A stretch of 64,000 nucleotides of DNA from contig CABZKA010000001.1 in the NCBI GenBank assembly GCA_902526165.1, positions 1-64,000 of the forward strand, written 5' to 3'. Positions within the stretch are counted from its first letter, which is position 1, and every line of letters starts with the position of its first letter. A program made the translations under genes and the position numbers. The DNA is from an uncultured Bacteroidota bacterium (lineage in GTDB: Bacteria > Bacteroidota > Bacteroidia > Flavobacteriales > Flavobacteriaceae). The notes under the pieces are model-generated. The model saw nothing but the letters and a program-made list of their open reading frames with translations. It made no database searches and was not told where the DNA came from. Below are positions 1-64,000 of the stretch, piece after piece.

Positions 1-225
1 CAACAACTTTAACGTTGTAAGTACCTGCGTCAGGATACTGATATGAGAGTGATTCCCCAATATTTGCACTTACAGGATCAACCCCATCAATTCCAGGGTG
101 AAACTCAAATAAAGTTGCAAAATCAGCACTTGCTGTTACGTTTACTTGCTTTGAAACGTTCGAATCATTTTCAATAGAAACCTGTAAATTTTCAGGGGCC
201 TTGAAAGATACTGTGAGTTGAACGT
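1..225 (-). CDS. Internal fragment of a PKD-domain protein (no start or stop in window)
   Basis: Reverse complement reads ADVQLTVSFKAPENLQVSIENDSNVSKQVNVTASADFATLFEFHPGIDGVDPVSANIGESLSYQYPDAGTYNVKVV, PKD-like (YxYPDAGTYNVKV). Truncated by window edge. Confidence 0.55.
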
Positions 226-330
226 CAGCGGTTGAATGGTATAACCTTGTTATGTTTATCGATAATGGAACCAATGGAGATGGTTCGTCAAACTTTACGA
301 TATATATAGATGATATTACTCAATATTAAT
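208..330 (+). CDS. C-terminal fragment of a PUL-type surface protein
   Basis: Plus-strand frame TSAVEWYNLVMFIDNGTNGDGSSNFTIYIDDITQY* ends shortly before the next gene. The ending resembles C-termini of flavobacterial glycan-binding lipoproteins. Confidence 0.45.
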
Positions 331-344
331 TTAAATTTATAAAA

Positions 345-1256
345 ATGAAAAAATTTAATACACTTTTTAAAATTATAATTGCCTCACTTCTAATGATAGC
401 TTTTACTAGTTGTGAGGTTGATAGCTTTGCCGAAAATGATGAATTTAGTTTTGGAGATATAGTGGCACCCTCAAATGTTCAAGTGACATCTGATATTTCA
501 GGACAAGATTCAGATAATCCATTTGGAGATGGATCTGGAGAGGTTACTTTCACAGTAACTGCTGAAAATGCTATTGCTTATAAGTTCGTTAACGATGGAG
601 TTGAAACCATGAGTAGTAGCGGATCTCTTACTTACACATTTTCACAATTAGGTACTAATACCTATACCATTACTGCAATTGCCGTTGGAAAAGGTGGAAC
701 TACATCAAGTGCAGCGTTAGCTGTTGAAGTACTTGTAACCTATACTCCACCAGCTGAGCTTGTTGCAGCATTGCAGACTGGAAATTGGAGAATAAAAGCT
801 GATGAATGGAGACATATGGGTGTTGGACCATCTGATGCTCCTGAACCGTGGTGGTGGGGTGCAAACCCATACGACAAGGCTTCAACTGGGATGTATGATG
901 ATAGATATACTTTTGCATCTGATGGAACTTTTAGTTTTGATGTTGGCCCTGACGGTCAAATTTTTGGAAAAGCAGATCCAATGGAAGCAGATTTAGGTGG
1001 AGACAGAGGACAAACTAGAAATGGAGATAATGAATATACCAATTATCCCTTTTATAGTTTTGATGAAAAATGGTCGATCTCAGCACCTGGAGGTGTCGAA
1101 ACTATTAATTTTACAGGAATTGGTTTTATGGGATTTTATGTTGGTTCACACGATTATACTATCTTATCTAGATCATCAAATAGAATTATCTTAAGAACAG
1201 TAGGTTCAGGCGGTTTAGGTTGGTTTTGGATAATTACAAATGATCCAGCAGACTAA
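345..1256 (+). CDS. PKD-domain lipoprotein, putative PUL surface glycan-binding protein
   Basis: Lipoprotein signal (MKKFNTLFKIIIASLLMIAFTSC), PKD-like N-terminal domain; colinear with the N-terminal ~300 aa of the downstream GH16 protein. Confidence 0.75.
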   Translation: MKKFNTLFKIIIASLLMIAFTSCEVDSFAENDEFSFGDIVAPSNVQVTSDISGQDSDNPFGDGSGEVTFTVTAENAIAYKFVNDGVETMSSSGSLTYTFSQLGTNTYTITAIAVGKGGTTSSAALAVEVLVTYTPPAELVAALQTGNWRIKADEWRHMGVGPSDAPEPWWWGANPYDKASTGMYDDRYTFASDGTFSFDVGPDGQIFGKADPMEADLGGDRGQTRNGDNEYTNYPFYSFDEKWSISAPGGVETINFTGIGFMGFYVGSHDYTILSRSSNRIILRTVGSGGLGWFWIITNDPAD

Positions 1257-1280
1257 ATAATTGATTTTTAATGCTTAAAT

Positions 1281-1314
1281 AAAGAGTTTGGGTTTTTTCC
1301 CCAAGCTCTTTTTT
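1281..1314 (+). terminator. Rho-independent terminator
   Basis: AAAGAGTTTGGG-TTTTTT-CCCCAAGCTCTTTTTT: GC-containing stem with one wobble followed by a T-run, 25 nt after the stop codon. Confidence 0.7.
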
Positions 1315-1327
1315 ATAAACTTATCCA

Positions 1328-2944
1328 ATGAAAATTTTTTATCAATTGAAAATGTATAATTTTTTATTGTTTTTCTTTTTGTTATTTTCATGTTCAGGTG
1401 AAGAACCCTCGGACGATTCTGGACCAACAGATCCAGAACAAGTCATTCCGACAAACTTAGTCTTAGATATTGAAATAGTTGGATCTAATTCTCAAAACTC
1501 AAATGGTGATGGTTCTGGTCTTGTCAGATTTAAAGCTAGTGCTAACAATGCTGTTAATTATAGTTTTAGATTTGGTACTGGTGACAGTGAAGAAAGTTCA
1601 TCAGGATCTGCTGAATATACATATACTCAAGCTGGAAATCATTCTTATAATATAAATGTTTTAGCATACTCTTCAACCAATGATTTTATTAGTATTTCAG
1701 AAAATATTGAAGTTTATGTAGCTGTGCAATCAGACCCAGATCTTTCAAATGTACTTACTGGTGGAAGTCAAAAATCTTGGAAAGTGAACGCAGCTTATGA
1801 TGCCCACTTTTCAAATGGAGAAAATCAATTTAAATACCCAACTTGGTGGGAGGCATCGGCTTTCTCAAAATCAAATTCTGGGTTTTATGATGACAAGTTT
1901 ATATTTAAATCCGATGGAACATATATTCATGAAACAAACGGGGATGTTTATGGAAAAGCAAATTATCTTAATCAAACATTTGGTAATACGGGTCAGCCTA
2001 TAAATGGCTCCAATGAGATTGAAAAATATAGTTTATCAAACTATCAAACTACATTTTCTGTTGTAAAAGAAAATGATGAAAATAAATTGAGCTTCCAAGA
2101 TAAAGGATTTGTTGGATTTTTTGTTGGTCAGCATGAGTTTACTATTGAATGTTATGATAATAATAATTTATTTGTTAGAGCTGTAGATGATCAAAATAGA
2201 GCTTGGTATATTTGGCTCACAGATCAAGCGGTTTCAACTGTGCCTTCAAAAGATATTTTTACCAATTTAGTATGGCAAGAGGAATTTAACTATAATGGAA
2301 AAATTGATAGTAACAAATGGGTATATGAAATTAGAGATCAGTGGTATAATCAGGAATTACAGGCAACTACTGATAGACTAGATAATGTTATCGTTCAAGA
2401 TGGTAAACTAAGAATCATTGCTAAAAGAGAAAATTATAATGGTAAAAGTTTTACATCAGGAAGAATCAAGTCAAATGGTAAATTTGACTTTACTTATGGT
2501 CGTGTTGATATTAAGGCAAAATTGCCAGGAGAAAAGGGTACTTGGCCAGCTCTTTGGCTTTTGGGCTCAAATTATGATGATATTGATTGGCCCAAGTGTG
2601 GAGAAATTGATATCATGGAGCATGCAGGAAATAGATTAAATAAAATCCAAGGTACTGTACATCATCCTGACAAATATGGCAGTGGTGATGGAGGTGAAAC
2701 AAATGAATATTCAAATGTTTCAACAGATTTCAACATTTACTCAGTAGTGTGGACAGAAAAAGGAGTAACATTTCTCGTAAATGATAAGCCTTTTCACATA
2801 GTAGGAAATTCTTGTGCTTTGCCATTTAATTGGGACTTCTTTTTAATTCTTAATATAGCAATGGGAGGTACTTTTGGTGGTTCAGTTCCTGATAGTTTTG
2901 TATCCGACATTATGGAAGTTGATTATGTCCGAGTTTACCAATAA
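1328..2944 (+). CDS. GH16 family beta-glucanase (laminarinase-like) lipoprotein with N-terminal PKD and accessory domain
   Basis: GH16 catalytic motif GEIDIMEH (ExDxxE), WPALWLLG, lipoprotein signal ending LLFSC; PKD module shared with 345..1256. Confidence 0.9.
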   Translation: MKIFYQLKMYNFLLFFFLLFSCSGEEPSDDSGPTDPEQVIPTNLVLDIEIVGSNSQNSNGDGSGLVRFKASANNAVNYSFRFGTGDSEESSSGSAEYTYTQAGNHSYNINVLAYSSTNDFISISENIEVYVAVQSDPDLSNVLTGGSQKSWKVNAAYDAHFSNGENQFKYPTWWEASAFSKSNSGFYDDKFIFKSDGTYIHETNGDVYGKANYLNQTFGNTGQPINGSNEIEKYSLSNYQTTFSVVKENDENKLSFQDKGFVGFFVGQHEFTIECYDNNNLFVRAVDDQNRAWYIWLTDQAVSTVPSKDIFTNLVWQEEFNYNGKIDSNKWVYEIRDQWYNQELQATTDRLDNVIVQDGKLRIIAKRENYNGKSFTSGRIKSNGKFDFTYGRVDIKAKLPGEKGTWPALWLLGSNYDDIDWPKCGEIDIMEHAGNRLNKIQGTVHHPDKYGSGDGGETNEYSNVSTDFNIYSVVWTEKGVTFLVNDKPFHIVGNSCALPFNWDFFLILNIAMGGTFGGSVPDSFVSDIMEVDYVRVYQ

Positions 2945-2954
2945 ATTTAAAAAA

Positions 2955-4763
2955 ATGAAATACTTAAAAATTTTAATAATAATACTTTTTATAACAAATA
3001 CATCTTGTGATTATGAAAATCCTAATCAAATTGCTGAGAGTGAAATTTCCAACAGAGTCGATGAAATTTTAAATTTGATGACTTTGGAAGAAAAAGTTGG
3101 TCAAATGACACAAATTGATCAGCGTTTTTTAGATACTATTGCGGACCTTTCTACTTATCATATTGGATCATTACTGAGTGGTGGAGGATCCCATCCAGAA
3201 ATAAACGAGCCTCAAGCATGGCTCGATATGTATAATAAGTATCAAAATGAAGCACTGAAATCAAGATTACAAATTCCACTTGTATATGGAATTGATGCTG
3301 TTCACGGACATAATAATGTGTATGGAGCAACCATTTTCCCTCACAACATTGGGTTGGGAGCAACCAATAATCCAGATATTGTTTTTAAGGTTTCTGAAAT
3401 CACATCTAAAGAAGTTGCTGCAACTGGAATTGATTGGACTTTTTCACCTTGCTTATCCTCACCAGAGGACTACAGATGGGGAAGAACTTATGAAGGTTTT
3501 TCCAGTGATCCTGCTTTGGTTGCTAACCTAGGCTCTGCAGCAGTTTCTGGATATCAAAGTGTTGAAAATATGAACGGAAAAAAAGTAATTGCTTGTGCAA
3601 AACATTTTGTAGGAGACGGTAATACTGAATTTGGTACAGGAATGAATGGATTGGTAGATAGAGGAAATACAATTCTTACTATTGAAGAATTAAAAGAAAA
3701 GTTATTGCCAAAGTACCAAGAGGCAATTGATGCAGATGTTCAAACAATTATGGCTTCTTATAATAGTTGGAATGGTGTTAAGTGTCATGGTAGTAAAGAA
3801 TTATTAACAGATATTTTAAAAGATGAAATGGGTTTTCAAGGATTCGTCATTTCGGATTGGGAAGGTATAGATCAAGTTTCAGGAGATTATAAATCTGATA
3901 TTGATGTTGCAATTAATGCAGGTATTGATATGGTAATGGTTTCAGGTGAAAGTCAACCTTATAAAAAGTTTATCAGGCTATTGAAGGAAAATGTTGAAGA
4001 GGGACTTATTCCAATGTCTAGAATAGATGATGCAGTTTCTAGAATATTAAAAGTTAAAATTAGAAATGGATTAATGGATAATCCGCTTGTAAGTAATGAA
4101 AATTTAAATTTAATTGGATCAACAGAACACAGAGCTGTAGGTAGGCAAGCAGTTAGGGAAAGTGTAGTGGTTTTGAAGAATGAAAATATATTTCCATTAT
4201 CAAAAGATCTTGAAACTTTAGTTGTTGCTGGTAAAGGAGCTGATAATCTTGGTATGCAATGTGGGGGTTGGTCTATTGACTGGCAAGGTGGTCAAGGAGA
4301 AATTACGATAGGAACAACAATACTTGATGGAATTAAAAAAACCGTGTCTGAATCTACTGAAATTATTTACAGCGAAGATGGATCAGATATTGTTCCTAAC
4401 TCTGATAATATTGCTGTAGTCGTAATAGGTGAAGACCCATATACAGAATGGTTTGGAGATAAAGAAAATCTAGATTTAAGTGAAGATGATATCAACCTTA
4501 TTAGCGATTTAAAAGAAAATGGTTTTAAGGTTGCCATTCTTTTGATCTCTGGGAGACCATTGAATGTTGCTGATCACATTGATCAATGGGATGCTTTTGC
4601 GGCTATTTGGTTACCTGGAACAGAAGGTGATGGTGTATCAGATATTTTATTCGGCGACTTTAGTTCAACAGGAAGGTTGTCTTTTCCTTGGCCAATAAAT
4701 ACTGAGGAGGGGTCTAATGCTGATAAAGATAATCTGCTTTTTGAAATAGGTTACGGATTATAA
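2955..4763 (+). CDS. bglX: GH3 beta-glucosidase lipoprotein
   Basis: GH3 motifs KHFVGDG and GFVISDWEGI. Start moved from the track's 2874 to ATG 2955, giving lipoprotein signal MKYLKILIIILFITNTSC just after the GH16 stop. Confidence 0.88.
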   Translation: MKYLKILIIILFITNTSCDYENPNQIAESEISNRVDEILNLMTLEEKVGQMTQIDQRFLDTIADLSTYHIGSLLSGGGSHPEINEPQAWLDMYNKYQNEALKSRLQIPLVYGIDAVHGHNNVYGATIFPHNIGLGATNNPDIVFKVSEITSKEVAATGIDWTFSPCLSSPEDYRWGRTYEGFSSDPALVANLGSAAVSGYQSVENMNGKKVIACAKHFVGDGNTEFGTGMNGLVDRGNTILTIEELKEKLLPKYQEAIDADVQTIMASYNSWNGVKCHGSKELLTDILKDEMGFQGFVISDWEGIDQVSGDYKSDIDVAINAGIDMVMVSGESQPYKKFIRLLKENVEEGLIPMSRIDDAVSRILKVKIRNGLMDNPLVSNENLNLIGSTEHRAVGRQAVRESVVVLKNENIFPLSKDLETLVVAGKGADNLGMQCGGWSIDWQGGQGEITIGTTILDGIKKTVSESTEIIYSEDGSDIVPNSDNIAVVVIGEDPYTEWFGDKENLDLSEDDINLISDLKENGFKVAILLISGRPLNVADHIDQWDAFAAIWLPGTEGDGVSDILFGDFSSTGRLSFPWPINTEEGSNADKDNLLFEIGYGL

Positions 4764-4787
4764 TAAAAACGTAATTTTACTCAAAAG

Positions 4788-5279
4788 TTGACTTTGAGAT
4801 ATCTAGTTATTTCCTTGACTCTATTCTTGTTCGCATGTAAAGACGAAACAAAGACTAATAATATTTCTCAAGTTAATAGTGAAATAGCATTCAAGTCTTT
4901 TTTTGATCAAGCTATTATTCCTGAAATATTACAGTTAGATAGTTTGTACAATTCAGAGTTTGAAAAGTGGACGGAGTTTATAAGCTTTTCTGTAATACTA
5001 AATGATATGTCAGAGGATGATAAAAATCATAGGATCATGATCTCTTCCTTATCAAATAAATTAGATAATATTGAAATAGATAAAATACCAGATCCTTTTA
5101 ATACACCACCCATTATTGGAAGAACTAAAGTTTTAAAGACATTTGTTGAAAAAATTTCTCTCACTAGTGAATCAGAGTTTTCCACAGAAAAGTATAATGA
5201 TGATATTAAGAAAATAATAGTTTCATTTAATGCACTTGTCTACCAGTTAAATGCAAGAGTAAAAGAAATTAATTTTTGA
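4788..5279 (+). CDS. Small hypothetical lipoprotein (163 aa, TTG start)
   Basis: Signal [15 protein letters not shown]; no recognised domain; 3' end overlaps metG convergently. Confidence 0.6.
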
Positions 5280-6963
5280 TGTTTAAATTAAGTTTGTTCA
5301 ACTGATTTTGAATTTCATCATCTTCAATTTTCCTAAATATCAAATTTGATTTTTTTATTTTATTTCCAGGCTCAATAATTTTTTTTTCTGAACTTAATTT
5401 TGTCCAAGGAATCAGTTTTATATTAAAAATTTCTCTTATTTTTTTTGCTGAGTTGGGAATAAAAGGTTCTGATAGAATAGAAAGTAAGGCACAGGTCTCC
5501 AGTGAAATATAAAGTATTTGTTCTACTTTACTGATATTATTTTCTTTATAAAGTTTCCAAGGTTCTTTCTCTGCCAAGTATTTATTACCTGTTCTTGCAA
5601 GGTCAATCAATTGATTTACAGAGTCTCTAAACTTAAATTTATCTAAAGAATTAGATATTGATGATACATAATTGTATATTTTCAGTAATTGATCAGAATC
5701 AATTTTTTCATATTCCGGTACCACATTATCAAAATATTTTTCTGTTAATACAAAAACCCTATTAATATAATTTCCAAGAATAGCCACTAATTCATTGTTA
5801 TTTCTACTCTGAAAATCTTTCCAAGTGAAATCATTGTCTTTGTTTTCTGGACAATTTACTGTTAGAGTATACCTTAATGAGTCTTGCATGTTTTCAAAAT
5901 CTTGTAAATATTCATGAAGCCATATAGCCCAATTTTTAGAAGTTGAAATTTTTTCCCCCTCTAGATTTAAAAACTCGTTAGCAGGAACATTGTCTGGTAA
6001 TATGAATTCACCGTGTGCTTTTAATATTGATGGAAAAATAATACAATGAAAAACAATATTATCTTTTCCAATAAAATGTATTAGTCTTGTATCAGGTTTT
6101 TTCCAATAATCCTCCCAGTTTTTATTGTTTCTTTTTGCCCATTCCTTGGTAGAGGAAATATATCCAATGGGAGCATCAAACCATACATACATAACCTTGC
6201 CTTTCGCATCATCTCTAGGTATTGGGATTCCCCAATCTAGATCTCTAGAAATTGCTCTCGACTCAAGACCTTGACCTATCCATGATTTTACTTGACCGTA
6301 AACGTTGGATTTCCATAAATCCTTTTTTCCTTTTAATATCCATTCAGTCAAAAATTGCTCATAATTTCCTAATGGTAAATACCAATGCTTTGTTTCTTTT
6401 AGTATCGGTTTCGAACCACTTAGTCTAGATTTGGGATTGATCAAGTCATTAGGACTTAATGACGCTCCACAATTCTCACATTGGTCCCCATAAGCGTGTT
6501 TATGGCCACATTTTGGACATTCACCCACAACATATCTATCTGCAAGAAATTGATTTTCATTTTCATCGTAAAGTTGTTTAGTGGTTTTGATTTCAAATAG
6601 TCCTTTTTTATCCAATTTTTTAAAAAAATCTTTTGATGTTTCATGATGAATACTATCAGAGGTTCTTGCATAATTATCAAAAGAAATTCCAAAACTTTCA
6701 AATGTTTCCTTGATAAGATTGTGGTATTTATCGATTACTGATTTAATAGAATTTCCCTCTTGCTTAGCTTTAATAGAAATTGCTACTCCATGTTCATCAC
6801 TACCACATATAAAAGCAACATCATTCTCACAAAGACGTTTATATCTGGCGTAAATATCTGCAGGTAAATAGGCACCTGCTAAATGACCTATATGAATTGG
6901 CCCATTGGTATAGGGAAGAGCAGAGGTTATTGTGAACCTTTGATTTTTTTCCATCTCTTTCAA
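5269..6963 (-). CDS. metG: Methionyl-tRNA synthetase, short form
   Basis: HIGH motif ([11 protein letters not shown]), zinc cysteines [23 protein letters not shown] variant KISTS. 564 aa, without a C-terminal tRNA-binding/dimerisation domain. Confidence 0.93.
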
Positions 6964-7045
6964 AAATAATCAATTTAATAATGATGTATTGTTTTTATTA
7001 ATGTGTTATTTTTACAATAAGTTGTGATATTTAAAACATTGTATT

Positions 7046-7705
7046 TTGAAAACCATTTCTAGTGCTGTTAATGAATATATAAAGTCGAAACCTTTTTTAA
7101 GTTCTGCTCTTTCAGAGGGTATAATAAATTTAACGTCATTATCAAGAAATATTAAGCCTGAAATTGAAGAAATATTAAGAAAAAATATAAATCATGGGGC
7201 TATTGTTATGGCCCTTAATAGACTTTCTTTAAATCTTGAATTTCAGCATACTCAGAAAATTGTAAGAGTAATTAAAAACATAGGAGATATCACCGTTAGA
7301 TCAAATTTGACGGATTATAATTTTAAAGTGTCAGAGACTATATTGAATAATCAATCAGATATTTTAAAAAAACTCAATAACACTAACACTAGTTTTTATT
7401 CTTCATCAAGAGGTGTTGATGAATGTAATATTGTTGTGAGTGGTAACCTTACAAGTTTGATTGACGAAAACTTTGGAGAAGAATTACTAATAAAGAGGAC
7501 AGAAAAATTATCGGCTATATCTTTTAAGTTACCTTCAGAAAATGTTTCTGTGCCAGGAATTTATTATTATGTTTTTCAAAAATTATCTTGGGATGGAATA
7601 AATATCTCTCAAGTAATTTCAACATCTAACGAATTCACAATTTTAGTTTCTGAAGATGAGGTTGATAATGCATTTTCAGTAATAAATAAATTAAAAAATA
7701 TTTAA
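7046..7705 (+). CDS. ACT-domain-like protein (aspartate-kinase regulatory-like)
   Basis: 219 aa, TTG start; C-terminal SAISFKLPSENVSVPGIYYYVFQKLSWDGINISQVISTSNEFTILVSEDEVDNAFSVI resembles ACT repeats. Confidence 0.6.
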   Translation: MKTISSAVNEYIKSKPFLSSALSEGIINLTSLSRNIKPEIEEILRKNINHGAIVMALNRLSLNLEFQHTQKIVRVIKNIGDITVRSNLTDYNFKVSETILNNQSDILKKLNNTNTSFYSSSRGVDECNIVVSGNLTSLIDENFGEELLIKRTEKLSAISFKLPSENVSVPGIYYYVFQKLSWDGINISQVISTSNEFTILVSEDEVDNAFSVINKLKNI

Positions 7706-10700
7706 GTTTATTAATCCTTCATCAACTGAGCTTATATTTTCAAACACAACATATAATTTATTTTTTTCTTTCAGTTTACAGTTTGGAGTTTGATTAATTA
7801 TTTTTAAAACCTTTACAAAAGTTGTAGAATTAAAATATTCATGATTTTTATCAGAAATAAAATAACATATCATTTTTTTATTTTTTAAAACAATTTTTTC
7901 AAATCCAATTTTACGAGCGATCCACTTTAATTTTATACTATTGATTAAGTTTTTTGATTCCTTTGGAATCTTACCAAATCTATCTATAATTCTTTTTGTG
8001 AAACTATGCAGTTCCTTTTCATTTTCAATTTTTGATAGTTCCTTATACAATGATAATCTTTCATCAATTTGTGGGACATATGAATTTGGAAACAATATTT
8101 CTTGATCTGTATCTATTATAACTTCCTTATTATTACTGAAATCTTTACCTTTTGTTTGAAAAACTTTTTTGAACTCGTCTGATTTCAACTCTTCAACAGC
8201 TTCATTTAAAATTTTTTGGTACGTATCAAATCCAATATCATTTATAAAACCACTTTGTTCCCCACCCAATAAATTTCCTGCTCCTCTGATTTCTAAATCT
8301 TTCATGGCAATGTTAAATCCTGCGCCTAAATGATTAAATTGGCTTATAGCATTTATTCTTTTTTTTGCTTCAATTGTTAAAGATCCTGATTCAGGAGTAA
8401 TAAAATAACAGTAAGCATTTTTATTACTTCTACCTACCCTTCCTCTCATTTGATGCAAGTCACTCAACCCAAAATTTTGTGCATTATTAATAAAAATTGT
8501 ATTTGCATTTGGAACATCTAAACCACTTTCAATTATGGTTGTGGAAACTAAAATATCGAATTCATTATTTATAAATTCAAGCATTATTTTTTCTAGTTGA
8601 TTTCCACCAATTTTACTGTGAGCTATTTTAATAATTGCTTCAGGAATAAGTACTTTTAATAACTCACCAAAATCAAGAATATTTTCAATTTTATTGTGAA
8701 CAAAGAATATTTGTCCGCCTCTTTCAAGTTCGTACAAAACTGCATCACGTATTATCTTTTTATCAAAGCGAATAATTTCAGTTTGAATTGGTACTCTGTT
8801 TAATGGAGGTGTATTAATTATTGACAAGTCTCTAGCAGACATAAGACTATATTGAAGTGTTCTTGGGATTGGGGTTGCTGTTAATGTTAAAACATCTATA
8901 TTTTCTTTCATTGACCTGATCCTTTCTTTTACATTAACACCAAATTTTTGTTCTTCGTCAACAACTAACAATCCAAGATTATCATACAATACTTTTTCAT
9001 TAACTAATTGGTGAGTGCCAACAATTAAGTCCAATTTACCTGATTTTAATTTGTCCAGTATAATATTTTTATCAGAATTAGTCCTAAATCTATTTAGATA
9101 GTCAAATGAAATCGGAAAATTTTCAAAACGTTTTTTAAATGTTTTATAGTGTTGAAAAGCTAGTATAGTTGTTGGTACTAGGAAGGCTACCTGCCTTCCA
9201 TTGTCAATGGCTTTAAATGCTGCTCTTATTGCAATTTCAGTTTTACCAAAACCAACATCTCCACAAACTAAACGATCCATTGGATTTTCAGACTCCATAT
9301 CCATCTTAACTTGTTTGTTCGCTTTTATTTGATCTTCAGTTTCAACAAATAAAAAAGACGCTTCTAACTCATTTTGAAGCCAACTATCTTTTTTGTATTT
9401 AAAACCTTTAGAAATTTTTCTTTTAGCATAAGTTTTAATAAGATCAAAAGCAAGCTCCTTAATTTTTGTTTTTGCTTTATTCTTTATCCTGTCCCATGCA
9501 CCCGAACCTAATTTATATATTCTTGGTTTTGTCCCATCCTTACTATTATATTTTGATATTTTATGAAAGAGGTGGATACTGAGATAGATTACATCACCTT
9601 CACCATATGAAAGTTTAATTGCTTCTTGTTTTCTACCATTATTTTCAATTTTTGTGAGACCTTTATATATTCCAATTCCATGATCTATATGTGTCACATA
9701 ATCATCAATTTTCAATTTGTTAATCTCATCAACATTAACTCTTTTAATTTTAGAGTAAACTTTTGAAATTTTATACTTATGAAACCTATTGAATATTTGA
9801 TGATCTGAAAAAAATACCTTTTTTTCATCGTGATCAATAAATCCTTCGAATAAGGATTTTTTTATTAGTTTAAATTCATACTTTTTAATGTGTTTTGAAA
9901 GAAGTTGCTGAAGTCTATCTTTTTGACTTTCATTTGTATAATACAAGTTGATTTTATAACCTTTAGCCCACATCTCATTCAGACTTTCATTAAGCATATC
10001 AATTCTTTTATTGAATGCAGGCTGTGGACTTGTTTTGAAAATTAAATCAACTTTACTCTCATATTCTGATATAAGTATTTTATGATAATTTTTAATTGAA
10101 TTTTTAAATTCATATTCATTTAAACTGTAGTCTTCAGTTCCATTATTTTTTGATATTTCCTTTAGAACAGCGTTAATATCATCTATTATTAATATGGAGT
10201 CTTTATTTATTAGATTAAAAAAACCTTCATTTCCATTACTTAAAATATTGGGAGTAATTTTTATTGAATTCAAATTTTTTATTGAAAGCTGAGTATTGAT
10301 ATTGAATTCTCGGATACTTTCAATCAAATCATCATCAAATTCAATTCTTATTGGATTTGTATTGGAAAAAGAAAATATATCAAGGATATTCCCTCTGGAT
10401 GAGAATTCACCTGGCTCATGGACAAAATCTCTTTTTATAAAATTAAGCTCAAATAAATCCTCAATAAACTTTGTTAAATTAAGTTTCAATCCTTTTTTTA
10501 TGTTGATGGTTTTCTTTGAAAGATTTTTCTGACATGGTACTTTTTCTATTATTGAATCAGTGGATAAAACATAAACTTGGTTTTTATTTTGATTTATTTC
10601 GTTTAGTATTTTAGTACGGCTGAGGATATTACTTTTATCTTCTATTTTGTTTGAACTTTTTCTAAATCTAGATGGAAAATAATTAAGATCCTTATCAACT

Positions 10701-10936
10701 GTATCATACAAGTCTGTATAGATATATGATGATTTTTCTATGTCATTGGTTAAATAAAAAACAGGTCTATTTAACTTTTTAAATAGCTTAAAAATTAAAA
10801 CAGAAATTGACGATCCAGTGACACCCTTTATTTTAATATTATCTTTATTTAGGGCAATAGATTCTAGGAGGTTATCGAAAGTAGACACCTTTATTTTTTC
10901 TTTATCATTTTTGTTTTCATCAATTCTATTCATCAA
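7691..10936 (-). CDS. mfd: Transcription-repair coupling factor
   Basis: 1081 aa; helicase motifs [52 protein letters not shown]; CarD-like [16 protein letters not shown]. Confidence 0.96.
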   Translation of the reverse strand: [1081 protein letters not shown]

Positions 10937-10978
10937 TTGGAAAATCCATGAAAAGCAAAGCGAATATAAAAAGACTAA

Positions 10979-10992
10979 GTTACATATGTAAC
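10979..10992. promoter_or_regulatory. Perfect 14-bp palindrome, possible operator between divergent mfd and GNAT genes
   Basis: GTTACATATGTAAC is self-complementary and lies in the 130-bp divergent intergenic region. Confidence 0.3.
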
Positions 10993-11066
10993 AAAATTCC
11001 TTTATTATATTGAAGATTTTTTAAAATTATGTTTTTATTAAGATTCAATTAGTTTTGTAGTATAAT

Positions 11067-11552
11067 ATGAACTTTTTAATTCGAAAAGCAAATCAAGATG
11101 ACATGCAAGAGGTTTTGTCTTTAATCAAAGAACTTGCTTTATTTGAAAAAGAACCTGATGAAGTGGAGGTCAGCAGGGAGGAATTAATCAGTGATGGTTT
11201 TGGAGATAAAAAAAGTTTCTGCTGTTTTGTTGCCGAAATGGAATCCAAAATTATTGGGATGGCTTTATTTTATCCAAGATACTCCACATGGAAGGGTAAA
11301 GTACTACACTTAGAGGACTTAATAGTTAGTGAAAAATTTAGAGGAAAAGGGGTTGGCTATGCTTTATTTTCAAAATTCATTAATTATGCACACAAAAAGA
11401 AAGTAAGAAGAGTTCAATGGGTTGTTTTAGACTGGAATACCTCTGCAATTAAGTTTTATAAAAGAAGTGGTGGAGAAATTTTAGATGATTGGAGAGTTAC
11501 AATAATGAATAGAAATTCAATTAAGAAATTTATAGATAGTGAAAGTATTTAA
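11067..11552 (+). CDS. GNAT family N-acetyltransferase
   Basis: FRGKGVGYALFSKFINYAHKKKVRRVQWVVLDWNTSAIKFYKRSGGE is a typical acetyl-CoA-binding signature. Confidence 0.88.
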   Translation: MNFLIRKANQDDMQEVLSLIKELALFEKEPDEVEVSREELISDGFGDKKSFCCFVAEMESKIIGMALFYPRYSTWKGKVLHLEDLIVSEKFRGKGVGYALFSKFINYAHKKKVRRVQWVVLDWNTSAIKFYKRSGGEILDDWRVTIMNRNSIKKFIDSESI

Positions 11553-12789
11553 GTTTGGTGGTGCATCTGTAAAAAGTTCAGATAGTATCAGAAATATTGT
11601 AGAGATTATAAGATTATACGGAACAAATGAATTGATTATTGTAGTTTCTGCTATGGACAAAACAACAAATTCACTGGAAAACGTACTTGAACTCTATTTA
11701 AAAAATAATCAAGAATACCTGCAAAAAATTGATCAGATCTTTAGATTTCATGACAAAATATGTAGGGATCTTTTCCCTAAAAATCATAATGTTTTCAGTG
11801 GATTAAAAAACATTATTACAAAACTAGTTTCTTTTTTAAAAAATAATAAGTCACCAAACTATTCTTTTGTATACGATCAAACTGTTTCATATGGTGAATT
11901 AATATCAACATTTATTATTAATAGCTATTTTATTGAAGAAAAATTAAAAACAAATTTTATTGATGCTAGAAATTGTATTAAAACAGACTCTAATTATAGG
12001 GGGGGTAATATCATTTGGGATAAAACAAATGAAAATATCAGAGATAATATTAAGATAAATCAACTGAATCTAACTCAAGGCTTTATAGCTAGTGATAAAA
12101 ATAATTTTAATGTTACGCTTGGCAGAGAAGGATCTGATTACAGCGCAGCTATTTTTGCTTTTGCAGTAAATGCAGAATCTCTAACAATTTGGAAGGACGT
12201 GAAAGGTCTTTTAAATGGTGATCCAAAATATTTCAAAAATACAGAGTTGATAAAAACTATTTCATATTCTGAAGCCATTGAACTTGCTTTTTATGGTGCG
12301 TCTGTAATTCATCCAAAAACATTGCAGCCTTTGCAAAAAAAAGAAATTCCATTGTATGTAAAATCTTTTGAAAAACCGGATCAGAATGGTACAGAAATAA
12401 ATAAAAACCTGGAGCTTAGCCCAAAAGTACCTTGCTATATCTTTAAGAATAAAATGATTTTTATAAAGATTTTTTCATTGGACTTTTCCTTTGCTATTGA
12501 TGAAAACCTTAGTCATATATTCAAAAAAATTGATGAATGTAAAATGAAAGTTGATGTTATACAAAATTCAGCTATTAGTTTTTCTATTTGTCTTAATGAT
12601 AAATATGATCAGATCGATAACCTACTTAAAAATTTACAAGAAAAATTTAAAATAGAAGTATTTAAAAATACATCACTGTATACTATAAGACACTTTGACG
12701 AAAAATCAATAGAGGTTGTGAGTAAAGGAAAAAAATTACTACTTGAACAAAGAACTGAAAAGACAGTCAAATTAATTTTTTCTGGCTAG
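11539..12789 (+). CDS. lysC: Aspartate kinase
   Basis: MKVFKFGGASVKSSDSIRN; TLGREGSDYSAAIFA; WKDVKGLLNGDPK. Confidence 0.9.
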   Translation: MKVFKFGGASVKSSDSIRNIVEIIRLYGTNELIIVVSAMDKTTNSLENVLELYLKNNQEYLQKIDQIFRFHDKICRDLFPKNHNVFSGLKNIITKLVSFLKNNKSPNYSFVYDQTVSYGELISTFIINSYFIEEKLKTNFIDARNCIKTDSNYRGGNIIWDKTNENIRDNIKINQLNLTQGFIASDKNNFNVTLGREGSDYSAAIFAFAVNAESLTIWKDVKGLLNGDPKYFKNTELIKTISYSEAIELAFYGASVIHPKTLQPLQKKEIPLYVKSFEKPDQNGTEINKNLELSPKVPCYIFKNKMIFIKIFSLDFSFAIDENLSHIFKKIDECKMKVDVIQNSAISFSICLNDKYDQIDNLLKNLQEKFKIEVFKNTSLYTIRHFDEKSIEVVSKGKKLLLEQRTEKTVKLIFSG

Positions 12790-13707
12790 AAATTTTTTGA
12801 TCTTATCCACTGTAATTTCTGCTAGTTTAATTTTACTCTCATTAGACCATCCTGCAGTGTGAGGAGTCAAAATTACATTTTCAAATTTCTTTAACTCTTC
12901 AAAACTAACGTCATCATTTAAAGAAAAGAAACTTTTAGTTTCATTCTCCAAAACATCCAATCCAGCACCGGAAACTTTACCATCTTTTAATGCAAATATT
13001 AAATCTTCAGTGTTAACACATTCTCCTCTTGATGTATTTAATAAATAGAATGGTTTTTTACAATCACTGATAAATTTTTTGTTAATTAAGTGATGACTTA
13101 ATTTATTCAAATCTGTATGTACACTAATAATATCGGATTTTTCTTTTAGTTCAGAAACTGTAACCTGTTTTGCATATTCATCGCCTAAATCTTTTTTTAA
13201 ATCATTAAATATAACATTGCAATTAAATCCTAAAAGTTTCCTGGCAAAACTTTTACCTGCTTTTCCGTAACCAATAATACCAATTGTTTTTCCTTCAACT
13301 TCAAAACCTCTATTCTCTTCTCTTTTTCTTAAATTGCTTTGCATCTCAACATGGGACTTTGTAATTTTTTTTGATAAATCCAGTAGCAGCCCAAGCGTAT
13401 GTTCACCAACAGCATTTGAATTACCTTCACCAGATGTAATCAACTCAATATTTTTTTTCATTAAGTATTCGCAATCTATATTTTCAATTCCTGAACCTAC
13501 TCTCGCTACAAATTTTAAATTAACAGCTTTATCAATAAGATTTTTATCGATTTTTATTCTACTTCTTACAACTAGTCCGTGATAGTCACCTATTATATTT
13601 CCAATTTCAACTTTATTAGATGTTAAATCAATATCATTTTTAAGCCCCAATGCAGATAAGCTTTTCTTAATCATACTATGATTACTGTCAAGGTGAAGAA
13701 TTTTCAT
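12772..13707 (-). CDS. serA: D-2-hydroxyacid dehydrogenase (short phosphoglycerate dehydrogenase-like)
   Basis: GKTIGIIGYGKAGKSFARKL, LLNTSRGECVNTEDLIFALKDGKVSGAGLDVLENE, TPHTAGWS; no C-terminal ACT domain. Confidence 0.8.
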   Translation of the reverse strand: MKILHLDSNHSMIKKSLSALGLKNDIDLTSNKVEIGNIIGDYHGLVVRSRIKIDKNLIDKAVNLKFVARVGSGIENIDCEYLMKKNIELITSGEGNSNAVGEHTLGLLLDLSKKITKSHVEMQSNLRKREENRGFEVEGKTIGIIGYGKAGKSFARKLLGFNCNVIFNDLKKDLGDEYAKQVTVSELKEKSDIISVHTDLNKLSHHLINKKFISDCKKPFYLLNTSRGECVNTEDLIFALKDGKVSGAGLDVLENETKSFFSLNDDVSFEELKKFENVILTPHTAGWSNESKIKLAEITVDKIKKFLARKN

Positions 13708-13711
13708 TTTC

Positions 13712-15070
13712 CTAAAAACCTAAGATTATTTTTGCTAAGTAGAAAAAAAGTAAAATTCCAATAACGTCATTGCCAGTGGTAATAAAGGGACCCGTAGCAA
13801 TTGCAGGGTCAACATCTAGTTTATTTAGGATAATTGGAACTGCTGTTCCGATAAGAGCAGCAACAACTATTACACAAATCATAGAAGCGCTGATTGTCAA
13901 ACTCATTTCAATTGGTTGATTAATAAATAGTCCAAAAATAAAAATAAATAAACTCAGTATGATTCCGTTTAAAATTGTTAAACTTACTTCTTTAAATAAT
14001 CTTCTAAAAACACTTCCTTTTATTAAGTCATTTGCTAAGCCTTGAACAACAATTGCTGAAGATTGAACGCCAACATTTCCGGCCATTGCAGCAATTAGTG
14101 GTGTATAGAAAAACAAAGCTCTCAACGATTCTGAAGCCATAATTTCCTCAAAACTCTCAAGAATAAAAACACTTCCTAGTCCTCCAAAAAGTCCTAAAAT
14201 TAGCCAAGGCAATCTGGCTTTAGAGAGTTCAAAAATTGAATCATCCGCTTCAACATCATTTGAAATACCCGCAGCTAATAAATAATCTTCCTCAGCCTCA
14301 TCTTTAATAAAATCTACTATATCATCAATTGTAATTCTTCCAAGTAGTTTTCTTTCATCATTTACAACTGGAATTGCTTCTAAGTCATATTTCGTCATTA
14401 ATTTAACCACATTTTCACCACTGTCATTAACATTCACATAATCAACTTTTGGGATGTAAATTTGTTTTATTTTCTTTTTTGATGGAGACATAATCAAGTC
14501 TTTTAGGGACAGTCTTCCAATTAGTTCCTCTTTCTTGTTTAAAACATAAATAGAATGCACTCGTGTAATGTCTTTAGCCTGATTTCGGATTTCTCTTAAA
14601 CATTTTAACACACTCCAATTTTCATTTACACTTATAAGTTCTTTTGCCATCAATCCACCCGCACTATCCTCATCATACTTTAATAATTCCCTAATATTTT
14701 CTGTTATGTTTTCATCTTTTATAAGTGAAATAACTTTTTCTTTTTTTTCTTCGGGAAGCTCAGATAAAATATCAACCGCATCATCACTATCAAGTTCTTT
14801 TATTTCAAAAGCAATTTCTTTTTCAGAAAGTTCCTTTAAAATTTTCTCTCTGACATCATCATCAAGTTCGGTAAGAACATCAGATGTCTTATCACTATCT
14901 ATAAGTTTTATTAAGTATATACTGTCGTTAAAGCTAAGCTCATTAACTAGTTCTGCTAAATCTGCGTAGTGCAGGTTTTTAACAATATTTTTAATTTCCT
15001 TATTATTCTTTTTAAGAATTAAGTCTGAAATATTGTTTATTAGCTCATTTGATAGTTTAAATCTTTTCAT
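13712..15070 (-). CDS. mgtE: Magnesium transporter
   Basis: MgtE N-domain, tandem CBS domains, C-terminal membrane region with MAGNVGVQSSAI and DVIGILLFF. Confidence 0.93.
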   Translation of the reverse strand: MKRFKLSNELINNISDLILKKNNKEIKNIVKNLHYADLAELVNELSFNDSIYLIKLIDSDKTSDVLTELDDDVREKILKELSEKEIAFEIKELDSDDAVDILSELPEEKKEKVISLIKDENITENIRELLKYDEDSAGGLMAKELISVNENWSVLKCLREIRNQAKDITRVHSIYVLNKKEELIGRLSLKDLIMSPSKKKIKQIYIPKVDYVNVNDSGENVVKLMTKYDLEAIPVVNDERKLLGRITIDDIVDFIKDEAEEDYLLAAGISNDVEADDSIFELSKARLPWLILGLFGGLGSVFILESFEEIMASESLRALFFYTPLIAAMAGNVGVQSSAIVVQGLANDLIKGSVFRRLFKEVSLTILNGIILSLFIFIFGLFINQPIEMSLTISASMICVIVVAALIGTAVPIILNKLDVDPAIATGPFITTGNDVIGILLFFYLAKIILGF

Positions 15071-15830
15071 TATTCAACAAATTTGTTAAACTGATAAACT
15101 CCAAAACCCCTAACTCTTCGGGTCTTTTATCAAAGATAGGATTATCAAATTTAATTTGTGAATAATTTAAGGTCTTTAAGCTATTTCTTATTTTTTTTCT
15201 TCTTAGGTTAAAAGTAGTTTTTACGACCTCTTTGAATAATTTCTCATTACAGTTTAGGTGGTTACGATCTTTAACAATCTTAATTACAGCAGAATTAATC
15301 TTTGGGGCAGGATAAAAATTATTCGGTCTAATCTTTATTTTCATCTCTACATTAAAATAGGCTTGTATTAGAACAGAAAGAACTCCATATTTTTTTGACC
15401 CCTTTGGACTACATATTCGCTCTGCAACCTCAAATTGAAACATACCCACCATTGATTGAACAATATCCCTGTTTTCATATATTTTAAATAATATTTGATT
15501 TGAAATGTTGTAAGGAAAGTTTCCAACAATTACCATTGGTGACTTAAAATTATTTAAATCAATTTTTAAAAAGTCTTCATTTATTATGTTGCCATTTATT
15601 TCTGTAATTGATTTTTGTAGATAGTCAACACAATCTCTATCAATTTCAATAAATTTCTTCTCAGCAATATCAATATTTATAATTTCCTTTGTTAAGGATC
15701 CCAACCCCGGTCCAATTTCAATTAATGAATGGCAATTTTTAACATCAATATATGATGCGATTTTAGTACTTAGATTTTTATTAATTAAAAAATTTTGACC
15801 GAATTTTTTCTTAGGCTTAAATGGAATCAA
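15057..15830 (-). CDS. rsmA: 16S rRNA dimethyladenosine transferase
   Basis: KKKFGQNFLIN, IEIGPGLGSLT, GNFPYNIS. Confidence 0.95.
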   Translation of the reverse strand: MIPFKPKKKFGQNFLINKNLSTKIASYIDVKNCHSLIEIGPGLGSLTKEIINIDIAEKKFIEIDRDCVDYLQKSITEINGNIINEDFLKIDLNNFKSPMVIVGNFPYNISNQILFKIYENRDIVQSMVGMFQFEVAERICSPKGSKKYGVLSVLIQAYFNVEMKIKIRPNNFYPAPKINSAVIKIVKDRNHLNCNEKLFKEVVKTTFNLRRKKIRNSLKTLNYSQIKFDNPIFDKRPEELGVLEFISLTNLLNNEKI

Positions 15831-15834
15831 AAGA

Positions 15835-17106
15835 TTATTTTATTTGTTTAAAACCTGTGTATTTATGCAGTATTTCAGGAATTTTTATGTGGTCTTTTTC
15901 TTGAAAATTTTCTAAAATGCATGCAACTATTCTCGGAAGTGCCAGTGAGCTTCCATTAAGTGTGTGCGCACAATATCTTTTCTTATCTCCAAAATCTATT
16001 TTGAGATTTAATCTATTGGATTGAAAACTTTCAAAGTTTGAAACAGAACTTACCTCAAGCCACTTGTTTTGCCCCATTGCATAAACTTCAAAATCATATG
16101 TTAGAGCTGAAGTAAATCCCAAATCACCACCGCAAAGTCGAACAATTCTAAATGGCAATTCAAGCTTAATTAGTAAATTTTTTACATGCTCTACCATTTC
16201 ATCTAAAACTTTATAAGAATTAATCGGGTCTTCAATTCTAACTATTTCAACTTTATCAAATTGATGAAGCCTATTTAACCCCCTGACATCGGAACCATAA
16301 CTTCCTGCTTCTCTCCTAAAGCATGGAGTATAGCCTGTAAGCTTTATTGGAACGCTATCTTTGTTAAGTGTTGTATTTCTATAAAAATTAGTTATAGGAA
16401 CTTCAGCTGTAGGTATTAAGTATAGTTTTTCATTTTCAACCTTATACATTTGCCCTTCCTTATCAGGCAATTGACCAGTGCCATGACCTGAACTTTCATT
16501 AATTAATATAGGAGGCTGAACTTCTGTATAATCATTTTTGATATTATAATCTAAAAAAAAGTTTATTAGTGACCTTTCAAGTTTTGCACCTTTATCAATG
16601 TAAGCAGGAAATCCCGCACCTGAAATTTTATTTCCAAGTTCAAAACTGATCAGGTTGTAATCAGAAGCTATTTCCCAATGTGGCTTTTGTTTATTTGTTA
16701 ATTTGTTAGTATCAGTTGATTGATAAATAATTTCATTGTCTTCTTCACCCTTACCTTCTTTAACTGAATGGTGAGGAACATTTGGAATATTATTTAAACT
16801 ATTAAGTAATTCTGATTTAATTTCATTTAGGTTTTTTTCTAACTTTTTAACTTCAGGTTTTAATGCTTCTACTTGCTTTTTTAATTCATTTCCAGAACTC
16901 TGATCACCAGATTTATAGTACTCACCAATTCTTTTTGATAATTGATTTTGTTGAGAAAGTATTTGATCAAGTTCCGATTGAGTAGTTCTTCTTTTTTTAT
17001 CAAAATCAATAACTAAATCTATTTCTTTAGAAAAATCTTTATTTCTTTTTTTTAAGCTTTCTGCAATTTGTGTTTTGTTATTAATTAAGTCTGATACAAT
17101 TAGCAT
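15835..17106 (-). CDS. serS: Seryl-tRNA synthetase
   Basis: Coiled-coil N-terminus, class II motifs (LTGYTPCFRREAGSYG, NGSSLALPRIVACILEN). Confidence 0.96.
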   Translation of the reverse strand: MLIVSDLINNKTQIAESLKKRNKDFSKEIDLVIDFDKKRRTTQSELDQILSQQNQLSKRIGEYYKSGDQSSGNELKKQVEALKPEVKKLEKNLNEIKSELLNSLNNIPNVPHHSVKEGKGEEDNEIIYQSTDTNKLTNKQKPHWEIASDYNLISFELGNKISGAGFPAYIDKGAKLERSLINFFLDYNIKNDYTEVQPPILINESSGHGTGQLPDKEGQMYKVENEKLYLIPTAEVPITNFYRNTTLNKDSVPIKLTGYTPCFRREAGSYGSDVRGLNRLHQFDKVEIVRIEDPINSYKVLDEMVEHVKNLLIKLELPFRIVRLCGGDLGFTSALTYDFEVYAMGQNKWLEVSSVSNFESFQSNRLNLKIDFGDKKRYCAHTLNGSSLALPRIVACILENFQEKDHIKIPEILHKYTGFKQIK

Positions 17107-17115
17107 ATTATAAAA

Positions 17116-18051
17116 CTAGTTATTATAAGTTGAAATCATGTAATTTTCACAAGTTTCTCGATCTATTCCAATTTGTTTTTTTAATTCATCAATGTTCTGA
17201 AACTTTATTTCATTTCTTATGAATTTTAAAAATTCAATTTTAATTTTTTCACCATAAATATTTCCATCAAACTCAAAAATATTAACCTCAATTGTCCGAT
17301 CTTTATTACCAAAAGTTGGGTTATAACCAATATTCATCATTCCAAATTTTTGGATACTTTGTGTCTTACAACTAACAAAATAAACCCCATTTTTGGGAAT
17401 TATTTTGTACTTTTCATCAATATCGATGTTTGCGGTTGGATACCCAATTTCTTTGCCTCTTGATTTTCCTTTAATTATTGTACCACTTAGCGAGAAATTG
17501 TAGCCTAAGTATTGGTTACAAAGCCCTACTTTGCCTTGATCAATAGCATTACGAATTTTTGTTGAACTTATGTTAATTTGATTTATATCAAAAGCACCAA
17601 TTTCGGTAACGTCAAAACCGTACTTCTTTCCATAAGTCTTTAATTTATAAATACCAGCTTCCCTGTCTTTCCCAAATTTATGGTTGAATCCAACAATGAT
17701 TTCTTTTATTTTGCAATACTTTATTAGATGTCCAATAAATTCATCAGCGCTTAGATTTGAAAAGTCATTATTGAATTCTTGAATAATCAATTCATTAACC
17801 CCTAATTCATTTAAAATTTCTTTCTTCTCTTCAATTGTATTAATTAGTTTTAATTCATCAGATTTTGACAAAAAATTCCTTGGATGTGGAAAAAAAGTTA
17901 AAATACAGGATCTTAGTTTTTTACTATTTGCCGATTCAACCAATTTTTTAATAATTTTTTTATGTCCAAGATGAACCCCATCAAAAGTACCAATAGTCAA
18001 TATTGATGGAACATCCGAAGTTGAATTTTCTATATTATTTGTAGTAACCAA
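17116..18051 (-). CDS. ribF: Bifunctional riboflavin kinase/FAD synthetase
   Basis: TIGTFDGVHLGHKKI, STKIRNAI, GYPTANIDI. Confidence 0.94.
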   Translation of the reverse strand: MVTTNNIENSTSDVPSILTIGTFDGVHLGHKKIIKKLVESANSKKLRSCILTFFPHPRNFLSKSDELKLINTIEEKKEILNELGVNELIIQEFNNDFSNLSADEFIGHLIKYCKIKEIIVGFNHKFGKDREAGIYKLKTYGKKYGFDVTEIGAFDINQINISSTKIRNAIDQGKVGLCNQYLGYNFSLSGTIIKGKSRGKEIGYPTANIDIDEKYKIIPKNGVYFVSCKTQSIQKFGMMNIGYNPTFGNKDRTIEVNIFEFDGNIYGEKIKIEFLKFIRNEIKFQNIDELKKQIGIDRETCENYMISTYNN

Positions 18052-18612
18052 TTAGTTGTATTTATTCATTGTATTCTCTGTGCCGTGTTTAATAATATGA
18101 AGTATCATTTCAGTATTTCTAGTTACTAGATTTTCTAATTGATTTTCTTCTACAGTCGACCATTTACCAAGTACATAATCAGTCTGTTTACCAGCTTTAA
18201 AATCATTTCCTATTCCAAATCGAAGTCTAATAAAATTATCTGTATTTATTTTTTCAATTATGCTTTTCAATCCATTATGCCCACCATCTTTTCCAGAGGG
18301 TCTAATTCTAGATTTGCCAAAATCCAAATTTAAATCATCAACTATCACAATTAGATTTGAGGATTCAATCTTTAGCTTATTTAGCCAGTATTTAATTGGA
18401 TTGCCGCTTAAGTTCATATAGGTGTTGGGCTTCAAGATGTGTATAGATTTTCCTGCATATTTAAACTTTCCAGTAAAACCATAACGACCTTCAAGCAGAT
18501 CTATATTTTTGGACTCACATAAGTAATTAATAATGTCAAAACCAACATTATGTCGAGTACCACTGTAGCTACTTTCTGGATTTCCAAGTCCTACAACAAG
18601 AAACTTACTCAT
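18052..18612 (-). CDS. pth: Peptidyl-tRNA hydrolase
   Basis: MSKFLVVGLGNPESSYSGTRHNVGFDIINYL, KDGGHNGLKSI. Start placed at internal Met 18612; the track extends to 18660. Confidence 0.94.
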   Translation of the reverse strand: MSKFLVVGLGNPESSYSGTRHNVGFDIINYLCESKNIDLLEGRYGFTGKFKYAGKSIHILKPNTYMNLSGNPIKYWLNKLKIESSNLIVIVDDLNLDFGKSRIRPSGKDGGHNGLKSIIEKINTDNFIRLRFGIGNDFKAGKQTDYVLGKWSTVEENQLENLVTRNTEMILHIIKHGTENTMNKYN

Positions 18613-18707
18613 GTCAAATTCTTTTTTTTGATTAAAAAAAATTTTCAATAAATTCTTCACCTAAGCAAAAATATAAAAGCTTACGCCAAAAGAAAATAAA
18701 TGTAAGA

Positions 18708-19391
18708 TTAAGAATCCTCTTTTTTCTCCTCTTTAGTTTCATTTGAATCAGCAGACCCTTCTGCTTTAGATTCAGATTCTGTAGAACCTTCTTCACCTTC
18801 TTCACCCTCTTCTTCATCAGTCTCTGTTTCAAGTGACATGGATGCTCTTGACATTTTCACTTGACAAACAACCATGTTATCTGGATGAATAAATGAATAA
18901 TTTTCATCTTTTAAATCTTCTATGGTAATTTTATCATTTAGATTTAAGGTTGAAACATCTGCATTTATAAAATCAGGGAGATTTTTGGGAAGTGCTTTTA
19001 CAAAAAGTTTTCTCTTATTTTTTGATAAAATACCACCTTGTAAACGAACACCTGGTGAATTTCCTTCAAACTTGACGGGAATAATCATTTTCACCTCTTT
19101 ATCATCAAAGACTTGAAAAAAGTCAATATGAAGAATTTTTTCATTTACAGGGTGAAATTGAATATCCTGTATTATTGCATTAATTTTATTTCCATCCTCT
19201 AATTCAATAACTACTGTATGCGCATCAGGTGTGTACACTAGTTTTGAAAAACTTAATTCATCAGCTGAAAAGTGAATGGGTTTATCTCCTCCGTATACAA
19301 CGCAAGGAACCTTTCCAGCATTACGTAGAGCTTTGGTCGATGACTTCCCTACGATTTCTCTTTTAGATCCATTTATTGTTATTGATTTCAT
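18708..19391 (-). CDS. rplY: 50S ribosomal protein L25/general stress protein Ctc
   Basis: L25/TL5 fold sequence ([27 protein letters not shown]) with acidic C-terminal extension. Confidence 0.93.
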
Positions 19392-19397
19392 TGTGAT

Positions 19398-20354
19398 TTA
19401 TTTTATAAAAAATGAGTTTATTGATTGATTATTATTGACATTTTGCATAACATCAGCAAATAATTTAGAACATGTCAATACTTTAATTTTTTTTGATTCC
19501 TTTTTCTGAGGAATTGAATCAGTTATAATTAATTCTTTGAGCTTGGATTTTTCTATTTTTTCATAAGCATCTCCTGAAAGAAGTGCATGAGTTGCAATGG
19601 CTCTTACAGATTTAGCTCCTCTTTCAACCATTAAGTCTGCAGCTTTTGTCAAGGTCCCTGCAGTATCAACCATATCATCTACAATTATTACATTTTTATC
19701 AGTTACATCACCGATGAGTTCCATATGTGAAATTACATTGGCCTTTTTTCTTTGTTTGTAACAGATAACTACATTGCTTTCTAAAAATCTAGAATAAGCA
19801 TAAGCCCTCTTTGAACCTCCCATATCAGGTGAAGCTATTGTTAGTTCGTCTAATTTTAAAGATTCAATGTAAGGGATAAAAATTGTAGAAGCATATAAAT
19901 GATCAACAGGCTTTTCAAAAAAGCCTTGAATTTGATCAGCATGTAAATCCATTGTAATTATTCGGGTAGCACCAGAGGCTACCAACAAATTTGCAACCAA
20001 TTTAGCTCCTATTGGCACCCTTGGTTTATCCTTTCTATCTTGTCTTGCCCAACCAAAATATGGCATAACTGCGGTTATGTGTCTTGCAGATGATCTCTTG
20101 GCAGCGTCTATCATTAGTAGCATCTCCATTAAATTATCAGTGCTGGGATGCGTTGACCCTATTATAAATATACGAGCTCCTCTTACAGACTCTTCAAATG
20201 AAGGTTGGTATTCACCATCACTGTAGTGAGAAAAATTAACTTTTCCTAAAGATGTACCATAACCAGAAGCAATTTTTGAAGCTAAATATGTACTTTGAGT
20301 ACAAGAAAAAATTTTTGCTATGGGACTTTGAATTGCCATTTTTTTGGGGGTCAA
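19398..20354 (-). CDS. prs: Ribose-phosphate pyrophosphokinase
   Basis: RITMDLHADQIQGFF, IVDDMVDTAGTLTKAADLM. Confidence 0.95.
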   Translation of the reverse strand: MTPKKMAIQSPIAKIFSCTQSTYLASKIASGYGTSLGKVNFSHYSDGEYQPSFEESVRGARIFIIGSTHPSTDNLMEMLLMIDAAKRSSARHITAVMPYFGWARQDRKDKPRVPIGAKLVANLLVASGATRIITMDLHADQIQGFFEKPVDHLYASTIFIPYIESLKLDELTIASPDMGGSKRAYAYSRFLESNVVICYKQRKKANVISHMELIGDVTDKNVIIVDDMVDTAGTLTKAADLMVERGAKSVRAIATHALLSGDAYEKIEKSKLKELIITDSIPQKKESKKIKVLTCSKLFADVMQNVNNNQSINSFFIK

Positions 20355-20416
20355 ATTTAATAATTATTTGATATAAAGTGCTAGAAATTAAAAGTTTTTA
20401 TAAATTTGGCAACCCT

Positions 20417-20500
20417 GCTTCGGTGGCGGAATTGGTAGACGCGCTGGATTCAAAATCCAGTTCTGGCAACAGAGTGTGGGTTCGATTCCCACCCGAAGTA
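20417..20500 (+). tRNA. tRNA-Leu (anticodon CAA)
   Basis: Class II tRNA: acceptor GCTTCGG/CCGAAGT, anticodon stem CTGGA-TTCAAAA-TCCAG, long variable arm, T-arm GTGGG-TTCGATT-CCCAC; CCA not encoded. Confidence 0.93.
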
Positions 20501-20527
20501 CAAATATTAAGTTAATATCCTATTAGT

Positions 20528-20535
20528 TATATTTG
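20528..20535 (+). promoter_or_regulatory. Candidate Bacteroidota -7 promoter element (TATATTTG)
   Basis: Matches TAnnTTTG, 30 nt upstream of the first polysaccharide-block gene; no clear -33 TTG. Confidence 0.35.
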
Positions 20536-20565
20536 CTTTAGAAAATTAGTTACTACAATTTCTGT

Positions 20566-21699
20566 ATGAGTAATATACAAATGGTTGACTTAAAAAGTCA
20601 ATATTTAAAAATAAAGGCCCAAATTGATAAAGAGGTTTTAGATACAATTTCATCTACTAAATACATTAATGGCCCAAAAGTACATGAGTTTTCATCAAAT
20701 CTTTCTAAATACTTACGTTGTAAACATGTAATCCCATGCGCGAATGGAACAGATGCATTACAAATTGCTTTAATGTCCTGTAATTTAAAAGTTGGTGATG
20801 AGGTTATTTGCCCATCTTTTACATATGTTGCTACAGCAGAGGTAGTTGCTTTGTTAGGACTCAAACCAGTAATGGCAGATGTAGATAAAAACACCTTTAA
20901 TATGCGTGTTGATCACATTGAACCTTTAATCACTAAAAGAACTAAAGCCATTGTTCCAGTACACTTGTTTGGTCAATCTGCAAACATGGAAGAGATTTTA
21001 ATTTTAGCTAAAAAGCATGATTTATTTGTTATTGAGGATAATGCTCAAGCAATTGGTGCTAATTATAAATTTTCAAATGGTGAAATTAAAAAGACAGGCA
21101 CCATTGGTCACATTGGGACAACATCTTTCTTTCCATCAAAAAACTTAGGTTGCTATGGAGATGGTGGGGCTATGTTTACAAATGATGATAATCTTGCAGA
21201 AAATATGAAAATGATTGCAAATCATGGTCAAAATAAGAGATATTATCACAAAGTTACAGGCTGTAATTCTAGGCTTGATTCTATCCAGGCTGCAATACTA
21301 AATGTGAAATTAAAATACTTAGATGAGTACAATTCAAACCGGGAAAAAATGGCAAAAACTTATGATATTGGTTTTGATGATATAGAACATTTAAGCATTC
21401 CTTTTAGATCACCAAACTCAACTCATATATTTCATCAATATACATTAAAAACATCTGCTAAACACAGAGATAAATTGATAAAATATCTTTCTGAAAAAGA
21501 AATTCCTGCAATGATTTATTATCCCGTTCCGCTATACAGGCAAGAAGCATTTTCAAGTTATGTCCCTGAAAATTATTCCATTGAAAATATTGAAAAATTA
21601 TGTAGTTCTGTTTTTTCACTTCCAATACACTCTGAAAAGGAAAATTCTCAACAGGATAAGATAATTGAAGCGGTAAGATCTTTTTTTAATTCAATCTAA
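20566..21699 (+). CDS. DegT/DnrJ/EryC1/StrS family sugar aminotransferase
   Basis: PCANGTDALQIALM, EDNAQAIGA, SFFPSKNLGCYGDGGA (PLP Lys present). Confidence 0.9.
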   Translation: MSNIQMVDLKSQYLKIKAQIDKEVLDTISSTKYINGPKVHEFSSNLSKYLRCKHVIPCANGTDALQIALMSCNLKVGDEVICPSFTYVATAEVVALLGLKPVMADVDKNTFNMRVDHIEPLITKRTKAIVPVHLFGQSANMEEILILAKKHDLFVIEDNAQAIGANYKFSNGEIKKTGTIGHIGTTSFFPSKNLGCYGDGGAMFTNDDNLAENMKMIANHGQNKRYYHKVTGCNSRLDSIQAAILNVKLKYLDEYNSNREKMAKTYDIGFDDIEHLSIPFRSPNSTHIFHQYTLKTSAKHRDKLIKYLSEKEIPAMIYYPVPLYRQEAFSSYVPENYSIENIEKLCSSVFSLPIHSEKENSQQDKIIEAVRSFFNSI

Positions 21700-21700
21700 G

Positions 21701-22321
21701 TTGAGAAAATTTAAAAAATACGGTTTTGTTTTTTCGTTTTTATTACTTGCACTGAAAGTGTACCCCCAGTTAGAGGCTAAAGTAAATGTTTTGACATCAT
21801 TGGGTTTGATACCAAATGTTGGAATTGAGATACAAGTCGGTGAAAAAAACAGCATTCAACTAGATGTATTAGCCTCCTTCTGGAATAAATTAAACAATTC
21901 AAAAACACCACTACACATTAACCAGACATTTTTAGAATATAGGTTTTATAAAAAAAATGATTTAGCAGGGTTATTTATTGCTCCTCATCTCGGGTATGGG
22001 ATGTTTACATTAAAGAAACCTGAGTTTGCAATTATATACGATTTTTATGATGGTTCTGGATATGACAATAACACTTATCAGTCTGGAAGAGTTGCATTTT
22101 ATGGTTTAACTTTTGGCTTCAAAAAAAGAATTAACTCTAGACTTTCAATTGAAGCTTTTATTGGTGGCGGATATTCAATGGCCAATTATAAATTATATAG
22201 AGAAGATATAAGAATTGATTATCGCGACAATTGGAGAACATTTAATAGAAGTGGCGAATTAGTTGCATACCGCGGAGGTATCATGCTAAATTATAATTTT
22301 AAACCCTACAAATTAAAATAA
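21701..22321 (+). CDS. DUF3575-like outer-membrane-associated protein
   Basis: N-terminal signal, KVNVLTSLGLIPNVGIEIQVGEKNSIQLDV, C-terminal GGIMLNYNFKP; TTG start. Confidence 0.6.
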   Translation: MRKFKKYGFVFSFLLLALKVYPQLEAKVNVLTSLGLIPNVGIEIQVGEKNSIQLDVLASFWNKLNNSKTPLHINQTFLEYRFYKKNDLAGLFIAPHLGYGMFTLKKPEFAIIYDFYDGSGYDNNTYQSGRVAFYGLTFGFKKRINSRLSIEAFIGGGYSMANYKLYREDIRIDYRDNWRTFNRSGELVAYRGGIMLNYNFKPYKLK

Positions 22322-22328
22322 TTTATCA

Positions 22329-22371
22329 AGTACTATTATTACTCAAATTATTTAGTACTTTTATTACTTGA
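22329..22371 (+). repeat. Imperfect tandem repeat/interleaved inverted repeats directly upstream of the HTH regulator
   Basis: AGTACTATTATTACTCAA (22329) and AGTACTTTTATTACTTGA (22354) match 15/18 at 25-nt spacing; also TATCAAGTA/TACTTGATA arms. Confidence 0.5.
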
Positions 22372-22372
22372 T

Positions 22373-22876
22373 ATGTTAGAGGCATTGATTACATCAAAAA
22401 CACGCATAAGAATGCTCATTAAGTTTTTTATTGGACCTTCAAACAAAGGCTACTTAAACGGTTTGGCCTCAGAATTTAACGAGTCGACAAACTCGATTAG
22501 AAAAGAATTAAATAATTTATCAGATTCCGGATATTTAAAAAAGAAAAAATTAAATAATAAAATTATTTACAAAGCGAATAAGATTAACCCCATGTTCAAA
22601 ATTCTTCAAAAAATTGTTAGACAACATTTGGGTATTGAAGAGATTGTTGCAACAATTATTTCTAAAATTGGGGATGTTCATGAAATTAATCTTGTTGGAG
22701 ATTACGCTAAAGGAAAGGATTCAGGACTCATAAATATTGTGATAACTGGAAAAGAAATTGATAGAAAATATCTTGATAATCTAAAAGTAAAGCTTAAGAA
22801 CAAAATAGAAAGAGATGTGGAAATTCAGTTAAATGCAAAAATATCAAAGAAATGTATTCTCTTGTATAAAAAATAA
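22373..22876 (+). CDS. Winged-helix (ArsR-like) regulator with C-terminal nucleotidyltransferase-like domain
   Basis: N-terminal HTH (ASEFNESTNSIRKELNNLSDSGYLKKKKLNNKIIYKAN); C-terminal INLVGDYAKGKDSGLINIVITG resembles a degenerate MNT motif. Confidence 0.65.
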   Translation: MLEALITSKTRIRMLIKFFIGPSNKGYLNGLASEFNESTNSIRKELNNLSDSGYLKKKKLNNKIIYKANKINPMFKILQKIVRQHLGIEEIVATIISKIGDVHEINLVGDYAKGKDSGLINIVITGKEIDRKYLDNLKVKLKNKIERDVEIQLNAKISKKCILLYKK

Positions 22877-23324
22877 AACTGTGAATTGGCACGTTATATA
22901 CACTAAACATCGTCATGAAAAAAAAGTTGAACAAGACTTGATTTCTTTGGGAATTCAAGCATATTGTCCAACAAGAATTAAGTACAGATTTTGGTCTGAC
23001 AGAGTAAAGAAAGTAAATGTTCCTGTTTTACCATCAATGGTTTTAGTTAGAGTTGACGAAAAAAGTTTAAATTCTGTCTTTTATTCTAAGGGTGTAATCG
23101 GGTATATGTTTTGGCTAGGAAAAAGAGCAGTTGTAAGAGACCAAGAGGTTAAAGAGCTAAAGAAATCTTTATCAAATTATTATCTATCAAAACATGATGT
23201 AGGATCAAAAATAGGTGTCTCATCATTTGGAAATAATATTGGTACTATTGAAAAAAAATCAAAAAATAAAATCTGGGTTAGCTTAGAAAACCTAGCTTAC
23301 AAATTAAAACTGGAAACAGTTTAG
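22833..23324 (+). CDS. NusG/UpxY-family transcription antitermination protein
   Basis: WHVIYTKHRHEKKVEQDLISLGIQAYCPTRIKYRFWSDRVKKVNVPVLPSMVLVRV is a NusG N-terminal domain. GTG 22881 is an alternative start. Confidence 0.85.
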   Translation: MQKYQRNVFSCIKNKTVNWHVIYTKHRHEKKVEQDLISLGIQAYCPTRIKYRFWSDRVKKVNVPVLPSMVLVRVDEKSLNSVFYSKGVIGYMFWLGKRAVVRDQEVKELKKSLSNYYLSKHDVGSKIGVSSFGNNIGTIEKKSKNKIWVSLENLAYKLKLETV

Positions 23325-23389
23325 TTGATAAAATAAATTATAGAAATATGTATTTTACAATGTAACTTACATCAGCGGAGCTATTAATT

Positions 23390-24658
23390 ATGTCATATAT
23401 TTTTTCGTCAGAATCAGTCAGTGAAGGTCATCCAGATAAAATTGCAGATCAAATAAGTGACGCAATACTAGATGCCTTTTTAGCATTTGATAAAAACTCA
23501 AAAGTAGCTTGCGAGGTAATGGTTACAACTGGTCAGGTAATTATCTCAGGCGAGGTTAATTCAAAAGCATATGTTGATATTCAAAAAGTTGTTAGGGAAC
23601 AAATTAAAAAAATCGGTTATGATAATAGTGATTTAAAATTTGACTATAAATCATGTGGTATTTTAACATATATAAACGAACAATCACCTGACATTGCAAT
23701 GGGAGTTGAATCAAAGAATCCAAAACTTCAGGGCGCAGGTGACCAAGGTATTATGTTTGGCTATGCAAACAATGAGACGGATGAATATATTCCAATGACC
23801 CTAGATTTATCTCACAAAATATTAATTGAATTGGCTGCAATAAGAAAATCCAGAAATGAGATGAAATATCTGAGACCGGACTCGAAATGTCAAGTTACAA
23901 TTCAGTACGATAATAAAAACAGACCAGAAAAAATAATATCAATTGTATTGTCTACCCAGCATGATGAATTTGACTCTGATAAAATAATGCATGAAAAGAT
24001 AGAAGACGATATTAAAAGTATTTTAATTCCTAAAATAAAAAAAATAAATTCATCTTACCGAAGACTTTTATCAGATGTTAACATAAAATATTTTATTAAT
24101 CCTACTGGAAAGTTTGTCATAGGCGGACCTTACGGTGATACTGGCCTTACGGGGAGAAAAATTATTGTTGATACATATGGAGGTAGAGGGAGTCATGGTG
24201 GAGGTGCCTTCTCAGGTAAGGATTCAAGCAAAGTTGACAGGAGTGCTGCGTATGCTGCAAGGCATTTAGCAAAAAATATTGTGGCATCTGAAATTGCAGA
24301 TGAATGTTTAATTCAATTAAGTTATGCAATTGGTAAGCCTGATCCGTTAGCATTATACGTAAATACTTATGGTACTAGTAAGTTATCAATTTCTGATAGT
24401 AAAATTTCATCAATTTTACTATCAGAAATTGATTTAACACCTTTTGGTATAATTAGAAGGTTAAAATTAACACATCCTATTTATTCTGAAACTGCATCAT
24501 ACGGACACTTTGGGAGAACATCCAAACAAACCTTCAAAGATTTTTCTTTTATCGATAAAAAAATGAATAAAATAAATGTTGAATTATTCACATGGGAAAA
24601 GTTAGATTATGTAGATTTGCTTTCTAAAATTTTTAAAGATTTTTATAATGAAAAATAA
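23390..24658 (+). CDS. metK: S-adenosylmethionine synthetase
   Basis: [62 protein letters not shown]. Confidence 0.97.
24385..24433. repeat. Perfect 22-bp inverted repeat with 5-nt loop inside metK
   Basis: ATCAATTTCTGATAGTAAAATT-TCATC-AATTTTACTATCAGAAATTGAT, read directly. Confidence 0.95.
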
Positions 24659-25970
24659 GATAAAAACTAAAAAAGCAATTTCTTACAAAGTCAAAGATAT
24701 AAGCTTAGCTAAATGGGGAAGAAAAGAAATTGAGCTTGCTGAGTCTGAAATGCCTGGTTTGATGGCTCTCAGAAAAGAATATGCAAAATCAAAGCCATTG
24801 ACTGGAGCAAGAATTGCAGGGTGCTTGCATATGACTATTCAAACTGCAGTATTGATTGAGACCTTAGTGGAACTGGGGGCCGATGTTAGATGGAGTTCCT
24901 GCAATATTTTTTCAACTCAAGACCACTCTGCAGCAGCAATTGCTGCAACAGGAATACCTGTTTTTGCATGGAAGGGAATGAGTGAGGAAGAATTTAACTG
25001 GTGCATAGAACAAACATTATTTTTTGGAAAAGAAAATAAACCTTTGAATATGATATTAGATGATGGCGGTGATTTAACAAATTTAGTTTTGGATAATTAC
25101 CCTGAACTCATAAATGGCATTAGAGGAATAAGTGAGGAAACTACAACTGGCGTTTTGAGGCTTTATGAAAGAGAAAAAAAAGGAACATTGCCTAAACCTG
25201 CAATCAATGTAAATGATTCAGTAACAAAAACAAAATTTGATAACAAGTATGGTTGTAGAGAGTCAGCCGTAGATGCGATAAGAAGGTCTACGGATTTGAT
25301 GTTAGCAGGCAAAAGAGTAGTGGTATGTGGATACGGTGATGTTGGAAAAGGAACAGCAGCATCTTTTGCTTCTGCAAATTGTATTGTCACTGTCACTGAA
25401 ATTGATCCAATTTGTGCATTGCAGGCTGCTATGGACGGCTTTGAAGTAAAAAAATTATCAACTGTTATTTCTGATGTTGACATAGTAGTAACAGCAACTG
25501 GAAATAAGGATATAGTGAATGAAAACCACTTCTTGAAAATGAAAAACAATGCAGTTGTTTGTAACATTGGTCACTTTGATAATGAAATTGATATGAATTG
25601 GCTTAATCTAAATTACGGCCATTCTAAAACAGAAATTAAACCTCAAGTTGATCAATATGAGCTAAATGGAAAACAAATAATTGTTTTAGCAGAGGGTAGG
25701 TTAGTTAATCTCGGCTGTGCAACTGGGCATCCAAGTTTTGTTATGAGTAATTCATTTACAAACCAAGTTTTAGCGCAAATTGAATTATGGATTAATCATA
25801 AAAAATACCATAATAAAGTATATACTTTACCTAAAATTTTAGACGAAAAAGTCGCTTCTTTACATATCGATAGTCTTAACATTGAATTAGAAAAGTTAAC
25901 TCAGGATCAAGCAAAATATATAAATGTAAATACTGAGGGTCCTTTTAAGTCAGATAATTATAAATATTAG
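24648..25970 (+). CDS. ahcY: Adenosylhomocysteinase
   Basis: [69 protein letters not shown]. Confidence 0.97.
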
Positions 25971-25974
25971 TAAA

Positions 25975-26799
25975 ATGAATAAATATAAAGTAGGCATTAT
26001 TGGAAATGGTTTTGTTGGTGAGGCACAAGCATTTGCTTTTTCACCAATATCAGAACTTAGAATCTATGATATTTCACCTGAAAGATCAAGTCATTCGCTA
26101 GATGAGGTACATGAATGCGATTTTATCTTTGTTTCAGTACCAACACCAATGTTTATTGACGGCCATCAAGATCTATCTTACATTAATAAAGTATTTGAAA
26201 AAGCTTGTGTTGGACCTATATATATTATAAAGTCGACTGTTTTGCCTGGAACTACAGATAAATTAATTTCAAAGTATGAAAAATTAAAAATCATTTTCTC
26301 ACCTGAGTTTCTAACAGAAAGAACTGCCAAAATTGATATGCTTACACAGTCGCGAATAATTCTTGGTGGAGAAAAAAGGTTGATTAGTCAGGTAAAATCC
26401 TTGTTTAATCGCAGATTCAAAAATAAAAATATTATTCTAACTGACTCTATAACAGCGGAGTTGATTAAGTATATGAACAATTCCTTTCTCGCTACTAAAG
26501 TTTCTATTATGAATGAATTTAAGCTCCTTTCAGACAAAATTGGTGCATCATGGGGTGATGCTTTGAACGGCTTTGCCTCTGACGGGAGAATTGGTGATAG
26601 TCATTTAGATGTTCCTGGTCATGATGGAAAACTAGGTTATGGGGGTACATGTTTTCCCAAAGACGTTAATGCCATAATCAATTTTGCAAAAAAAAATGGT
26701 ATCAATTTAAATTCCATTCAGGGAGGTTGGAAAACTAATTTGGAAGTTCGTCCAGAGAAGGACTGGGAAAATAATAAAGGAAGGGCTATTAGTGTCTGA
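25975..26799 (+). CDS. Short UDP-glucose/GDP-mannose dehydrogenase-family protein
   Basis: NAD-binding GIIGNGFVGEAQA, SVPTPM, catalytic-type GYGGTCFPKDVNAI; only 274 aa, lacks the usual C-terminal UDP-binding domain. Confidence 0.8.
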   Translation: MNKYKVGIIGNGFVGEAQAFAFSPISELRIYDISPERSSHSLDEVHECDFIFVSVPTPMFIDGHQDLSYINKVFEKACVGPIYIIKSTVLPGTTDKLISKYEKLKIIFSPEFLTERTAKIDMLTQSRIILGGEKRLISQVKSLFNRRFKNKNIILTDSITAELIKYMNNSFLATKVSIMNEFKLLSDKIGASWGDALNGFASDGRIGDSHLDVPGHDGKLGYGGTCFPKDVNAIINFAKKNGINLNSIQGGWKTNLEVRPEKDWENNKGRAISV

Positions 26800-27811
26800 A
26801 AAAGTAAACGTAAATAGAAAAGTACTCGTAACAGGAAGTGCAGGATTTATTGGTTATCACCTATCAAAATATCTAGTTGACAAGGGTTTTAGAGTGGTGG
26901 GGCTCGATAATATTAACGACTACTATGATATTAATTTAAAGTACTCAAGATTAAAACAACTGGGTATTGAAAAATCTGATGCTGAAAAATTTAATACAAA
27001 AATTTCAGTTAAAAATTTTTCATTCGTAAGATCGGATATATGTGATAAAAAAAGTCTAAATAAGTTATTTAATAATGAAAATTTTGATATTGTATGTAAT
27101 CTTGCTGCTCAAGCAGGAGTTAGGTATAGTTTATCAAATCCAGATACTTATATTTCAAGTAATATTTCAGGTTTTTTAAATATCCTTGAATGTTGTCGAT
27201 TCAATAATATTAAGCATTTAATTTATGCATCTAGCTCTAGCGTATATGGCGCAAACCAAAAAATACCCTTCAGTGTTAATGATAATGTTGACAAACCGAT
27301 TAGTTTATATGCAGCAACAAAAAAAAGCAATGAATTAATGGCTTACACATATAACCATCTTTTTAAAATTCCTAGTACTGGATTAAGGTTTTTTACTGTA
27401 TATGGGCCATGGGGGCGCCCTGATATGGCTTTATTTTTATTTACCAAAGCAATAATTGAAAAAAAACCAATCGAAGTATATAATTTTGGAAAAATGCAAA
27501 GAGATTTCACATATATTGATGACATTGTTGAGGGTCTTTATAAAATAATTATTGGTGAAAAAACTAAAGAAGCGAAGGTTTATAATATTGGTAATAATTC
27601 GTCAGTTGAATTATTACATTTTATAAAATGTATCGAGACCTGTCTTGGAATAAAAGCCGATAAAAATTTACTTCCCATCCAACCGGGAGATGTTTCAAAA
27701 ACATGGGCAAATGTTGATAATTTAATTGAAGACTACAAATACCAACCAAAAACAAAAGTTGAATTTGGAATATCAAAGTTTATAAAATGGTATTTAAACT
27801 ATTATAGTTGA
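26792..27811 (+). CDS. NAD-dependent epimerase (UDP-glucuronate 4-epimerase-like)
   Basis: VTGSAGFIGYHLSKYLVDKGFRVVGLDNINDYYDINLKYSRL, AAQAGVRYSLSNPDTYISSNISGFLNILE; GTG start. Confidence 0.88.
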   Translation: MSEKVNVNRKVLVTGSAGFIGYHLSKYLVDKGFRVVGLDNINDYYDINLKYSRLKQLGIEKSDAEKFNTKISVKNFSFVRSDICDKKSLNKLFNNENFDIVCNLAAQAGVRYSLSNPDTYISSNISGFLNILECCRFNNIKHLIYASSSSVYGANQKIPFSVNDNVDKPISLYAATKKSNELMAYTYNHLFKIPSTGLRFFTVYGPWGRPDMALFLFTKAIIEKKPIEVYNFGKMQRDFTYIDDIVEGLYKIIIGEKTKEAKVYNIGNNSSVELLHFIKCIETCLGIKADKNLLPIQPGDVSKTWANVDNLIEDYKYQPKTKVEFGISKFIKWYLNYYS

Positions 27812-27818
27812 TAAATTC

Positions 27819-28865
27819 ATGAATATTTTAATAACAGGCGGAGCGGGATTTATTGGATCACATCTAGTGAGAAGATTTGTTAACGTTTATCCTAATTACA
27901 ATGTTTACAACATGGATATTTTAACTTATGCTGGAAATCTTGAAAATTTAAGAGATGTTCAAACAAGTAAGAATTATAAATTCTTATATGGTGATATTTC
28001 TGATCAATCTTTTGTTAATGAAATGTTTCAGAAATATAAGTTTGAAGGTGTTATAAATTTAGCAGCAGAGTCCCATGTAGATAGATCAATTTTAAATCCT
28101 AACTCATTTGCCAAAACTAATATTTTAGGCACAATTAATTTGATGAATTCATTTATTGAATTATGGAAAAATAATTGGAAAAACAAAAAGTTTTATCAAA
28201 TAAGTACGGATGAAGTGTATGGAAGTTTGGGTGAAACTGGTTTCTTTACTGAAACTAGCCCATATAATCCTAATTCACCATATTCAGCATCCAAAGCTTC
28301 TGCAGATCATTTCGTAAGGTCATATGGAGAAACATTTAATATGCCATTTTTGATTAGTAATTGTTCAAACAATTATGGTCAAAATCAATTCCCAGAAAAG
28401 TTAATTCCGCTATTTATTAATAATATCATTAACAACAAGCCTTTACCAGTATACGGTGATGGTAATTATACACGTGATTGGTTATATGTTAAAGATCATG
28501 TTTTAGCTATTGATTTGATTTTCCACAAAGGAAAAAATAAAGAAACTTATAATATTGGTGGATTTAATGAATGGAAAAATATTGATTTAGCTGAAACGTT
28601 ATGCAAAATCTTAGATAATAAACTAGGTAATAAAATTAATTCAAGTAAAAAATTAATAAGGTTTGTTAAGGATAGGCCTGGACATGATTTACGTTATGCC
28701 ATTGACGCATCTAAAATAAATAATACCTTAGACTGGCACCCTTCATTATCATTTGAAGAAGGACTTTCTATTACTGTTGATTGGTATTTATCAAACTTAG
28801 AATGGCTCAACAGTATCAAATCAGGAAATTATATTACCTATAACGACAAACATAAATACAACTAA
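27819..28865 (+). CDS. rfbB: dTDP-glucose 4,6-dehydratase
   Basis: [58 protein letters not shown]. Confidence 0.95.
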
Positions 28866-28866
28866 A

Positions 28867-29745
28867 ATGAAGGGAATTATTCTTGCTGGTGGTTCTGGAA
28901 CTCGATTATATCCAATCACAAAAGGGTTATCTAAGCAATTATTGCCAATATATGATAAACCTATGATATATTATCCCATTTCTGTTCTGATGTTAGCAGG
29001 CATAAGAGAAGTTTTAATTATTTCCACACCTAATGATTTACCAAATTTTAAAAATTTGTTGGGAGATGGAAGTCAAATTGGTATGTCTTTTATCTACAAG
29101 GAACAACCATCTCCTGACGGTCTTGCACAAGCTTTCATAATTGGAGAAAATTTTATCGGTGATGAAAATGTTTGTTTGATTCTAGGTGATAATATTTTTA
29201 ATGGTTATAGGTTAAGAGACTTGTTAAAGAAATCTATTAAAAATGTTGAGAATGATGGTTTGGCTACTGTTCTGGGTTATTATGTTAAAGATCCCCAGCG
29301 TTATGGCGTAGTGAAATTTGATAAAAATGGTAAGGCTTTAGAAATTGAAGAAAAACCTAAATTTCCAAAAAGTAATTATGCAGTTGTTGGACTCTATTTT
29401 TACCCCAACAGCGTTATTAAAATTGCAAAAAAAATTAAACCAAGCAAAAGAGGTGAGCTTGAAATAACAGACGTAAATAAAGTGTACTTAGACAAGGCAA
29501 ACTTAAAGGTTGAAGTGATGGGTCGAGGCTACGCTTGGTTAGATACAGGCACTCATGATTCATTGCTACAAGCATCAAATTATATTAAAACTATTGAAAA
29601 AAGACAGGGTCTTAAAGTTGCATGCTTGGAAGAAATTGCATGTGAAATGGGGTATATCTCTAAAGATAAGCTTAAGTTGTTAGCAACAACTTTAAAAAAA
29701 AATAATTATGGTCAGTATTTAATGAATAGGTTTGATGAATTATAA
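28867..29745 (+). CDS. rfbA: Glucose-1-phosphate thymidylyltransferase
   Basis: [46 protein letters not shown]. Confidence 0.97.
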
Positions 29746-29750
29746 ATAAT

Positions 29751-30323
29751 ATGGATTTTTTAAGATTAGAAATATCTGATTTAATTTTATGTCAGCCTAG
29801 TATTATTGGGGATAGAAGAGGTTATTTTGTTGAAACATTCAAAGAAAATAAATTAAATAATTTTTTAGGTTTTAAAGTCAAATTTTGTCAAGACAATGAA
29901 TCAAAATCTTCTTTTGGTGTCTTAAGAGGATTGCATTATCAATTAAAACCTTACGCCCAATCAAAATTGGTTAGGGTAATTAAAGGTTCTGTTTTAGATG
30001 TTGCTGTAGATTTAAGAAAATCTTCTCCAACTTTCGGTAAACATATATGCGTTGAGCTTAATGAAGATAATAAAAAACAATTGTTTATTCCAAGAGGATT
30101 TGCTCATGGGTTTGTAACTACTAGCAATGAAGCAATTATATCTTACAAGGTAGATAATTATTACAATTGTAAATCTGAAAGAGGCATTAATTATAATGAT
30201 AAATTTTTAAATATTGACTGGAAATTGCCTCATGATTCAATTATTCTATCCAAAAAAGATAAAAACAATTGTCATTTTAAAGATTCAGAATTTTTTGATT
30301 TTAGCCATAATCTTTATGCTTAA
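29751..30323 (+). CDS. rfbC: dTDP-4-dehydrorhamnose 3,5-epimerase
   Basis: DRRGYFVETFKENK, LRGLHYQ, RGFAHGFVT. Confidence 0.95.
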   Translation: MDFLRLEISDLILCQPSIIGDRRGYFVETFKENKLNNFLGFKVKFCQDNESKSSFGVLRGLHYQLKPYAQSKLVRVIKGSVLDVAVDLRKSSPTFGKHICVELNEDNKKQLFIPRGFAHGFVTTSNEAIISYKVDNYYNCKSERGINYNDKFLNIDWKLPHDSIILSKKDKNNCHFKDSEFFDFSHNLYA

Positions 30324-31188
30324 TATACTAATTACGGGGGGTAATGGTCAATTAGGATCAGAATTGAAAGAAATAAAAAATAATTATCCCGATTATAATT
30401 GTTATTTTACAGACGTTCAAGACTTAAATATTTGTGATAAAGAGTCTGTTAAAAGATTTATAAATAAAAAGTCAATTCAAATAATCATAAATTGTGCTGC
30501 ATATACTTCAGTTGATATGGCTGAAGAAGAGTTTAAAAAAGCTGATCAAATTAATCATATTGCTGTTGCAAACCTGTCTAAAATTGCAAAGCTTAATAAA
30601 ATAAAACTAATTCATATTTCAACTGATTATGTTTTTGACGGAAAATCTAAAATACCCTACAGAGAAGATGACCCAACTGAACCTCAAACTGTTTACGGTC
30701 ATACAAAGCTAATGGGAGAAAAAATTATGAAAGAAATCAATCCAAAGAACTCAATTATAATCCGAACATCATGGGTTTATTCAATTTATGGAAAAAATTT
30801 CTTAAAAACTATACTCAGGTTGGTAAAAACAAACAATCAAATAAATATTGTGAGTGATCAAATTGGAACACCAACATATGCAGCTAATTTGGCAAAGTTA
30901 GTTATGGACATTTTACCCAAAATTAAAAATAATGAGGTTCAGCTTTTTCATTACTCAAATGAAGGTAATTGTACATGGTATGAGTTTGCTACTGAAATTT
31001 TAGATGAAAATGATATAATAAAAATTAATCCTATTAAAGCCAAGGATTATCAAACTAAGGCCGTCAGACCTCTTTACTCTGTCTTAGATAAAACAAAGAT
31101 TAAAATGTTCTATAATGTTAAAATACCTAATTGGAAACATAGTCTTGAAATATGTAAAAATAGAATTAGTGCAGTCAAAAATTTTTAA
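30316..31188 (+). CDS. rfbD: dTDP-4-dehydrorhamnose reductase
   Basis: LNILITGGNGQLGSELKE, HISTDYVFDG, RTSWVYS. Start set at ATG 30316, overlapping the rfbC stop, instead of 30214. Confidence 0.92.
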   Translation: MLNILITGGNGQLGSELKEIKNNYPDYNCYFTDVQDLNICDKESVKRFINKKSIQIIINCAAYTSVDMAEEEFKKADQINHIAVANLSKIAKLNKIKLIHISTDYVFDGKSKIPYREDDPTEPQTVYGHTKLMGEKIMKEINPKNSIIIRTSWVYSIYGKNFLKTILRLVKTNNQINIVSDQIGTPTYAANLAKLVMDILPKIKNNEVQLFHYSNEGNCTWYEFATEILDENDIIKINPIKAKDYQTKAVRPLYSVLDKTKIKMFYNVKIPNWKHSLEICKNRISAVKNF

Positions 31189-31197
31189 ATACTATAA

Positions 31198-32481
31198 ATG
31201 AAAAAAAATAAAATTGCAGTTGTAGGACTTGGCTATGTGGGCTTGCCCTTGGCAAGATTGTTTGCAACAAAATATCCAGTTGTAGGGTATGATATAAATC
31301 CCAGTAGGGTTTATGAAATTATGTCTGGTTTGGACTCTACTAATGAGCTTGATAGTAACGAGCTAAAAGATGTTTTAATTGATAATAAATTAGAAAAAAA
31401 TGGACTTTTTTGTTCAGATAATATAAAAAATATCAAGGACTGTAATTATTATATTATTACTGTTCCAACACCAGTTGATAATGATAATAAACCAGTTTTA
31501 AATCCATTAATAAAGGCATCTAAAACAGTTGGTGGTGTTCTAAAAAAAGGAGATATTGTTGTGTATGAATCAACTGTTTACCCTGGTGCAACTGAGGAAG
31601 ATTGTGTACCTGTTTTAGAAAAAAATTCTGGTTTAAAATATAATAAAGACTTTTATGTTGGATATTCGCCAGAGAGAATTAATCCGGGAGATAAAGAACA
31701 TACTATTGAAAAAATAATGAAGGTAACATCAGGTTCAACAAAATTAACAGCGAAAAAAGTCGATAAACTCTACAGATCAGTAATTTCTGCAGGTACTCAC
31801 ACAGCACCTTCAATTAAGGTAGCTGAAGCTGCAAAGGTAATTGAGAATTCGCAAAGAGATATTAATATCGCATTTGTGAATGAGCTATCAAAAATATTTA
31901 ATTTAATGGATATTGATACTAATGATGTTTTAGCTGCTGCGGGAACTAAGTGGAACTTTCTACCTTTCAAGCCAGGCTTAGTTGGAGGACATTGTATTGG
32001 AGTTGATCCATTTTATCTAGCACAAAAAGCTCAGGAATTTGGGTATAATCCAGAAATCATTTTGGCTGGTAGAAGAATGAATGATAGTATGGGTAATTAT
32101 ATTGCATCTGAGGTTATTAAATGTATGAAAGAGAAAAAAATTAAGATTCAAGGATCTAGTTGTTTAATCCTTGGTATAACATTTAAGGAAAATTGTCCTG
32201 ATATTAGAAATACAAAGGTAGTAGATGTCATTTTCTCATTAAAAAATTATGGTGTAAAAGTAACTATTCATGATCCATTGGCAGATGTGAATGAAGTCCA
32301 AAATGTATATGGCTTGAAAAATTTAAAATCTTTACCAACTAAAAAATTTGATTCTATTGTGTTAGCAGTTTCGCATAGTAAGTTTTCAGAAATTGATTTA
32401 TCTAGTTTAAAAGAAGAAAATTCTATAGTATATGATGTTAAGAATATGCTAGATAAATCCACAAAAGATAAAACCTTATAA
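31198..32481 (+). CDS. Nucleotide-sugar dehydrogenase (Vi polysaccharide TviB/WbpO-like)
   Basis: IAVVGLGYVGLPLARLFATKYPVVGYDIN, YESTVYPGATEEDCVPVLE, PGLVGGHCIGVDPFYLAQKA. Confidence 0.92.
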   Translation: MKKNKIAVVGLGYVGLPLARLFATKYPVVGYDINPSRVYEIMSGLDSTNELDSNELKDVLIDNKLEKNGLFCSDNIKNIKDCNYYIITVPTPVDNDNKPVLNPLIKASKTVGGVLKKGDIVVYESTVYPGATEEDCVPVLEKNSGLKYNKDFYVGYSPERINPGDKEHTIEKIMKVTSGSTKLTAKKVDKLYRSVISAGTHTAPSIKVAEAAKVIENSQRDINIAFVNELSKIFNLMDIDTNDVLAAAGTKWNFLPFKPGLVGGHCIGVDPFYLAQKAQEFGYNPEIILAGRRMNDSMGNYIASEVIKCMKEKKIKIQGSSCLILGITFKENCPDIRNTKVVDVIFSLKNYGVKVTIHDPLADVNEVQNVYGLKNLKSLPTKKFDSIVLAVSHSKFSEIDLSSLKEENSIVYDVKNMLDKSTKDKTL

Positions 32482-32512
32482 CATAAATATTAATTAAAAA
32501 AATAAAAATAAA

Positions 32513-33577
32513 ATGAAAGTAGCATTCATAACGGGTGTAACAGGCCAAGACGGAGCCTATTTAAGTGAGTTTTTACTCGAAAAAGGTTATATAGTACATG
32601 GCTTAAAAAGACGCTCATCATTAATTAACACAGAGAGGATTGATCATTTATTTCAAGATCCACATGAAGAAAATAAAAATTTTTTCTTGCACTATGGTGA
32701 TATGACAGACGGTACAAATCTTATTAGATTAATTCAAGATATTCAACCCGATGAAATTTATAATTTAGCAGCCATGTCTCATGTTCGTGTTTCATTCGAA
32801 ATTCCCGAATATGTAGCAGATACAGATGCACTTGGTACGTTAAGATTACTCGAAGCCATTCGTATTTTAAAATTAGAAAATAAAACAAAAATATATCAAG
32901 CATCAACATCTGAACTTTATGGAAAAGTTCAGGAAGTTCCTCAAAATGAAAACACTCCATTTTATCCACGATCACCATATGCAGTTGCAAAAATGTATGC
33001 ATATTGGATCACAGTTAATTATCGTGAGGCATACGGAATTTTTGCATCAAATGGAATATTATTTAATCATGAAAGTCCAATCAGAGGTGAGACTTTTGTA
33101 ACTAGAAAAATCACAAGAGCTGTAGCGAAAATTGTTCTTGGAAAGCAAGATAAATTTTATTTAGGAAATTTAGATTCAAAAAGAGATTGGGGACATGCAA
33201 AAGATTATGTTAGAATGATGTGGATGATTCTTCAAACTGATAAGGCTGAGGACTGGGTTATCGCAACTGGAAAAACAACATCAATTAGAGATTTTGTAAG
33301 AATGGCATTCTCTTGTGTAGGAATTGAACTAGAATTTAAAGGATCAGGTATAAATGAAAAAGCATACATAACTAAATGTAGTTATCCGAAATACCAACTA
33401 GAGATTGGTAAAGAGGTTTTGAGCATTGATTCCAAGTATTTTAGACCAACTGAAGTCGATTTGTTAATAGGTGATCCCTCAAAAGCTAAAAGTAAACTTG
33501 GATGGAAATTAGATTACGAGCTTGAAGATATGGTCAAAGAGATGGTTGAAAGTGACCTTAATGTTATGAATCAGTAG
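32513..33577 (+). CDS. gmd: GDP-mannose 4,6-dehydratase
   Basis: [62 protein letters not shown]. Confidence 0.96.
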
Positions 33578-33584
33578 TTGAATA

Positions 33585-35129
33585 ATGGGGTTCAAAACTA
33601 ATTCTTCATTGAATAAAGGTTTTTTTGAAAGGAGATTATCTTATTATTTGATCTCACTTTTAATATTTTCTATTTTCTTATTTTACTTATTTAATTTAAT
33701 AGATTTAATAAATTTTAATTTAAGCTTAAAATGGTTTTTAGAACCAGCCGAAAATGAAAATCTTGTTTTTACTCAACATATTTTTAATGCTAGGCCATTA
33801 GATTTAATTTCCTTAATTGAAAGTGGAGTTCTACCTATATATCCTGACTTTTATCATCAACTTTCATCACTTTTTGACTGGAATATTTTATCATCCCTTA
33901 GAGCGATTAGTTCTTTTTCATTTGTTTCGTCTCTGATACTAATTTTTATTTGGTCTAAATTGATTACTAAATCAAAAATTACTTCATTGTGTATTGTACT
34001 AATAGTTTTTGGGTTGGTGGACCATTCATTTTATTTTTTGATGGCAAGAGTTGATTCCCTTTATGTCTTTTTTGGTTTAATCGGATTGTCAATTATTTTT
34101 CATTTATTTTATGATAAAAATTATAATCACTTCACTTTACAAAATTATTTATTAATTTTTATTGCTGGTTTTTTTCTGTGTTTGTCTATTTTGGTTAAAC
34201 AGACTGCGCTTTTTTTCACTTTCTATTCAATTTATATTATTTTATATTTTTCTCATTTATCAAAATCGTTTAAATATTTATTTACATTTTTAGCAGGAAT
34301 AATTGGTACTATGATTATATACAGCTTATTAGTTAATAATCATGTCCTAGATTATTTTTTGTTGGGCTTAAATGGTTGGGCTACTGATTTTTCGTATTTA
34401 AGCTTCAAGTCACATGTTCGTGAAATTATTTTTAGTTACTATGGATATTTGTTAATGATCATTCTAGGTTTTTATTCCATTTATCACAAAAAAAAAATTT
34501 TTTATTTTTGGGTATATTCATTTGTCATAGTTTTTTTATTCTCAACTAAACTTTTTGGAAATATTGCTGCATTTTACAACAACTTTATTCTATTTACAAT
34601 AGTTTCTACATTGTTTTTTATATACTTTTTTGAAAGTTCTGAAAATAGAGTCTCTTTAGTTATGTTATTAATAATTTCCATAAGCGTTTTGTTTCCTAAA
34701 TTTTATAATCAAGGATTTAAAAATTCATTTAAAGAATTTCAATATAATCAAGTATTAAATGGAAACTTTGACGACCATGAAATTTTTAAATATATAGATA
34801 AAAATGAGGGTGAATATTTATCTGGAAGAAATGATAATTTTTTATATTTTTCCAATCGGGAAATATTTTATGAAAGCTCAGTAATGAGTTCAATTATTCC
34901 AATTTATGATGAAATTAATATCATGAAAATTAAAGATCCAATACAAAAACTTGACACAAAAATTAGAGATAAAATAAATAATAAAGATTTTCAAGCTATA
35001 ATTGATGGAATTAACAATAACTTATCTAACTATAGTAAAGCCATTAATAATCACTATAGTGCTCACATAACTGATACTATTTATAGTGGAAGGCATAGAC
35101 ATGAAATTATTTTATACGTAAAAAAATAA
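33585..35129 (+). CDS. Multi-TM membrane protein, putative GT-C (ArnT/PMT-like) glycosyltransferase
   Basis: 514 aa with many hydrophobic segments and a C-terminal soluble tail; RVDSLYVFFGLIGLSIIFHL and NILSSLRAISSFSFVSSLI fit GT-C-like proteins. Confidence 0.55.
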   Translation: MGFKTNSSLNKGFFERRLSYYLISLLIFSIFLFYLFNLIDLINFNLSLKWFLEPAENENLVFTQHIFNARPLDLISLIESGVLPIYPDFYHQLSSLFDWNILSSLRAISSFSFVSSLILIFIWSKLITKSKITSLCIVLIVFGLVDHSFYFLMARVDSLYVFFGLIGLSIIFHLFYDKNYNHFTLQNYLLIFIAGFFLCLSILVKQTALFFTFYSIYIILYFSHLSKSFKYLFTFLAGIIGTMIIYSLLVNNHVLDYFLLGLNGWATDFSYLSFKSHVREIIFSYYGYLLMIILGFYSIYHKKKIFYFWVYSFVIVFLFSTKLFGNIAAFYNNFILFTIVSTLFFIYFFESSENRVSLVMLLIISISVLFPKFYNQGFKNSFKEFQYNQVLNGNFDDHEIFKYIDKNEGEYLSGRNDNFLYFSNREIFYESSVMSSIIPIYDEINIMKIKDPIQKLDTKIRDKINNKDFQAIIDGINNNLSNYSKAINNHYSAHITDTIYSGRHRHEIILYVKK

Positions 35130-35131
35130 AT

Positions 35132-36043
35132 ATGGGTAAAATTTTAGTCACTGGAGGAACAGGTTTAGTTGGTTATCATTTGAAGGAAGTAATACCTAAT
35201 GCCATATATTTAGGTTCTAAAGATTGTGATCTAACCAACTTTTCATTAACTGAAAAACTAATTCAAACTTATAAACCCAGTGTAGTTGTACATTTGGCTG
35301 CTAGAGTTGGTGGACTCTTAGATAATATAAAGTATCCGGCAGATTATTTTGATGATAATATTTTAATAAATACAAATATCTTAAAAGCATGTAGAACCAA
35401 TAATATTAGAAGATTTATTGGTGTTTTAAGTACCTGTGTATATCCTGAGAAGGTTGATAATTACCCCATGTCTGAAGATGATTTATTCACTGGCCCTCCA
35501 CCCGTATCTAATTTTAGCTATGGGTATGCAAAAAGATGTTTAGCAGTGCAAATAGAAGCCTATAACAAGCAGTTCAAAACGAACTATAATTACTTAATTC
35601 CATGTAATTTATATGGAAAATATGATGATTTAGAAGATAAAGATAAGATGCATTTTTTAACAGCACTAATGGTTAAAATTATAAATACAAAAAATAATAC
35701 TTTGAATTTATTGGGGACAGGTAAACCATTAAGGCAATTTATGTATGCGGGAGATTTAGCAAGAGTTATAAAAGAAGTTATCGAAAAAGATATTACGGAA
35801 AATTTCAATGTAGCACCCAGCTACAATTACTCAATTGATCAGATGGCAAAAATGGCATTAGAGTTCTTAGAAAAAAAATATGTGATAACCTATGAACATC
35901 CAAAACTTGATGGCCAGTTTAGAAAAGATGTATGCAATAAAAAAATGTTAAAATTAATACCTGAATTTGAATTTACTGATTTTAATAGTGGTTTTAAGAA
36001 AGTTTTTAAAATAATAGAAAAAAGATTAAATAAATTAAAATAA
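35132..36043 (+). CDS. fcl: GDP-L-fucose synthase-family epimerase/reductase
   Basis: KILVTGGTGLVGYHL, HLAARVGGLLDNIKYPADYFDDNILINTNIL, STCVYPEK, YGYAKRCLAVQIEAYNKQ, LIPCNLYGKYDD. Confidence 0.85.
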   Translation: MGKILVTGGTGLVGYHLKEVIPNAIYLGSKDCDLTNFSLTEKLIQTYKPSVVVHLAARVGGLLDNIKYPADYFDDNILINTNILKACRTNNIRRFIGVLSTCVYPEKVDNYPMSEDDLFTGPPPVSNFSYGYAKRCLAVQIEAYNKQFKTNYNYLIPCNLYGKYDDLEDKDKMHFLTALMVKIINTKNNTLNLLGTGKPLRQFMYAGDLARVIKEVIEKDITENFNVAPSYNYSIDQMAKMALEFLEKKYVITYEHPKLDGQFRKDVCNKKMLKLIPEFEFTDFNSGFKKVFKIIEKRLNKLK

Positions 36044-36053
36044 TATTCTAATT

Positions 36054-36971
36054 ATGAAAAAAGTGTTGATACTGGGTGGAACAGGATTTATTGGCTCGGA
36101 ACTTTCTAAAGTCATGTTAAAAAATAATTTCGAAGTTCATGTATTAACCCAGGGGCTATTAAATAATAATTTAATTAATGATAAAATAAAAATATTTACA
36201 ATTACATATAAGGAAAATTGTTTTAAAAAAGTATTTGAGGATAATTTATACTCCAGTATTTTTATTTTGAATGGTAATCCCCACCCATCATTTTCTTACA
36301 ACGCCCCTTTGATTGATATTAATCTTCTTACAATTCCTCTGATTTCACTTTTGGAGTCACTCAGAAAAATAAATTTTAAGGGAAATATTTGGTTTTCATC
36401 CTCTGTTGCAGTATATGGCTCCTCCTCTGGAAGGTTGAGTGAAACTTTATCACCCGATCCAATAAGCCCATATGGTATTTCCAAATTAAATGGTGAAAAA
36501 TATTGTAAGTATTACTCTAAAGAATTTGATTTAAATATAGGTATTTTACGTTTGTTTTCAACTTATGGCCCAAATCTAAAACGACAAGTTATTTATGATA
36601 CGTATGTTAAATTGATTAATAACCCAAAGGAATTAAAACTGCCATCTAGACAGAGAGACTCTAGAGATATGTCCTTTGTAGAAGATATTGCTCGAGCCAT
36701 ATGTTTCCTAGATTTAAAAGTTATGCCTAGAGGTTGTATATATAATGTGGGTTCTGGTAATGATTACCTCATAACTGAAATAGTAAAAATTATAGCGAAT
36801 GAATTAAATTATTCAGGTAAAATAACTTGTTCTAAGTCAAGCAATAGCTATAACGGAAGTTCATGGTATGCAGATATCAATAAACTTAAATCATTAGGCT
36901 TTAAACATAATTATGGATTGAAAGAAGGTTTAAAAAAAACTATAGATTACTGGAAAAAAAATAAATTGTGA
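36054..36971 (+). CDS. NAD-dependent epimerase/dehydratase (SDR)
   Basis: KKVLILGGTGFIGSELSKVML, SSSVAVYGSSSG, YGISKLNGEKYCK. Confidence 0.85.
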   Translation: MKKVLILGGTGFIGSELSKVMLKNNFEVHVLTQGLLNNNLINDKIKIFTITYKENCFKKVFEDNLYSSIFILNGNPHPSFSYNAPLIDINLLTIPLISLLESLRKINFKGNIWFSSSVAVYGSSSGRLSETLSPDPISPYGISKLNGEKYCKYYSKEFDLNIGILRLFSTYGPNLKRQVIYDTYVKLINNPKELKLPSRQRDSRDMSFVEDIARAICFLDLKVMPRGCIYNVGSGNDYLITEIVKIIANELNYSGKITCSKSSNSYNGSSWYADINKLKSLGFKHNYGLKEGLKKTIDYWKKNKL

Positions 36972-37654
36972 GCATAAGTATAATAATACCAACATTAAAT
37001 GAACAAGATAATGTTCAAAGAATTTATAAAACAGTAGTTAATATTTTTAATGAAATTAATATTGATTGGGAGATAATTTTTGTTGATGATAAAAGTGAGG
37101 ATCAAACACAATTATTAATAAAAAAATTGCCACAAAAAAAAAAAATAACTTTAATTGAGTCTCAAAACAGATTGGGACTTGGAAATGCTATTTCAATTGG
37201 TTGGAAAAATGCAAATTTGGATTATGTTCTTTTTCTTGATTGTGATAGTCACGTATCAATCAAGGATCTATTGCAGTTGATTAAATCTAGAAGCCCAGAT
37301 AGTGTAGTTATCGGAAGTAGATACTTGAAAAAATCGAAAATTAACGGAGCACCTTATATTAAAGTGTTTTTAAGTAAGATATTGAACAAGTTGGTGGGAT
37401 TTATTTTAAATATAAACATAATTGATATGTCTCATAGTTTAAGAATTCTACCAAATAAATATGTTAATATTTCAGAGGTTTTAACACATCCTGGTTATTT
37501 TTGGGCCTTAACTAAGAAGTTTAAAAAATTAAACTTTAAACTATTAGAAATTCCAATTACTTTTAATGAAAGAGAGCTTGGTTCCACAAAAAATACAAGT
37601 TTTAAAATGATCAAGTCTGTTATAAGTTCTTTATATATAATTTCAAAAATATAA
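36968..37654 (+). CDS. GT2 glycosyltransferase (polyprenyl-phosphate sugar synthase-like)
   Basis: ISIIIPTLNEQDNVQRIYKTV, IIFVDDKSEDQTQLLIKKL, LFLDCDSHVSIKDLLQLI; GTG start overlapping the upstream stop. Confidence 0.85.
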   Translation: MSISIIIPTLNEQDNVQRIYKTVVNIFNEINIDWEIIFVDDKSEDQTQLLIKKLPQKKKITLIESQNRLGLGNAISIGWKNANLDYVLFLDCDSHVSIKDLLQLIKSRSPDSVVIGSRYLKKSKINGAPYIKVFLSKILNKLVGFILNINIIDMSHSLRILPNKYVNISEVLTHPGYFWALTKKFKKLNFKLLEIPITFNERELGSTKNTSFKMIKSVISSLYIISKI

Positions 37655-37656
37655 CT

Positions 37657-38955
37657 ATGATTAAAAAAAAGGCTTATGTAATTGGAGGGGGTCCGCTTGG
37701 TTTAGCGCTGAGCACAAAACTAATTGAAGATGGTTACTCTGTCATAATAATTGAAGCAAGTAACAAATTATTAGGATTAGCCGGAACATTTAATTACAAT
37801 GATGTCGATATAGAGTATTATTACCATTTTTTTTACAAAAATGATCATTTCAACTCTTACAATTGGCTTAAAAAATATTCAAAAACTAATCCACTTATAT
37901 TTTGGAAAGATATTTCTACAGACTCTGTTGTTTCTGGTGCAAGATATGACTTAGATTCAATTTTCTCAGTGATTAAATTAAGTGGCACTAAAATATTTAC
38001 GGTTCTTTTTACTTTAGTTAAGTTAATTTTTTTTAATCCCAGTAAAAATTTGGATCGCATGTCTGCCGAATTGTGGGCAAAAAAGAGATTTGGGCAAAAG
38101 TTTGCTAGTCAAATATGGATACCTCTACTTAGACAAAAATTTGGGGACAGATCTTCGGATGTTTCTGCATTATGGTTGGCAACAAGAATTAAAAGACATT
38201 TATCAACAAGAGGAAAAGGAGTTGGTAAATCTAAATTTGGATATTTAGTAAAAACTTATAATTCATTTGTTAGTAAATTCAAGAAAGAACTAATATCATC
38301 GGGGGGTTCAGTTTATTTTAATCAACCTGTAACAGGTTTTTCCATTTCAAACCAAAAAATTTCTAAAGTAATAACTAAATCCATGGAGTTTAATGTAGGT
38401 AACTCACCTGTTTTTAGTGCGATTCCTTATGCAATTTTAAAAAAATTATTTAAAAAAGATAATTACGTTCAAGGACTTGAACCTTTTGTGAACATGAGCG
38501 TAGTAGTTTGCCTTTTGATTGCGGATAAAAAATTATCTGATCATTATTGGACTACTGTTTCTGATAATGATCATGAATTTGCCGCCATTATTCAACAAAA
38601 CAGATTGTATAAAAAAACAAGCGATGAAATTATTTATTTATCACGTTACTGTGAGCCGGATAACAAATTATTTGGTTTATCTGATGATAAAATTTACAAA
38701 AATTGGATAAAATCAATAATTAAAATTTATCCACACTTTTCAATGAAAAATATTATTGATTATAAAATTTTTAGATCCAAAAATGCAGCCCCATTACCAT
38801 TTATAAATTCTATATCACAAATGTCTAAATTAAAGTCGAATCTAGAAAATTTTTATTTTTCTGGTTATGAAAGTATTTATCCTGAGGATCGAGGGGTTGG
38901 AAATTCAATTAAGCTTGGATATAAATTATTCTATGATTTTAAAAACAATCTATGA
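37657..38955 (+). CDS. NAD(P)/FAD-dependent oxidoreductase (amine-oxidase/protoporphyrinogen-oxidase-like)
   Basis: AYVIGGGPLGLALSTKLIEDGYSVIIIEAS Rossmann FAD motif; C-terminal FYFSGYESIYPEDRGVGNSIKLGYKL. Confidence 0.8.
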   Translation: MIKKKAYVIGGGPLGLALSTKLIEDGYSVIIIEASNKLLGLAGTFNYNDVDIEYYYHFFYKNDHFNSYNWLKKYSKTNPLIFWKDISTDSVVSGARYDLDSIFSVIKLSGTKIFTVLFTLVKLIFFNPSKNLDRMSAELWAKKRFGQKFASQIWIPLLRQKFGDRSSDVSALWLATRIKRHLSTRGKGVGKSKFGYLVKTYNSFVSKFKKELISSGGSVYFNQPVTGFSISNQKISKVITKSMEFNVGNSPVFSAIPYAILKKLFKKDNYVQGLEPFVNMSVVVCLLIADKKLSDHYWTTVSDNDHEFAAIIQQNRLYKKTSDEIIYLSRYCEPDNKLFGLSDDKIYKNWIKSIIKIYPHFSMKNIIDYKIFRSKNAAPLPFINSISQMSKLKSNLENFYFSGYESIYPEDRGVGNSIKLGYKLFYDFKNNL

Positions 38956-39350
38956 TAGCTTTCATCAAGAAAAAAATATTATCAAATAGAATCTATAGGT
39001 ATATAATTGTTGGAATTACTAATAACATAATTTATTATGGTCTTTTTCTATCACTTGTTTATTTAATCGAAGTCCACTATAGTATTTCCATGACAGTTTC
39101 TTTCATAATTTCAATTGTTACTGGATATTTTTTACATACTGGTTTTACATTTTCTGTAAAACAATATCACTTGGTAACTTTTCTAAAATATTTTTTTTTA
39201 TACACCCTGTCAATTTTTTTAAACTACTTAATATTATATACTTTTATTGATTTCTTAAATTATGATGCTTGGTTTGCTCAAATTATTGGAACAATTTTAA
39301 TCGCAATGTTTCTTTTCTTTTGCTTAAAAACATTTATATATAAAACTTAA
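38952..39350 (+). CDS. GtrA family protein
   Basis: 132 aa, four TM segments, RYIIVGITNNIIYYGLFLSLVYL; overlaps upstream gene by 4 bp. Confidence 0.82.
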   Translation: MIAFIKKKILSNRIYRYIIVGITNNIIYYGLFLSLVYLIEVHYSISMTVSFIISIVTGYFLHTGFTFSVKQYHLVTFLKYFFLYTLSIFLNYLILYTFIDFLNYDAWFAQIIGTILIAMFLFFCLKTFIYKT

Positions 39351-39362
39351 TTATTAATACTT

Positions 39363-40520
39363 ATGAAATATAATCTCGCGTCTTCTACATGGGGCAAAGA
39401 AGAAATTAACGCTATCAAATCTGTAATTGAAAGCGATATGTATTCAATGGGAAAAAAAGTCTTCGAATATGAAAGAGACTTCGCTTCTTTTTTTAATTCT
39501 AAATATGCAGTAATGACAAGTTCTGGTTCAACTGCAAATTTAATTGCAACAGCTGCCCTTTTTTATACCAAAAAAAATAAACTGAAGAGAGGAGATGAGG
39601 TAATTGTACCTGCAGTATCTTGGTCCACAACATACTTTCCTTTACACCAATATGGCCTAAAACTTAAATTTGTTGATATCGATTTACTTACATTAAACTA
39701 CGATTTAGAATCTTTAAAATCAGCAATTTCTTCCAAAACCAAATTAATAATGATTGTGAATCTACTAGGAAACCCGAATGACTTCTCATATATAAATGAT
39801 TTGATAGAAAATAGAGATATTTTATTAATTGAAGACAATTGCGAGTCTATGGGAGCTAAGTTCAATAATAAATATACAGGCACCTTTGGAATTATGGGAA
39901 CGTTTTCTACTTTTTTCTCTCATCACATGGCAACAATGGAGGGAGGAGTTGTATTAACAGACAATGAGGAGTTGTACCATATACTATTATCTTTAAGAGC
40001 GCATGGTTGGACTAGGAATCTACCGGCAATTAATCATGTTTCTAATAAGGGTGATAATCCTTTTGATGAATCCTTTAGATTTGTGCTGCCAGGGTATAAT
40101 GTTAGACCTTTGGAAATGAGCGGTGCTATTGGTATTGAACAATTAAAAAAACTACCAAAATTTTTAAAAAATAGAATAGATAATGGTATTTTATTTACAG
40201 AATTATTTAGAGACAATAAACACTTCATAGTTCAAGAACAAATTGGAATTAGTTCTTGGTTTGGATTTTCATTAATAATTAAACCCGAGTCTAAATTTAA
40301 AAGAGAAAACATTGTTAAAAAATTAAGGAATGCTGACATAGAATGTAGACCCATTGTTACAGGTGATTTTACACAAAATGAAGTCATGAAATATATTAGT
40401 CATGAAATTCATGGAGATCTTAAGAATGCAAAATATTTACATACTAATGGTTTTTTTGTTGGAAATCACCAAATTCCTATTCATGATGAAATAAAATATT
40501 TATTTGATTTATTGTCATAA
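39363..40520 (+). CDS. colD: GDP-4-keto-6-deoxy-D-mannose 3-dehydratase-like PLP enzyme (ColD-type)
   Basis: SSTWGKEEINAIKSVIESDMYSMG, VPAVSWSTTYFPLHQYGLK, active-site region FSTFFSHHMATMEGG (His instead of Lys), LRAHGWTRNLP. Confidence 0.82.
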   Translation: MKYNLASSTWGKEEINAIKSVIESDMYSMGKKVFEYERDFASFFNSKYAVMTSSGSTANLIATAALFYTKKNKLKRGDEVIVPAVSWSTTYFPLHQYGLKLKFVDIDLLTLNYDLESLKSAISSKTKLIMIVNLLGNPNDFSYINDLIENRDILLIEDNCESMGAKFNNKYTGTFGIMGTFSTFFSHHMATMEGGVVLTDNEELYHILLSLRAHGWTRNLPAINHVSNKGDNPFDESFRFVLPGYNVRPLEMSGAIGIEQLKKLPKFLKNRIDNGILFTELFRDNKHFIVQEQIGISSWFGFSLIIKPESKFKRENIVKKLRNADIECRPIVTGDFTQNEVMKYISHEIHGDLKNAKYLHTNGFFVGNHQIPIHDEIKYLFDLLS

Positions 40521-40556
40521 ATAACTTTAATTAAAAATTTATAATAATTATTACTG

Positions 40557-41417
40557 ATGATTATAATACGCTTTATAGGTGGTCTGGGTAATCAGATGTT
40601 TCAGTATTTACTATATGATCAGTTAAAATCTATAAATATCAACGTTAAAGCTGATATTAATGATTTTAAATCATACAAATTACATAATGGTTTTGAACTT
40701 GAAAAAGTATTTGAAATTAATTTAGATAAAGCATCGAATAAAGAAATAAAAAACCTAAAAGATTCAAGTTTACAATTTTTATCGCGATTTCGCAGAAAAC
40801 TCTTAGGAAAAAAAAAATCTCATGTTTATCAAAATCAAATGAGCTTAGAATTAATTAAAAAACAGAGAAATTTATATTTGGATGGATACTGGCAATCTAA
40901 AAAATATATTAATTCATCCTTAAGTAACCCAAACAAAAAATTCAAATTTCGATTAAATCCCTCAAAAGTTAATAAAGATTTAATTAATGAAATTAATGAA
41001 TTTAACTCTATTAGTATTCACGTAAGGAGAGGAGATTATTTAAAACTCAGTGATACTTTTTCTAAATGTACAATAGGGTATTATCAAACTGCCATTTCAC
41101 ATATGGAAACTAATTTAAAGAACTGTGTTTTTTATATTTTTTCAAATGATATATTGTGGTGTAAAGAAAAATTGATTTTTAATAAATCAAAATTTAGATT
41201 TATTTCTCATAACTCTGGAATTAATAGTTATGAGGATATGAGACTGATGAAAATGTGTAAGCACAATATTATAGCTAATAGTTCTTTTAGTTGGTGGGCT
41301 GCAGTACTTAATGATAATAGCAAGAAAGTGGTAATTTCACCTAAAAGATGGTACGTGGAAAAAAATATGTCTGATGAGATCTTCATTCCAAATGAATGGC
41401 TCAAATTTGACAATTAA
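40557..41417 (+). CDS. GT11 family (alpha-1,2-fucosyltransferase-like) glycosyltransferase
   Basis: IIRFIGGLGNQMFQYLLYDQL, SIHVRRGDYL, IIANSSFSWWAAVLN, VISPKRWY. Confidence 0.93.
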   Translation: MIIIRFIGGLGNQMFQYLLYDQLKSININVKADINDFKSYKLHNGFELEKVFEINLDKASNKEIKNLKDSSLQFLSRFRRKLLGKKKSHVYQNQMSLELIKKQRNLYLDGYWQSKKYINSSLSNPNKKFKFRLNPSKVNKDLINEINEFNSISIHVRRGDYLKLSDTFSKCTIGYYQTAISHMETNLKNCVFYIFSNDILWCKEKLIFNKSKFRFISHNSGINSYEDMRLMKMCKHNIIANSSFSWWAAVLNDNSKKVVISPKRWYVEKNMSDEIFIPNEWLKFDN

Positions 41418-41420
41418 TAA

Positions 41421-42914
41421 TTGAGTTCTTTAAAAAAAAATATTATTTCCAATTACATCGGAAGAGCGTGGCCAGCTCTTTTAAGTATAATATTGGTACC
41501 AACATATATAAGTTTTTTAGGAATTGAGAGTTATGGTTTGATCGGATTTTATACATCCTTATCCGCGGTCATTGGAATATTTGATTTGGGTATTGGCTCA
41601 ACAATGAACAGAGAATTAGCGAAAAGATCTACAATTGTTAGTCAACAAGATACTCAAAGAGATTTGGTAAAAACATTAGAGATAATTTATTGGATTATTG
41701 CTATAATAGTAGGTATTATAATTATTTTCTTATCATCTTTTATTGCAAACACATGGATCAAAGCTGAAAATTTACCACCCCAACTAATTTCCAGCGCAGT
41801 AATGTTCATGGGATTATCTATAGCATTGAGATTTCCTTTGTCCTTATATCAGGGGGGATTAATGGGGTTACAAAAACAAGTTTTAGTAAATAAATTATTG
41901 ATTATTTTAGGTACTGTAAGAGGATTAGGTGCTGTTGCTGTACTATGGCTAATATCTTCAAAAATTGATATTTTTTTTATTTGGCAATCAATAATTAGCT
42001 TAGTGGGAAGCATAGTTTTTCTATTTGCTTTATGGTCTAATTTACCAAAGACTAATATTAAATCTGTTTTTAGAATAAGCATATTATTTGAAATTTGGAG
42101 TTATGCTGCTGCTATCTCATTAAATGCAATCATAGGAATGATCATGTCACAGCTCGACAAAATCCTTTTAAGTACTTTATTGTCATTAAAATTATTTGCT
42201 TATTATTCAATAGCATCAACTGTTGCATCAGCCCTTTGGATGATTATAAACCCCTTTAACAATGCTGTTTTTCCAAAATTAGTTGAACTAATTTCAAAAG
42301 ATAATTATCAACGTTTGAAAAATTTTTTTCATGAAATGTCTCAAATATTATCATTGTTGCTTTTACCAATTGGCTTTATTCTAATTTTTTACTCAAAAGA
42401 AATATTATTGGTTTGGTTAAATGATCCTGTAATTGCTGAAAACACTTACTTAATCATGAGCTTTTTAGTATTGGGTACTCTTCTTAATGGATTAAATTCA
42501 ATGCCAATTTATTCAGCAAATGCTTATGGTTGGCCAATGTTGATGACATACTCAAATTTATTTCAATCAATTTTTATTATTCCTCTCATCATATTTATGG
42601 TTAACGAATTCAGCGCCATTGGTGCATCAATTGCATGGGTTATAATGAATAGTACCTACCTTATTATTACAATTCCAATATTTTTTAGAAGGTTTTTGAA
42701 AGATGAGGTAAAAAAGTGGTATTATAAAGATGTGTTAATACCACTATTTTTCTCTTTATTAACATGTTGTATTTCAAAATTAATAGCTCCTGACTTAAAT
42801 TCATTAATTTTAAAATTAATGTGGATTTCTCTAACGCTATTTGTATCATTAGTAATGACTGGTTTATCAATGTCAGTAACTCGTAAATACATATTTTCAA
42901 ATTTCAGTAAATAA
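41421..42914 (+). CDS. wzx: Oligosaccharide/polysaccharide flippase
   Basis: Multi-TM; IGRAWPALLSIILVPTYISFLGIESYGLIGFYTSLSAVIGIFDLGIGSTMNRELAK; TTG start. Confidence 0.88.
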   Translation: MSSLKKNIISNYIGRAWPALLSIILVPTYISFLGIESYGLIGFYTSLSAVIGIFDLGIGSTMNRELAKRSTIVSQQDTQRDLVKTLEIIYWIIAIIVGIIIIFLSSFIANTWIKAENLPPQLISSAVMFMGLSIALRFPLSLYQGGLMGLQKQVLVNKLLIILGTVRGLGAVAVLWLISSKIDIFFIWQSIISLVGSIVFLFALWSNLPKTNIKSVFRISILFEIWSYAAAISLNAIIGMIMSQLDKILLSTLLSLKLFAYYSIASTVASALWMIINPFNNAVFPKLVELISKDNYQRLKNFFHEMSQILSLLLLPIGFILIFYSKEILLVWLNDPVIAENTYLIMSFLVLGTLLNGLNSMPIYSANAYGWPMLMTYSNLFQSIFIIPLIIFMVNEFSAIGASIAWVIMNSTYLIITIPIFFRRFLKDEVKKWYYKDVLIPLFFSLLTCCISKLIAPDLNSLILKLMWISLTLFVSLVMTGLSMSVTRKYIFSNFSK

Positions 42915-42932
42915 CATTGTAAAATATTTTTA

Positions 42933-43931
42933 TTGAAAAAAGTAAACATTTCTATTATAATTCCAGTTTTTAACGTAGAAAAATACGTAGAAACATGTTT
43001 AGACTCAATATTTAATCAAAAATTCTCCGGTTCAATTGAAGTTATTACAGTTGATGATTTTTCTACGGATAATAGCTTTAAAATTTTAAATGAATATAAA
43101 TTAAAGTTTCCAGAATTAATTATCCTCAGACACGATTCAAATAAACGACTTGCTAGCGCTAGATCTACAGGCATGAAAGTAGCGAAAGGAGATTATATTT
43201 TACATGTAGATTCAGATGACAAGTTACTTCCTGACACCATTGAAAACCTGTACGACAAGTGTTTAAAAACTGATGCTGACGTTGTAGTATTTAATTATAT
43301 TTCAGAGAATCAATTTGGAAAAAAAGTTGAATTTAATAAAATAAAGAAAGAGATTTTCACAACGGATAAATATGAAGTACAATCGTATTTTTTCGGTGCG
43401 TGTTGGAATAAAATCGTGAAGAGATCAATAACAAAAAAAATGGTTTATTCATACTCAGAGGCCCCAAAATCAACCGAAGATTTAATCTACTGTTCTGAAA
43501 TTCTTCTCAGATCAAAAACTATATGTTTATACCCTGAATTAATTTACTGTTATTCAGCAAATAACACTAACTCTATTACAAGTCTCTCTAAGGCAAATGA
43601 TTATTTAAGAAACCAACAAATAATATCAAGAAACTTAAAAAAAATATTTAACAAATATAATCCTCAGATAGAATTTAAAAATAATTTATTGTTATATTTT
43701 GAAAAATGGATCTTTAGATCTATTTGTCAAGTACATTTTTGGAATAAAAATGAATTAATTGTGACTAAGAAGTTACTTGAAAATATTTTTTCAACAGGTA
43801 TTCTAGAGGATAAAAGAATAAAAAAAATAAAAAAATCTGTCAATAATAAACTGGTATGTTTGTATTATATTACAAACTATTTTAGTTTAAGATATGCCCT
43901 AGGAATTATTTTTAAATCGTTAATGAAATAA
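42933..43931 (+). CDS. GT2 glycosyltransferase
   Basis: VNISIIIPVFNVEKYVETCLDSIFNQKFSGSIEVITVDDFSTDNSFKIL, DYILHVDSDDKL; TTG start. Confidence 0.9.
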   Translation: MKKVNISIIIPVFNVEKYVETCLDSIFNQKFSGSIEVITVDDFSTDNSFKILNEYKLKFPELIILRHDSNKRLASARSTGMKVAKGDYILHVDSDDKLLPDTIENLYDKCLKTDADVVVFNYISENQFGKKVEFNKIKKEIFTTDKYEVQSYFFGACWNKIVKRSITKKMVYSYSEAPKSTEDLIYCSEILLRSKTICLYPELIYCYSANNTNSITSLSKANDYLRNQQIISRNLKKIFNKYNPQIEFKNNLLLYFEKWIFRSICQVHFWNKNELIVTKKLLENIFSTGILEDKRIKKIKKSVNNKLVCLYYITNYFSLRYALGIIFKSLMK

Positions 43932-43935
43932 TATT

Positions 43936-45840
43936 ATGTGTGGAATTTGTGGTTTTATTGATTTTAAATTTAATAGTGGTATTCAGATTCTAGAAGAAAT
44001 GGTTTCTGCTCAAAATCACAGAGGTCCAGATGATAACGGCTCTCTTATATTTAAAAAAGAAAATTTTGTTGTCGGGCTTGGACATACAAGACTATCAATT
44101 TTAGACCTTACAAAGCTTGGTAAACAACCCATGAAATTTGAAAACCTTTCTATCGTTTATAATGGAGAGATATATAATTTCAAAGAAATAAAAAAAGAAT
44201 TGGTTTTACTAGGACACAGCTTTTTTTCAGATTCAGATACAGAGGTTATTCTTCATTCTTTTAAAGAATGGGGTATTAAATGTGTTGAAAAATTTATTGG
44301 AATGTTTGTTTTTTTAATTTTTGACCGTTTAAACAATAAAATAACTGTTTTTAGGGATAGAGCTGGAGTAAAACCATTTTATTATTATTGGAATCAAGAT
44401 TTATTTTTATTTTCATCTGAACTAAAGACTTTTCATAAACATCCAAAGTTTTTAAAGAAGGTTGACATTTCTTCGGTGCACCAATATATGGATTTTGGAT
44501 ATATTCCTGCTCCTTATTGTATTTTCCAAGGTTGCAAAAAATTGGAATCTGGTCACATATTGACATTCGATTTAAAAACCAAAGTAATAGAACTAACCAA
44601 ATATTGGGATGTCACCAGTTTTTATAAAATGGATAAACTTAAAATTACGTATAAAGAAGCCAAACTACAATTAGAAAAATTATTAAAATCATCATTTGAG
44701 TACAGAATGGTTTCTGATGTCCCTGTTGGTGTCTTTTTAAGTGGGGGCTTCGACTCAACCGCGGTTACTGCAGTGCTACAAAATGGCAGGTCTGATAAAC
44801 TAAAAACTTATACTATAGGGTTTCAGAAAGGAAAAGATGATAATTCATTTTATAATGAAGCTCCCTTTGCAAAAGCAATTGCTAATCATTTGGGTACTGA
44901 TCACAAAGAATATTATTGTTCTGAAAAACAGGCTCAAAAAATAATTCCTGAACTTCCTCATTTTTATGATGAACCATTTGGGGATAGTTCAGCAATACCA
45001 ACGACTTTAGTAAGTAGAATAGCCAAAGAAGATGTAACGGTGGTATTATCAGCTGATGGTGGTGATGAGATATTTGGAGGATATTCTATTTATACAACTT
45101 TTTTAAAAAATCTAGCGATAATAAATACTGTACCTAATATTTGTAAAAAACCATTAAGTAAGCTTTTAAAATTGGTTCAGTATTTTATTCCAGTCCAAAA
45201 AAATAATTTAAAGAATAAAATTAATGTTTTTTCTTACTTGTTAAGTTTAAATAAAAATAAGCTTCATCAAGAACTTTTTAAAAAGTATTTTAAACTAAAT
45301 AGTTCTATAAAAAAAAATCTATTTGTTAATAATGCAGAAACAAGAACAACAAAATTTGATTGTGATTTTAGTGACTTTAAAAAAGACTTATCGATTCCTA
45401 TGTGTATAGATTATTCTATGTATCTGGAAGATGATATTTTAACTAAAGTGGATAGAGCAACAATGTCAACTTCAATTGAAGGTAGAGAGCCGTTTTTAGA
45501 TCATAGGATAATCGAATTTGTTGCACGATTACCTATTAGTTTTAAATATGGAGTAACCCAAAAAAAAATTTTGAAAGATATAGTATATAAATATGTTCCA
45601 AAAGAATTGATGGATAGACCCAAATCAGGTTTTTCAATTCCAATTAATTATTGGTTAAAAAATGATTTAAAATACTTAATTGATCAAAATTTAGATTTAA
45701 AATCAATTAAAAAATCAAAAATTTTTAAACCCTTAAAAGTTGAAAATTTAAAGAAAAGTTTTTTTAAGGGAGATTTAGATAATTCAGATGTTATATGGAA
45801 ATTATTACAATTTCAAATGTGGTTTAAAAAATGGATGTAA
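43936..45840 (+). CDS. asnB: Asparagine synthase (glutamine-hydrolysing)-family amidotransferase
   Basis: MCGICGFIDF, HRGPDD, FLSGGFDSTAVTAVL, STSIEGREPFLDH. Confidence 0.95.
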   Translation: MCGICGFIDFKFNSGIQILEEMVSAQNHRGPDDNGSLIFKKENFVVGLGHTRLSILDLTKLGKQPMKFENLSIVYNGEIYNFKEIKKELVLLGHSFFSDSDTEVILHSFKEWGIKCVEKFIGMFVFLIFDRLNNKITVFRDRAGVKPFYYYWNQDLFLFSSELKTFHKHPKFLKKVDISSVHQYMDFGYIPAPYCIFQGCKKLESGHILTFDLKTKVIELTKYWDVTSFYKMDKLKITYKEAKLQLEKLLKSSFEYRMVSDVPVGVFLSGGFDSTAVTAVLQNGRSDKLKTYTIGFQKGKDDNSFYNEAPFAKAIANHLGTDHKEYYCSEKQAQKIIPELPHFYDEPFGDSSAIPTTLVSRIAKEDVTVVLSADGGDEIFGGYSIYTTFLKNLAIINTVPNICKKPLSKLLKLVQYFIPVQKNNLKNKINVFSYLLSLNKNKLHQELFKKYFKLNSSIKKNLFVNNAETRTTKFDCDFSDFKKDLSIPMCIDYSMYLEDDILTKVDRATMSTSIEGREPFLDHRIIEFVARLPISFKYGVTQKKILKDIVYKYVPKELMDRPKSGFSIPINYWLKNDLKYLIDQNLDLKSIKKSKIFKPLKVENLKKSFFKGDLDNSDVIWKLLQFQMWFKKWM

Positions 45841-45849
45841 TTATATAAC

Positions 45850-46992
45850 ATGCTTTCCAGAATTAGATTACAATCTACGGCTGTTTATTTGTTTGTTTTT
45901 TCAATTAATTTTGAGACAATTAAAATATTTGAAATAGATTTTTTAATTACAAAAGTCACATTCTTATATCTTTTTTTTACTTGCTTAATTACAGAATTAA
46001 AATTATTCAATCTTAAACCTACATTAAATATTTTTTTTCCATTAATAGTTTATTTCATACTGTTGACTGCTATAGGTTACAATAATATTAATGTATATAG
46101 TGATAACTATTTTGACTTAGCCTTTTTACTAAATCTAATTTCATTTTTATTACTTGTAAATATTTTTAAAAAAGATCCTTTACTGGCTGATAAATCAATG
46201 ATTATATACACTTACAGTACAGTATTTATATGTTTATTAGCTTTATTGGATATTGGAACCACTGTTAGTTTTGAAAGATTAACCATGTTTGGTATGAATT
46301 CAAACTATTTGGGGTTTTCATGTGCAATAGGAATTTTAGTACTTGTAAATAAATTAAATGGTTTAAATTTTCTTGTCAAAGCCATTTATTTATTTTTTAT
46401 TGTTTGTTTATTTTCAACACTGATATTAACAGCATCAAGAACTGGTTTATTTTTTTTAATTGCAGGATTCGGTGCTTTTTTGTTTTTTAGTAAACTTTCT
46501 CTCCAAAATAAAATAATTTCAAGGCTTCTCTCAATTGTATTTATATTACCCATTCTTTTAATAGCGATAAATGACACATTACTTTATTCAAGATCATTAA
46601 ATACATTGAATTTTGCAGATCTTTCTGCGCGTGATTTTATTTGGCTTAAAACTTTTGAAATAATATCCTCCAGCCCAATTATAGGAGTAGGTAAGACAGG
46701 TTATGCGGCTAATATTTTAGAGTTTTTTGATTTGGTTTTAAGCACACATAATGTGTTTATTGAAGTTTTAGTTTACACAGGAATAGTTGGTTTTATTTTC
46801 TTCATGACTTTCTTTTTTAGAATATCAAAGATCGTTTTTAAAAAAAATATCAGTACAAATTCTATCATATTTTTCATTGGTTTATTTGTTCTAATGATGA
46901 GCTCTCAAATCTTTGAACCTAAATTACCTTGGATTTTATTTTCTTACATCGTCTCTGATGGTATTTTGAGTAATAAAAAATCTTACAACTAA
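45850..46992 (+). CDS. O-antigen polymerase/ligase-like membrane protein
   Basis: Multi-TM; LTASRTGLFFLIAGFGAFLFF, SSPIIGVGKTGYA, STHNVFIEVLVYTGIVGFIFF. Confidence 0.8.
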   Translation: MLSRIRLQSTAVYLFVFSINFETIKIFEIDFLITKVTFLYLFFTCLITELKLFNLKPTLNIFFPLIVYFILLTAIGYNNINVYSDNYFDLAFLLNLISFLLLVNIFKKDPLLADKSMIIYTYSTVFICLLALLDIGTTVSFERLTMFGMNSNYLGFSCAIGILVLVNKLNGLNFLVKAIYLFFIVCLFSTLILTASRTGLFFLIAGFGAFLFFSKLSLQNKIISRLLSIVFILPILLIAINDTLLYSRSLNTLNFADLSARDFIWLKTFEIISSSPIIGVGKTGYAANILEFFDLVLSTHNVFIEVLVYTGIVGFIFFMTFFFRISKIVFKKNISTNSIIFFIGLFVLMMSSQIFEPKLPWILFSYIVSDGILSNKKSYN

Positions 46993-46993
46993 A

Positions 46994-48064
46994 ATGAAAA
47001 TTTTATTTCTAAATGAGTCCTTAAGGCCAGGTGGAAAAGAAAGAAGACTCTCCTCCCTGATTATGCATCTTTGTAACAATAATGATGTACAGGTTGAATT
47101 AATTTTATTTATTCAAGAAATTCATTACGAGTTACCAAAATCAACTAATTTTAAAATTCATTTTGTTAAAAGAAAAAGAAAAAAAGATTTTTCTGCTATT
47201 TTAAAGATTTATAAAATAGCAAGTAAATTTAAACCACACCTAGTAAACCCATGGGGTGTAATGCCAGCCTTTTATTCAATACTATTAAAATATATTTTTA
47301 AAATACCTTTGATCAATAGTCAAATTGTAGGAGCTCCAATCAAAGTTTCATTTGGATGGCATAATATTACACTTTTTTTTTCAGACTTAATAATAGCAAA
47401 TAGTCAGGCAGGTTTGAAAGCCTATAATGTAAATTCCAAAAATAGAATGGTAATTTACAATGGTTTTAATTTTAAAAGATTGGATAATTTAACTAACTCT
47501 AATTTTATAAGAGAAAAATATAATCTGTCCAATTATTTTATAATTGGTATGGTTGCATCCTTTTCAACTTCCAAAGATTATGATACCTTCCTTAAGTCTG
47601 CTGAATTAATATTATCTAAATATAATAACATAAAGTTTATATGTATAGGAGATGGTGATAAATCAAAATATAAAAATAACGTCAAGAATGATTTTCATGA
47701 AAAAATTATTTTTCTTGATGTTATTAAAGAAATAGAATCATTAATAAATATTTTTGATATTGGAGTTCTTAGTACGTTCAGCGAGGGAATTTCTAACTCA
47801 ATAATGGAATATATGGCTTTAGGAAAACCAGTAATTGCAACAGATGCAGGTGGAACCTCTGAACTGATCAACGACTCAGAGAGTGGTTTTTTAATCAAAC
47901 AAAAGAATCCAAAAATATTAGCAGAAAAAATAGAAACTTTATACAAAAATCAAAAACTTCGGTCTAAGATGGGTAGAAATGGTATTGAAATAATAAAGAA
48001 TAAGTTTCGCTTTGATTTGATGTATAATTCCTATTACAATATTTTTAAACTCTATTGTAATTAA
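46994..48064 (+). CDS. GT4 glycosyltransferase
   Basis: LNESLRPGGKERRLSSLIMHL, STFSEGISNSIMEYMALGKPVIATDAGGTSELI. Confidence 0.9.
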   Translation: MKILFLNESLRPGGKERRLSSLIMHLCNNNDVQVELILFIQEIHYELPKSTNFKIHFVKRKRKKDFSAILKIYKIASKFKPHLVNPWGVMPAFYSILLKYIFKIPLINSQIVGAPIKVSFGWHNITLFFSDLIIANSQAGLKAYNVNSKNRMVIYNGFNFKRLDNLTNSNFIREKYNLSNYFIIGMVASFSTSKDYDTFLKSAELILSKYNNIKFICIGDGDKSKYKNNVKNDFHEKIIFLDVIKEIESLINIFDIGVLSTFSEGISNSIMEYMALGKPVIATDAGGTSELINDSESGFLIKQKNPKILAEKIETLYKNQKLRSKMGRNGIEIIKNKFRFDLMYNSYYNIFKLYCN

Positions 48065-48134
48065 ATCTATAAAGTATTATATGTGGCATCTCAGGGATTT
48101 TTTATTTTTCAATTGCTAATTCTAAAAGAATTTT

Positions 48135-49097
48135 ATGAACAAGATTAGAGTCTTACATATTACAAACAATTTTCCAACCAAAAGATTTCCAATTTTTGGA
48201 ATCTTTGTTAAGGAACAAATTAATTCACTCGCGAGTATAGATTTAGAAAATGATGTTTATTTTATTAACGGCAGAGAAAATGGTAGAAGTGCTTATTTAA
48301 ATGCAATTAAAGTTTTAAGAAAAAAAATAAATAATTCAAACTATGATATTATACACTGTCATCATTCTTTCAGTGCTTTAGTTCTTTTTCTTACATTCAA
48401 TTTTAAATCTGTAAAAAAAATAGTTTCCTACCAAAATCCACCAAAACGCGAAGGTGGTTGGTGGCTTTTTTATTTAATTTACTTTTTTTTCAATGGAGTA
48501 ATTTTAAAAAGTAATATTAAATCATTAAAAAAATTAAAAAAGGTTTATTATCTCCCTAATGGTGTAAATACAAACTTTTTTAAACCCATAAATGTTAAAC
48601 AAAGTTTATTTAAAACAGGACTAAAATCAAATAAAAAATATATTTTATTCATGGACTCTTATAAAAGAAGATTTCAAAAAAGATTAGATAGATTTAGAAA
48701 TACAATTGAGATATTAACCAAAAATGGTAACCCCTATAATATTGAACCTTTAATTTTAACAAATACTAACAGATCTTTAATACCTTTTTATATGAATTCA
48801 TCAAAATTACATCTGTTGACTTCTGATTTTGAGGGCTCTCCCAATTCAGTAAAGGAATGCTTGTCATGTAATATACCAGTTGTATCCTGTCCAGTTGGAA
48901 ATATAAATGATTTAATTGGAGATATTAAAGGTTGCTACATATCAAAATCTTTTGATTCTGAAGAACTGGCTAACTTGGTAATAAAATGTTTATCAGTAAA
49001 GAGTTTTAGAGGAAGAAAAAAACTTCTATCAAAAAAACTTGACATGAATTCAGTAGCTTTAAAACTTAAAGAGATTTATAAATCAATTTTAAAATAA
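48135..49097 (+). CDS. GT4 glycosyltransferase
   Basis: RVLHITNNFPTKRFPIFGIFVKEQINSL, YLPNGVNTNFF, TSDFEGSPNSVKECLSCNIPVVSCPVG. Confidence 0.88.
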   Translation: MNKIRVLHITNNFPTKRFPIFGIFVKEQINSLASIDLENDVYFINGRENGRSAYLNAIKVLRKKINNSNYDIIHCHHSFSALVLFLTFNFKSVKKIVSYQNPPKREGGWWLFYLIYFFFNGVILKSNIKSLKKLKKVYYLPNGVNTNFFKPINVKQSLFKTGLKSNKKYILFMDSYKRRFQKRLDRFRNTIEILTKNGNPYNIEPLILTNTNRSLIPFYMNSSKLHLLTSDFEGSPNSVKECLSCNIPVVSCPVGNINDLIGDIKGCYISKSFDSEELANLVIKCLSVKSFRGRKKLLSKKLDMNSVALKLKEIYKSILK

Positions 49098-49576
49098 TGA
49101 AAAATAAAAAAAATAAAAGCTTTAGAGTAAAACTAATTTTTGCAACAATTTTAAGAAAATTTAGAATCTTTAAATTAAAGTTATTTGGTTATGATGTTCA
49201 ATATTCTACTATAATCGAAGGATCTGTTATTCTAGATAAACTTTATCCAGAAGGTATTCATATTGGAGCAAATACACTTATTGGAAATGGGGCAGTTATT
49301 TTAAGCCACGATCATTGTAAGAGAGTTGGTAATAATCAACCATATTTAACGGATACTTATATAGGAAAAAATTGCTTTATAGCAATAAATTCAATTATTT
49401 TGCCAGGTGTTAAGATAGGTGATTCTGTAGTAGTTGGTGCTGGATCAGTAGTTACTAAAGATATTCCCTCTAATTCAGTTGTTGCAGGTAATCCAGCTAG
49501 AATTATAAGAAAAGATATTGTTATGAATGATTTTGCAGCATTGGAAAATTGGAGCCTGGAAAAGGGTTGGTTTTAA
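49097..49576 (+). CDS. Left-handed beta-helix acyltransferase
   Basis: Hexapeptide repeats IGANTLIGNGAVILSHDH ... IGKNCFIAINSIILPGVKIGDSVVVGAGSVVTKDIPSNSVVAGNPARII. Confidence 0.9.
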   Translation: MKNKKNKSFRVKLIFATILRKFRIFKLKLFGYDVQYSTIIEGSVILDKLYPEGIHIGANTLIGNGAVILSHDHCKRVGNNQPYLTDTYIGKNCFIAINSIILPGVKIGDSVVVGAGSVVTKDIPSNSVVAGNPARIIRKDIVMNDFAALENWSLEKGWF

Positions 49577-49582
49577 ATTAAG

Positions 49583-50482
49583 ATGAAAAAAAGAATATAT
49601 ATTTCTGGTTGCGGGGGAATGCTAGGGGAGGCATTTTATAAAATTTTTAGTACAGAATACGATATTAAATGTACTGATATAGATTTAAATGAAAGTTGGT
49701 TATCATTTCTAGACTTTAGAGATCGAGTTTCATACCTTAAAGATGTAGAGGATTTTAATCCAGATTTCCTCTTCCACTTAGGTGCTTACACAAATCTAGA
49801 ATTTTGTGAAAAAAACCCCGACGACACATATTTGACTAATACATTATCTGTAGAAAACGCAGTTTTTATTTCAAATAATTTAAATATTCCACTACTATAT
49901 ATAAGCACTGCAGGTATTTTTGATGGAAAAAAAGAATTGTACGATGATTGGGATATTCCAAATCCACTTGGTGTTTATGCTCGTTCAAAATATATGGGAG
50001 AAAGATACGTTTGTGAAAACGCGAATCGTTTTATAGTATGTAGAGCAGGTTGGATGATGGGAGCAGGTCCAAAAAAAGACAAAAAGTTCATAAATAAGCT
50101 AATGAAGCAGCTTAAAGACGGCAAAAGAGAGTTGTTTATTGTAAATGACAAAGATGGTACACCGACTTACACGCATGACTTTGCTTTGACAGTAAAAGAA
50201 CTTATTGAAAATGAATATTGGGGTCTTTACAACTGTGTATGTTCTGGACAAACAAGTAGGTTGGAGGTTGCCCAGGAACTTGTTAAGTTGTTAAATAAGC
50301 AAGACGATGTTAAAATTTTAGCTGTCGATTCAAGTCATTTCAAAGATATATATTTTGCTGAAAGACCACCATCAGAACGCTTATTAACAAAAAAACTTGA
50401 CTATAGAAAAGTAAATAAAATGAGGGATTGGCGGATATCTCTCAAAGATTATTTAGATAATTATTATAAAAATTATCTTTAA
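49583..50482 (+). CDS. RfbD-like sugar nucleotide reductase
   Basis: RIYISGCGGMLGEAFYKIF, YISTAGIFDG, YARSKYMGERYV, RAGWMMGAG. Confidence 0.85.
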   Translation: MKKRIYISGCGGMLGEAFYKIFSTEYDIKCTDIDLNESWLSFLDFRDRVSYLKDVEDFNPDFLFHLGAYTNLEFCEKNPDDTYLTNTLSVENAVFISNNLNIPLLYISTAGIFDGKKELYDDWDIPNPLGVYARSKYMGERYVCENANRFIVCRAGWMMGAGPKKDKKFINKLMKQLKDGKRELFIVNDKDGTPTYTHDFALTVKELIENEYWGLYNCVCSGQTSRLEVAQELVKLLNKQDDVKILAVDSSHFKDIYFAERPPSERLLTKKLDYRKVNKMRDWRISLKDYLDNYYKNYL

Positions 50483-51586
50483 TTGAAAACTAAAGTTGCA
50501 ATAATCGGCACCAATGGTATTCCTGCAAAATACGGTGGATTTGAGACCCTTGCCGAATTTCTTGCTAAAAATCTTAACAAAGAATTTGATATTAGTGTTT
50601 ATTGCTCTAAAAAGGAAAATGAGGATAAAATAAATACTTACCTAAATTCTAAATTAATTTATCTGCCATTTAAAGCTAATGGATGGCAATCTATTCTTTA
50701 TGATGCTTTCAGTATAATTCATGCATTTCTGCATTCGGAGGTTTTGCTAATCCTTGGTTTTTCAGGTGTTTTTGCATTCCCCCTTAAAATCTTTTTTAAA
50801 AAAAAGAAAATAATATTTAATATAGGAGGAATTGAGTGGAAAAAAGTCAGGGGCAGTAAAATTTTTGGAATATTTGAAATTACTGCAAAAAAAATATTTG
50901 AAAAAATCTGTATTCATTTTTCTGATATAGTAGTAACAGATAACAAGGTACTGTGGGATTATGTTTATGAAAAATATAATATTCAAAGCAAATTAATCGA
51001 ATATGGTGGTGACCATGCTATAAAAATGCCTGTTACAAATGAACTTAAGAATAAATATTCTTTCCTCAATAACCACTATGATATCTCAATTTCAAGATCT
51101 CAAGAAGATATGAATATTCATTTACTTATTGAGGCATACAAACGAATTCCAAATAGAAACTTAGTAATTATCTCAAATTGGAATTCATCAAATTACGGTA
51201 AAAAATTGATTAAGGATAATCAAGGAAAACATAGTAATATTTTTTTTCAGGATGCAATTTATGAATTAGACATATTGAACGCAATTAGAAGTAATGGTAA
51301 AATATATTATCATACTCACTCACTCTGTGGGACAGCCCCATCGTTAACTGAGGCAATGAATTTAGGGTTGCCAATTTTATGTTATGATTTGGATACTAAT
51401 CGGTCAACAACAGAGGAAAAATCTTTTTATTTTAAAGATTCTGATTCACTAATTAATATAGTTACTAATTTAACTGAGATGGAACTAAAGGTACTATCAA
51501 AAAACATGCTTAGTGTAGCAAGTAAAAGATATACCTGGAAGCGAATAACGAAACTTTATAAGAAATGTGTCCAAAACTTAATATAA
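50483..51586 (+). CDS. DUF1972/GT4-like glycosyltransferase (rhamnosyltransferase-like)
   Basis: KVAIIGTNGIPAKYGGFETLAEFLAKNL, YGGDHA, GTAPSLTEAMNLGLPILCYD; TTG start. Confidence 0.87.
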   Translation: MKTKVAIIGTNGIPAKYGGFETLAEFLAKNLNKEFDISVYCSKKENEDKINTYLNSKLIYLPFKANGWQSILYDAFSIIHAFLHSEVLLILGFSGVFAFPLKIFFKKKKIIFNIGGIEWKKVRGSKIFGIFEITAKKIFEKICIHFSDIVVTDNKVLWDYVYEKYNIQSKLIEYGGDHAIKMPVTNELKNKYSFLNNHYDISISRSQEDMNIHLLIEAYKRIPNRNLVIISNWNSSNYGKKLIKDNQGKHSNIFFQDAIYELDILNAIRSNGKIYYHTHSLCGTAPSLTEAMNLGLPILCYDLDTNRSTTEEKSFYFKDSDSLINIVTNLTEMELKVLSKNMLSVASKRYTWKRITKLYKKCVQNLI

Positions 51587-51590
51587 ATTT

Positions 51591-52547
51591 ATGAGAATTT
51601 TAATTTACGGTTTTGGCAGAATGGGTTTAACTCATTTTACTATCCTAAACTCAATTAATGAAAATTTAAAATTTACTATTATTGAGCCAAATAGATTTTT
51701 GCTATCAATTTTAAATAAAAATTTTCCAAATGTAAATTTTTTAAAAGATGATTCTTCGTTGAAGGAACCATATGACATAAGTTTAATTACAGCCCCTCCT
51801 TTTGCTCACTTGAAATTGCTCAAGAAATGCTTAAAAAGAGGCGATAAAAAAGTATTTATTGAAAAACCTTTTGGTGGATATACAAATATTTATGATGATT
51901 ATTTAAACCAAACAAAAAATTTATATGTTGGTTATGTATTGAGATTTAATCCGTGTATTCAATGGATTAAAAATAAAATATCTAAAAAAAATATTTTCTC
52001 AGTTAAAGGTCAATTTCTAAGCAGTACTTTGAACAAAAGACCTGTGGGGTGGAGAAATGGACCTTTTTCCGGAGTTTTAAATGAAGTAGGCTCACATGTT
52101 ATCGATTTAATTCAATACATAACAGAGTGTAAAAGTATGGAAGTTAATCACTGCAAAATACAGTCAGTTATCTCTGATGTAGATGATATTTTAGATGCTG
52201 AGCTAATTTCTAATGATGGAGTTAATATTAGTTTACATTTTAATTGGGTAAAAAAAAATATTAGAAAACCTGTTTTTAAGTTAGAGATTGTTATGAAAGA
52301 TGGTTTAAAATATTTAATTGATCAACAAGAAATAGTAATAAGGAACAATAAAGAAGAAAAAAGTGATAAAATTTCAGTAACAGACATTGCTGAAACAGTT
52401 CCATTTTATTTACGAGGTATTGATTTCAGTAAGCAAATGGAGGATCTTTTAAATGATTGTTCAACAATAGCTAGTGTAGAAGATGGATTGCAGGTTAATA
52501 AAGTAATTAATAAAATAATGTTACATGAAGGTAATTTTAGGAGATAA
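51591..52547 (+). CDS. Gfo/Idh/MocA family oxidoreductase
   Basis: RILIYGFGRMGLTHFTILN, FIEKPFGG, GVLNEVGSHVIDLIQYI. Confidence 0.87.
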   Translation: MRILIYGFGRMGLTHFTILNSINENLKFTIIEPNRFLLSILNKNFPNVNFLKDDSSLKEPYDISLITAPPFAHLKLLKKCLKRGDKKVFIEKPFGGYTNIYDDYLNQTKNLYVGYVLRFNPCIQWIKNKISKKNIFSVKGQFLSSTLNKRPVGWRNGPFSGVLNEVGSHVIDLIQYITECKSMEVNHCKIQSVISDVDDILDAELISNDGVNISLHFNWVKKNIRKPVFKLEIVMKDGLKYLIDQQEIVIRNNKEEKSDKISVTDIAETVPFYLRGIDFSKQMEDLLNDCSTIASVEDGLQVNKVINKIMLHEGNFRR

Positions 52548-53367
52548 TCAGTTTTTCGGAGTAAATCATTTTAATTTAAAAAAGGGCGAAAAGATGAAAC
52601 TTAAATTTGACTCAGTAAAAAAAATTGAAGTTTTTATTAATGACTCCTTAAATATTGGTTTAGATGGATTTATGATTAATTCAAATAATACTGGATATGA
52701 ATTGATCTCTCAAACTGATTTTAAAAAAAATAAAGAGATTCACTACAGTATTCCATATCCACACAAGTATGCTAACATGGTTAATGAAAAAGGTATGTTA
52801 AGTATGTTAAATTACATCATCAAAAATACATATTTCATTAAAAACATTTTAATTGGAATAAAATTGATTTTTACAAGAAATGTTAAATACCTCATTCCTC
52901 TTGTCTTAGATGTTGAGGTTCCATCAAATTTAAAAAAAGGAAGTTATATATATATGCAAAATGTTGTTACTGATTTACTAGTTGGTATGGGGAAGGGTGA
53001 TTTAATTATAGATTTTATAAATACTGTTACTAAATTAGGATATAAGCCTGGACTGATTACTCTCAATCCAGTTAAGTTAAATGAAATTTTAACTGTCAAT
53101 GATAAAATCTTAAAAGTTAAAGAATTGATTGTTTGTTTTAACATAAATAAACAAGGCTTTAATACTTTCCCCTCCAAAAAAGCCGTTGAAAATTTTATAA
53201 ATTCTAAACCGAGATATAAGACCATGGGTATGAGTGTATTTGCCAGTGGGGCGGCTGGAATTTCTGAATCAATTAAATACCTAAAAAAATTAAAATTAGA
53301 TTATGTTGTATTTGGAACCTCTAAATTAAAAAATGTAAAATCTAACTTTGAATTATTAAAAAAGTGA
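52525..53367 (+). CDS. Uncharacterised protein, possibly TIM-barrel/aldo-keto-reductase-like
   Basis: 280 aa; MKVILGDNQFFGVNHFN ... MGMSVFASGAAGISESIKYLKKLKLDYVVFGTSKLKNVKSNFELL; 23-nt overlap with upstream gene. Confidence 0.6.
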   Translation: MKVILGDNQFFGVNHFNLKKGEKMKLKFDSVKKIEVFINDSLNIGLDGFMINSNNTGYELISQTDFKKNKEIHYSIPYPHKYANMVNEKGMLSMLNYIIKNTYFIKNILIGIKLIFTRNVKYLIPLVLDVEVPSNLKKGSYIYMQNVVTDLLVGMGKGDLIIDFINTVTKLGYKPGLITLNPVKLNEILTVNDKILKVKELIVCFNINKQGFNTFPSKKAVENFINSKPRYKTMGMSVFASGAAGISESIKYLKKLKLDYVVFGTSKLKNVKSNFELLKK

Positions 53368-53389
53368 TTTTAAAATTATATATACTCAA

Positions 53390-54277
53390 ATGAAAATCTT
53401 TTTAACTGGTGCTTCTGGATTTATTGGGAAAAATTTCATTTCTTATTTTGATAATAAGTTTTCAGTTGACACTTACAAAAGGGGTTCAAATTTTGAAATT
53501 AATCATGAAGTTGTTGTTCATTTAGCAGGAAAAGCACATGATTTAAAAAACACTTCGATGGACAGTGAATATTACGAAGTAAATACTAATTTAACAAAGA
53601 AAATATATAAAGAGTTTTTGGGCTCTAAAGCCAAGGTTTTTATTTTGTTAAGTTCAGTTAAGGCAGTTGCAGATAGCGTAGATGGAATACTTACTGAAGA
53701 TTTAACCCCATCACCTGAAACTCACTATGGTAAGAGTAAATTACTAGCAGAACAATATATTTTATCTCAACATCTAAGTGATTCCAAACGATTTTTTATA
53801 TTAAGACCTTGTATGGTTCATGGTCCCCACAACAGAGGCAATTTAAATTTGCTCTACAAACTAATTTCAAAAAATATTCCTTGGATTTTAGGTTCCTATG
53901 AAAATAAGCGTTCATATTGCAGTATTGAAAATTTATTATTCATAATTTATGAAATTATTCATAATGATAATATTAAATCTGGAATTTATAATGTCGCAGA
54001 TGATATACCAATTTCAACAAATGAACTGATTTCGATAATTGCAAAATCTCAAAATAAGAAAGCAAAAATTTTTAAAATATCTAAAAATATCATAAAATGT
54101 ATAGCGAAAATTGGTGATATTTTTAAATTACCTTTGAATACTGTTAGCTTAAATAAATTAACAAATTCATATGTTGTTAGTAATCATAAAATATTAAATC
54201 ATATTGGAAAACCATTACCAATTAGCTCTAAAAATGGACTCATAAAAACTTTTGATTATTTTAATAGTAATGAATAA
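53390..54277 (+). CDS. NAD-dependent epimerase/reductase (WbpV/WbpK-like)
   Basis: KIFLTGASGFIGKNFISYF, VVHLAGKAHDLKN, ETHYGKSKLLAEQYIL, LRPCMVHGPHNRGNL. Confidence 0.85.
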   Translation: MKIFLTGASGFIGKNFISYFDNKFSVDTYKRGSNFEINHEVVVHLAGKAHDLKNTSMDSEYYEVNTNLTKKIYKEFLGSKAKVFILLSSVKAVADSVDGILTEDLTPSPETHYGKSKLLAEQYILSQHLSDSKRFFILRPCMVHGPHNRGNLNLLYKLISKNIPWILGSYENKRSYCSIENLLFIIYEIIHNDNIKSGIYNVADDIPISTNELISIIAKSQNKKAKIFKISKNIIKCIAKIGDIFKLPLNTVSLNKLTNSYVVSNHKILNHIGKPLPISSKNGLIKTFDYFNSNE

Positions 54278-54308
54278 ATTAATTAAAGTCAGAAACAAAT
54301 AAGTTATA

Positions 54309-55484
54309 ATGTATACAGAATCTATAATCAAGAAATATATAAATTTTGATAGCGATTTATCAAAGTTTAAAGAAGATATTTCTAAACAAATTAATAAAAA
54401 AAATATATTAGTTATCGGAGGAGCAGGAACTATTGGTTCAAATTATATCAAACAATTATTGATTTATAAACCATCAAAAATCACTGTTGTAGATATTAAT
54501 GAGAATGGATTAACAGAGTTAACTAGAGATTTACGAAGCTCAAGTCTTTTAGATTATAACCCACAATACATTACATATCCTGTAAACTTACTTAGTAGCA
54601 CGTTTGATAAAATTTTCAATAGTAACGACTGGGGAGTTGTTGCGAACTTCTCAGCTCACAAACATGTCAGATCCGAAAAAGATAAAATCTCTGTCGAAGC
54701 CTTATTAAAGAATAATATTTTTGGCGCAATTAAACTTTTGGATCTATGTGAAAAAAAACCTCCAAAATACTTTTTTAGTGTATCGACCGACAAGGCAGCC
54801 AACCCTGTCAACATAATGGGTGCGTCAAAGAGTTTAATGGAAAAATTAATTATTTCAAAAAAGAAAAAATTTAGAGTGTCTACCGCTAGATTTGCCAATG
54901 TTGCCTTCTCTAACGGAAGTCTTTTGGATGGTTTTACTAATAGAGTTAAAAAAAGACAACCACTATCTTGCCCAAGTGATATTAAGCGTTTTTTTGTTAC
55001 ACCAGAACAATCTGGTCAGATATGCTTACTGGCTACCTTCTTGGCTAAAAGTGGAAGTATTTTCTTTCCAAAACTAGATTTTGAGAATCATCAAATTTTT
55101 TTTAAAAAAATTGCGTTAGATTTTTTACGTAAAAATGGTTTTGATCCTTTATTAGTTGATTCAGAAAAAGAAGCTAAAGACTATGATTTCAGAAAAAATA
55201 ATAATCAATACCCCATATTTTTTTTCACCACTGATACATCTGGTGAAAAAACTTTTGAGGAATTCTATACAGAGGATGAAGATTGTAAAATTGATTTTTT
55301 TGACTCATTGGGATTTATTAATTCGGAAGATATAAAGATATCATCTGAAAACGTAAAAAATGATTTTAATTCACTGTTTGAAAATCCAAAATCAACAAAG
55401 CGAGATATCATTAGTTTATTAAAAAAATATGTACCTAGTTTTTTACACATTGAAACTGGGAAAAATTTAGATCAAAAAATGTAA
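54309..55484 (+). CDS. Polysaccharide biosynthesis nucleoside-diphosphate-sugar dehydratase (CapD/FlaA1-like)
   Basis: ILVIGGAGTIGSNYIKQLL, VVANFSAHKHVRSEKDKISVEALLKNNIFGAIKLLDL, STDKAANPVNIMGASKSLMEKLI. Confidence 0.85.
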   Translation: MYTESIIKKYINFDSDLSKFKEDISKQINKKNILVIGGAGTIGSNYIKQLLIYKPSKITVVDINENGLTELTRDLRSSSLLDYNPQYITYPVNLLSSTFDKIFNSNDWGVVANFSAHKHVRSEKDKISVEALLKNNIFGAIKLLDLCEKKPPKYFFSVSTDKAANPVNIMGASKSLMEKLIISKKKKFRVSTARFANVAFSNGSLLDGFTNRVKKRQPLSCPSDIKRFFVTPEQSGQICLLATFLAKSGSIFFPKLDFENHQIFFKKIALDFLRKNGFDPLLVDSEKEAKDYDFRKNNNQYPIFFFTTDTSGEKTFEEFYTEDEDCKIDFFDSLGFINSEDIKISSENVKNDFNSLFENPKSTKRDIISLLKKYVPSFLHIETGKNLDQKM

Positions 55485-55487
55485 TAA

Positions 55488-56153
55488 ATGTATTTGATTT
55501 TAAAGCGACTTTTCGATATAAATGTAAGCCTAATTGCATTAATTTTATTACTTCCCGTTTTTATTCCAATTATTGTAGTTTTAAAATTTACTGCTGAAGG
55601 TGAAATATTTTATTTGCAAGAACGTTATGGACTTAAAAATTCAAAATTTAAAATTTTAAAATTTGCAACAATGCTCAAAAACTCAATGAACATAGGATCA
55701 GGCAGTATTACTTTAAGTAATGATCCAAGAGTTACTAGTGTGGGTTCTTTTTTACGTAAGACAAAAATTAATGAATTGCCACAAATAATCAATATAATCC
55801 GAGGGGAATTAAGCTTAGTGGGACCAAGACCCTTAGTAGAAAAAACTTTTTCAGCTTATAATAAAAAAATCCAATCCAAAATATATAACGTTAAACCTGG
55901 TTTAACAGGCATAGGTTCAATAATTTACAGGGACGAGGAATCAATAATATCAGCAATTAAAGAAGATGACCCTCATAAATATTATTCAAAGGTAATTGCT
56001 CCTCATAAAGGAGCTTTAGAAATGTGGTACCAAGATAATGCATCATTTTCTTTAGATTTAAAAATAATTTTCGTCACAGCTTTCGTTGTTGTTTTTCCCA
56101 ACAGTAAAATTTATAATTATCTATTTAAGAATCTCCCACAAAGAAATTTTTAA
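55488..56153 (+). CDS. Undecaprenyl-phosphate sugar phosphotransferase (bacterial sugar transferase, PglC/WcaJ-like)
   Basis: LKRLFDINVSLIALILLLPVFIPIIVVLKF, FLRKTKINELPQIINIIRGELSLVGPRPLVEK, VKPGLTGIGSI. Confidence 0.92.
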   Translation: MYLILKRLFDINVSLIALILLLPVFIPIIVVLKFTAEGEIFYLQERYGLKNSKFKILKFATMLKNSMNIGSGSITLSNDPRVTSVGSFLRKTKINELPQIINIIRGELSLVGPRPLVEKTFSAYNKKIQSKIYNVKPGLTGIGSIIYRDEESIISAIKEDDPHKYYSKVIAPHKGALEMWYQDNASFSLDLKIIFVTAFVVVFPNSKIYNYLFKNLPQRNF

Positions 56154-57180
56154 TTTTTAAAATGGAGTAATTTCTAAATGCTTTATTTGTCAATAGTTCT
56201 TTGATTTGTTTTATTCTCCGACGTATATAATCAAAAACGAATACTAATCCCTCATCAAAAAAGTAGTATATCTTAAAATTTGACTTTAGTTTAAGCCTTA
56301 AACAGTCAATTTTACCATACCTACTAATATAAATTTTCCCCAAATTAAGATTTAAGTAATCTAGTACCATAAAATAATTATCAAGATATTTATTAGAATT
56401 AATTTCCCATTTTTCATTGATTTTATATTTTTCTATCAGCTTATTGTGATCGTAAATTGTTCGAAAGCTATAGCTTAACTTTTTATATCCATTGTCATTT
56501 ATTTGGAAGTTGTAGATATTATGTAAAAACTGATTAAGCTTACTTAAAGTATAATAACCATACAAATTTGTTTTTGTTTCCATTGTGTTGTTGTAAAGAT
56601 CATTATATAATTTTTTTGATCTAACCATTCTTGTGTGAATTTCAACAGCAAAATTTTTTTTTTTGTGACTTAGCCTAGGTAAATGCTTAGGATCAATTTC
56701 ATAAATTAATTGATTATTGACATTTTCATAACCATTTTCTTTTAAAATATTTTGTGTTTTCAAACCATTATTTTTTGAAACAAGAATGTCAATATCTCCA
56801 ACCATTCTTTCGCCCAGTTCATCATAAATTTTATTTACAATATTTGCAGAGCCTTTGAGTAATGCATATTCAATTTTATTTTTGGTTAGAACTTGTACTA
56901 TTTCGTTTATCTCCTCTATTAACTTTAGATTTCTTTCAGAATTAATTTTATATATTTCTTTTAAATAGCATAACAAATCATTTGGAATCATTTTATCAAG
57001 TTTCTTTACAATTAAGTTGTGATAAAGACTTGGAAGCATTAAATGGGAACTTGCTAAAAAAATTAATTTATTGAAATCTACTTTTTTAAAAACCTTTTTA
57101 TTAATTTTTGTATTTCCAAACAAAATTTCAATTAATAAACTTTCCTCCTTAAATACATTTTTTTGGCGAGATATCTTCAT
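56125..57180 (-). CDS. Nucleotidyltransferase-family protein
   Basis: YALLKGSANIVNKIYDELGERMVGDIDILV (MNT-like) and NFAVEIHTRMV; convergent overlap with the sugar transferase. Confidence 0.72.
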   Translation of the reverse strand: MKISRQKNVFKEESLLIEILFGNTKINKKVFKKVDFNKLIFLASSHLMLPSLYHNLIVKKLDKMIPNDLLCYLKEIYKINSERNLKLIEEINEIVQVLTKNKIEYALLKGSANIVNKIYDELGERMVGDIDILVSKNNGLKTQNILKENGYENVNNQLIYEIDPKHLPRLSHKKKNFAVEIHTRMVRSKKLYNDLYNNTMETKTNLYGYYTLSKLNQFLHNIYNFQINDNGYKKLSYSFRTIYDHNKLIEKYKINEKWEINSNKYLDNYFMVLDYLNLNLGKIYISRYGKIDCLRLKLKSNFKIYYFFDEGLVFVFDYIRRRIKQIKELLTNKAFRNYSILKIKNFFVGDS

Positions 57181-57203
57181 TTAATTTTTATAAAAATAGA
57201 TAT

Positions 57204-57211
57204 TATTTTTG
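57204..57211 (+). promoter_or_regulatory. Candidate Bacteroidota -7 element (TATTTTTG) upstream of wza
   Basis: Matches TAnnTTTG in the divergent gap before the export genes; AT-rich context limits weight. Confidence 0.3.
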
Positions 57212-57242
57212 TAGTTTTGGCGTGCTGTATTCAAATGTATAG

Positions 57243-58004
57243 ATGAAAAATTTTTTTTGTTTTTTGCTTATTTTTTTTCTTATATCTTGTTCTTCAAAAA
57301 AAGATATCCTCTACTTTAATAACTCAGAAGAATACGCTGAATCACAGTTAGATTTTCAAGAGCATATTATAAGTATTGATGATATTTTGAAAATTAGTAT
57401 AACTTCTGATAATGCTTTAGCTACACTTGATTTAGATCCAAAATTTGCTCCTGTCAACTCAAATTCAACTATTGAAAGTTTAAAACTGGAGGGATTTATA
57501 GTTGATTCGAATGGTGAAATTTTCATCCCATCCATTGGCGGACTTAAGGTTGTTGGCATAACGAAAGTTGAGCTTAGAAACCTAATTATAAATAAAATTA
57601 TTGATGGAAATCTATTAATGAATCCAAATGTTGATGTTAAAATTCTAAATTTACATTTTACTATACTCGGTGAAGTAAATAGACCAGGAAGGTATGAATA
57701 TATAAATAATAATATCTCAATTTTAGAAGCGATTGGTATGGCTGGAGATCTTACAATAACTGGAAAAAGAAATGATGTTATAATTGTAAGAAATGATAAT
57801 GGCTTTAAAAAAGTACATTCCATTGATTTAACAGATATTAGTACCTTGTCAAGTAATTTTTTTCAAATTATCTCTGGAGATGTAATTATAGTGAATCCAA
57901 ATTCAACAAGGGTTAAAAATGCTGGAATTATTGGAAATTCAGGAACATTATTAAGTCTACTTTCTTTTATTTTATCATCAATTATTGTGATAACTAATAG
58001 ATAA
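57243..58004 (+). CDS. wza: Polysaccharide export outer-membrane lipoprotein
   Basis: Lipoprotein signal FFLISCSS; DDILKISITSDN; ITILGEVNRPGRYEY-like motif (FTILGEVNRPGRYEYINNNISILEAIGMAGDLT). Confidence 0.93.
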   Translation: MKNFFCFLLIFFLISCSSKKDILYFNNSEEYAESQLDFQEHIISIDDILKISITSDNALATLDLDPKFAPVNSNSTIESLKLEGFIVDSNGEIFIPSIGGLKVVGITKVELRNLIINKIIDGNLLMNPNVDVKILNLHFTILGEVNRPGRYEYINNNISILEAIGMAGDLTITGKRNDVIIVRNDNGFKKVHSIDLTDISTLSSNFFQIISGDVIIVNPNSTRVKNAGIIGNSGTLLSLLSFILSSIIVITNR

Positions 58005-58015
58005 AAATTATTTAA

Positions 58016-60418
58016 ATGGAATCTAATCTAAATGAAAATTTAAAAAACGACACAATAGATACTTTAAAACTCAAAAGTAGCTTGCAAAGATATTTTTCAT
58101 TTTGGTACATGTTTTTAATTTCAATTAGTATTTCAATTGCCGTCTGTTTTATTTATTTAAGATATACCAATTTTAAGTATGAATCGAATGCAACTATTGA
58201 AATTATTGATAAGGCTCAGGATACTGAAATGTCTCTTCCAACAGCCAAAACCATTTTTAACAGATCAATGATAAATTTAGATAATGAAATTGGTGTAATA
58301 ACTTCCTTTGACTTACATAAAAGGGTCGTCCAATTACATGACCTAAATGTTCTTTTTTTTCACGTTGGTAATATTAAAACTTTACAGAAAGATAAATCTG
58401 AGTGGTTTGATGATTTTAAAATCGAATATAAAATAGACACAGACTCTGTTGTCACTAATCAATCTTATGATTTAACCTTTTCAAACAATAAATTAACTAT
58501 TGATCAATATAATAAAGGTGGAGACTTTGTTAAATCTTTTAAGTTTAATGACCTATCAACTTTTGGTAACAACAATGATTTACCTTTTGATCTTTCAATT
58601 CCAAGTAGTAGCTCCAATGACTACAGTTTCAAAAGGACAATTAAATTTTTTACAGTAGATGCTATCGCAGAATATTATCAGCTGTCCTTACAAGCTGTTC
58701 AAAGTGGAGAAAAAAGTGATCAAATAAAATTAACCTTAGTTCATGAGAACCCTTTAATTGCTAATAATTATTTGAATCATCTAATTAATGAATTTAATTT
58801 AGACGGTGTTCAGGATAGACAACTTGTGTTTAAAAGAACTATAGATTTTGTTGATTCTAGATTTGATTTAATTCTTGATGATTTGAAGTCGATTGAAAAT
58901 AGTAGAAAAGATTTTAAAAAAGAAAATAATTTAACTAATATTGAAGAGAACGCTTCCTTAACTATATCTCAAAAAATTAAATATGATACTGAGTTATTTG
59001 ATGTTAGAACTCAGTTAGATTTATGTGATCTATTACAAAAATCTATTACTGATGGTAAATTAGAATTAATGCCATTAAATATTGGTGTGAACAACTCGGA
59101 GATTAATGATTTAATTAAATTTTATAACGATTTAATTATACAAAGACAAAAATTATTGATTTCTGCGGGTTCCAAAAACAGCGCTGTTGTAAATATAGAA
59201 AATCAACTATCAAGTTATTCAATTAATATTAATAGTTCAATTGAAAACTATAAAAAGTCTTTGAATATTACTTTAAACAATTTAGTGAGTAAAGAAAAAG
59301 AGTTTAAAAACTTATCCTTTACAATACCTGACAAGGAAAACATACTAAGATCCATTGAAAGAGAATTAAATATAAAAGAATCTTTATTTCTTCTCTTATT
59401 ACAGAAAAGAGAGGAAGCTTCAATAAATTTTGCAGTTGTTAAACCATCCATAAAGGTAGTTGATAGTCCTAGACACCTTCTTCAACCAATAAGTCCAGTA
59501 CCAATAATTTATTATTTTGTTTCAATTATACTAGGGTTAGGAATCCCATTTCTATTTTTGTATATACGTTTTACTTTAGACACTAAAATTCATACCAGGG
59601 AATTATTGTTAAAACTATTACCAACATTGCCGATTTTGGGAGAAATCCCTTTAATTACAAATAAGAATTATAGAAATAGTTTATTGCCACTTGATGCGAG
59701 AAGCCCAATAACTGAAAGTTTTAGAATGCTAATGTCAAACATGAGTTTCACCAATTTTAAATTAGAAAAAAACCAATGTCAAGTCACTCTGGTTACATCA
59801 TCAGTTAAAGGTGAAGGTAAAACTCTTATTTCTACAAATCTAGCCCATGTTTTAACTGCAAAAAATAAGAAAGTCATATTAATTGGGGCAGATCTAAGAA
59901 ACCCACAAATACATAAACATATTAAGATTGATAAAAATATTAAGGGCATTTCTGATTATATTCACTCCAAATCAAATGATTACAGTGAATATATTTTAAA
60001 CCTTGATCATTTAAATAAAAATCTATTTTTTCTACTTTCAGGAACAATTCCCCCAAACCCAACCGATCTTTTAGGGTCTCAAAAATTCAAGGAATTAATT
60101 GAAAAGTTAAAAAATGAGTTTGACCATATTATAATTGATTCTGCTCCTTGCTTAATTGTTTCTGACACTTTTCAAATATCAAATTTGGCAGATAATACAG
60201 TTTATGTTGTTAGAGCTAATCACACTGATCAAAAGATTTTAGATTTTATTAATGAAACATCTTTAAAATTAGCATCAGTTGGTCTGGTTTTAAATTCAGT
60301 TGGATCCAGTGCTTCATATGGGTATAAGTATGGTTATCAATATGGATATAAATATGGCTATCGGTATGCTTATAACTACGGTTATGGTTACAATTATAAA
60401 TCTGATGATAATTCCTAA
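58016..60418 (+). CDS. wzc: Chain-length determinant/tyrosine autokinase
   Basis: Wzz-like N-terminus with TM segments; Walker A variant TSSVKGEGKTLISTNLA, Walker A' GADLRNPQIHK, HIIIDSAP; Tyr-rich C-terminal tail. Confidence 0.94.
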   Translation: MESNLNENLKNDTIDTLKLKSSLQRYFSFWYMFLISISISIAVCFIYLRYTNFKYESNATIEIIDKAQDTEMSLPTAKTIFNRSMINLDNEIGVITSFDLHKRVVQLHDLNVLFFHVGNIKTLQKDKSEWFDDFKIEYKIDTDSVVTNQSYDLTFSNNKLTIDQYNKGGDFVKSFKFNDLSTFGNNNDLPFDLSIPSSSSNDYSFKRTIKFFTVDAIAEYYQLSLQAVQSGEKSDQIKLTLVHENPLIANNYLNHLINEFNLDGVQDRQLVFKRTIDFVDSRFDLILDDLKSIENSRKDFKKENNLTNIEENASLTISQKIKYDTELFDVRTQLDLCDLLQKSITDGKLELMPLNIGVNNSEINDLIKFYNDLIIQRQKLLISAGSKNSAVVNIENQLSSYSININSSIENYKKSLNITLNNLVSKEKEFKNLSFTIPDKENILRSIERELNIKESLFLLLLQKREEASINFAVVKPSIKVVDSPRHLLQPISPVPIIYYFVSIILGLGIPFLFLYIRFTLDTKIHTRELLLKLLPTLPILGEIPLITNKNYRNSLLPLDARSPITESFRMLMSNMSFTNFKLEKNQCQVTLVTSSVKGEGKTLISTNLAHVLTAKNKKVILIGADLRNPQIHKHIKIDKNIKGISDYIHSKSNDYSEYILNLDHLNKNLFFLLSGTIPPNPTDLLGSQKFKELIEKLKNEFDHIIIDSAPCLIVSDTFQISNLADNTVYVVRANHTDQKILDFINETSLKLASVGLVLNSVGSSASYGYKYGYQYGYKYGYRYAYNYGYGYNYKSDDNS
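60317..60400 (+). repeat. 12-nt period tandem repeat (7 units) encoding Tyr-rich tail of Wzc
   Basis: Encodes YGYK-YGYQ-YGYK-YGYR-YAYN-YGYG-YNYK. Confidence 0.9.
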
Positions 60419-60419
60419 A

Positions 60420-61172
60420 TTATTTAAAACTTGAATTATTATCTAAAGCTAATTCTAACTGTTTTTTATTTTTAACCCGTACTCTAGATTCAAAATTTTT
60501 TCTTCTAATTCCATTAATAATTTTTATGTGTGAGATTGAATGTGCATCTGATCCAACAAAGGATATCATATTTTTTTCTAATAATAAATCACTAATTTTT
60601 AAAATATCATCGCCATAGTATCCACTTACGGATAAAAGATTTAACTGAAATTTACAACCATGATTTAACAGTTTCTCAAATTCTTTAAAATTATGATGTA
60701 AAAATCTATATCTTTCAGGGTGTGCTAGCACAGGAATGTAACCATTTGTTCTTAATTCAAAAATTATTTCATATAAATTTATTGGGGGACTGATGTAAGA
60801 CATTTCAACCAAAACATAATTATTTTTTAAGCATAATAGGGATTTTGATCTTATTTTTTCAAAAATTGAATTATCTAACATGTATTCTGAAGCATAACTA
60901 ATTGCAATATTTTCATGATTTTTTTCTTGCAAACGTTGAAAGCTTTTTTCGATGCTTTTATTTGTGTTGTTATGAACACCTTCATAAGTGTGAGGTGTTC
61001 CAATAATTTTGGAGAAACCTAACATACTCATTTCATAAATCATTTTTAAAGATTCATCAATATTTTTGGCTCCATCATCAATTCCAGGTAATACATGAGA
61101 ATGAATATCAACAAAGTTTTTCGGAATTAAATCTGAAAGCTTAGGCTTAGCTCTGCTAAAAATATTGAACAT
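60420..61172 (-). CDS. PHP-type tyrosine-protein phosphatase (CpsB/YwqE-like)
   Basis: FVDIHSHVLPGIDDGAKNIDESLKMI, GTPHTYEG, LAHPERYRF, FVGSDAHS. Confidence 0.92.
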   Translation of the reverse strand: MFNIFSRAKPKLSDLIPKNFVDIHSHVLPGIDDGAKNIDESLKMIYEMSMLGFSKIIGTPHTYEGVHNNTNKSIEKSFQRLQEKNHENIAISYASEYMLDNSIFEKIRSKSLLCLKNNYVLVEMSYISPPINLYEIIFELRTNGYIPVLAHPERYRFLHHNFKEFEKLLNHGCKFQLNLLSVSGYYGDDILKISDLLLEKNMISFVGSDAHSISHIKIINGIRRKNFESRVRVKNKKQLELALDNNSSFK

Positions 61173-61228
61173 ATTGTCTTTATTGTTAATTAAATATATT
61201 TAATAATTTAGCATTCATTTCAATTAAT

Positions 61229-62323
61229 ATGTTATTATTTTACTCAATACTAGGTTTAATCACTTCTTTATTTCTTAATGGTTATTTAAATGAATTTTTT
61301 CGGAGAAGAAGACTGTTTGACCCTGTAAACACGAGGTCATCGCACAAAAACAGAGCTACGAGATCTGGAGGTGCAGCAATTTTTTTAACCTTATGCTTTT
61401 GCTATGGTATCGGACGAGCATTTTTAGATTTAGATATAAATCTATTTTCACTAATCGCATGTTGTTTTGTAGCTATTATTGGATTTTTTGATGATTTGTT
61501 TGAAATATACTACGTGGAAAAATTTGCTTTACAAGTTTTTGCAGGAATTATCTTAATTCAAAGTGATGTTTATATAAATAATTTTCATGGAGTTTTAGGT
61601 ATATATGAAATTTCTGAACTAAATTCATACATTATCTCCTTGTTTGTTTTCCTTGTAATCACAAATTCATTAAACCTTATTGATGGTATTGATGGCTTAG
61701 CAGGACTTATATCTCTAAAATTTTTTATAGTAATTTCAGTAATTATATATTTTACAGATCCAGATTCTTATTCTTTTCAAGTTAGTAAACAATCAATGTT
61801 AGCATATTCACTAACATTGATTGGCGCTTTGTTAGCATTCCTAATTTTTAATTTTAGATCAGATAAAAAAGTTTTCCTTGGTGATTTTGGCTCACTTTTA
61901 ATTGGCTCAGTAATAACCTATTTCATTTTTTCGGCTTTACATTCAGAAAATCAATTAATAACAGATAATTGGATTAATAGGTCACTAATTTGTGTATTAT
62001 TACTCATATACCCCCTAACTGATACATTAAGAGTTTATCTTCTCAGAGCAAAGTCTGGCAATTCTCCATTTTTACCTGACAGAAGACACCTGCATCATAA
62101 GCTAATAGATAAAGGCTACAGCCATGTAAAAGCTTCCATTTTAATATCATTGTTGTCAATTTCAGTTCTTGTTTTTGGTTTTGGAGTTTCTTTTTTTATT
62201 TGGGAAATTGGTTTGTCTTCAATTTTATTTGAAGGTGTCAATCTTATTACAACTATTTCAATTATTCTTATCTATATGATTTTCCTCTACTATAAATTTT
62301 TTGAATCAAAAGTGTCAAAGTGA
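61229..62323 (+). CDS. wecA: MraY/WecA-family undecaprenyl-phosphate glycosyl-1-phosphate transferase
   Basis: RSSHKNRATRSGGAAIFL, DDLFEIYYVEKFALQ, NSLNLIDGIDGLAG, FLGDFGSLLIG, RRHLHHKLID. Confidence 0.92.
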   Translation: MLLFYSILGLITSLFLNGYLNEFFRRRRLFDPVNTRSSHKNRATRSGGAAIFLTLCFCYGIGRAFLDLDINLFSLIACCFVAIIGFFDDLFEIYYVEKFALQVFAGIILIQSDVYINNFHGVLGIYEISELNSYIISLFVFLVITNSLNLIDGIDGLAGLISLKFFIVISVIIYFTDPDSYSFQVSKQSMLAYSLTLIGALLAFLIFNFRSDKKVFLGDFGSLLIGSVITYFIFSALHSENQLITDNWINRSLICVLLLIYPLTDTLRVYLLRAKSGNSPFLPDRRHLHHKLIDKGYSHVKASILISLLSISVLVFGFGVSFFIWEIGLSSILFEGVNLITTISIILIYMIFLYYKFFESKVSK

Positions 62324-62746
62324 TTTTATAACATATGTTACAATTCCCCAAATTTGTAACTCGTTTTCTTCATCAATTTTCATGGGCTTGTAGTTTTTAT
62401 TTTCAGGTTTTAAATACAAATCTTTTCCTTTCTTAATAATTCTTTTGACTGTAAAATCACCATCTATAAAACAAACAGCTATTTTATTATTTTCTGGATC
62501 TAAACTGCGATCAATGATAATTAAATCACCATCGCTTAACCCTGCATTTATCATTGAATCTCCGCTTACTTTCGCATAAAAAGTAGCATCACCATTTTTT
62601 ACTAGTTCCCTATCTAAGCTTATCCTGATCTCCTTAAAATCGTCCGCAGGTGATGGAAATCCTGCTGATATTCCTTGTTCCATCAACCATTGACCTAAAT
62701 TTTTTTCTTGCTCTGGTTGAAAGAATTTTAATTTATCTTTTTTCAT
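62315..62746 (-). CDS. umuD: UmuD-like S24/LexA-family protease
   Basis: AGFPSPADDF cleavage-type site, VSGDSMINAGLSDGDLIIIDRS, VKRIIKKGKDLYLKPEN. Confidence 0.93.
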   Translation of the reverse strand: MKKDKLKFFQPEQEKNLGQWLMEQGISAGFPSPADDFKEIRISLDRELVKNGDATFYAKVSGDSMINAGLSDGDLIIIDRSLDPENNKIAVCFIDGDFTVKRIIKKGKDLYLKPENKNYKPMKIDEENELQIWGIVTYVIKSL

Positions 62747-64000
62747 TTTACTTTTATAATATCATTGATCTTTGTAGTGTAGAGATCACTTAACCTTTCT
62801 TGTTTCATTTTCCATCTTTTTTTAAGGTCTTGACTTGCTAGCTTTATTTTACTTTGCCCATCTTTTTTTTGAATGTAGTCAATGGTTTTCATCAGTTTCC
62901 TGTGTTTGGGATTTTCATTCTCAAATAAATTTGTTTGATAATTTTTGATTGAGCTGATTGCCATTACAATTACACCTGATTTTTTGTAATTAAAACCAGA
63001 TCTAAATATCTTTTTTAACCCTTCAGTTGCATATTTACTTATCACCATGTTTGAATTTGTTGCAAATGGTATTGTCATAAGTATCCCGTTCCTATACTGA
63101 GGTTTATTTTTTTGAAACTTATTGCTTCTTACAAAAACATAAACTGCACTACATGTGCTTTTCTGTAGTCTTAACTTTTCCGCACAGCATACTGCAAAAG
63201 TTGATATCCTTTCATTTATTTTCTCAAAATCTGTAATTGTACCTTCAAAACTTCGGGTTGTAGCAATTGCTTTTTTGGGTGATCGATTTTCTTCTAGACA
63301 TAGGACAGATTCCCCCTCCAATTCTTTTTTAAGTCTTAATCCTACGACACTCATTTGTTTTCTTACCCAATCATCGGGAAGAGATACAAAATCATGAGCA
63401 TTATTTATTTCAAAACTTCTCAGTCTCTTTGCATGTCTAAACCCTATTCCCCAAACATTTTCAACTTTTAGCCATTTTAATGCTTTAATTCTATTTTTCT
63501 CTGATTTAATCATGTAGACACCCTTAGTTTTTTTTGGAAACTTTTTTGAAATTCTATTCGCTACTTTAGCCAAGGCTTTTGTAGGTGCTATTCCTATACT
63601 TATTGGTATTCCTGTCCACTTAAGAACTTTTTTCTGTATTTCTTTGCAATAGACTTCCAAGTTATAACCTTTAAAACCTTTAAATTCTAAAAAAGCTTCA
63701 TCGATACTATATATTTCGATATTAGGGGTATAAGAGGATAGGATATTCATCACTCTACTGCTCATGTCCCCATAAAGCGGGAAGTTCGATGAAAATATTT
63801 TCACATTATTTTCTTTAAAAATTTTTTCATATTTAAAAGCCGGTGCACCCATTGGAATGCCAAGTTTCTTGGCTTCATTGCTTCTGGAGATTGCACAGCC
63901 ATCGTTATTTGACAAAACTACAATTGGCTTTCCATTAAGAGTAGGGTCAAAAACTCTCTCGCACGAAACATAAAAATTATTACAATCAACCAGTGCAAAC
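62743..64000 (-). CDS. umuC: Y-family DNA polymerase UmuC (5' end beyond window)
   Basis: SIDEAFLEF, GIPISIGIAPTKALAKVANRISKK. The frame continues past the track start to the edge as FALVDCNNFYVSCERVFDPTLNGKPIVVLSNNDGCAISRS. Confidence 0.94.
   Translation of the reverse strand, partial: FALVDCNNFYVSCERVFDPTLNGKPIVVLSNNDGCAISRSNEAKKLGIPMGAPAFKYEKIFKENNVKIFSSNFPLYGDMSSRVMNILSSYTPNIEIYSIDEAFLEFKGFKGYNLEVYCKEIQKKVLKWTGIPISIGIAPTKALAKVANRISKKFPKKTKGVYMIKSEKNRIKALKWLKVENVWGIGFRHAKRLRSFEINNAHDFVSLPDDWVRKQMSVVGLRLKKELEGESVLCLEENRSPKKAIATTRSFEGTITDFEKINERISTFAVCCAEKLRLQKSTCSAVYVFVRSNKFQKNKPQYRNGILMTIPFATNSNMVISKYATEGLKKIFRSGFNYKKSGVIVMAISSIKNYQTNLFENENPKHRKLMKTIDYIQKKDGQSKIKLASQDLKKRWKMKQERLSDLYTTKINDIIKVK

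Follow-up and report, generated by a model that had tools for sequence, protein, structure and literature searches.

A divergent PRK07233-type flavoenzyme in a putative lipid-linked sugar cassette of an uncultured Flavobacteriaceae bacterium

Results

Gene content of the locus

The window, i.e. the whole stretch of 64,000 bp that was analyzed, comes from contig 1 of a 1.2-Mb genome assembly that is 73% complete. Four ORFs encoding an SDR, a GT2, an FAD enzyme and a GtrA-family protein lie on the plus strand at 36054–39350, and their coordinates and strand were confirmed (Table 1). The SDR and GT2 genes overlap by 4 bp (GTGA, 36968–36971), a 2-nt gap separates the GT2 and FAD genes, and the FAD and GtrA genes again overlap by 4 bp (ATGA, 38952–38955). 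The first-pass annotation had described these genes as overlapping or abutting and had assigned them to an SDR, a polyprenyl-phosphate-sugar synthase-like GT2, an amine-oxidase-type FAD enzyme and GtrA. The arrangement was borne out by the coordinates and the GTGA and ATGA junctions, and the identities, by the Pfam and NCBIfam matches and motifs given below.

The polysaccharide locus around the cassette (27.8–47 kb) is closely packed throughout; tight spacing is ordinary there, and hence the coupling of the four genes alone is nothing special. Promoter- and terminator-like matches in the locus were no commoner than in shuffled sequences. What goes beyond chance is that the same gene families recur around relatives of the FAD enzyme in other genomes. 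Other genes of the locus encode RmlABCD-type proteins, a TviB-like dehydrogenase, Gmd, an Fcl-like SDR, GT11, Wzx, Wzy_C, an AsnB-like protein, and Wza and Wzc-type proteins, the Rml, Wza and Wzc names having been read from sequence alone. The assembly contains one close homologue of the FAD enzyme and one GtrA, and thus the cassette is present in a single copy.

The TviB-like UDP-HexNAc 6-dehydrogenase and the AsnB-like amidotransferase of the same locus suggest an amidated amino-sugar uronic acid in the glycan. The DegT-type enzyme carries His at the expected PLP lysine site (FFSHHMATMEGG) and resembles RfbH (258 bits); together with Gmd (594 bits) and the Fcl-like SDR this looks like the GDP-L-colitose pathway, and GT11 is likely a colitosyl- or fucosyltransferase.

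Table 1. Positions of the cassette genes and of other genes of the locus in the window.
Feature	Position	Strand	Length (aa)	Description
TviB-like enzyme	31198..32481			UDP-HexNAc 6-dehydrogenase
Gmd	at 32513
Membrane protein	33585..35129	+	514	about 10 hydrophobic segments
Fcl-like SDR	at 35132
SDR	36054..36971	+	305	extended SDR (NAD-dependent epimerase/dehydratase)
GT2	36968..37654	+	228	GTG start; GtrB/dolichol-phosphate-mannose-synthase-like
FAD enzyme	37657..38955	+	432	divergent NF005560/PRK07233 member
GtrA	38952..39350	+	132	GtrA-family small membrane protein
DegT-type enzyme	39363..40520			RfbH-like
GT11	at 40557
AsnB-like enzyme	43936..45840			amidotransferase

SDR, GT2, GtrA and the 514-aa membrane protein

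The SDR matches PF01370 (1.7e-34) with intact NAD and YxxxK motifs (GGTGFIG and YGISK), and it scores under every NCBIfam equivalog cut-off. Its candidate roles are keto-sugar reduction and NDP-sugar supply. GT2 matches PF00535 (9e-26) and contains the motifs DCD (DxD) and RELGSTK (RxxGx(S/T)K). The closest solved structure is the archaeal dolichol-phosphate mannose synthase (DPMS) 5mlz (7.7e-19), and the phage group PHROG 841, annotated as 'GtrB-like', is matched as well (1.6e-30). Given its relationship to DPMS and GtrB and these motifs, GT2 is regarded as a putative polyprenyl-phosphate sugar synthase. No transmembrane segment of its own was found by hydropathy.

GtrA matches PF04138 (2.2e-18; about 67 bits vs the cut-off of 26.1), currently named 'GtrA/DPMS, transmembrane domain', and has four hydrophobic segments by hydropathy. 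It could be a flippase, a membrane anchor or transmembrane partner for the soluble GT2, or both at once. For Rv3789, the GtrA protein of mycobacteria, published evidence is divided between flippase and anchor (PMC7389260). The 514-aa membrane protein is polytopic by hydropathy and yielded no Pfam, NCBIfam or PHROG match and no homologue at E ≤ 1e-5 in 297 genomes of the phylum; its single-sequence AF2 model was uninformative (pLDDT 44). It is a candidate for the GT-C transferase of the system.

Family and fold of the FAD enzyme

The FAD protein exceeds the cut-off of NF005560/PRK07233 (272.1 vs 252 bits, 7.9e-81, residues 6–428), an entry named 'hypothetical protein' that describes a family without assigned function, and also matches PF13450 (4.7e-07). 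It keeps the near-invariant family residues Y56, H57, D63, K161, Y196 and Y331, and replaces G39, N300, E313, Q378, P390 and others. It forms a deep, uncertainly placed branch (support 0.46) with only about 20–28% identity to the proteins of the 80 loci surveyed below. Since the branch is deep and near-invariant residues are lost, its reaction may differ from that of its relatives.

No close relative of this protein was found in about 400 genomes of the phylum (best identity 28%), in 400 genomes of the family (best identity 25%), or in the genome-contig and viral-contig collections. The cassette had no close homologues in phages, GT2 produced no match at 1e-30 in 297 genomes of the phylum, and no close copy of the cassette order was present in the related genomes searched.

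The AF2 model of the FAD protein (pLDDT 88.9, pTM 0.89) was compared with known structures by Foldseek. Phytoene desaturase 5mog (TMq 0.80) and protoporphyrinogen oxidase (PPOX, TMq 0.76) were among the matches, with fungal UDP-galactopyranose mutase (UGM) at rank 48 (TMq 0.72). In the profile search the scores fell from phytoene desaturase (80.7 bits) to PPOX (62), MAO (59) and UGM (1i8t, 47). Matches in the viral fold library were confined to amine oxidases of generic type and other flavoproteins. The predicted fold is therefore described as phytoene desaturase/PPOX-like, a type that handles hydrophobic substrates from the membrane. As its neighbors include phytoene desaturase, PPOX, MAO and UGM, the fold does not fix the chemistry.

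Two other identities named in the first-pass annotation were checked. The enzyme does not look like a UGM: the GLF domain (PF03275) is absent from both the protein and the genome assembly, and the hhalign similarity is confined to the N-terminal nucleotide-binding half (residues 6–171). A carotenoid or porphyrin enzyme agrees with the fold, but disagrees with the gene neighborhood and with the equivalog scores, which are 23.2 bits vs 569.4 for TIGR02731 and 20.1 vs 238.1 for TIGR02734 (carotenoid desaturases); no PPOX model occurs among the NCBIfam matches of the protein.

Genomic neighborhoods of FAD relatives

An alignment of FAD family members served as the bait. It led to 523 confirmed relatives in species genomes, from which 80 loci, forming one clade with named relatives from many phyla, were retained. 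A first mixed alignment had given no searchable motif. A gene counted as a neighbor if it lay within 1.4 kb of the FAD gene and on its strand. The outgroup comprised 20 amine-oxidase-type loci from the phylum search that scored under the family cut-off, all from Bacteroidota. With HMMs built from seeds and then iterated on the same 80 loci, at least one of GT2, LPG_synthase_TM, GtrA and UbiA was found near the FAD gene in 72/80 loci vs 0/20 in the outgroup (Fisher p 6e-15). GT2 was present in 64 of the 80 loci, LPG_synthase_TM (PF03706) in 51 and GtrA in six, GT2-LPG_TM-FAD being a frequent gene order. The GT2 and LPG_TM counts collapse past 1–2 kb, and representative neighbors were confirmed by Pfam and NCBIfam. 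Hence the conserved GT2/GtrA neighborhood, the main check that the first-pass annotation had proposed, was recovered: there is a strong association between the FAD family and genes of polyprenyl-phosphate-sugar metabolism. An SDR is linked to the FAD gene in three of the 80 loci. We found no open-access text dealing with NF005560-type FAD proteins next to GtrA, UbiA or DprE. One locus, from Acetobacter lovaniensis (L114), contains two adjoining FAD-family reading frames, representing either a tandem duplication or a gene that is split.

DprE operons and other settings of the FAD gene

The operon UbiA-DprE1-DprE2-SDR-FAD-GtrA was found on four proteobacterial plasmids, from Burkholderia stagnalis, Rhodobacteraceae SC52, Agrobacterium salinitolerans and Rhizobium tumorigenes. 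The same order is seen in Chlorobi-type genomes (L032–L034, L036), with an extra large ORF between DprE2 and SDR in L032, L033 and L036. UbiA of these operons is a UbiA-HAD, DPPR synthase-like protein that scores above the NF006088 cut-off (447–649 bits vs 351); the DprE1 and DprE2 scores, 318–441 and 148–176 bits, do not reach the equivalog cut-offs (500 and 250). A locus on an Embleya plasmid is unannotated, and its GC content is too high for the simple ORF caller. It follows from the gene order that SDR-FAD-GtrA comes after the polyprenyl-arabinose enzymes, and that the trio of the window recurs behind a different synthase. In Azorhizobium the DprE-type polyprenyl-arabinose pathway is encoded in the noeCHOP operon for Nod-factor arabinosylation, and donor synthesis is described there without an amine-oxidase-type FAD enzyme, an extended SDR or GtrA (PMC2443382, PMC5080398); hence SDR-FAD in the DprE operons probably does something additional. 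The SDRs of the window and of the DprE operons had no significant BLASTP match to each other. No DprE1 match was found in the 73%-complete assembly, and thus the system of the window does not itself extend a DprE pathway.

In Flavobacteriaceae loci SDR and FAD are joined by a 4-bp overlap, and the next genes are those for a polysaccharide deacetylase, GT2 and polytopic GTC. The deacetylase (PF01522) stands after the FAD gene in L148–L155 of this family and also in L040 and L041, which suggests N-deacetylation of a lipid-linked amino sugar. A sulfotransferase (PF13469) is encoded at 5084–6121 of L150, inside an SDR-FAD-deacetylase-GTC-GtrA cluster. An alphaproteobacterial locus (L087) contains the same four families as the window contiguously, in the order SDR-GT2-GtrA-FAD. 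In another locus (L129) the order is FAD-GalE-GT2-LPG_TM, the linked SDR being GalE (408.7 bits vs the cut-off of 262.3). Overall, the SDRs next to FAD belong to different subfamilies in different clades.

Discussion

The best reading of the cassette is a lipid-linked sugar system, with a GtrB-like synthase and a GtrA flippase or anchor, in which a flavin-dependent step on the polyprenyl-phosphate sugar would be added. Gene identities, the fold prediction and the recurrent neighborhood form the observed basis, from which we infer every catalytic step, the substrates and the order of steps. The soluble GT2 would transfer a sugar from an NDP-sugar onto polyprenyl phosphate. At the cytosolic face the FAD enzyme would then work on this product, and a polyprenyl-phosphate sugar is indeed its probable substrate. 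Most likely it would oxidize a sugar hydroxyl and the SDR would reduce the product back, giving an epimer or another modified sugar; such chemistry would resemble that of DprE1/DprE2 on another FAD fold. GtrA would carry the product across the membrane or anchor the soluble enzymes, and a GT-C, possibly the 514-aa membrane protein, would pass the sugar to the glycan. The cassette may thereby serve as a lipid-linked sugar donor module for the surrounding O-antigen/exopolysaccharide locus, an assignment that we regard as plausible and tentative.

Three separate settings show SDR and FAD coupled, which is why we favor oxidation of the sugar followed by reduction by the SDR. For the enzymes of the window, this oxidase/reductase chemistry is nonetheless rather doubtful. 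The pairing proposed in the first-pass annotation was not supported by the survey, with an SDR beside FAD in 3/80 loci, GalE as the SDR of L129 and the negative BLASTP comparison. Of the accompanying parallel with DprE1/DprE2 and GtrA, the part that is supported is the SDR-FAD-GtrA trio downstream of DprE1/DprE2 homologues.

For the window it is nearly as likely that the SDR makes the NDP-sugar for GT2, outside the lipid-linked step, leaving modification of the lipid-linked sugar to the FAD enzyme alone. The GalE of L129, above its cut-off and next to GT2, suggests such NDP-sugar supply; in most loci of the 80-locus clade FAD is accompanied by GT2 but not by an SDR, and the SDR subfamily varies among clades. 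On the other hand, the DprE operons and the Flavobacteriaceae have the SDR directly upstream of FAD, with an overlap or a spacing of a few nucleotides, and the sugar of the DprE operons comes from PRPP via UbiA, with no NDP-sugar-using GT2 ahead.

A non-redox pyranose-furanose mutase that acts on polyprenyl-phosphate sugars in a UGM-like mode is an unlikely identity for the FAD enzyme. UGM belongs to the same superfamily (1i8t, fungal UGM), and a mutase would account for the lack of an SDR beside FAD in the large clade and for the presence of GalE next to it in L129. However, only the FAD-binding half (residues 6–171) resembles UGM, phytoene desaturase and PPOX outscore it in both sequence and fold, and the substrate in the DprE operons would be a furanose already. 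Less probable still, the adjacency could reflect only a packed O-antigen mosaic, with the FAD enzyme modifying something unrelated, such as an NDP-sugar. This would agree with the tight packing of the whole locus and with the failure to find the cassette order in a close relative among the related genomes searched, but the association recurs across many phyla, in four different gene arrangements, and the outgroup count is zero. Least probable is alteration of the polyprenyl chain (desaturation, saturation or isomerization of an isoprene unit) instead of the sugar: plant phytoene desaturase, which gives the best profile match and ranks among the closest folds, acts on a polyprenoid, and a constant carrier-lipid substrate would explain the company of many different sugar synthases, but the GtrABC and DprE precedents are not known to require a modified carrier and the recurrent SDR beside FAD in several clades points to the sugar.

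Like the three-component GtrA/GtrB/Gtr system of O-antigen glycosylation, the window has a GtrB-like GT2, GtrA and a candidate GT-C nearby; it differs by the additional SDR and FAD genes, by a short, soluble GT2 and by a GT-C that is only a candidate. With the mycobacterial DPA pathway (Rv3806c UbiA, Rv3807c, DprE1, DprE2 and Rv3789 GtrA) it shares an FAD oxidoreductase, an SDR and GtrA around a polyprenyl-phosphate sugar. The differences are GT2 in place of UbiA and an amine-oxidase-type FAD fold, whereas DprE1, a tuberculosis drug target, has the VAO/FAD_binding_4 fold. To our knowledge, few enzymes have been documented to change a sugar once it is loaded on the carrier lipid. The examples discussed are DprE1/DprE2 and, recently, one SDR (PMC11127046). 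An SDR epimerase working singly on undecaprenyl-phosphate ribose is documented, as are DprE1/DprE2 homologues in O-antigen systems (PMC11127046). In the Citrobacter youngae O1/O2 pentofuranose system the SDR epimerase ORF13 is proposed to act on an undecaprenyl-phosphate sugar prior to export; this system has no FAD enzyme, a MATE flippase, and PPPRS instead of GT2 (PMC11127046).

We tentatively propose, as a possibility somewhat short of an even chance, that PRK07233-type enzymes form a second, independent class of flavoenzymes editing polyprenyl-phosphate-bound sugars. This would be a parallel to DprE1 on the phytoene desaturase/amine oxidase fold, usable with donors made by GT2 or by UbiA/DprE, and would yield sugars unobtainable from NDP-sugars. 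If so, a function would be given to a so far unnamed family, of which the scanned species genomes contain at least 523 relatives, and outside mycobacteria DprE homologues may supply substrates to further enzymes. The bacterial routes to surface-sugar diversity would then expand via a widespread flavoenzyme family, including operons that already contain DprE1/DprE2.
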